From: a virus
Reading direction: 5' to 3' (one strand)
Length of the DNA stretch: 29,621 nt
IMG/VR virus record: IMGVR_UViG_3300004457_000341
Span: 1-29,621 of that record
Below, one piece after another: positions 1 through 29,621 of this stretch (positions are counted from its first letter, which is position 1; each line of letters begins with the position of its first letter). The notes under the pieces are model-generated. The model did no database searches and was not told the DNA's origin. It saw only the letters and a list, made by a program, of their open reading frames with translations. The position numbers and the translations under genes are program-made.

Positions 1-22
1 CTAAATGTACCGCCTGTTAATC
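1..22. repeat. Terminal direct repeat, left copy (circular closure)
   Basis: Bases 1-22 are identical to bases 29600-29621. Overlaying them joins two halves of one open reading frame without a shift, so this is an assembly overlap of a circular or circularly permuted genome. It is probably not a biological terminal repeat. Confidence 0.85.
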
Positions 23-1652
23 CTGTAATAGTTGGTGTTGGGTCTGCATCTGTTGGCTCAAAGCTACTTGCAGAATAAGTAAATGCAGCATTGTCTAAAG
101 GTAATTCTGTTACTGTAGAAGTAGCTGAAGTATTTGAACAACCGTTAGAATCTGTACCTGTTACACTATAACCACCAGCAGAATTTACAGTAATTGCCTG
201 AGTTGTTTCTCCACTTGACCATAGATAACTACTTAATCCAGCTGTGGCGGTTAACGTAGTAGAGTTACCAACACAATAAGAAAGAGTTCCTGTAATAGCT
301 ACTGTAGGTGCAGCATTAACAGTTAAAGATTGAATAGAACTATTTGGACAACTTCCATTAGTTACAAAACCAATAACATAAGTTCCAGCAGTAGAAGCAT
401 CTAAATCAACTTCACCAGTAGTAGAATTTATACTTAAACCTGTAGAAGAACTAAAAGTTCCTGTAGCACTCTTAGTAGGTGTTGGGTCAGAAACATTGTC
501 ACAATAAGCACTTGAACTATAAGTAAATGTTGCAGTATCTAAAGCTGTTATAGTTATTGGATTAGTTACTGTTATTGGACAGCTTCCATTAGTAGTATAT
601 ATTACACTATAAGTTCCAGCAGTAGAAGCATTTTTATCTATAACACCGTTAGCATCAATACTCAATCCGCTTGGACTATTAAATGTTCCACTTTGACCAG
701 TTATAGTTGGACTAGTTGTTAGTGAATAAGTACCGTGGTATATTACTACACCAGCGTTTGGCATATAGTAAGTAATTGAATTTAATACGTGAGTGTGTGA
801 CGTTCCGTCTGAACTTACCGCATTAGATGCAGATTCTGTAGTATATAAAGGATAATAACCATCTACAGCTAAAGCACCAGTAGGCATTTGACAATATGAA
901 GCTGCTGAATAAGTTACTGCTGCAGTATCTAAAGGTAATTCTGTTACTGTAGAAGCAGAAGATGTAGCACTACAACCGTTGCTATCTGTTCCTGTTACTG
1001 TATAACTTCCAGCAGTTACATTTATACTTTGTGTAGTTGCTCCTGTAGACCATAAGTAAGTTGAAAGACCAGCTGTTGCAGTTAGTGTTGTAGAAGCACC
1101 AGCACAATAAGTTAAAACACCTGTAATAGCTACTGTAGGTAGAGCGTAAACTGTAACATCTACAGAGTCAGTAGCTGAGCAAGCTCCGTTATATCCTGTT
1201 ACTGTGAAAGTAGTATTAGTTGTAGGATCAACAGTTACACTAGCTGTAGTTTCACCTGTGGACCATAAATAAGTAATAGCACCTGTTGCAGTTAAGACAG
1301 TGTTTTCACCATTACAAATAGCAACGTCAGCACCAGCAGAAACAACAGGAATAGAATCAATACTAATTGATGTAGTAGCAACTGCTGAACTTGGAGCAGT
1401 GTAAGTCACAATATAACTTCCAGGTGTAGTAGCAGATAAATCAACTTGACCAGTAGATGTAGATATAAAAACAAGTCCACTTGTACTAGAAAAAGTTCCT
1501 CCAGCTTCGCCAGTAATACCAGCTATTGGATCTGTTCCATCTTCACAAAATCTAGCAGCACTATATTCAATACGTAAAGCGTCACCACCAGTAGCACCAG
1601 ACGGCATATAAAATAATCCTTTTTTCTTATTTGGGTTGTAAAATATAGCCAT
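1..1652 (-). CDS. Tail fibre/adhesin, 5' part (gene continues at 29621)
   Basis: This is the N-terminal part (about 543 residues) of an 1151-residue protein whose gene runs off the low end and resumes, in the same frame, at 29621. The ATG is at 1652-1650, two bases after the stop of the preceding gene, and the protein begins MAIFYNPNKKKGLFYMPSG. No stop occurs down to base 1. Visible modules in order are: an SprB-like repeat (about 30-85, ending STGQVDLSATTPGSYIVTY); two CHU/Ig-like domains (about 100-240, with YLWSTGET and YLWSTGAT); an SprB-like unit interrupted by an insert with YPLYTTE, SHTHV and YYMPN; another SprB-like unit with TGEVDLDAST; and a further Ig-like domain (YLWSSGETTQ). SprB repeats are known from Flavobacterium gliding adhesins. 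As the last late gene after the tail genes, it is inferred to be the receptor-binding fibre. Its exact position on the virion cannot be read from sequence. Confidence 0.8.
   Translation of the reverse strand, partial: MAIFYNPNKKKGLFYMPSGATGGDALRIEYSAARFCEDGTDPIAGITGEAGGTFSSTSGLVFISTSTGQVDLSATTPGSYIVTYTAPSSAVATTSISIDSIPVVSAGADVAICNGENTVLTATGAITYLWSTGETTASVTVDPTTNTTFTVTGYNGACSATDSVDVTVYALPTVAITGVLTYCAGASTTLTATAGLSTYLWSTGATTQSINVTAGSYTVTGTDSNGCSATSSASTVTELPLDTAAVTYSAASYCQMPTGALAVDGYYPLYTTESASNAVSSDGTSHTHVLNSITYYMPNAGVVIYHGTYSLTTSPTITGQSGTFNSPSGLSIDANGVIDKNASTAGTYSVIYTTNGSCPITVTNPITITALDTATFTYSSSAYCDNVSDPTPTKSATGTFSSSTGLSINSTTGEVDLDASTAGTYVIGFVTNGSCPNSSIQSLTVNAAPTVAITGTLSYCVGNSTTLTATAGLSSYLWSSGETTQAITVNSAGGYSVTGTDSNGCSNTSATSTVTELPLDNAAFTYSASSFEPTDADPTPTITGLTGGTF
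61..1130 (-). repeat. Duplicated Ig-like/SprB segment within the fibre gene
   Basis: Two stretches of the fibre gene, around 75-290 and 905-1130, encode nearly the same module: TTLTATAGLS, YLWS.G.TTQ, VTGTDSNGCS, STVTELPLD, then the start of an SprB-like unit. A 28-bp exact match lies at 94-121 and 928-955, and the flanking DNA stays similar over roughly 200 bp. This points to intragenic duplication. Confidence 0.75.
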
Positions 1653-1654
1653 CT

Positions 1655-2122
1655 TTATTCTATTGGTAAATCACAATTATTATAACTAAAAGGAAGTCTA
1701 AATCCTATATTCATTCCCCATCCTGTAAGCTCATCCGAGAACCTTTCAGTAAAACTATTTAATGTTCCAGATCTAACTAAATTTACTTTTAACCAATCTA
1801 CATTATTACTAATAGCTGTCTTTTGTTCAAAGTAAGAAACACAATCTAATAACACTTGACACATATCGGACTTAACATCATTCTCATTAGACTCATCTTT
1901 ATTGACTAAGTCCATAGCCATAACATTAAAATTCCAAGTAAAAGTCCCATCACCTAAATTAGCTGGCTGGTCAGCTACCCAAAACAATGGATAGTTAAAG
2001 TCTGCTAGTTGGTTATGTTCTACTATTTCCCACAAATCACCATTACCAAAATTCTGTATTTGCTTATGGTTAGTAGCAAAAGTCTTAAACTCTTTTAATA
2101 TTTGATTATAAGTTAATATCAT
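1655..2122 (-). CDS. Putative tail terminator/neck protein
   Basis: This is a 155-residue soluble protein with no membrane segment. Its start overlaps the stop of the preceding connector gene by 4 bases (ATGA-type coupling), and it ends two bases before the fibre ATG. The size, mixed alpha/beta character and position directly after a head-tail connector fit the tail-terminator or tail-completion proteins of siphoviruses. I recognise the overall look of a small Bacteroidetes-phage neck protein (segments FNYPLFWVAD and TWNFNVMAMDLV), but no diagnostic motif proves the role. An alternative is a head-completion protein. The function is inferred mainly from context. Confidence 0.6.
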   Translation of the reverse strand: MILTYNQILKEFKTFATNHKQIQNFGNGDLWEIVEHNQLADFNYPLFWVADQPANLGDGTFTWNFNVMAMDLVNKDESNENDVKSDMCQVLLDCVSYFEQKTAISNNVDWLKVNLVRSGTLNSFTERFSDELTGWGMNIGFRLPFSYNNCDLPIE

Positions 2123-2667
2123 TTTTCACTATTTCTATACTCATCTCTCCAACAAAAATTAGAACTTCCACGACCTAAATAAAAACTAGTTTGATAAGCT
2201 GTTTTTCTAGGGTGTAAATCGTCACTATTTTCTTTATACTTAGGGAATAGATTATCATTATCACATAAGTAATTTATTAGTCTAGCTTCTCTTTCTTCTG
2301 CTTTGTTCTTCCATTCGTCTCTAAGATATTGCAAGTCTTGGTAGCTAATAGGGTTACTATTCTCACTTGTTTTAGTGCTAACAGATTTATTTCTATACTT
2401 AAACAACATTGATGTACTGCACTCATACATGGTCCATTGAGCCATAGCTGGAGCAATTAGAGTATCTAGTAAATTAACCTCATCACTGTTTAAAGTTCCA
2501 GCAGTTATCTTAGCTTTTAAATCTTCATAAAATGGAGTCCCTAATATTGGGTGTATTCTTAACTCTTGACAGTCCTTAATACTAGGAAGTATTAATCTAA
2601 CATCTACATTCTCATCAATTAGTGTAGTGTTTTTTACGTATTGTTCAGATATAAATAAAACTGCCAT
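2119..2667 (-). CDS. Putative head-tail connector/adaptor
   Basis: This is a 182-residue protein encoded just downstream of the portal gene. It begins MAVLFISEQYVKNTTLIDEN, followed by a helical segment with LILPSIKDCQEL and ILGTPFYEDL. That pattern resembles the gp6/DUF6712-type connector proteins of Bacteroidetes phages, which form the ring under the portal. A mostly helical middle (LLDTLIAPAMAQWTMYE) and a charged C-terminus follow. Its gene overlaps the next by 4 bases, suggesting translational coupling. The portal-connector-terminator order is the classical neck order. The assignment is inference from position, size and general resemblance. Confidence 0.6.
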   Translation of the reverse strand: MAVLFISEQYVKNTTLIDENVDVRLILPSIKDCQELRIHPILGTPFYEDLKAKITAGTLNSDEVNLLDTLIAPAMAQWTMYECSTSMLFKYRNKSVSTKTSENSNPISYQDLQYLRDEWKNKAEEREARLINYLCDNDNLFPKYKENSDDLHPRKTAYQTSFYLGRGSSNFCWRDEYRNSEK

Positions 2668-2670
2668 AAC

Positions 2671-4521
2671 TTATTTTTTTAATCTTACCACTTGTTGTTC
2701 CCAAATATGTCTACAATAAGGAGTTGTTTTATTAGTTCTATAATTATGATACCATCCACCACGTTTAGTGAATATATCAATTCCAGACTGTCCAAAATCA
2801 TTAGTTAACAACTCTAATTGTTGCAAAGTATATCTTTTAGTAGTTGCTAATAACATCATTCTATTACAAAAAGGTCTACTATTAGTTTTTAGAGGTGGAG
2901 CGTCAGGTCTTTTTATGTATTTGTAAACTATAAATATTTCCTCTTCTGGAGTTTGTATACTAGTCTCTGCATCTTTTGTAGGTTTAAAATCTTTGTCTAA
3001 AGCTCCAGCATCAAATAAATTAGAAATTGATTGATTAATTAAAGACTGCTCCACTTTTAAAGCATTTGCAAGCTCTGTTACAGGCATTAAAGGGTTTTTT
3101 AATAGTAAAGATAAGACGCTTTTTTCTAGTTGTGTTAAAAGGCTTGTAATTGCAAAAGATTCTTTTTTAATTTTTTCTTCATATTCTTTAGCATCTTCTA
3201 AACAAGTAATGGGATTTTGAAAACTATTTATAACCTCTAAACTACTAGAGTCAAAACCTGTAGATTCTAATTGATTAAAAATTACGTCATCCTCTTGGCT
3301 ACTTAATTCTACTTTTTGATCAGGTTGTAAAGCTGGAAGTCCAATTTTTTCTCTAATTTCATCTTGAGTCATTACACTTGTTATAGCAGACTCGCTAAAG
3401 TATCTTTGTACTGGCTCTATCTTTTGTATTCTTACAGGATTACCATTAACACCATTGTAGTTAAGAATAGAATTTACTAATTCGTTAAATACTTTTTGTT
3501 CTGGATCAATTTGTAGATTTTGATATAGTTGAGAAGCTACCACAATCTCATCGGCATTATTTCCTAATCCTGAATTTTCTTTAATACCAAAAAGTTGAGG
3601 ACTAGTTATTCCATGTGCTGTGAATATCTCTTCCCTTATTTGGTTGTTTAAATTAATAAACCTTTCATCTTGACCGTTAACTGGTATAGGTGTTATCTGT
3701 GGATGGTCAGAGGCTTGGTCTGTAAATGATAATAATGGTTTACCTGCATTGTCAGAACCTGTAGCATAGTCTTTAAATCTACGCTCTATCTCTCTCATCT
3801 CTTCCTCATTTGGTTGACCATTATTAAAGGAAATTACATAGCCAGCAGAAAGATTATTCTTTATATTCTGTAAAGTAAAATTAGCTATTTCAGCGTCAGA
3901 CTCTAAATAAGGTATAGCAGAAACATAGTCAGGTAAAGGGTAAGCTCCTAAATCTGGTCTGTATTCTTTGTAGTAGATAACATAATCTGTTTCAGCACTA
4001 GCAGAGTCATCATAAGGAAACTGCTGTAATATTTTAAAATCCTCATTGTTTTTAGGATTTCTAGCGGACCAATCCTCTGTATAATAATACAAGTCATTAT
4101 CAACCCCTCTCCTAACATCGGCAAAATCTATATGGTTTATAGCTGCAATTTTATTATTCTTAGACATTCTAACCTGTAAACAAAAACCACCATAAACCTT
4201 TTTATCTTTAGCTAGTTTACCTATTAAATCGTCTAGACTTTCGTCATCGTTAGGCATTCTAATAAACCCATTTACATAAGCCTTTTCAGTAAATGTTAAT
4301 TTTTCATCTATGACAAATCCTTGACCAGTTATAAACTTAACCTTACTATTAATAATTTGGTTGTGTTTACTAGATTCGTTGTATAGTTTAGTTAGGTAGT
4401 CAGGATAAATATTTTTATATGGTCGCTCTGTTCCGTATTCGTACCAGTCCCCCTTTTTAGATTCTTTGAACTCAGGTAATTCATACCCTCCAAAATTTAA
4501 CGGAATTAGTTTTACGCTCAT
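2671..4521 (-). CDS. Portal protein with C-terminal wHTH and Cys/His extension
   Basis: This 616-residue protein is the dodecameric gate for DNA entry and exit at the capsid vertex. The first ~420 residues match the portal pattern of Bacteroidetes phages: LPDYVSAIPYLESDAEIANF, NGQPNEEEMREIERRFKDYA, then AGKPLLSF and EIFTAHGITSPQLFGI. The remaining ~180 residues are an extension. About 465-515 looks like a small winged-helix fold (SVLSLLLKNPLMPVTELANA). About 532-616 carries SRPFC (548-552), FTKRGGWY and PYCRHIW (around 602-607), resembling the C-terminal Cys/His segment of Mu gpF-like minor head proteins. Its stop is 3 bases before the connector ATG, and its start overlaps the preceding gene by 4 bases. 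It lies after the capsid gene instead of next to terminase. The portal call is firm; the extension's role is unknown. Confidence 0.88.
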   Translation of the reverse strand: MSVKLIPLNFGGYELPEFKESKKGDWYEYGTERPYKNIYPDYLTKLYNESSKHNQIINSKVKFITGQGFVIDEKLTFTEKAYVNGFIRMPNDDESLDDLIGKLAKDKKVYGGFCLQVRMSKNNKIAAINHIDFADVRRGVDNDLYYYTEDWSARNPKNNEDFKILQQFPYDDSASAETDYVIYYKEYRPDLGAYPLPDYVSAIPYLESDAEIANFTLQNIKNNLSAGYVISFNNGQPNEEEMREIERRFKDYATGSDNAGKPLLSFTDQASDHPQITPIPVNGQDERFINLNNQIREEIFTAHGITSPQLFGIKENSGLGNNADEIVVASQLYQNLQIDPEQKVFNELVNSILNYNGVNGNPVRIQKIEPVQRYFSESAITSVMTQDEIREKIGLPALQPDQKVELSSQEDDVIFNQLESTGFDSSSLEVINSFQNPITCLEDAKEYEEKIKKESFAITSLLTQLEKSVLSLLLKNPLMPVTELANALKVEQSLINQSISNLFDAGALDKDFKPTKDAETSIQTPEEEIFIVYKYIKRPDAPPLKTNSRPFCNRMMLLATTKRYTLQQLELLTNDFGQSGIDIFTKRGGWYHNYRTNKTTPYCRHIWEQQVVRLKK

Positions 4522-4919
4522 TGTCCTGGATTATATACTACGTTTGTAGTTGGTGAAACTGAATGTTGAGTAAATGACGGTTGATATGTTGAATCTATTA
4601 ATTTCATTTTACCTTGTTCTACTTCGTTTAGTCCTGTTGAATCTAGGTTTGTTGTGCTGTTTTGTTCAAATACTTTATAGTTGTAAAAGCCTGGAGAACC
4701 TAAATCTAAACTCCCACTTGTTGGATTATTTGTTCCCTCTATAAAGTTAAACTCGTTATATCTTAATTTATTAGTGCTTATGTCTGCAATGATAGTATAG
4801 TATTTAGTCTTAGTCTGGTCACTCTCAAACTCAAATAAATAATCTGGGTTTGTTAGTTGGCTAAGTTCAAATAAGGTTGCTACAAAATTAGTTGTAGTGT
4901 TCTTATTTATCACTATCAT
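4518..4919 (-). CDS. Small structural protein of Bacteroidetes-phage type
   Basis: The reading frame is open from 4955, but I prefer the ATG at 4919. It gives a 133-residue protein beginning MIVINKNTTTNFVATLFELS and keeps the overlap with the upstream small gene to 17 bases. The next parts are beta-rich (YLFEFESDQTKTKYYTII, STNKLRYNEFNF), then SPGFYNYKVFEQNSTTNLD and a C-terminal ...VVYNPGQ. This pattern is common in Bacteroidetes phages and sits among virion genes. It is probably a small capsid, head-fibre or connector-associated protein. No catalytic motif is visible and the role is not known to me. Confidence 0.6.
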   Translation of the reverse strand: MIVINKNTTTNFVATLFELSQLTNPDYLFEFESDQTKTKYYTIIADISTNKLRYNEFNFIEGTNNPTSGSLDLGSPGFYNYKVFEQNSTTNLDSTGLNEVEQGKMKLIDSTYQPSFTQHSVSPTTNVVYNPGQ

Positions 4920-5052
4920 TTTTCTTTTTTTTCTTTGTTTCAAAAACCCAATCAATGTCTAATTTCTTTAAAGTTGGGATATTCTCTTCACATACTAAAA
5001 CACTAAAATGTTTTAAGTGAACTGTTTTTCCTACGTATTCTTTTTTTAACAT
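4903..5052 (-). CDS. 49-residue hypothetical protein
   Basis: This short reading frame lies between the terminator at 5067-5097 and the small structural gene. The protein starts MLKKEYVGKTVHLKHFSVLV, continues through CEENIPTLKKLDIDWVFE, and ends in a lysine-rich tail. Its last 17 bases overlap the ATG at 4919, which suggests coupling. The composition is coding-like and not low-complexity apart from the tail. It fills an otherwise empty gap on the coding strand. The function is unknown; the context implies a virion or assembly accessory. Confidence 0.55.
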   Translation of the reverse strand: MLKKEYVGKTVHLKHFSVLVCEENIPTLKKLDIDWVFETKKKKKNDSDK

Positions 5053-5066
5053 AATTCAAATTTACT

Positions 5067-5097
5067 AAAAAAAGGGGACAGTTTAACCCACCCCCTA
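5067..5097 (-). terminator. Rho-independent terminator after 5636-5118 gene
   Basis: On the minus strand, just after the stop at 5118, a GGGG arm (complement of 5091-5095) and a CCCC arm (complement of 5074-5077) flank a ~13-base loop. Seven T's follow (complement of 5067-5073). The stem is short but all G/C, and the T-run is perfect. Confidence 0.65.
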
Positions 5098-5117
5098 ATT
5101 TATACAACAAAGAACAA

Positions 5118-5636
5118 TTAAGCACTAATTGTTAATCCAGCCACTACAGATGACTGTACCCCATAACATGGGAACTGACTCTTGTCAGTTAATTCTATTT
5201 GGTATTGGTTAGGGTCTCCATAAGCCTGTCCAGTTTGTCCAACTAAAGACGAACCTTCACAGAAATTATCATTTCCCAAAGCCCAATAAACACCGTTGTT
5301 ATCTTTTACAATGACGAACAATCTAGCTAACATAAGCATTTTAATTTCGTTAGATTTAGCAGCACTCATTTTATTAATAGTGAAAGCTACAACATTGTCA
5401 TAAAAAGAAGTCCCTCCAGCTTGGTCTACAGTTGCTGTAGATGTCAAACTACCTGACTCTTTCTTTAACTCATATCTATAGAAATTAGTTGCTCCTGATT
5501 GCGTAATAGCTGAGATGTCTCCGCTAGCTAAAGTAGTAGCAGTAATATTATCTCTTTCAGAGATTAAGACTTCTACTATACCGCCTAAGCTATCTGAGCA
5601 ATCTCTAGCTTGTCCATTACTTAATATACATGACAT
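5118..5636 (-). CDS. Structural protein, candidate major tail (tube) protein
   Basis: This 172-residue protein begins MSCILSNGQARDCSDSLGGI, close to the MSC..T.G....C.D..GGI opening I know from abundant virion proteins of Bacteroidetes phages. The rest is beta-rich (GGIVEVLISER, NFYRYELKKESGS, LFVIVKDNNGVYWALG) and ends in a short hydrophobic tail. It lies directly after the major capsid gene and has its own hairpins upstream and a terminator downstream. That arrangement fits a highly expressed single-gene transcript. The size and beta fold fit a tail-tube subunit; a capsid decoration protein is the main alternative. Confidence 0.65.
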   Translation of the reverse strand: MSCILSNGQARDCSDSLGGIVEVLISERDNITATTLASGDISAITQSGATNFYRYELKKESGSLTSTATVDQAGGTSFYDNVVAFTINKMSAAKSNEIKMLMLARLFVIVKDNNGVYWALGNDNFCEGSSLVGQTGQAYGDPNQYQIELTDKSQFPCYGVQSSVVAGLTISA

Positions 5637-5656
5637 ATCTATTTAATTTTCAGTTA

Positions 5657-5674
5657 GTTAGCGTTTCAGCTAAC
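5657..5674 (-). repeat. Perfect 6-bp inverted repeat in capsid/tail-tube gap
   Basis: GTTAGC and GCTAAC arms are separated by six bases, 20-35 bases upstream of the ATG at 5636. It could form a small 5'-leader hairpin in the mRNA or act as a protein site. No more can be said from sequence. Confidence 0.5.
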
Positions 5675-5687
5675 AGTTATTATATAA

Positions 5688-5705
5688 GGGGGTTTTTACA
5701 CCCCC
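5688..5705 (-). terminator. G/C hairpin directly after the capsid gene
   Basis: GGGGGT (5688-5693) and ACCCCC (5700-5705) form a perfect 6-bp stem with a 6-base loop, eight bases beyond the capsid stop. The downstream minus-strand sequence is AT-rich but not a clean T-run. It may be a leaky terminator or a 3'-end stabiliser for capsid mRNA. Confidence 0.55.
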
Positions 5706-5712
5706 ATTAAAT

Positions 5713-6657
5713 TTAAGCTAATATAAATTCTACAACTTGGTCAGGAAATGCAACATTCACACCTCTTCTAAAAGCCATAGTAACTTTATAAATTCTGTCA
5801 TTATCATCATACCAACTTCTAACATCGTTAGACTCTTCACCTGGTAAATCAACACCTACATAGATGTTAGACGATCTCATTAAATAAGACTCACCACCTG
5901 CTAAACCTGTAAGACCTGGAGTAGCACAAACAGTAACATTAGGGAATCCAATTAATGGAAGCTCAGAAGTAAAACCACCATCTACAACATAATGGAAATA
6001 GTTACCATCTGCTATAGCTTTTTGGTACTTTAAGAAAGTATCCATTCCTACAAACAATTTTAAATCGTCTGCATCCATGATATCTTCTGGCATTAACTCA
6101 GCCATTCCAGTAAGAACACCAATAACATTAGCGTTAGTCAAACCAGTAGCAACAGTAATTCCAGTTGGATTACCATTAACAGCAGTAGCAGCAGCTATGA
6201 TTTTATTTAAACCATCGTACTTAGATAGGTTAGCATTTCCAGAAGTTGTGTCACCTTGCCAGTCAGCTACTTCAATAGCTTTCTGTAGCTTAGCTACTTT
6301 TTCTGTAAAGTATAATTCCTCAAAAGGAATCTCTTCTTTTTCGTTAGTTAATCCCTGTCTTAACATTACAGCTGTATATTTAGCAGCTAGGTCAGTCATA
6401 CACAAATCTTCGTGGATTGCAACAGCACCAGGAGTAATAGTTCTTTGTGACAAAGTAGTAGCACCACTTGCACTTCTAGAACATCCGTCAGCTTGGAAAA
6501 CAACATCAGAAGAAAGGATATTAATTGTAGTTGGACCTTTTACACCATCTTGTATATTGGCATATTCTGAAAGTCTACCACCAGCTACAGACTTAATGAT
6601 TAAGTCCATTGCATTTTGTTCGGTATACGCTGCGAGCGCACTTACATCAAAACTCAT
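5713..6657 (-). CDS. Major capsid protein (HK97-like fold)
   Basis: This 314-residue protein follows the protease and scaffold genes, the classical position for the shell protein. The sequence has the pattern of short Bacteroidetes-phage capsid proteins: an N-terminal helix (YTEQNAMDLIIKSVAGGRL), a central IHEDLCMTDLAAKYTAVMLRQ segment, an EEIPFEELYFTEKVAKLQKA helix, and a DADDLKLFVGMDTFLKYQ core. The C-terminal VRSWYDDNDRIYKVTMAFRR and VNVAFPDQVVEF match the P-domain ending typical of HK97-type shells. The stop is followed by a strong hairpin. The gene starts 10 bases after the scaffold stop. The antisense frame at 6077-6694 is only a shadow. Confidence 0.88.
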   Translation of the reverse strand: MSFDVSALAAYTEQNAMDLIIKSVAGGRLSEYANIQDGVKGPTTINILSSDVVFQADGCSRSASGATTLSQRTITPGAVAIHEDLCMTDLAAKYTAVMLRQGLTNEKEEIPFEELYFTEKVAKLQKAIEVADWQGDTTSGNANLSKYDGLNKIIAAATAVNGNPTGITVATGLTNANVIGVLTGMAELMPEDIMDADDLKLFVGMDTFLKYQKAIADGNYFHYVVDGGFTSELPLIGFPNVTVCATPGLTGLAGGESYLMRSSNIYVGVDLPGEESNDVRSWYDDNDRIYKVTMAFRRGVNVAFPDQVVEFILA

Positions 6658-6667
6658 AATTTATTTT

Positions 6668-7339
6668 TTATTTGATTATTTTTTTAGATTTTAAGACACT
6701 TATTATGTCTTTTTTATTTTCTTTTTTCAAGGCCTTAAACGCTGAGGGTCTTTTTATTACCTCATCTTTAATAGGCTCTTTTAACATTTTATCTGTTAAG
6801 TTTAGCAACATTGAAAAAGATTCTTTTAGATTATTTATTTCTTTTTTTAGTTCGTTGTTTTCTTCTGACAATGTAGCTTCCATTCCGAAAACTTTCTCAG
6901 TTACAATCGACTCTATAATCTTCTTAGCTTCTCTTTCTTGAGCTTCACTCAAAGAACTTGACATTTCCTCTTCTTCTATAGATTCTGCCTCTACCTCTGG
7001 CTCTGCTTCTTCTTCCATTTCCTCAACCTCAACAATTACACCAGATTCAGTAGTAATAAACCTACCGTCACTTAGTTCATGTCTACCGTCAGGAGCTGGC
7101 AAAAGCTCTCCGTCCATATCAACAACTACAGCTGCACCTACTACAACCTCAGGTTCAATCTGAGCAACTGTACCGTCAGCCAGTACAACATCTTCAAATT
7201 TTTCCTTTACAGTTTCAGTAGTTTCCTCCACGTTGTTTTCAGTAGAATCAGCAAATCCCTTAGAATCGTTTTCAATCTCAACACCTTCAGTTTTAAAAAT
7301 GCTTTTAATTTCATTGAATAACTCTTTTAATTCACTCAT
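6668..7339 (-). CDS. Head scaffolding protein
   Basis: This is a 223-residue, very acidic protein lying between the prohead protease and the capsid gene, as scaffolds do. Residues about 25-125 are a low-complexity Glu/Val/Asp segment (EEMEEEAEPEVEAESIEEEE). Next is a predicted coiled coil of about 50 residues (SEENNELKKEINNLKESFSM) and a basic C-terminus (FKALKKENKKDIISVLKSKK). Acidic N-terminal, coiled-coil middle and basic capsid-binding end is the usual scaffold layout. It is likely cut by the neighbouring protease during head maturation. The role is inferred from architecture and position. Confidence 0.72.
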   Translation of the reverse strand: MSELKELFNEIKSIFKTEGVEIENDSKGFADSTENNVEETTETVKEKFEDVVLADGTVAQIEPEVVVGAAVVVDMDGELLPAPDGRHELSDGRFITTESGVIVEVEEMEEEAEPEVEAESIEEEEMSSSLSEAQEREAKKIIESIVTEKVFGMEATLSEENNELKKEINNLKESFSMLLNLTDKMLKEPIKDEVIKRPSAFKALKKENKKDIISVLKSKKIIK

Positions 7340-7399
7340 AATATATATTATTTATACTATTATATATATAACAAATAGTTTGTAGTTTAACAATTATAT
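7340..7399 (-). promoter_or_regulatory. AT-only leader upstream of the scaffold gene
   Basis: This 60-bp gap is almost wholly A/T. Bases 7363-7376 (minus strand ATTTGTTATATATA) are identical to 15950-15963, just upstream of the tail chaperone gene. It could be a late promoter core, but the spacing to the two ATGs differs (23 and 5 bases) and AT-rich matches are cheap. Confidence 0.25.
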
Positions 7400-7996
7400 T
7401 TATTTTTCTTTATATTTTCTAACTACTTCAATAATCTTACTTACTAAACTAGTTGGGTATTTAGTCGCTTTAGCTTCCCCAAATATTCCCTCTACTGAGA
7501 ATCCTTTAAACGTGCCATCTAGGACCATGTTCCAAACCTCATCATTCTCAACCCTCATAGAACCCCACCAAGATCCATCTGGTGCATTCTCAAAACCGTT
7601 GGGAGCTTTGATACCTCTTTTACTATCTATGATTAAAGATTCAATAACATAAACTCCATTATCTTTAAAGTCTATGTCATGCATTAAATTAATATTTGCA
7701 TTGTATCCATTCTTAAAGAATTTATTAACTATCTTTTGAATAGTTTTTTTTCTAAAGACTACATAATATTTTTCATCATTTTCATTTAGTCTAATAATTG
7801 GTAGATCTGCTTTCATAAAATAACCGCTAACTATTCTTTTCTCTTCGTCTTGAATCTTAAAAGATTGTTTAGGTTTTTCTTTTTGGAAAGATTGCCAATT
7901 ACTCATTATGGCTGGATAGTCTACCAGTGCTATATAATCTACACCTGACTCATCGTCTTCGTCTATAATTAATTCTAATATTTCTGAATTTTTCAT
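7400..7996 (-). CDS. Prohead protease (XkdF/Peptidase S78_2-like)
   Basis: This 198-residue protein resembles the PBSX XkdF / Peptidase_S78_2 family, serine proteases that process the scaffold and capsid precursor during head maturation. The N-terminus has the family signature GVDYIALVDYPAIMSNWQ. FMKADLPIIR and YYVVFRKKTIQKIVNKFF follow. The likely catalytic residues are His106 in NLMHD and Ser167 in FKGFSVEGIF. Between them lies VIESLIIDSKRG then GSWWGSMRVEND, typical of the family. It lies immediately upstream of scaffold and capsid genes and directly downstream of the tape measure gene, which is an unusual junction. Confidence 0.82.
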   Translation of the reverse strand: MKNSEILELIIDEDDESGVDYIALVDYPAIMSNWQSFQKEKPKQSFKIQDEEKRIVSGYFMKADLPIIRLNENDEKYYVVFRKKTIQKIVNKFFKNGYNANINLMHDIDFKDNGVYVIESLIIDSKRGIKAPNGFENAPDGSWWGSMRVENDEVWNMVLDGTFKGFSVEGIFGEAKATKYPTSLVSKIIEVVRKYKEK

Positions 7997-8006
7997 TTTA
8001 TTTTAT

Positions 8007-10127
8007 TTAAAAAGTTGCCTGTCCTTGTATGACTGCAACGGATGATTGCGTTGATGTTATGTCTGCTTCTGTGACAAATACTTGTGTTTGGTTTGGTGAA
8101 ACTAAAGTATTAGTGTTAGCTGGCTGTAATGTTGGCGGTGTGCCTCCACCTCCACCACCAAAAGATGGTGTCTGCTGTCCTCCACCTCCAGGACTACTAG
8201 TTTGAAATTGTTGTTTAGATATACTAGCTACGTTAGCTAATCCATTAACTATAGCAATTCCAGCAGCAATAAAGGGTTGAGCTGGAAACAATACACTAGC
8301 TGGGTTTAATGCAGCGGCACTAAATATAGCGTTTGCACCTTGATAAGTTGACATAATAGCTTGAGCAATTTGTAATTTCTTATTTATTTCAAATGCTTTC
8401 CTTTGACTTTTTTCATTGTCTTTAGCAAATGCAGTTGTTAGGTTTATTAAAGAACCAATCCCCTGAACAGCTAGATCTATTTTAGCAGCTTCCACAGCTT
8501 TTTGATTTTCTAATATTTTTCTGTCTGCTGCTTCAATTACTTCCTGTCTTTGTCTTTGAAAATCTTTTTCAATAAATAATTTTTGATCTGCATAAGTTCC
8601 ATCTAAAATAGCTTTTTGTATTACTTGCTCTTCATCCCAAGTTAGCTGTTGTAGTTTTAATTGTTTTTCTTGTTCTATCTCATCCTTAACACCCTCTATT
8701 TTAATTCTAGTTTTTTCTTTAGTAGCCTCAGCAGTTTTATTTAAAAAGTCTGTTTCAAATATTGGATCTTCGTCTTCTATTTCAATATCTTGTATGTCTT
8801 TTTTTATTTCTAACTCTTCTAGTAAATCTTTATTTAAGTCGTTTTGATATCCTTTTTTTAAAGCAGCTTCTTTTTCTTGAAATTCTTTTGTAATTTTTAA
8901 AATACTTTGTTGAGTGTTAAACTCAGCTAATTCTCTTTGGCTTTTTGTTAAATTACTTGCTTTCTTTAAATGGTTTAATTTAAAGTTTTCTAAGTCTATA
9001 AAGTCTTGTAAACTTTTTGCGTTAATTTCTTTTTGTGCTATTAATAAATCAAAAGCTGCTTTTTGTTCTTCTAAGTTTCTTTTCTTTTGTTCTTCTAATT
9101 TCTTGGCATTTGCTGCATCTGTTTTGGCTTGTGCGTCTGATATTTCTTTGTCTACTTCTATAGTAGTCTGTAGTTTATTGTCAAGTAGTTTTAGTTCTAG
9201 TCTGTTATTAGCTGCTACTCTATTTATAGTGGCTTCATCTAACTGCTCTTTTATTAAAGCTACTTTTTCTTCGTTGTCTTTGTTTTTGTTTAATAATTGT
9301 TTTAGTTTAATTTCTTCAACTTTAAAATTATATAATTTATCTTTTAAAGCTTTAGTTTCTATACCTCTTAATTCTTTAGCGTTTGCTTTTCTAATTCTAG
9401 CATTTAATAACTCTTTTTGTGTTGCTATATCTATTTCATTATTTAAAGACGTTATTTCAGCTCTATACTTTTTTAAGGTTTCTGTTAAGTCTGCTAATTC
9501 TTTTTCTAATTCATCAGATCCATCTAACCAATCCATAGTCATAGAAACAACCTCACCAAGTACCGCAACTAAAATACCAATACCAGAAGAAATAATAGCA
9601 TTCTTTAAAACTTTAAAACTTCTAGATGTTCCTTTAACAGTAATACCTAATAACTTCATAGCTGTATTCGCTAAATAGGTAGCTGCTGTATTTGCCTTAG
9701 TAATAATAGTATTTGCTATTGTACTATTATTTAAAAGTTTCATCATTGATTGTGTACCTTCTATAGCACCTTTAAAAGCCATAGACACTCCAATAGCTTT
9801 TTCTATATTTTGGACAGTCTCTTCAATAGGTCCACCACCCCCACCAAGTAAAATAAAAGCAGCAGAAACATCACCAACAGCACCAGCAACAGAACCAAGT
9901 TCACTAGCTACCTGTTCATTATCTAATGACTCCATAGATAATTCGGTGTTTTTAATTTCTTTGTTAACACCTATTAATTCAGACTTTAAATCTTTAAAAG
10001 CCTTAGATCCTAAAGGAACTTTTCTAAGTTCTTCGTTTAATCTTTCTGCTTCCTCTTCTAATTGTCCTAACGAGGTAGCTGCTCCCTTTGCGTCTATATC
10101 TATTTTTAAAGCTACTTTTTCTGCCAT
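8007..10127 (-). CDS. Tail tape measure protein
   Basis: This 706-residue protein sets tail length. It has the family hallmarks: a long coiled-coil core rich in Lys, Glu, Gln and Leu (about 215-545); hydrophobic segments at about 80-200, including SSGIGILVAVLGEVVSM; and another hydrophobic, Ala-rich stretch at about 610-650 (FIAAGIAIVNGLANVASI). A Gly/Pro/Gln-rich linker then leads to a beta-like end. A short tape measure of this length would correspond to a siphovirus tail of roughly 100 nm by the known residue-to-length relation. The gene is separated from the tail chaperone by four genes instead of following it directly. The long antisense frame at 8914-9678 is a shadow of its Lys/Glu-rich codons. 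Confidence 0.82.
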   Translation of the reverse strand: MAEKVALKIDIDAKGAATSLGQLEEEAERLNEELRKVPLGSKAFKDLKSELIGVNKEIKNTELSMESLDNEQVASELGSVAGAVGDVSAAFILLGGGGGPIEETVQNIEKAIGVSMAFKGAIEGTQSMMKLLNNSTIANTIITKANTAATYLANTAMKLLGITVKGTSRSFKVLKNAIISSGIGILVAVLGEVVSMTMDWLDGSDELEKELADLTETLKKYRAEITSLNNEIDIATQKELLNARIRKANAKELRGIETKALKDKLYNFKVEEIKLKQLLNKNKDNEEKVALIKEQLDEATINRVAANNRLELKLLDNKLQTTIEVDKEISDAQAKTDAANAKKLEEQKKRNLEEQKAAFDLLIAQKEINAKSLQDFIDLENFKLNHLKKASNLTKSQRELAEFNTQQSILKITKEFQEKEAALKKGYQNDLNKDLLEELEIKKDIQDIEIEDEDPIFETDFLNKTAEATKEKTRIKIEGVKDEIEQEKQLKLQQLTWDEEQVIQKAILDGTYADQKLFIEKDFQRQRQEVIEAADRKILENQKAVEAAKIDLAVQGIGSLINLTTAFAKDNEKSQRKAFEINKKLQIAQAIMSTYQGANAIFSAAALNPASVLFPAQPFIAAGIAIVNGLANVASISKQQFQTSSPGGGGQQTPSFGGGGGGTPPTLQPANTNTLVSPNQTQVFVTEADITSTQSSVAVIQGQATF

Positions 10128-10128
10128 T

Positions 10129-13100
10129 TTATATTATATTAAATTGGTTACCATCCCACATCATTGTCACACTGTCTCCATTACTAGTTAAAGTGTGAGT
10201 AGTGTTTCCGTCTATAGTTGCCAAAATTTGACTAGCATCTATAATTACTTGGTGTTGTGAATGTAATTTCTTAAATGTCCATATCTTACCAACATGAGGT
10301 AGACTATTCTTTGTTTGATAAGATGCCTCAAATACAGCGTCTACGCTACCACCTTGAGTATCTACTAAATATGTTCTAATGTTTTCATTTGGTAAAAAGT
10401 CAGCACTTACAGTTTCAAAACTTCCACTCCCTTGTATTTCATCATTTACATATACAATGTTAGATTGTGTTACCGTTTGATTATTAGAATTAGTTAATTG
10501 TACATTTTTAACTCCAGAAGATACAGTATTCCCAGAACCTTGAATAATTATATTGCTAGTGCCTGAATAAACTTTGTTGCTATCTCCATTAATATTAGTG
10601 CCTAAAGCTAAAGAACTTACATAATTATTAGAACCTACCACCGCCCTTCCAGACCTTGAATTAGTGTTAACTCCTGTATTTCCATTAGTGTTAACTCCAG
10701 TACCATTAGAAAAAGTTGGTGTCCTTCCACCAGCTAGTATTTGCACCCCACCGTTTGAAGATTGTGTAGACCTACTAAATACTGTAGCTTCTTTTATTTT
10801 AAGAAATTCACATTTAGTTAGTGGATTAGATGGGTTGTAGTTCTCTACTTTATTTAGTCTAAAATATTGACCCTCAAAATAATATTGTTTTTTAAAACTT
10901 AAATTAGCTATATCACTAGGAGTTAAATAAAAATAAGCATTTACTATTTTAGAATTTGGGTCTGTAATTTCTTCAATAAACTTTTTATAATATTTATTAT
11001 ATAAGTTATTATTGTTAAAAGTTATGATGTTATTAAAAACATTAGACCAATAAACTTCTTTAGTTAATCCAAAAGATAAATCCTCAGTAGGATTAAAAGG
11101 GTCATCATACATCCCAGCGTAAGGATAATCATTTCTGTTAGTTGAACCGCTTGAGTCTCTATGTTTAAAAGTTAATACGCTGCTTTTAAGTCCTGCCCAT
11201 TGTAGAATCCTTATGTTAGATTGAAACCTAGAAACACCATCTTGACTATTAAATTTTAAAATGAATGGGATAACTCTGTCCGACTGAATAAGTCCAACAT
11301 TTGGAGTAGGTGAAAAAATAAGTTCTGTTTTATTTGTGTTTTTTAAAAAATCATTATTTACATCATGTTCATATTGACCATAAACATCACCCCATGTTTG
11401 ATTATATAGACTATTATAATAGTCGTTATCTTGTTTATATGTATATAAATATTTACTACTATTTAAAGCTCCCATAGGTTTAAACTCTATGTCTTGGCTT
11501 TTATCTATTTTAGCACTCCAATCAGTTACTTCATTATTATAAAAATCGTCTCTAGGTTCTATAAGTAAATTTTTTTCATTGTTGTTATCAGAACTTATAT
11601 ATAAATTAAACATTTTTACAATAGACATTATAAAGTCTTTTTGTTTTATTTTAACTGGAATTGTTGAATTCATGTCTATAGTGTCACCTTCTGAATAAGA
11701 AGTATTAACAACATTATTATTAAAATAACTATTTACAATGTTTATTTTAAAAGAATTACTAGCAGCAGCATAGACATTATTAGAACTATCACGCCAAAAA
11801 ACATTACGAGACCTGGGATAGCCAGTATTAATGTCATCTTGGTTTATATTTCTGCATTCATAAAATAATTCAATTTTTATTTTTTCACCATCATTTAGAT
11901 TGATATTGTCAACATTTACAAATATTTTATTTGGAGGACTTGCAGGCAATAAACCTAACAAATTGACATAAGCTGGACTATCTAGTGTGACATCTATATA
12001 TTGTAGACTATTTAAAGCTGGAGTAGTGTCTGTTGTAAAAATGGTGTTTGGTGCTATACCTCCAGAACCTGGACTAATACCAAAAGATTTTTCGTCTAAT
12101 GTACTTATAAAAGAATTTGAAGAACTATATTTATTTACTCTTACAAATCCATGTATTACAGAAATTGGGAAATAATTAGTTCCAGAAGTTGGGTTTGCTG
12201 TTGGAGTTGTAAACGAACCTGTTAATTGTAACATAGCAGAAACGTTGTAAGTTCCATTACCGTTAACTGTATATACTCCTGTTGTGTTATCATAAACATT
12301 ATTAGCATCAAATGACTCAGTTTGATTTACAATAGTATCACTTTGGAAAGTTGTTATGTTATTATATTGACCTGAGAAAGTGCTAGAATTAACTGTTTCA
12401 GTTCCTAAAAATTTAGGATTATAAGCACTAAATATTTTATTATCTATATTAGCAGCAGTTAGTTTAAAGTCTTCACTAGAAAATGGAATAATTAAAGTAT
12501 TAAAATAATCACTATTAAAAAAATTAGAGGTATAGCTAAACCCTGCTAAATCAAAAATAGAGTCAATATATTTTTTAGCTTTTATAGCTGGGAAAAAATC
12601 TTCAACATCCCAAAAAGCATTACTAGTTAAAATGTTTTGATTAAATCCATAGTCAATCATTGGATAAACATAGTCAGTAGTTAAAGGTAAATTCCAAGTT
12701 GCTACCTGATTAGCTTTTGTATAAGCATGATTTAAACTACTTAAATCTAAATCTGTTAACTCTTTATCTTCTAAAGAATTAAAGAAATTTCCTATTCTAC
12801 CTATAATAACACAATCATAATTTATTAAACCATTTTTATTATTAATAGACTTTAGTTGTAAATAGCCATCTAACTGTAGTTCACCATTTACTAAATAAGT
12901 TACGTCTGTCCTTAGATTAGGATTAAATGTTTGTAAATCTGTATTAATATTAAAAATATGTTCAAATATTTTATTAATCTTTTTACTAGCTGGCAAACTA
13001 ATAGTTTTAGAAAAATCTGCTTTTCTTTGATCTGGGTTTGCAATGTCAGCAATGTTAAAAGTTAAGTTAGGATTTAACGAATCTAACAACTCTACATTTT

Positions 13101-13131
13101 CACCATTTATATATAGTTCCTCTTTTACCAT
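10129..13131 (-). CDS. Large tail/baseplate protein with N/G-rich distal region
   Basis: This 1000-residue protein starts MVKEELYINGENVELLDSLN. The next segments, NPDQRKADFSKTISLPASKK, FNPNLRTDVTYLVNG and LQLDGYLQLKSI, I recognise from large tail proteins of many Bacteroidetes phages. The body is beta-rich with Asn/Ser/Thr-rich segments. Residues about 800-905 are a run of short N/G/T repeats (NTNGNTGVNTN, GSNNYVSSLALGTN, GSGNTVSSGVKNVQL) that looks like a beta-helix. The end (DGNTTHTLTSNGDSVTMMWD) is a compact tip of the type found in tail proteins. It lies directly upstream of the tape measure and overlaps the 37-residue gene by one base. It is probably a baseplate or distal tail component; no enzyme motif is visible. 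Confidence 0.68.
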   Translation of the reverse strand: MVKEELYINGENVELLDSLNPNLTFNIADIANPDQRKADFSKTISLPASKKINKIFEHIFNINTDLQTFNPNLRTDVTYLVNGELQLDGYLQLKSINNKNGLINYDCVIIGRIGNFFNSLEDKELTDLDLSSLNHAYTKANQVATWNLPLTTDYVYPMIDYGFNQNILTSNAFWDVEDFFPAIKAKKYIDSIFDLAGFSYTSNFFNSDYFNTLIIPFSSEDFKLTAANIDNKIFSAYNPKFLGTETVNSSTFSGQYNNITTFQSDTIVNQTESFDANNVYDNTTGVYTVNGNGTYNVSAMLQLTGSFTTPTANPTSGTNYFPISVIHGFVRVNKYSSSNSFISTLDEKSFGISPGSGGIAPNTIFTTDTTPALNSLQYIDVTLDSPAYVNLLGLLPASPPNKIFVNVDNINLNDGEKIKIELFYECRNINQDDINTGYPRSRNVFWRDSSNNVYAAASNSFKINIVNSYFNNNVVNTSYSEGDTIDMNSTIPVKIKQKDFIMSIVKMFNLYISSDNNNEKNLLIEPRDDFYNNEVTDWSAKIDKSQDIEFKPMGALNSSKYLYTYKQDNDYYNSLYNQTWGDVYGQYEHDVNNDFLKNTNKTELIFSPTPNVGLIQSDRVIPFILKFNSQDGVSRFQSNIRILQWAGLKSSVLTFKHRDSSGSTNRNDYPYAGMYDDPFNPTEDLSFGLTKEVYWSNVFNNIITFNNNNLYNKYYKKFIEEITDPNSKIVNAYFYLTPSDIANLSFKKQYYFEGQYFRLNKVENYNPSNPLTKCEFLKIKEATVFSRSTQSSNGGVQILAGGRTPTFSNGTGVNTNGNTGVNTNSRSGRAVVGSNNYVSSLALGTNINGDSNKVYSGTSNIIIQGSGNTVSSGVKNVQLTNSNNQTVTQSNIVYVNDEIQGSGSFETVSADFLPNENIRTYLVDTQGGSVDAVFEASYQTKNSLPHVGKIWTFKKLHSQHQVIIDASQILATIDGNTTHTLTSNGDSVTMMWDGNQFNII

Positions 13132-13244
13132 TATCCACTACAGCTTTCACAAGTTTCATCGTCAATATTGCATGTCCTTTCAGGAACTGGTAAATTCTCC
13201 ATTCTTTTAATTAAATCTTCTAAGTCAGTTTGTTTTTTTTCCAT
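13131..13244 (-). CDS. 37-residue Cys-rich hypothetical protein
   Basis: This short frame exactly fills the gap between two tail genes. Its ATG follows the upstream stop without a spacer, and its stop shares one base with the next ATG (TAATG). The protein MEKKQTDLEDLIKRMENLPV continues to CNIDDETCESCSG, with three cysteines in the last 12 residues. A short amphipathic helix precedes the Cys-rich tail. The tight coupling on both sides supports a translated gene. The function is unknown; the context implies tail assembly. Confidence 0.55.
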   Translation of the reverse strand: MEKKQTDLEDLIKRMENLPVPERTCNIDDETCESCSG

Positions 13245-14573
13245 TTAAAATGTTTGTCTAAAGTTATCAATACCAAATTCTAAGTCTATTTCTAAATTAA
13301 ATACCTTATCTACGCTAATTACTTTCTCTTCCCAATTACCATTTATATTCTTTATTGGAATACGTCTAATTTCTGTAGTTCCTGACGGTGTTGTGTAACT
13401 ATCCATTAAATATATCTCAGGACTTTCTATAAGTTCTAGTAACCAATTGTATGTATTGCAGTTAATCCAGTCAGAAGTTAGTTTCATCTTTGGCATAGAC
13501 TTAGTATAGTATTGGACTTTTTCTCTGTTTGCAATAGAATAATTTATTAATCCGTCAGTAGTTAAATCATTTGAAGTAGTTTGAAAAAACTTTCTTTCTA
13601 TTTCTTCAGTATGTCTAGACACTTTAGTAAAATTAAAATAATCAAAACCACCTAAACTATTTAAGAACTCTAGTCTCCTAGTTTCAAATCTGCATTCTGA
13701 GTCTATGTTATAATAAAATCTTTCAGAAGCTAAAGAGCTAGAATTTAATAAGTTTATTTTATATGAAGCTGCTGTAGTTGATATAATGGGTTGACTTCCA
13801 CTAGCTATCATTGAGGCACTTACTTTGTTTAAAGATGCTGGAGCTACTGGTATAGCTATATGGCTAAATGAACTAAGACTAGGAACATTTAAAGTAGTTG
13901 TAGAAATTGATACTCCACTAGAGTTAAACTCTTGTATTGATATTTGATTTATTGGGTCATTAGCAAAATCCAACAAAGAGTAAATATAACCCTCATCTGT
14001 TAGCATTACTTTTTGATTATTTGGATTTAATTCCTCACCACCATTAGGACTATTAGTTAAAAACTTTCTGCTTCCTCCATTGTCTGTATATTTCTGATAG
14101 TAGTTATTATATTGCCAATCATAGAAGTTTACAACGTCTCTTCTGTATCTAGGTAAACTAGCGTTAAAAGTTAGTAGGTCATAAGAAGTGCCAGTAGTAG
14201 TGTCTGGGAATGTAACAGTTTTAGGAATGTCATAAGTTGCAGATCCAGTATTATAATGTACCCAACCAAATTCTAAAGTAAAATCTTTAAAAGAATCTGT
14301 ATTTCCATAAACAGAAGTTAAAGAACTACCTAAAGTTCCTAAGTTACTAGAGATATAACTTTGCATTATTCCAGATAAATCAAATCTTCCATAACCGTTA
14401 GTAGTCGGTGGAACTTTTAATCTTCCTAATAAAGTTGAGCCATCTTTAACATCAATCAAATAAGCAAATCCAGTATAGTTTCTAGTTGTATTATCTGTTT
14501 CATATAAAACAATCTCTACAGGATTGTAGACTGTTCTAAATTGTTGTGGTAGATATTTAATTTCTAAACTCAT
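13245..14573 (-). CDS. Tail structural protein, function unassigned
   Basis: This 442-residue beta-rich protein sits in the tail block. It begins MSLEIKYLPQQFRTVYNPVE, a pattern I associate with tail proteins of Flavobacteriia phages, and includes RYRRDVVNFYDWQYNNYYQ and ERKFFQTTSNDLTTDGLINY. The C-terminus FNLEIDLEFGIDNFRQTF is typical for this group. The start overlaps the gp10-like gene by 4 bases. The size and the position next to the 1000-residue tail protein fit a distal-tail (Dit-like) or baseplate protein. There are no catalytic motifs or membrane segments. The role is inferred. Confidence 0.62.
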   Translation of the reverse strand: MSLEIKYLPQQFRTVYNPVEIVLYETDNTTRNYTGFAYLIDVKDGSTLLGRLKVPPTTNGYGRFDLSGIMQSYISSNLGTLGSSLTSVYGNTDSFKDFTLEFGWVHYNTGSATYDIPKTVTFPDTTTGTSYDLLTFNASLPRYRRDVVNFYDWQYNNYYQKYTDNGGSRKFLTNSPNGGEELNPNNQKVMLTDEGYIYSLLDFANDPINQISIQEFNSSGVSISTTTLNVPSLSSFSHIAIPVAPASLNKVSASMIASGSQPIISTTAASYKINLLNSSSLASERFYYNIDSECRFETRRLEFLNSLGGFDYFNFTKVSRHTEEIERKFFQTTSNDLTTDGLINYSIANREKVQYYTKSMPKMKLTSDWINCNTYNWLLELIESPEIYLMDSYTTPSGTTEIRRIPIKNINGNWEEKVISVDKVFNLEIDLEFGIDNFRQTF

Positions 14574-15148
14574 TTCTTTAATATTTCTTTTAATCCTTTT
14601 GCTATTCTCTCACCTGAAACTATTCTAATGTCTGTTTTAAACTTATTAAAAGCCTCACCATAAAAAGTCTCTTTCATGCAGTTATCAAAAAAGTATCTTG
14701 GTTTAATACCAGTTCTAGCAATAGAGTTTCTTACTGCATATTCATTTAGTCCTTTACTTTTAGCCCATGCTTCTATGTGACTAACGCTTGGTCCTCTCTT
14801 AAATTGATAAGGACTATTAGGCGCTTTAATAACCCAACCCTGACCTTTCTTATCTCCACTCTTTCTAGTGCCTCCAATACCTTTAACACCTTGATTAAGA
14901 TAATCATAATAGTCAGCTAAATATAATGTAGCAATCATTCTAAATCCAAACATTTTAACAGGCATTCTAATAGAATCCTCTAAACTTCCTTTATAAACTA
15001 ACCCCTCTTTTTTAACAGATTGTTTAAGACAATAAACCATGTCAGCAGCAATGTTATTAAACACCTGACTTAATGTAGTAGGGTTGTCTATTTTAACCTC
15101 TTCTAGTTGATCTACGTCAAAACCAAATATATCTAATTGCTCAGCCAT
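14570..15148 (-). CDS. Putative tail-completion/neck protein (HK97 gp10-like)
   Basis: This 192-residue protein starts with an ATG that shares one base with the stop of the frameshifted chaperone product (TAATG), strong evidence that the -1 frame is translated. Features are a helical segment (NNIAADMVYCLKQSVKKEGL), then GSLEDSIRMPVKM and a Gly/Lys-rich loop (GGTRKSGDKKGQGW). The C-terminal region KPRYFFDNCMKETFYGEAFNK resembles the conserved end of HK97 gp10-type proteins, which join tail to head or complete the tail. The usual length for that family is 120-200 residues. The role is inferred from this resemblance and context. Confidence 0.58.
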   Translation of the reverse strand: MAEQLDIFGFDVDQLEEVKIDNPTTLSQVFNNIAADMVYCLKQSVKKEGLVYKGSLEDSIRMPVKMFGFRMIATLYLADYYDYLNQGVKGIGGTRKSGDKKGQGWVIKAPNSPYQFKRGPSVSHIEAWAKSKGLNEYAVRNSIARTGIKPRYFFDNCMKETFYGEAFNKFKTDIRIVSGERIAKGLKEILKK

Positions 15149-15944
15149 TATCTATGTTTATGTTTTTGTCTCATTTCTCTATGAACCTGTTGCTCCATCT
15201 TTTGTTTATCACTATAGTAAGCTACTATATTTAATGCTTTTGTTATATCCCAATCTAGTATTTCATCCCATTTATCAATCCTACTATTAGTCAAGTTATC
15301 TAATGTATTCCACCACCCCCACTTTTGAGCAAATCCAGTTCCACTTTTGCTTCCTTCGTCATTTTCTTTGCTAGATCCGTCAAAGAGGTTTCTATAATTT
15401 TTGTTAAGTATTCCGAGTGACTGTAAAAAAAAACACCGATTGGATAAGCTATAGTAATTGGCATATTATTTAAAAAGTTATCTGAGGTTTCTCTAAGCAA
15501 TTCACTATCCACCTTAATATGTTTCCAACCAAATACAGTCTTTTTAACTGGTCTGCAAATAGTTGTTAGTATGTGATGTAGATTATTAAATATAGCTTCC
15601 TGGTCATCCTTAGCGTTTTGTAGTATTTCCATAGTATTTATATACTCACCAAATAATAACTTTCTTGCATCTACTTTAAACTCATACCATTGACCACCAA
15701 TCTTAAATCTTTTCTTTTTTAGTTTATTAGGTAATTCAGTCTCTAGAAAACTCATTTTCTTTTTAATAGACTTAAATTGATCTAAACTAATATTCTTTAT
15801 AACATCTCTTTTTTGTCCTGTTAAGACTGCTAGAATGTTAACCACTCTTTCTATTGGATTTAATTTAGAGTTTAATACAGGTCTTAGATTAATGTAATTA
15901 CCTATTGTAACATCTTCCCACTTTGTTGGTATTGTGATATCCAT
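15148..15944 (-). CDS. Tail assembly chaperone, -1 frameshifted (GT-like) product
   Basis: This is the predicted 265-residue fusion: zero frame from 15944 to 15426, then slip -1 and continue from 15426 to the stop at 15150-15148. After VFF the -1 frame reads LQSLGILNKNYRNLFDG, then FAQKWGWWNTLDNL and WDEILDWDITKALNIVAYYS. The W-G-W plus W/D-rich pattern is the conserved second half of Bacteroidetes-phage tail chaperones. The -1 frame stays open for 92 codons and ends exactly at the next ATG. I see no good start of its own for that frame. A 10-T homopolymer miscalled as 9 would instead make one continuous 265-residue gene. Confidence 0.72.
15300..15944 (-). CDS. Tail assembly chaperone, short (G-like) product
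   Basis: This 214-residue protein is read entirely in the zero frame. It opens MDITIPTKWEDVTIGNYINL, typical of Bacteroidetes-phage chaperones, then RVVNILAVLTGQKRDVI and KFKIGGQWYEFKVDARKLLFGEY-like strand-helix segments. Past the slippery T-run the zero frame adds 41 residues (YSHSEYLTKIIETSLTDLA... to SGGGGIH) that still look like ordinary protein. In siphoviruses the short chaperone binds the tape measure during tail assembly, with a minor frameshifted form carrying a second domain. It is the first gene after the 454-bp gap, so it opens the late transcript. Confidence 0.72.
   Translation of the reverse strand: MDITIPTKWEDVTIGNYINLRPVLNSKLNPIERVVNILAVLTGQKRDVIKNISLDQFKSIKKKMSFLETELPNKLKKKRFKIGGQWYEFKVDARKLLFGEYINTMEILQNAKDDQEAIFNNLHHILTTICRPVKKTVFGWKHIKVDSELLRETSDNFLNNMPITIAYPIGVFFYSHSEYLTKIIETSLTDLAKKMTKEAKVELDLLKSGGGGIH
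15426..15432 (-). promoter_or_regulatory. -1 frameshift slippery heptamer T_TTT_TTT
   Basis: On the minus strand the codons GTT TTT TTT TAC contain T TTT TTT in the correct phase for tandem -1 slippage. It is part of a nine-T run (15425-15433). Slippage moves the ribosome from the zero-frame end at 15300 into the open -1 frame ending at 15148. I see no obvious strong downstream stem-loop. Confidence 0.7.
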
Positions 15945-16180
15945 AATATTATATATAACAAATTTTTTAATTATAACAAAACACTAAAATAAATAATTTA
16001 AGTTAAAAACTAAACAACTAAACACTAACTAAAATAATAACTTACAATGGCTGAGGATATCATTTAAATTAATTCTAATAAACTAAAACACTTTTTATAT
16101 ACGTTTATATACATTAACTATTTTAAATGGCTTAGAATCAATATTTAACATTAGCTAGTTTTCTAATTAGTATATATATC

Positions 16181-16201
16181 GATAAGATATATTATCTTAT
16201 C
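16181..16201. repeat. Perfect 9-bp inverted repeat
   Basis: GATAAGATA and TATCTTATC are separated by TAT. The right arm runs into further CTTAT repeats up to 16210. It may be a dyad binding site or a DNA-unwinding element next to the iterons. Confidence 0.6.
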
Positions 16202-16218
16202 TTATCTTATATAACCCC

Positions 16219-16260
16219 ATTTGCTTAGCATTTGCTTAGCATTTGCTCAGCATTTGCTAG
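16219..16260. repeat. Tandem 11-bp iteron-like repeats
   Basis: ATTTGCTTAGC occurs at 16219-16229 and 16230-16240, ATTTGCTCAGC at 16241-16251, and a partial ATTTGCTAG at 16252-16260. The GCTNAG core recurs in single copies at about 16050 (GCTGAG) and 16130 (GCTTAG). The 11-bp period is about one helical turn, as in replication iterons or stacked operators. Confidence 0.75.
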
Positions 16261-16272
16261 TTTTCCCTCTGT

Positions 16273-16313
16273 AAAAATAAAAAGGGAATGACGCTCTTTT
16301 GCCGACCATTCCC
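16273..16313 (-). terminator. Rho-independent terminator after large terminase
   Basis: On the minus strand, GGGAATG and CATTCCC (complements of 16307-16313 and 16284-16290) form a perfect 7-bp stem around a 16-base loop, followed by TTTTTATTTTT. It should end the early/terminase transcript before the control region. Confidence 0.75.
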
Positions 16314-16398
16314 AATTCCCAAAAAATATAATTTAAAAAACATTGGCTAATCTAAACGAATTTAGAAAGTTGTTAAATTAAGTTTCAAATATAGTAAT

Positions 16399-17577
16399 TT
16401 ATCTTATTGCATACCATCCTTTATTATTTTCTTTTAGGTGTATTAATGCCACGTATCTCAAAGCATCTAACAAGTGATCTGAGCCTATTGGCTTTTGTAG
16501 ACTATTTCCATTCTTATCAGTTGCCCATTTATACATCCTAAACTCACGTCTAAGATTGCTACTATTTACTACATTGATTTTATATCGTTTAAGAATGTCT
16601 ATTCCGTTTAGAATACTATCACGACCTTTTGTAGCTGGCTTAGCATTTAAACCTAATCTATATATTTCTTCAATACTTTTAGGCTCTGCTGAGTCACATA
16701 TAACCTCATCACGTCCTATTATAGGTCTTAGCCTTTCTGCTAGGTCTTGGTTAGTTAATTGTCTTTCATATATAATCTCTTTTAAATATAGTTCGTCATC
16801 TCTTTTATAAACAGCTAAACACGCTGACGGATCTATACTATATCCAAAATCTAATCCATAAGCTACCAATTTACAATCTGGCATACTATCCACATACTTG
16901 ACATTTTCAAATACTAAACCACTTATATTTCCATACTCACCTAAACCATATATCTTCCAGAAATCTTTGTCTGTTTGTTGTAAATACTCTATTTCTTTTA
17001 TTAGTGATTTAGGTAGAAATGAATTGTTCTTATAGTTACTTACTATTACCTCAACGTCTCCGACTTCCTTAGAACGCTTTATTTCTAATTCCTGATTTAT
17101 CCAAAGTTGTTCATCGTCTGGGTTAAAGTCTAGAAATATCTTATTCTCGGTCCTCATTAATAGCTGGAAAAACTCCTGTTTATATTCTAGCTCATTGGCT
17201 TCATTACAATATAATATATTTCTCTTAGCACCTCTTAGCTTTTGCTCATCGTCAGCACCTATAAATTCCACTAACCTTTTACCATATCTATATTGCTTTT
17301 TAGTTTTATTATGGTCCACTCCACTATACCAACCCTCAGCTTTTAAAATGTCTTCAAAGTCTCTAATTACTGTACCGTCTAGATTGGTCCTGTATTTCCG
17401 TACTGTGGTCCACACCCCTTCATAACAGTATTTATCATGTCCATAGTTACCACTAATTAACCACAATGCACATAATTGATTTAAGCTCCAGGTCTTACTA
17501 CTTCTAGTACCGCCTCTATTTATTACAATCTTTGAATTGCTATCGTAGTTACGCTCAAATATTTCAGTCGCTTCCAC
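16399..17577 (-). CDS. terL: Terminase large subunit (TerL)
   Basis: This 392-residue protein is the ATP-driven DNA packaging motor and headful/cos nuclease. The Walker A-type loop is GGTRSSKT at 22-29 and the Walker B is ILYCNEA at 121-127. The RNase H-like nuclease residues are Asp243 in GLDFGY, Asp295 in CDSAEP and Asp367/Asp371 in DHLLDAL. This is the PBSX/Terminase_3 arrangement at normal length. The start overlaps the small subunit gene by 14 bases. A terminator lies ~85 bases after the stop. The portal is not adjacent, unlike most phages; it is over 11 kb downstream. Confidence 0.93.
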   Translation of the reverse strand: MEATEIFERNYDSNSKIVINRGGTRSSKTWSLNQLCALWLISGNYGHDKYCYEGVWTTVRKYRTNLDGTVIRDFEDILKAEGWYSGVDHNKTKKQYRYGKRLVEFIGADDEQKLRGAKRNILYCNEANELEYKQEFFQLLMRTENKIFLDFNPDDEQLWINQELEIKRSKEVGDVEVIVSNYKNNSFLPKSLIKEIEYLQQTDKDFWKIYGLGEYGNISGLVFENVKYVDSMPDCKLVAYGLDFGYSIDPSACLAVYKRDDELYLKEIIYERQLTNQDLAERLRPIIGRDEVICDSAEPKSIEEIYRLGLNAKPATKGRDSILNGIDILKRYKINVVNSSNLRREFRMYKWATDKNGNSLQKPIGSDHLLDALRYVALIHLKENNKGWYAIR

Positions 17578-18031
17578 GCTTTATGTTGATATTAATATTA
17601 TTTACAGTAGATTCAATCTCTTGTTTATCTGGTGCATTTAGTCCAAACATCTTAGCTATAGAATCATAAGCACCCCTATAGTCAGAACCCTTGACCATTT
17701 CTTTTAATAAATAGAATTTAGCTTTCTGCTCTTTTGTGAGGTTTTCTTTTGCTGCTAAGTCCATTAGATACTCCCAAGATTTAATCATTTTAAAATAGCC
17801 GTCAGCTACTTCTTTACGTGTTATTTGAAAGGCTTCTGCTTCTTTTGTTTGCAACTCTTTGACCCTTACCGATATATTACCATTTTTAAGAAGTTCACTA
17901 GCCTTAACTGCTATAACCTCATTAGACGTAGTTTTAGCAACATCATAAGCACGTCTATAAGCCTCTGACGCATTCCCAGTATTGACATACTCTTCAGCAA
18001 ATTTTCTTTGTTTAGGTGTTAGTTTACCCAT
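17564..18031 (-). CDS. terS: Terminase small subunit (TerS)
   Basis: This 155-residue protein binds the packaging start site and hands DNA to TerL. The N-terminus LTPKQRKFAEEYVNTGNASE, then AYRRAYD and AVKASELLKNGNISVRVKEL, is the standard Terminase_2 helix-turn-helix. A helical oligomerisation region and a C-terminal tail that probably contacts TerL follow. The gene overlaps both neighbours (8 and 14 bases) and is co-transcribed with the early genes, so packaging genes appear to lie on the early/middle transcript and not with the late block. Confidence 0.88.
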   Translation of the reverse strand: MGKLTPKQRKFAEEYVNTGNASEAYRRAYDVAKTTSNEVIAVKASELLKNGNISVRVKELQTKEAEAFQITRKEVADGYFKMIKSWEYLMDLAAKENLTKEQKAKFYLLKEMVKGSDYRGAYDSIAKMFGLNAPDKQEIESTVNNININIKRGSD

Positions 18032-18299
18032 TCTTTTTTCTTAGTGAAACTTTTAATAATATTAGATAACCTATTAAGTCTGTTACTGTGTCTTCTGTTT
18101 TATCGTTTATGCCTTTGTTTTTAATTCTAGACAGTTTGTCATCTATTCTAGCACTTATAGCCTCTGTTGAATCTAGCTTACTAAATATGCTTATAGGATT
18201 ATTAGCAGTATCTCCATAGTCTTTATTCTTTTGGAGTAGTAGTTCTTTAACTTCCTCAGCTATTTTATTTATTAAATATTCTGTTTTCATTGTTGCCAT
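18024..18299 (-). CDS. DUF1599/Nmad1-like small protein
   Basis: This 91-residue all-helical protein carries KNKDYGDTANNPISIFSKLD, then ARIDDKLSRIKN and EDTVTDLIGYLILLKVSL. That is the pattern of the DUF1599 family (nucleotide modification associated domain 1), common in phages and related in style to all-alpha nucleotide pyrophosphatases. The conserved D-Y-G-D, R-I-D-D-K and E-D...D-L-I-G-Y residues are all present. A second Met at residue 4 is an alternative start. It overlaps its neighbours on both sides, directly before the terminase genes. The substrate is unknown; a role in nucleotide metabolism is inferred from the family name only. Confidence 0.65.
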   Translation of the reverse strand: MATMKTEYLINKIAEEVKELLLQKNKDYGDTANNPISIFSKLDSTEAISARIDDKLSRIKNKGINDKTEDTVTDLIGYLILLKVSLRKKNG

Positions 18300-18525
18300 T
18301 CTTTATAAGTATATTTTCTAGCTTTCTTTTATAGTTTCTTAGGTTTGTTATTCCAGAACTTTTATTAGATCTTATATCTTCGCTGTTTTCTATTACTTGT
18401 TTTATAAAGTATTCTGGTAATGTTTTTAGTCTTTGTTTCATTTCCATAAACCTTACAAAGTAATTGACAGCCTCACTACCAAATAAAGCCTTTTGCTCTT
18501 TTATCTCTTTGTCGGTTAGTTTCAT
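18265..18525 (-). CDS. Hypothetical protein, 86 residues
   Basis: This is a charged, helical protein (MKLTDKEIKEQKALFGSEAV, then FVRFMEMKQRLKTLPEYFIK) with no membrane segment and no motif I recognise. It overlaps the upstream gene by 4 bases (ATGA) and runs 35 bases into the next gene, so it is part of a tightly packed early operon. The start at 18525 is supported by the ATGA coupling. Confidence 0.55.
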   Translation of the reverse strand: MKLTDKEIKEQKALFGSEAVNYFVRFMEMKQRLKTLPEYFIKQVIENSEDIRSNKSSGITNLRNYKRKLENILIKNGNNENRIFNK

Positions 18526-18710
18526 TTAAACTCTACTAGGTCTTTGATATTAACTTTAAATTGTTTATAGTCATTTTCTTTATGGTGTGAAACAATAGCA
18601 ATATTACTACCTAAGGATTTTATATATACTCTTTTATCGTTATATGTTAATCTTCTTTTTAACATTTCTTTTTCAATTTTCGCCACTTTCATCAAATCCA
18701 TTGTACTCAT
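18522..18710 (-). CDS. Hypothetical protein, 62 residues
   Basis: This small basic protein reads MSTMDLMKVAKIEKEMLKRR, then a beta-like half (RVYIKSLGSNIAIVSHHKEN). In-frame Mets at residues 4 and 7 would reduce the 38-base overlap with the upstream gene, and one of them may be the true start. The stop couples to the next gene by ATGA. No recognised domain; the function is unknown. Confidence 0.5.
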   Translation of the reverse strand: MSTMDLMKVAKIEKEMLKRRLTYNDKRVYIKSLGSNIAIVSHHKENDYKQFKVNIKDLVEFK

Positions 18711-18894
18711 GTATATATGCTAATTCTAAAATTCTATAATCTGTCTCAAAATCAAATGTTGTAGAGGCTACTCCATTAATGTCAAAACACTCATAAGTTA
18801 AACCGTCCATTTCGGAATAGTAAAACAATCCATCTTCGTCAATAAAATAACCATAGCTAAAATCACTTCTTAGCTGGCTTTCGTTTTCTAACAT
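18673..18894 (-). CDS. Hypothetical acidic protein, 73 residues
   Basis: This is an acidic, aromatic-rich protein (FSYGYFIDEDGLFYYSEMDG, then YECFDINGVASTTFDFETDY) that looks like a small beta sheet domain. It overlaps the Lys-rich end of the upstream gene by 32 bases. No motif is recognised. A small acidic phage protein in an early operon could be a DNA mimic or host-takeover factor, but nothing in the sequence shows that. Confidence 0.5.
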   Translation of the reverse strand: MLENESQLRSDFSYGYFIDEDGLFYYSEMDGLTYECFDINGVASTTFDFETDYRILELAYIHEYNGFDESGEN

Positions 18895-19123
18895 TCTTTT
18901 TCTTTTTAACTTTTTTAGCTTCTGCTATTTCTTTTTCACTCACCCAATTAAATAAAATTGACATTTGAGATTTGACACAACTATTACAAGCCCAACTTAC
19001 TTTCATGTCTGGATGTAATTCTTTTAATATTGGTTCTAATTCATTTCTTAAAAATGATATGTTAACAGATCCAGGAAAAGCACTGGTTTTGTTATATTGT
19101 TTTATAATTTCTTCTTTTGTCAT
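18863..19123 (-). CDS. Hypothetical protein with CxxC and basic tail
   Basis: This 86-residue protein has LRNELEPILKELHPDMKVSW followed by ACNSC (Cys46, Cys49), then a helix, and residues 70-86 almost all Lys/Arg. The single CxxC could bind metal together with His37 or form a disulfide. The basic tail suggests nucleic-acid contact. It overlaps the preceding membrane protein gene by 4 bases; that protein also has a CxxC. The function is unknown. Confidence 0.52.
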   Translation of the reverse strand: MTKEEIIKQYNKTSAFPGSVNISFLRNELEPILKELHPDMKVSWACNSCVKSQMSILFNWVSEKEIAEAKKVKKKKNVRKRKPAKK

Positions 19124-19335
19124 AATAAACGTCTTTCAATTATACGTAAAAACAGGCATGATGTTAATACTATTGGGTTTAAAGTTATTAAAAAAAATAT
19201 TAAGGATAGCCAAAAGGTTAGGCAAAAACTACAGTTAAAAGGTTTGTAGTCCCATTTATCTATTAAAGGTCTGGCATAGTCTACCCATGTTGTAGATATG
19301 GTAATTATTACTAATATGTTAACTATAGAACTCAT
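19120..19335 (-). CDS. Small membrane protein with CxxC motif
   Basis: This 71-residue protein has two likely membrane segments (about 3-20 and 39-64) and FNCSFCLTFW at the membrane edge (Cys35, Cys38). The NCSFCLTFW pattern resembles DUF1360-type small membrane proteins, a weak match from memory. It starts 17 bases inside the end of the sigma-like gene. Possible roles are superinfection exclusion or membrane modification, but that is a guess from topology and the early-operon position. Confidence 0.55.
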   Translation of the reverse strand: MSSIVNILVIITISTTWVDYARPLIDKWDYKPFNCSFCLTFWLSLIFFLITLNPIVLTSCLFLRIIERRLL

Positions 19336-19807
19336 TCAATGACCATTTTTGTTTTATCTTGTTTGCTAATTCTTTAAACTTATACTGTATTGTATTACGG
19401 TGGATGTCGCTTTTGTCAGCTAAACAATTCTTATTCCCTCCACAATGCAGCAGTTGTTCCATCATTATTCTATCTAAACCGTCTAAAGAGTTAATTAAAT
19501 CCTTTAAAACTTGGTCCTTAAAACAGGTGTTAGAATATGTTTCTATATCTTCTATACTTCCAAATTGACTAGGTATATAGTATTTAGTTCTATATTGTCC
19601 ACGCTCACTAATTATTTGGTAGAGGCAAAGTTTATAAACGTATTTTTTGACGCTGTTTTCTTTGTCTAATTGTAATATAAAATCTTCACCCTTGTTAAGT
19701 AGAATCATAAAAATGTCTTGTTTAAAGTCCTCTAACTCTACGACATTGTATTCTCTACCAATCCAAAATATAAAGTTTTCTATTTTTTTAATTAGCTTTC
19801 TGTCCAT
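19319..19807 (-). CDS. Sigma-70-like/late transcription regulator candidate
   Basis: This 162-residue protein has the two-part layout of small sigma factors. Residues about 20-75 resemble region 2 (VELEDFKQDIFMILL, then KKYVYKLCLYQIISERGQY). Residues about 105-155 resemble region 4 with a helix-turn-helix (LDGLDRIMMEQLL, CLADKSDIHRNTIQYKFKEL). The length is near that of ECF sigma factors and phage RinA/ArpU-type regulators. Its position in the early operon, ahead of terminase and the late control region, fits a factor that switches on late genes. A plain HTH regulator is the alternative. Promoter recognition cannot be tested here. Confidence 0.6.
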   Translation of the reverse strand: MDRKLIKKIENFIFWIGREYNVVELEDFKQDIFMILLNKGEDFILQLDKENSVKKYVYKLCLYQIISERGQYRTKYYIPSQFGSIEDIETYSNTCFKDQVLKDLINSLDGLDRIMMEQLLHCGGNKNCLADKSDIHRNTIQYKFKELANKIKQKWSLNEFYS

Positions 19808-20151
19808 TAATATTCTTTTGTTACATTATACATTTCAGACTTTAAGAAACTTATATTAGTCCTCATTGCATCTATTACTCTATAGCCAGACTCTAGTAAA
19901 CGTCTTAGCTCATACATCTCAGGAACTTCTACATTAGCCTCATTAGTTGCTCTAGCTACAGAAAAACCCTCTTTAACTCTATCATTTATAACTTTTTCAT
20001 AGTTTTGATGTGCTTTAGTTCTAATAGTTTCTATATAGTATAGATAAGCTGTCAATTCTTTTAGTTGTTTGTTTAAGCTGTTTCCATCAAATACATCAGT
20101 TTGTTTATATTCTTTGATTATTTCAGCTATTTTATTTAGTGTTGATTTCAT
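19807..20151 (-). CDS. Hypothetical helical protein, 114 residues
   Basis: This is an almost wholly helical, charged protein (NKIAEIIKEYKQTDVFDGNS, then YLYYIETIRTKAHQNYEKV). No membrane segment or known motif is seen. It shares one base with the next ATG (TAATG) and overlaps the upstream resolvase-like gene by 20 bases. The function is unknown; the coupling between a nuclease and a transcription factor gives no strong hint. Confidence 0.55.
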   Translation of the reverse strand: MKSTLNKIAEIIKEYKQTDVFDGNSLNKQLKELTAYLYYIETIRTKAHQNYEKVINDRVKEGFSVARATNEANVEVPEMYELRRLLESGYRVIDAMRTNISFLKSEMYNVTKEY

Positions 20152-20494
20152 CTTGTAATTGTTGTATAGTTTTTAATATATTCATAAAGTCCTCAAACTC
20201 TAGACAGGCATAATCATTTTCAAAGTTCTTAGTAAACACAACTACTGGAGTTTTACCCATTGGTTTATCATTTCTAGCCTGTTCTAAGGCTTTCCAAATG
20301 TTTAACTTTTCTTGGTTCTTACATTCCCAGTGATAATCAAATAGAATAGAGTCAGGATTAATGTCTATAATATCGCCTTTAATACTCATGCCGCCACTCA
20401 TAGGGGTGCGTCTTACATTAGTATCAAACTTTTTATTTAGTTGTTTGGCTACGTCTCTTTCAAAACGTTTCCCTTTTTGGTTAGCATTCATCAA
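20132..20494 (-). CDS. Hjc-like Holliday junction resolvase
   Basis: This 120-residue PD-(D/E)XK nuclease has catalytic residues in the usual order: Glu12 in GKRFERDV, Asp41 in KGDIIDI, and Glu57-Cys58-Lys59 in HWECKN. The line GKRFERDVA, RRTPMSGG..., GDI..., ECK is typical of Hjc-type and phage VRR-like junction resolvases. It probably cuts branched intermediates before packaging, working with the recombination genes upstream (annealing protein and exonuclease). Met1 and Met2 are both possible starts. Its 5' end overlaps the methyltransferase gene by 14 bases. Confidence 0.72.
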   Translation of the reverse strand: MMNANQKGKRFERDVAKQLNKKFDTNVRRTPMSGGMSIKGDIIDINPDSILFDYHWECKNQEKLNIWKALEQARNDKPMGKTPVVVFTKNFENDYACLEFEDFMNILKTIQQLQDEINTK

Positions 20495-21128
20495 ATATAG
20501 TTGTTTGGTTTATATTTTGTTTTCTTGTTATTCCTACTGCTGTTTCTAATATAGTTTTTCCAACTTCATAATCTACCAAGTTACGAGCCATTTTGTTTGT
20601 AGGTTGTTTTCCTTTGTATTTTCTAAAATCATAATCGTGAAATTTACACCATTGAGTGACCTCATCTTTTCCCTCCATTATACCACCTTTTCTTTCTCCA
20701 ACATTATTAGGTAAATTAAAGTTAGTCCAATATAAATGTCTACCTCTTTTCTTTGATGGTATTAAAGGAGTGTAAAAAGGAATAACGTTTTCTACTACAT
20801 ATTTTCCTTTAAAATAATTATCCAATAATAGTATTTCTTGGTATAATTTCATATCTGGGTAGACAGGTGTTGTCGTTTCGTGCCTTGCAAATCTTGCTCT
20901 ACTATGCGTTGGACAAGGTGGTGAACTCCATATAAAATCAAACTCTTTGTAATGGTCTAATAAATATTGGTGTGCATCTGCAACTATTACTGTATCATTA
21001 GGAAACCTCTCTTTATATAATCTTGCAGCTTCTGTATCTAACTCTACTGCTGTTACTTTTACGTCTGTAACCTCATCCCACTTGTAACGATTGCCACCTA
21101 AACAGGCATATAAATTTAATATCTTCAT
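20481..21128 (-). CDS. DNA cytosine-C5 methyltransferase
   Basis: This 215-residue protein has the core motifs of m5C methyltransferases: motif I LNLYACLGGNR (4-13) for AdoMet, Glu29 in VTAVELD, the catalytic Cys72 in SSPPCPTHS (motif IV), and ENV at 113-115 (motif VI). It is shorter than restriction-type enzymes (~300-400), with little room for a target recognition domain. That is usual for this phage type. No restriction endonuclease partner is present, so it is likely for self-protection. The start overlaps the previous small gene (ATGA). Confidence 0.78.
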   Translation of the reverse strand: MKILNLYACLGGNRYKWDEVTDVKVTAVELDTEAARLYKERFPNDTVIVADAHQYLLDHYKEFDFIWSSPPCPTHSRARFARHETTTPVYPDMKLYQEILLLDNYFKGKYVVENVIPFYTPLIPSKKRGRHLYWTNFNLPNNVGERKGGIMEGKDEVTQWCKFHDYDFRKYKGKQPTNKMARNLVDYEVGKTILETAVGITRKQNINQTTIFDEC

Positions 21129-21283
21129 AATTGTTGGAAGTGTTTTCTAATTATTTTACCGAGTTCAGCATCATTAGGGTATATCCTACATAGGAAATTA
21201 ATACCACCGTCAGTACAGTTATAAGGATGACAATAGTCTGAGTCCTTTGTTTGTCTGTATTCATTTAAAGTCCTGTTTTTCAT
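21125..21283 (-). CDS. 52-residue hypothetical protein
   Basis: This short frame lies between a small membrane protein gene and the methyltransferase, and overlaps the latter by ATGA. The protein starts MKNRTLNEYRQTKDSDYCHP and contains CTDGGINFLCRIYPNDAE. EYRQTKDS is a short stretch I have seen in small proteins of Bacteroidetes phages. Three cysteines and one histidine could bind a metal. The function is unknown. Confidence 0.5.
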   Translation of the reverse strand: MKNRTLNEYRQTKDSDYCHPYNCTDGGINFLCRIYPNDAELGKIIRKHFQQL

Positions 21284-21380
21284 TATTATTATAATACTTT
21301 TTAATTATTAAAGCAAACATACAACCACTAAAAAAAATTGTAATGTATGACGCTAATATAAGAAAATAAATTTTATCCAT
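21261..21380 (-). CDS. 39-residue membrane microprotein
   Basis: The frame starts at 21380 inside the end of the upstream coiled-coil gene (ATGGATAA overlap). It encodes one hydrophobic helix (YFLILASYITIFFSGCMFAL) followed by a charged tail (KKYYNNNEKQDFK). It overlaps the next gene by 23 bases. It is a single-pass membrane peptide of unknown function, with moderate confidence that it is translated. Confidence 0.45.
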   Translation of the reverse strand: MDKIYFLILASYITIFFSGCMFALIIKKYYNNNEKQDFK

Positions 21381-21672
21381 TTTTGTCTGAGTTTAATTCT
21401 ACATTAATTAAATTGTGTTTGTACTTTGAAAAGTCAGCTTTTAGTATAGCATTTTCTTTATAAGCTACAGCATTTTCATATTTAAGTTTAGCTATTACTC
21501 TATGGTTTTCTCTAATCTCATGCTGCAGATCGTGGATAAGTTCCAGAATATCCATTAAAACTTCAAGTCCTTCCTGTTTTACTTTGTTGTTAGTCTTTTC
21601 TACTTCAGCACTAGCTTTAATAATCATTATATCTAGTTTGTTTCTTCTTAACATTACGTCTAATTCATCCAT
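21373..21672 (-). CDS. Coiled-coil hypothetical protein, 99 residues
   Basis: This protein is nearly all helix, with a likely coiled coil through residues 15-85 (ELIHDLQHEIRENHRVIAKL). No known motif. It starts 8 bases inside the end of the ATPase gene, so it may be a partner of the helicase/ATPase. That is inferred from coupling alone. Confidence 0.52.
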   Translation of the reverse strand: MDELDVMLRRNKLDIMIIKASAEVEKTNNKVKQEGLEVLMDILELIHDLQHEIRENHRVIAKLKYENAVAYKENAILKADFSKYKHNLINVELNSDKNG

Positions 21673-22537
21673 TTTGTATGTGTTTTAGTGGGTTATTTCC
21701 TCCGATTGTATAATATCCATTGTAAAAATTAAACCTTAAAGGTTCATCTAGTGTAGTTAACTCACCGCCTGTCATAATATTTTTAACTTTTTGCACGTGT
21801 AGTTCTGTCATTGTTTTAAAATCTGGGTGGTTTCCTAGTCTGTGAACTGCATAAACATCGTCAGCCCTATTAATAAAACCCATTCCCCCTTCTATGTCAC
21901 TAGACTTTGGTGGTTGAACATAACCCTCTAAAGGGTGACCAGGCTTGTAAACTCTTCTAGCTGCTTCACTTATTGGGTGTGTATTTATATAAACTGTCTT
22001 TCCAGTCTTATTACAAAATTCTCTAACATTATTACAGAATAAATAATTCCTATCAAATTGTCCAATTTTACCACCTCTTTCAATATTTAATCCAGTATAC
22101 GGATCTATCAAACATCCATCTACATTTTCTTTAGCAAATATATTTAAAAGATCTGCAGCAGTATATAGCTTTCTATTATCTACAAATTTAAAGTAAGTGT
22201 CAATAATTTCTATCTGTTGTTTAATTTCAGACTCAGTAAGGTCCTCAACTCTTTGACCTGTTAACATTTGAATCATACTAATTTTTAATAATTCTGGTGA
22301 GTTTTCACCACTCCAAACACACCATTTTAGTTTATTATTCATAGCGTGACAAAGTAAATACCATATAAAAAAATAAGTTTTACCAACATTAGGAAAGCCA
22401 CTAACAACTACCATTTGACCAGGTTTAAATCTTACAAATTTATCAGTAATATTACAGCCTATTCCAAGACCTTTCTTAATGTCTCCGTTTTTGTATTTAA
22501 TAGCGTAGTCTAAACCGTAGCCTTTATTTAGTATCAT
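21665..22537 (-). CDS. RecA/DnaB-type ATPase, putative replicative helicase
   Basis: This 290-residue P-loop protein has Walker A GFPNVGKT (47-54), a KWCVWSGEN segment typical of DnaB/RecA-like folds, and Walker B GCLIDPYTG (141-149). The later VYINTHPISE (sensor His) and SSDIEGGMGFINRADDVYAV follow, as in phage DnaB-like ATPases and RepA-like helicases. A primase or zinc domain is absent. Its start overlaps the initiator-like gene by 14 bases. It probably unwinds phage DNA and loads host replication proteins. A RecA-like recombination role (Sak4-type) is less likely given its length. Confidence 0.75.
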   Translation of the reverse strand: MILNKGYGLDYAIKYKNGDIKKGLGIGCNITDKFVRFKPGQMVVVSGFPNVGKTYFFIWYLLCHAMNNKLKWCVWSGENSPELLKISMIQMLTGQRVEDLTESEIKQQIEIIDTYFKFVDNRKLYTAADLLNIFAKENVDGCLIDPYTGLNIERGGKIGQFDRNYLFCNNVREFCNKTGKTVYINTHPISEAARRVYKPGHPLEGYVQPPKSSDIEGGMGFINRADDVYAVHRLGNHPDFKTMTELHVQKVKNIMTGGELTTLDEPLRFNFYNGYYTIGGNNPLKHIQNG

Positions 22538-22913
22538 TGATAGTGCTTAAAAATTTGTTTAAAGAGTTAGTGTTTTTGTGTACTGGATCACTAAATGTAG
22601 TTTTCTTTTTAGACTTTTTAGCAGCCTCAACTCTTTTTTTATATTGTTCTTTACGTTCTTTATGTTGTGTATCTAAAAATTTTATATTAATTTGGTTGTC
22701 CTTTTTTTCTATCATTCCCTCATCTATTAACACATCTAAAGAATCTTTGCCAATTCGTCTAGACATTTTAATATAACTCATTGAACAATCCTTATTCCAG
22801 TAGTGGAAACAGGCATCTATAAACGATCCTTTGTCTTCTTTAGGTAGATACATAATGTCACCACCTAACCATTGACTAGGGAAGGCTTTAAACCATGGTA
22901 GTTCTTCACTCAT
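22524..22913 (-). CDS. Replication initiator-like protein (DUF1376/DnaD style)
   Basis: This 129-residue protein reads WFKAFPSQWLGGDIMYLPKE, then GSFIDACFHYWNKDCSM, with a following helix and LIDEGMIEKKDNQINIKF. That is the winged-helix pattern of DUF1376-like N-terminal replication proteins, found next to helicases. The basic C-terminal half (ERKEQYKKRVEAAKKSKKKT) likely contacts DNA or the helicase. It is coupled to the ATPase gene. It is probably the origin-binding or helicase-loading protein, inferred from the pair. Confidence 0.62.
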   Translation of the reverse strand: MSEELPWFKAFPSQWLGGDIMYLPKEDKGSFIDACFHYWNKDCSMSYIKMSRRIGKDSLDVLIDEGMIEKKDNQINIKFLDTQHKERKEQYKKRVEAAKKSKKKTTFSDPVHKNTNSLNKFLSTINDTK

Positions 22914-23238
22914 AATATGCTTTATTTTTTTGTTCGTATTCTTTATAAGCTCTCATTTCGTTTGAGCTTAATTCATTAAAATTATAATTTACATTTAAAC
23001 TTCCATAATCCATTTCATTATAAAAATATGGTTGAATTTTACAGCCTACAAATACAGGCTTATAAGTATTATTATTAAAATTTGCTTCTGCTATTTTTTG
23101 GTCAAACGCTTTTTTAACTCTTAGCAATGGTAATTTTAATTTATTAGCTACCTGTTTTAATGTTAGTCCTTTATAAATAAGATTAAGGACACTGATATAT
23201 TCAGCATCCCCAATCGTATATGGTTTATAATAAGGCAT
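22906..23238 (-). CDS. Hypothetical HTH-containing protein, 110 residues
   Basis: Residues about 15-50 (ISVLNLIYKGLTLKQVANKL, KLPLLRVKKAFDQKI) form a plausible helix-turn-helix. The rest is Tyr/Asn-rich without a recognised motif. The start shares one base with the SSB-like gene stop. It could be a small DNA-binding regulator or replication accessory. The gene overlaps the initiator-like gene by 8 bases. Confidence 0.5.
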   Translation of the reverse strand: MPYYKPYTIGDAEYISVLNLIYKGLTLKQVANKLKLPLLRVKKAFDQKIAEANFNNNTYKPVFVGCKIQPYFYNEMDYGSLNVNYNFNELSSNEMRAYKEYEQKNKAYYE

Positions 23239-23564
23239 TAAAAAGGCAAGTCATCAGAACTATTAGAAACCTCTGCAACTGGCTTAGTCTCTTTTTGTTC
23301 TTCTGGATTGTAAGTATTAACACTTAAAGAAACATCTTTTCCAAATTGATCTGGCTGGTCCTTTAGGTTTATATTTAGCTTAAGATACTTATTCCCTTTA
23401 TAATCGAAAACATGTTCTTTTACTTTGTCTATGTGAACAGTAACAGTCATCCAATTATCATTCATTTTTTTACCACCACCGCAGTATATTGTTGGTTTTT
23501 TATCCATTGTTATTTGTTTTTGTTGTTTATAATCTGGCATCCATAGCCATTCTTTTTTTATCAT
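23238..23564 (-). CDS. Single-stranded DNA-binding protein-like
   Basis: This 108-residue protein ends SNSSDDLPF, the acidic tip by which SSB proteins recruit partners, behind a flexible Pro/Glu/Lys linker. The body (NWMTVTVHIDKVKEHVFDYK, KYLKLNINLKDQPDQFG) looks like a short OB-type sheet. The start at 23564 is coupled to the preceding stop (TAATG), but Met20 (about 23507) is a possible alternative. It lies between the recombination genes and the replication genes, as expected. Confidence 0.68.
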   Translation of the reverse strand: MIKKEWLWMPDYKQQKQITMDKKPTIYCGGGKKMNDNWMTVTVHIDKVKEHVFDYKGNKYLKLNINLKDQPDQFGKDVSLSVNTYNPEEQKETKPVAEVSNSSDDLPF

Positions 23565-23719
23565 TAAAATTTATAGGTTATTCCTATTGCTACAAAAAAA
23601 CTTCCTGTAGCTATTGCAAATGTGTTAGGGTTAAAACTTAGCTTTTGTTTGTGCCAAACCATGTTAGTAGTTCCAGCAGTCATCAAACTTAAGCCACCAA
23701 TTATAGCAAATTTTTTCAT
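23564..23719 (-). CDS. 51-residue membrane protein
   Basis: The frame fills the gap between the exonuclease and the SSB-like gene and shares one base with the latter's ATG. The protein is MKKFAIIGGLSLMTAGTTNM then a charged turn and NTFAIATGSFFVAIGITYKF: two hydrophobic stretches, the first like a signal or membrane anchor. It starts 4 bases after the exonuclease stop. The function is unknown. The exact packing supports a real gene. Confidence 0.52.
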   Translation of the reverse strand: MKKFAIIGGLSLMTAGTTNMVWHKQKLSFNPNTFAIATGSFFVAIGITYKF

Positions 23720-23722
23720 AAG

Positions 23723-24382
23723 TTAAAAGTTTAAATCTACCCAAAGATTATTAAGGTAATTTCTACACTCTTCAACTCTAGCATAAATTTTATCAATGTC
23801 TTCATCATTTCTATAAATGTCAAACACTTTAATTCTATATCTAGAGTCAATGTCAGAATATTTATATTTACTAGCAAACTCTACTAAATCAGTGCTTTCG
23901 TCTCTAAAGTATTCTCTTTGAATTAATTCCTCTGGTGTGTCCATCAAAGTATATATTAATTTATATCTATCTATGCCAGTTAAAGCCATGTAACCTTGAG
24001 CTTGCCAGTAATAGTCTTTATTAGGTACACTATTAAAGTATAAAGGAAAGCTAAAACAATCCCAACTATTTTTAACATCTATTATATGATCGTCTAAGAT
24101 AGCGTCTGGAGTTCCTGTTAAAAAGCCATTTTCAAAAGATTCCTCATTCTTTTTAATACTAGAATAATCTAATTCTTTAGCTATAAAATTTAAAGAGTCT
24201 ACTTCTACTGCATTACCTTTGTCTAAGTATTTGCTAAATATCTCTTTTCTACGGCTATATATTTGCTCTTTGCTCCACTCTTCTAGAAAACTAATAGTAG
24301 TCTTTGATAGTGTTTCTGTTTTACTTCTAGCGTTGGTCATTATCTTTCCAATTGCTGAACATCTTATTTTAAACTCTTTCAT
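23723..24382 (-). CDS. YqaJ/lambda-type exonuclease
   Basis: This 219-residue PD-(D/E)XK nuclease has Glu60 in GNAVEVDS, Asp93 in TGTPDAI, Asp102 and Lys104 in IIDVKN, and YYWQAQGYM (125-132), the standard YqaJ/lambda exo motif. It degrades one strand from duplex ends and yields 3' single strands for the annealing protein encoded one base upstream. Together they form a recombination pair of the Red type. The length is normal. Confidence 0.8.
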   Translation of the reverse strand: MKEFKIRCSAIGKIMTNARSKTETLSKTTISFLEEWSKEQIYSRRKEIFSKYLDKGNAVEVDSLNFIAKELDYSSIKKNEESFENGFLTGTPDAILDDHIIDVKNSWDCFSFPLYFNSVPNKDYYWQAQGYMALTGIDRYKLIYTLMDTPEELIQREYFRDESTDLVEFASKYKYSDIDSRYRIKVFDIYRNDEDIDKIYARVEECRNYLNNLWVDLNF

Positions 24383-24383
24383 G

Positions 24384-24731
24384 TTATTGGTTTTTAATTG
24401 CGTTAGCTACTTCGTCAGCACTAGCTACATTAGAATCTACACCTATTCCAAAGTTAGCCAAACACCTTCCCCAACTACTAGTCTCACAATTTTCAATAAA
24501 TGATGTTTTGTTAATAAAGCTAGAGTTTTGTTTTTCGTGTGCAAGACCAGAGGCTACCTCTATTCCAGCATCGTTCTTTATACTAGATCTAATAATTACA
24601 CCATTCTCATTAATGTTAGTTATTTCAGAAGTTAAAGAATATCCTGTAAATTTTTCTCTAAAATATTTGATTCTTTCTGACACTGTGACATAGGCTTCTC
24701 CCTTAATGTCTACGGTTTTTAATTTATTCAT
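24384..24731 (-). CDS. Single-strand annealing protein (ERF/Rad52-like)
   Basis: This 115-residue protein has VDIKGEAYVTVSERIKYF and a later NKTSFIENCETSSWGRCLAN, then FGIGVDSNVASADEVANAI. The pattern 'SS.INKTS.IENCETS..GR.L...GIGID' is typical of short ERF-like annealing proteins in Bacteroidetes phages. It pairs with the exonuclease one base downstream, promoting annealing of complementary strands and possibly forming concatemers for packaging. It lacks the basic C-terminal domain of long ERF proteins. Confidence 0.72.
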   Translation of the reverse strand: MNKLKTVDIKGEAYVTVSERIKYFREKFTGYSLTSEITNINENGVIIRSSIKNDAGIEVASGLAHEKQNSSFINKTSFIENCETSSWGRCLANFGIGVDSNVASADEVANAIKNQ

Positions 24732-25035
24732 TGTTGTAGTTTTTAATTTTGGTTAATATTAATATTATTTTTTGGATTCTTTTAGGGTTGTAATTGATAG
24801 CTAATTCCTTAAGCTCAATAGATATTTTCATAACTTCAGTTATTAAATTACTAAATCTATTTTGATGGATTTCTAGGTCATTGTCACTAAGTTTAGTTTT
24901 TTTTAAAATAACCTTATTCCATTGGACCTGACTAATTATTCCTAATAGTCTATCACTTAAAAAGTTGTGTCTTTGATTAGACTGCCAATAGTCCCATTCT
25001 TGTTTTTGTCTGTAGTAAAACTCATATTTATCCAT
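24724..25035 (-). CDS. Hypothetical helical protein, 103 residues
   Basis: This is a charged, aromatic N-terminus (KYEFYYRQKQEWDYWQSNQR) followed by helices with Ile/Leu/Lys (LITEVMKISIELKELA, KRIQKIILILTKIKNY). No known motif. Its ATG is nested within the stop of the ribbon-helix-helix gene (ATGGATAA overlap), so it is the second gene of the early operon. The function is unknown. Confidence 0.52.
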   Translation of the reverse strand: MDKYEFYYRQKQEWDYWQSNQRHNFLSDRLLGIISQVQWNKVILKKTKLSDNDLEIHQNRFSNLITEVMKISIELKELAINYNPKRIQKIILILTKIKNYNNE

Positions 25036-25183
25036 TGTTGTAGTTTTCCATTAATTTTAGTATAACTTCAGAATAGGAACGATGTCCATTCTCTTTACAT
25101 TTGTTTTGAAACTTAATTAATGTTTCTAGCTTTTCAGCTGGTACATAAAAAGTTCTAGTAGTATAGTTAATTGTTCTTGACAT
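25028..25183 (-). CDS. Ribbon-helix-helix regulator (51 residues)
   Basis: This tiny protein starts MSRTINYTTRTFYVPAEKLE, a beta strand followed by two helices (LIKFQNKCKENG, RSYSEVILKLMENY). This is the Arc/CopG/MetJ layout: the strand residues (TTRTFYVP) would contact DNA and the S-Y-S-E-V-I-L-K helix would form the core. It is the first gene after a promoter-like gap with an 18-bp dyad and is translationally coupled to the next gene. It is probably an autoregulator of the early operon. No integrase or other repressor is present, so a lysogeny role is not implied. Confidence 0.68.
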   Translation of the reverse strand: MSRTINYTTRTFYVPAEKLETLIKFQNKCKENGHRSYSEVILKLMENYNNG

Positions 25184-25207
25184 TTTTAATTGTTTATGAT
25201 TATTTTG

Positions 25208-25241
25208 TAAACATACATATAAATATATTACAAAACAAAAA
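25208..25241 (-). promoter_or_regulatory. Early promoter candidate (Bacteroidetes type)
   Basis: On the minus strand, TTTTTG (25241-25236) is followed 20 bases later by TATGTTTA (25215-25208). This matches the Bacteroidetes -33 TTTG / -7 TAnnTTTG pair with one mismatch. The start would lie just upstream of the ribbon-helix-helix gene. Confidence 0.45.
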
Positions 25242-25258
25242 GAACTACAGAAAGTTTA

Positions 25259-25276
25259 TTAACAAACGATTGTTAA
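25259..25276. promoter_or_regulatory. Inverted repeat TTAACA-N6-TGTTAA, operator candidate
   Basis: This is a perfect 6-bp dyad with a 6-base centre, overlapping the stop of the metallophosphoesterase gene and 18 bases upstream of the putative -33 box. It is a possible site for the ribbon-helix-helix protein. There is no T-run, so a terminator is unlikely. Confidence 0.4.
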
Positions 25277-26325
25277 AAGAGGTGTGTTATTCTAGCAACC
25301 TGTCCAAATTCACTAAATAGAAAAGACTCTATAGCTTTATTATTTGAACTTTGATAACCACTTGTATGATGCCAAGTGTCAGCCTCACTAGGAGACATTA
25401 AAGACTCCACCCATAGTCCTGGAAATTGCTTACTTACTTTATGGTGTATATGCTGAGTAAACATATATCTATATTTAGTGCTAGACCAGTCTGGGCATTC
25501 GTCAGCAACTATCATTGGTAACGTGTCAGCTTTAATCTTATGACCATGACACGAAGAAATTAAGTTGTTTTTATACTTGTAATACTTTCTCATTTGCAAA
25601 CTAACATCAAAAGTGACGTTTTTATTACGTCTAAACCATGCAGCTAATAACTCTGCTACCATCCAGCCGACTGTATTGTCATGGTTGCCAGGTGTAAACA
25701 TTACATGGACCGTTGAAACTTGTAATAATATTTCTATTATTTCAACCATTAATCTTTTAGCAATTAAAAAATGATCTGAGAGTAAACCTGTTGAATCTTG
25801 TCTAGTACCTCCTGTAGTAGTCATATTAAAATTATCAACGTGCAATAAATCCCCTGACAATAATAAAATAGTTTTATCTACATTAAACCCTTGAGACTTT
25901 GCTAAGCACCCTCTAACACCCTCTAAGGCTCTACTAACTGCTATCTGGTCGTTATACTCTTCACCACTTACAAAAGACCTACAGAGCTTTCCTATGTGCA
26001 AATCACTAGGGCAAACAAACAATAGATGTCCGTCTGTATATTTCTTATAATTTAATTTAGGGTATTTAGGGGAATATTGTTTAGCCTCTTCTATAACTTC
26101 TTTGGCTAGTTTTTCAAAGTCTTTTTCTGCTGCTTTAGGTTGTTTAAAATAAAGACTAGCGTTATCATTTTTAATCCATCCACTATGTAAAGTCTGAGGA
26201 TCTAAACCCTCTTTTTGACATTCATCAATGGTTCTTCTGTAGTTGTTTATTATTTCCGATTCTTGTTGGCTTAGTCTGTAGCGTGGATTACCTTTATCTT
26301 TCCACCTTTTGTTATGAGATTTCAA
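25273..26325 (-). CDS. Calcineurin-like metallophosphoesterase
   Basis: This 350-residue protein has the full metal-binding set: Asp108 and His110 in PSDLHIGK, Asp159 in LSGDLLH, Asn214-His215 in TPGNHDN, His260-His262 in SCHGHK, and FTQHIHH (289-295). The N-terminal ~50 residues (GNPRYRLSQQESEIINNYRR) look like a small helical DNA-binding or oligomerisation region. Many Bacteroidetes phages carry such a gene next to replication genes. It likely acts on nucleic acids or nucleotides, in the style of SbcD/Mre11 family nucleases. The substrate is not evident. Confidence 0.78.
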   Translation of the reverse strand: MKSHNKRWKDKGNPRYRLSQQESEIINNYRRTIDECQKEGLDPQTLHSGWIKNDNASLYFKQPKAAEKDFEKLAKEVIEEAKQYSPKYPKLNYKKYTDGHLLFVCPSDLHIGKLCRSFVSGEEYNDQIAVSRALEGVRGCLAKSQGFNVDKTILLLSGDLLHVDNFNMTTTGGTRQDSTGLLSDHFLIAKRLMVEIIEILLQVSTVHVMFTPGNHDNTVGWMVAELLAAWFRRNKNVTFDVSLQMRKYYKYKNNLISSCHGHKIKADTLPMIVADECPDWSSTKYRYMFTQHIHHKVSKQFPGLWVESLMSPSEADTWHHTSGYQSSNNKAIESFLFSEFGQVARITHLF

Positions 26326-26371
26326 TTTTCAGTAGTATTGGTTTATGTAAATATAATAAAAAAATTATAAT

Positions 26372-26812
26372 TTACTTTTTTGAGCTAGTACCGTAATAAA
26401 AAGCAAAGATATTTCCAATTACAACACCCTCAACCATACCCATTAAATGGACAAATAATTCATTGTGTAAAACATTTGGAATATATACAACAGAATAAAC
26501 AATAAAAACAAAACAAAACAAGCCAACTACACCAGTCAAATTCATCATCCAATCGTTACCACCAGCCTTAGCTATTTCTACCTCTCTTTTTCTAGCTGAG
26601 TCTCTGTCCTCTACTTCTAGTTTATATAGGTCTACAACTTGGTCGTGTAGTTCTGCTTTTTGCTCTGGTGTTAAATCTGGATCTTTAGAAATAATGTTTT
26701 TCAATATTCCCATTGCTCCGTTTGAAGGTAAAACATCTCCAATCATATCTAGTATTCTAGGAGCTTTTTCTTTTAATAGTTTACCTACTTTAGTGTCTTT
26801 AAGTTTATTCAT
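26372..26812 (-). CDS. Holin-like protein (GTA-holin/3TM type)
   Basis: This 146-residue protein has a soluble N-terminal half with DRDSARKREVEIAKAGGNDW before two membrane helices (about 91-112 and 119-140), ending FAFYYGTSSKK. The D-R-D-S-A-R-x-R-E linker and the paired hydrophobic helices match GTA_holin_3TM-like proteins. It lies directly after the M15 peptidase, with an 8-base overlap, so it is probably the pore that releases the endolysin to the murein. Confidence 0.68.
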   Translation of the reverse strand: MNKLKDTKVGKLLKEKAPRILDMIGDVLPSNGAMGILKNIISKDPDLTPEQKAELHDQVVDLYKLEVEDRDSARKREVEIAKAGGNDWMMNLTGVVGLFCFVFIVYSVVYIPNVLHNELFVHLMGMVEGVVIGNIFAFYYGTSSKK

Positions 26813-27299
26813 AAAACTTATATTTAGTTCTATTGTTTTTGTCTTTGTAAGCTACTAAAATCTTTCCTCTTTGTTTACCGTCTGTATTATAACTAACATG
26901 AACCCAATTAGGATTCTCATCATTTCCAAACTCCCAAATCAATTGATCAAATCTTAAATTGTCTTTTATATAATGAAATACTTCAGAGTTGTTAGGTGCG
27001 TTCATGTGGTCTCTATCTAAATCTATAGCCTGACCTTTGCAATGTTGAGAGGTTGCAACATAAACACCGTTAATAATTTTATGAGCTCCACCTATAGCCT
27101 TGTTTAAAGCCTCTGACCTATACCCACTTGAGATTCCAAAAGGAACATTAAAATGATTTCTAATAGGTTGAAATATGTTTTCAGACATTGACTTCATATT
27201 CTCTATATGTTCTTCAGTAGGTTTGTTTTCAATACCCAATCTAGAAGCTGTTCCACTCTTTAGCATTTCTGAAAGAGTTAAATTTTTACTTAGTTTCAT
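26805..27299 (-). CDS. Endolysin, peptidase M15 family
   Basis: This 164-residue zinc peptidase cleaves peptidoglycan crosslinks at lysis. It has SSGYRSEALNKAIGG, SQHCKGQAIDLD (His86 and Asp93) and NWVHVSY (His134), the three zinc ligands of the M15A (VanY/DD-carboxypeptidase) family. There is no signal peptide, so export depends on a holin. It is flanked by a membrane/coiled-coil protein on the 5' side and the holin-like gene on the 3' side. The length is typical of phage M15 endolysins. Confidence 0.85.
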   Translation of the reverse strand: MKLSKNLTLSEMLKSGTASRLGIENKPTEEHIENMKSMSENIFQPIRNHFNVPFGISSGYRSEALNKAIGGAHKIINGVYVATSQHCKGQAIDLDRDHMNAPNNSEVFHYIKDNLRFDQLIWEFGNDENPNWVHVSYNTDGKQRGKILVAYKDKNNRTKYKFYE

Positions 27300-27612
27300 T
27301 TTTAAATCTTTTAGTTTCTACTTTTTTTTTTGCGTTTGAGATTAATCTGTTTTCCATTTTGACAATCTTAATTTTAAGATGGGTGTTTTCTTTTATAAGT
27401 TCGTCTATTTTTACCTCTAATTGTTCAATTTTATTAGATAATATTTCAACCTGTCTAGCATATAGGTTGTCATCTCTTTCATCTTTCTTTGCTGAAATGT
27501 CTATTTTTTTAGATATTAAGCTCCAAACTTCTTTAATTCCAAAAGCTGAAACAAGAGCAGTTATTCCAATAATTAAACTGTGGTCATCCATCTTTATAGT
27601 TTTTAAATTCAT
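27286..27612 (-). CDS. Membrane-anchored coiled-coil protein (lysis accessory)
   Basis: This 108-residue protein has one N-terminal membrane helix (about 12-32, HSLIIGITALVSAFGIKEVW). A long coiled coil (about 40-90, EILSNKIEQLEVKIDELIKE) and a basic tail follow. Topology and position just before the endolysin suggest an i-spanin-like or holin-accessory protein; no lipobox or o-spanin partner is visible. Met8 (about 27591) is an alternative start. Its start overlaps the 60-residue gene by ATGA. Confidence 0.6.
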   Translation of the reverse strand: MNLKTIKMDDHSLIIGITALVSAFGIKEVWSLISKKIDISAKKDERDDNLYARQVEILSNKIEQLEVKIDELIKENTHLKIKIVKMENRLISNAKKKVETKRFKNETK

Positions 27613-27791
27613 TCTGGTGTTATTCCTAACTCAGCTAATCTTATTATCCAATCTGCTTCATTGTCATATTCTTCAAATATTGGTAAGCCACAACCAAGCA
27701 TATGATTTGCACGATTAAATGCATAATGTATTATACTATTATCTTCATTTCTTCCGATAAACCAAATGTCTATATTAGGTGTTATTCTCAT
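27609..27791 (-). CDS. 60-residue fibre-associated protein
   Basis: This small protein starts MRITPNIDIWFIGRNEDNSI, then IIHYAFNRANHMLGCG and WIIRLAELGITPE. It lies 4 bases after the tail fibre stop. Similar short proteins follow fibre genes in some Bacteroidetes phages (from memory: TPNIDIWF... ending LAELGI). It might be a fibre assembly chaperone or cap. The function is not known. Confidence 0.55.
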   Translation of the reverse strand: MRITPNIDIWFIGRNEDNSIIHYAFNRANHMLGCGLPIFEEYDNEADWIIRLAELGITPE

Positions 27792-27795
27792 ATCT

Positions 27796-29621
27796 TTAAT
27801 TTATTGACCAACTTAATGTTGTAGTTAAATAATCGAAAGCATCTTGAGCATTATTATTAGTCCAAGCAGATGGCCAATTTGCACCATATTTGGCTACGTA
27901 AGTTTGTCCAGAAGCATTATCGCTTGTTCTTGTTCCATCAAATGTTTGACCATTACCTGAGAAATTAACAGTAGAAGGTGAACCGCTATTATTATACACA
28001 GTTACAGCCCATCCTACAATACTATCAGTATAATTTTCTGTTGTTATAATGTTATTAGCCACAAAACAAAAAGAGCCATTAGAAAGATTAATAATGTTCC
28101 AATCGCTTATGTTTTGATTAAAAACACTACTATAGAACATTTGTCCAATATTACTTAAACTGCTCACATCCCAAGAACTTAAATCTTGATTAAAATTAGT
28201 ATTGTTTCTAAACATTCTAAAAGTATCGCTAACTAAAGAAACATCCCAAGCATTATAAGTTCTTTGATTACTTCCAGAGCCTACTGTAACTGATTGTGAA
28301 GTTATCGGCTGATTAAAAGAACTACTAAGAAACATACTATTCATAGTAGTGGCAGAAGATGTGTCCCAATTACTTATTGAACCATTAAAACCACTATTAT
28401 TAAAAGTTTGATACATATTAGTTACTCTTTGTGTATCCCAAGCTAAATATGTTTGTTGATATGCACCTGAACCAATAGTTACCTGAGCGGTGTTTATTGA
28501 ATAATTAAAGTTTGTTGTATTACTAAACATAGCTGAAAAATTAACACTACTTGCACCTGTGTATATTTTCCAATTACTTATATCCTGATTAAATGCTGAT
28601 GCGTAGCTTAACATATTTGAAAAATTAGTAACACCTGAAACATCCCAAGCTAATCTTGTTCCAGTATCTTTAGTATCAATATCTTGATTAAAAGAAGTAC
28701 AATAAATAAACATACTGCTCATACCAGTTACACTTGATGTATCCCAGTTAGATATATTACCATTAAAAGATTGATTATAAAACATACTGCTCATACCAGT
28801 TACACTTGATGTATCCCAAGAGTTTAAATTTCTATTAAATGCTCCTTGTGACCTGCCATAACAACTAAACATAGAGTTAAAATTTGTTGCTCCTGAAGTA
28901 TTCCAATTAGATATATCACCATTAAAAAGTTCAGACCTCATAAACATTTGCTCAAAATTTAAAGAACCTCCGTTAAATGTCCAATTAAAATTAACACCAG
29001 AAAGAGTTCCAGTTAAAGAACCGCAGTTATAAAATGCGTTAGAAAAGTTTGTACAATTAGTTAAATCTGGTGTATCTGTTGCACTTACATCTAAATTGCT
29101 ACAACTGTAAAACATTCTAAAGAAAGTAGAAAATTCTATATCACCCCATTGAGGCACATCTAATAAATCTGCTTTACTGCCACCACTTACAAAAGTTAAA
29201 GCTGTAAAAGGTCCTGTATCACTTTCAGCTCCAATAGAAACTATTGGATTTGAAGTTGTTCCACTACCACCTACATTATAGGTATGTGATATACTACCAC
29301 CTGTTTCTGTAGTTGTTGTTCCATCTCCCCAATCTACAGTAAAACTTGAACCTGTTGTAGATGGTATTGTAATTGTTTTTTCAACTCCTGAAGTGACTGA
29401 AAACTGCATTTGAAATGATGAATAAGCAGCAGTTACAGCTAATGAAAAAGTAGATGTATTTGGACAAACACTTGAACCACTTGAAGTAGTATCATAAGTA
29501 ATTGTGTAACTTGCAGCAGTAGAAGCACTTAAATCTATCTCACCAGTAGAACTTCCTGTATTTGTTCCACTATCTACAAACACTAAACCACTACCAGCAC
29601 TAAATGTACCGCCTGTTAATC
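27796..29621 (-). CDS. Tail fibre/adhesin, 3' part (continues from position 1)
   Basis: This is the C-terminal part (about residues 544-1151) of the fibre gene that starts at 1652. The reading frame is open to base 29621 and matches the frame at base 22 when the identical ends are joined. It finishes the SprB-like unit (TGEIDLSASTAASYTITY). A PKD-like domain with WGDGTTTTETG and SHTYNVGG follows at about 615-660. Then come about 12-14 DUF285/BspA-like repeats of roughly 24 residues (FNGNISNWDTSSVTGMSSMF type) at about 700-1060. The last ~80 residues (GWAVTVYNNSG, TYVAKYGANWPSAW) form a non-repetitive cap. DUF285 repeats are known from surface proteins of mycoplasmas and marine flavobacteria and form solenoids. 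No signal peptide or sorting signal is visible, which favours a virion protein over an exported one. A host-surface role is inference. Confidence 0.85.
   Translation of the reverse strand, partial: LTGGTFSAGSGLVFVDSGTNTGSSTGEIDLSASTAASYTITYDTTSSGSSVCPNTSTFSLAVTAAYSSFQMQFSVTSGVEKTITIPSTTGSSFTVDWGDGTTTTETGGSISHTYNVGGSGTTSNPIVSIGAESDTGPFTALTFVSGGSKADLLDVPQWGDIEFSTFFRMFYSCSNLDVSATDTPDLTNCTNFSNAFYNCGSLTGTLSGVNFNWTFNGGSLNFEQMFMRSELFNGDISNWNTSGATNFNSMFSCYGRSQGAFNRNLNSWDTSSVTGMSSMFYNQSFNGNISNWDTSSVTGMSSMFIYCTSFNQDIDTKDTGTRLAWDVSGVTNFSNMLSYASAFNQDISNWKIYTGASSVNFSAMFSNTTNFNYSINTAQVTIGSGAYQQTYLAWDTQRVTNMYQTFNNSGFNGSISNWDTSSATTMNSMFLSSSFNQPITSQSVTVGSGSNQRTYNAWDVSLVSDTFRMFRNNTNFNQDLSSWDVSSLSNIGQMFYSSVFNQNISDWNIINLSNGSFCFVANNIITTENYTDSIVGWAVTVYNNSGSPSTVNFSGNGQTFDGTRTSDNASGQTYVAKYGANWPSAWTNNNAQDAFDYLTTTLSWSIN
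28708..28818 (-). repeat. 39-bp exact repeat, 72-bp period, in DUF285 array
   Basis: Bases 28708-28746 and 28780-28818 are identical (39 bp). The offset is 72 bp, exactly one 24-codon DUF285 repeat, encoding WDTSSVTGMSSMF twice. The identity at DNA level suggests recent repeat expansion by recombination or slippage. Confidence 0.85.
29600..29621. repeat. Terminal direct repeat, right copy (circular closure)
   Basis: This is the same 22 bases as positions 1-22. Removing one copy gives a 29,599-bp circle and an uninterrupted 3456-nt fibre gene (1152 codons including stop). Confidence 0.85.

Follow-up and report, generated by a model that had tools for sequence, protein, structure and literature searches.

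A probable flavophage tail fibre with an exchangeable DUF285 tip and a small gene inherited with it

What kind of protein is encoded across the two ends of this viral record, and does its resemblance to bacterial surface proteins stem from a host or from exchange among phages? The DNA analysed here, which we call the window, comes from the IMG/VR collection of virus records, measures 29,621 b and belongs to a phage whose hosts are probably (marine) flavobacteria. The initial annotation had placed a fibre of 1151 residues at positions 27796-29621. A fibre-like protein of that length is indeed encoded, but these positions, although within its gene, hold only the C-terminal half: on the minus strand, the gene runs from 1652 to 1 and then from 29599 to 27796, split across the contig ends. 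The window begins and ends with one and the same 22-base sequence, which is absent from the rest of it; when the overlap is closed, the two frames fuse in frame into a product of 1151 aa. In two relatives, L137 (859 aa) and L126 (904 aa), an equivalent domain order is read through on a single contig, without interruption at the junction. Both ends of the window fall within the last stalk domain of the fibre, D7, whose first part occupies 1-98 (minus strand; bases 1-22 are the end overlap) and whose remainder occupies 29428-29621 (minus strand; 29600-29621 duplicate bases 1-22). Being nearly identical across different phages, D7 could account for the breaking of the contig there; and since it is the segment most widely common among phages, the assembly is weakest at the window ends.

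The genomic position supports the assignment as a tail fibre. Gene order in the window is portal, 182-aa gene, 155-aa gene, fibre, a 60-aa gene that we call ds60, 108-aa gene, M15 endolysin, 146-aa gene and phosphoesterase (the last assigned by eye). The cultured Nonlabens/Persicivirga phage P12024S is similarly arranged, with a portal, two connector-like genes, a fibre and an M15 endolysin, and its gp10, at the fibre position, carries the annotation 'similar to putative tail fiber protein'; by synteny with gp10, the window protein sits at a flavophage fibre locus, flanked by structural genes on one side and lysis genes on the other. The gp10 proteins of P12024S and P12024L (Inhavirus) also resemble the window fibre, as judged by eye, in finishing with LRR-like repeats and a cap-like '...ADGWTVN' terminus, but the portal is only 31.5% identical, the fibre N-terminus is another one, Pfam finds no DUF285 match and no ds60 was seen. 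Two conserved structural genes lie upstream of the window fibre on the minus strand, coding for 155 aa (1655-2122) and 182 aa (2119-2667). The former is conserved in the phage group of the window, group A, at 79-100% amino acid identity in most relatives and 57-70% in the most distant, and has no match in the other group described below, group B. Downstream, a 108-aa coiled-coil-like protein (27286-27612, minus strand; weak coiled-coil matches) is found after both major tip classes alike.

From N- to C-terminus, the fibre is made up of a short anchor, seven Ig/PKD-type stalk domains, a PKD-like domain, a DUF285 array and a C-terminal cap. The anchor (MAIFYNPNKKKGLFYMPSGATGG; 1572-1652, minus strand) is of the type carried by the group A backbone: its DNA is 88-91% identical in group A relatives, and no counterpart was found in group B. 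Among cultured phages, the N-terminal half of the fibre has no match. Stalk domains D1 to D6 (stalk boundaries were placed by eye) span 99-1571 on the minus strand, together with an inserted 72-aa domain ('YYPLY...SDGTSHTHV...YYMPN', window 717-932) whose presence varies among relatives, in groups A and B alike. The CHU/Ig-like domains that had been proposed here are sustained in part: Pfam matches to Ig_7 ('CHU_C associated') and PKD_6 are sub-threshold, but the stalk finds matches in 119 of 151 Flavobacteriaceae genomes, with identities of up to 60%, the majority of them in proteins about 1000-3500 aa long. The four such host proteins that were sampled carry type IX sorting domains (one below cut-off) with Ig_7, and one of them has SprB repeats. 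SprB-like repeats had also been proposed for the fibre itself, and this assignment is rejected, as PF13573 gave no match at E<=1 on the whole protein or at E<=10 on seven pieces of it.

The kinship with host proteins extends to the distal part, as DUF285 proteins of Flavobacteriaceae join PKD and DUF285 to a Por_Secre_tail or CHU_C domain. Type IX-secreted surface proteins of this family (PKD with DUF285, or Ig_7/SprB) have stalk and tip domain types related to those of the fibre. Unlike them, the phage protein lacks a type IX sorting domain by Pfam, which matches neither Por_Secre_tail nor CHU_C in it, and its N-terminus, MAIFYNPNKKKGLFY, contains no evident signal peptide (by eye); it does not have the hallmarks of a type IX-secreted host adhesin.

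The tip starts with the PKD-like domain (29143-29427, minus strand), whose PKD_4 match in the window fibre (E=0.039) is below threshold but which aligns well across relatives, so that the earlier assignment is retained with this qualification. The array that follows (28057-29142, minus strand) is a predicted solenoid. It was described as about a dozen DUF285/BspA-like repeats of 24 residues, and this is borne out: the match to DUF285 (PF03382) reaches E=5.9e-64 and 213.7 bits against a cut-off of 25, the PARCEL repeat TIGR02167 matches with 42 bits against a cut-off of 30, and about 11-13 W-anchored units are found, depending on the counting mode, with W-to-W distances mostly of 24-26 aa and insertions up to 44. 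Palindromic repeat-coding DNA is a trait of PARCEL elements, with a dyad symmetry that is imperfect and, according to the authors, may decay (PMC2996958). The array DNA contains just two weak, far-apart inverted repeats, and membership in DUF285/PARCEL therefore rests on the protein profile. The last segment, with the stop codon (27796-28056, minus strand), had been taken for a unique C-terminal tip, and turns out to be a cap common to all members of the DUF285 cassette.

An AF2 model of the tip as a single chain is confident, with a pLDDT of 85 and a pTM of 0.83. Comparison with the PDB, by fold or by sequence, returned nothing significant, and the model matches those of viral BspA-family proteins, the best being A0A0F7LBT8 (E=5.7e-25), which is annotated as LamG and stems from an uncultured marine virus. 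Tip length ranges over 255-546 aa. A much longer fibre is seen in L272 (IMGVR_UViG_3300047376_000758): it has at least 1994 aa, contains two WGD motifs of the PKD-like kind and an extended DUF285-type region, and terminates in the shared cap, and a ds60 homologue is present. DUF285 as such is not new to phages: 109 phage records match, and ORF200 of jumbo phage pir03 was earlier annotated as putative PARCEL/DUF285 (PMC7765460). The window fibre shares the repeat family by profile (PF03382, TIGR02167), and the fold by model, with other DUF285/PARCEL proteins including the viral BspA-like ones. It differs from them in bearing the array as a fibre tip on an Ig stalk, in having a dedicated co-gene, and in that no tandem palindromic DNA was found.

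Using the stalk, the DUF285 part, the 182-aa gene (a cassette-neutral bait) and ds60 as baits, we collected 48 distinct complete fibres. Their anchors are of two types, A and B, and the major capsid proteins (MCP) of the two groups are 22-25% identical. Both backbones carry both main tips: group A has 17 LamG and 3 DUF285 tips, group B 20 LamG, 7 DUF285 and 1 other, counts that do not equal prevalences because the DUF285 fibres were partly gathered with DUF285 and ds60 baits. The two classes are mutually exclusive, with LamG and DUF285 together in 0 of 48 fibres. Pfam verified the LamG tip (PF13385, E=3.7e-18). The fibre therefore combines a conserved N-terminal anchor with an exchangeable distal tip, as tail fibres do. 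The single other tip (L124:2943-4811), neither LamG nor DUF285, stands on a group B anchor and is followed by an 80-aa gene.

The genes that follow the fibre differ with the tip. After LamG fibres comes, with few exceptions where the contig extends far enough, a gene of ~450-750 aa and then, in fully read loci, an 83-aa gene. One such locus, L139:12991-15171, has a second gene with three Laminin_G_3 domains and then the 83-aa gene, all between the fibre and lysis genes. After DUF285 fibres comes ds60 directly (27609-27791, minus strand, in the window): each of its 15 homologues comes right after a DUF285-type fibre that ends in the shared cap. Such a small gene, directly downstream and co-inherited with the tip, is what would be looked for in a fibre chaperone. 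The AF2 model of ds60 is confident (pLDDT 90.8), and searches of Pfam, PHROG and PDB gave no match, hence none to known fibre chaperones of the Tfa/gp38 or A5/V22 type. A common origin of ds60 and the 83-aa gene that LamG phages carry was considered and rejected (hhalign probability 0.2).

Tip and backbone do not share one history. The window and L137, both of group A, have 155- and 182-aa proteins that are 95-97% identical but ds60 proteins at 55-58%. With L126, of group B, the pattern is reversed: the 182-aa gene is 28% and the portal 23% identical, yet ds60 reaches 92% and the tip about 67% at the amino acid level. Along the DNA, window and L126 are 48-57% identical over the stalk upstream of D7 and 96-100% within D7 itself; the values are then 57-87% for the solenoid and 84-93% around the cap end and ds60. 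Synonymous divergence follows suit, with a dS of 0.06 in D7, 0.53 in the PKD part and 0.40-0.69 over the PKD, solenoid and cap span. The LamG phage L127 shows a sliding identity to the window of 86-97% in D7, with its peak of 97% there, followed by a fall to about 44%. In a tree of the PKD part, 13 rows form a viral-only clade (support 98/93) with group A and B members intermixed and bacterial rows outside; the tree has few columns and many of its forks are poorly separated. These comparisons show tip and backbone to be incongruent, and indicate that tip, cap and ds60 form one cassette that has moved between distantly related viruses. Because the window and L126, with portals at 23%, share D7 at 96-100% DNA identity, D7 is probably the hinge at which recombination takes place. 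In the window/L126 pair, the sole pair compared for selection, the dN/dS of the tip is 0.39-0.48, with no sign of diversifying selection.

We consider it likely that the protein is a flavophage tail fibre whose distal receptor-binding cassette is exchangeable and swapped by recombination, with ds60 acting as a tip-specific assembly factor or cap. The phage-group-specific anchor would hold a stalk made of a run of Ig/PKD-type domains, and the distal cassette would comprise the PKD domain, the DUF285 solenoid, the cap and then ds60. At the same position, the alternative cassette would consist of a LamG lectin tip, a multi-LamG gene and the 83-aa gene. The simplest reading of the alignments is homologous recombination with one exchange point in D7 and another farther downstream, in the region of the cap, ds60 and the gene after it, repeated over time and presumably also operating between deeply diverged groups. 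The solenoid, with a number of repeats varying between members, may then present the host-binding surface.

An origin from the host is the obvious competitor. The DUF285 module, or the entire fibre architecture, may derive from a flavobacterial surface protein and imitate the host surface, as the initial annotation had suggested in speaking of copied architecture and of modules swapped with host genes. The existence of Flavobacteriaceae proteins with PKD, DUF285 and type IX sorting domains, and of stalk-like repeats at up to 60% identity, speaks for it, and the likeness of stalk and tip domain types to those of host surface proteins is real, but the SprB repeats, which no profile match backs, and the unique tip that formed part of the argument are not supported. 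Against capture stand the identity of the tip to bacterial proteins, at most about 45% vs 52-67% in most of the phage cassette family, the lack of an evident signal peptide and of Por_Secre_tail or CHU_C matches, and the movement of ds60 with the tip among phages. The window tip also lies inside the viral-only clade; with bacterial rows outside it, a fresh host capture of the tip is rejected, and the swapping of modules with host genes finds no backing: the exchange visible in these sequences is between phages, not between phage and host. We regard mimicry or capture as unlikely.

Another reading accepts a virion fibre but lets its DUF285 end attach to particles, algae or mucus, or merely space another receptor-binding protein. 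DUF285/BspA proteins are surface proteins in many organisms, and LamG and Ig domains on virions can act in general adhesion. The syntenic tail-fibre locus, and the fact that the swapped part is the distal one, as in receptor-binding proteins, make this a rather improbable alternative, if a somewhat more serious one than capture. An artefact of assembly, with a DUF285 tip misjoined to a group A stalk through D7, might be suspected from the position of both contig ends in a segment 96-100% identical between different phages and from an end overlap of just 22 bp. However, the independent contig L137 runs unbroken from anchor A through stalk, D7, PKD and DUF285 to ds60, the contig of the window itself connects the tip with downstream genes of the A type, and closing the ends preserves the reading frame; such a chimera is very improbable.

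Exchange of fibre modules, as proposed in our preferred reading, has precedent. In Alteromonas phages A5 and V22, a host-recognition module of tail fibre and chaperone is common to distantly related marine phages (PMC10579305), and here too a distal module is swapped with a small downstream co-gene among such phages. The A5/V22 fibres are homologous variants served by a helical beta-hairpin chaperone (PMC10579305), whereas the tips described here, LamG or DUF285, have unrelated folds and separate small genes. With LamG and DUF285 as alternatives, the theme gains a new version. Within the literature searched, two features are new: flavophage fibres that have an Ig stalk in common end in one or the other of two tip folds unrelated to each other, each accompanied by its small gene, and the switch to the tip lies at a hinge domain that is nearly identical between phages.

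DUF285/PARCEL repeats are very widespread, and the searches above found no solved relative; their place at the exchangeable end of a fibre gives them a testable function, receptor binding. Close relatives that differ mainly in tip class provide a natural experiment for learning which molecules each tip recognises on the surface of marine flavobacteria. D7 marks the apparent site of the exchanges, and the swappable cassette offers a natural handle on how flavophages may change hosts. A bolder version, which we hold only tentatively, is that D7 is a selected hinge, that PKD-DUF285 with ds60 and LamG with the multi-LamG and 83-aa genes circulate as complete and self-sufficient cassettes for host recognition among flavophage families, and that ds60 and the DUF285 solenoid represent a new chaperone/cap family and a new class of receptor-binding fold, respectively.

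The endolysin gene adjoining the cassette also varies among close relatives: it encodes a Peptidase M15 in the window (26805-27299) and in L140, whereas L137 (7645-8058), L139 (15867-16280), L090 and L145 have a 137-aa protein that looks amidase-like by eye.
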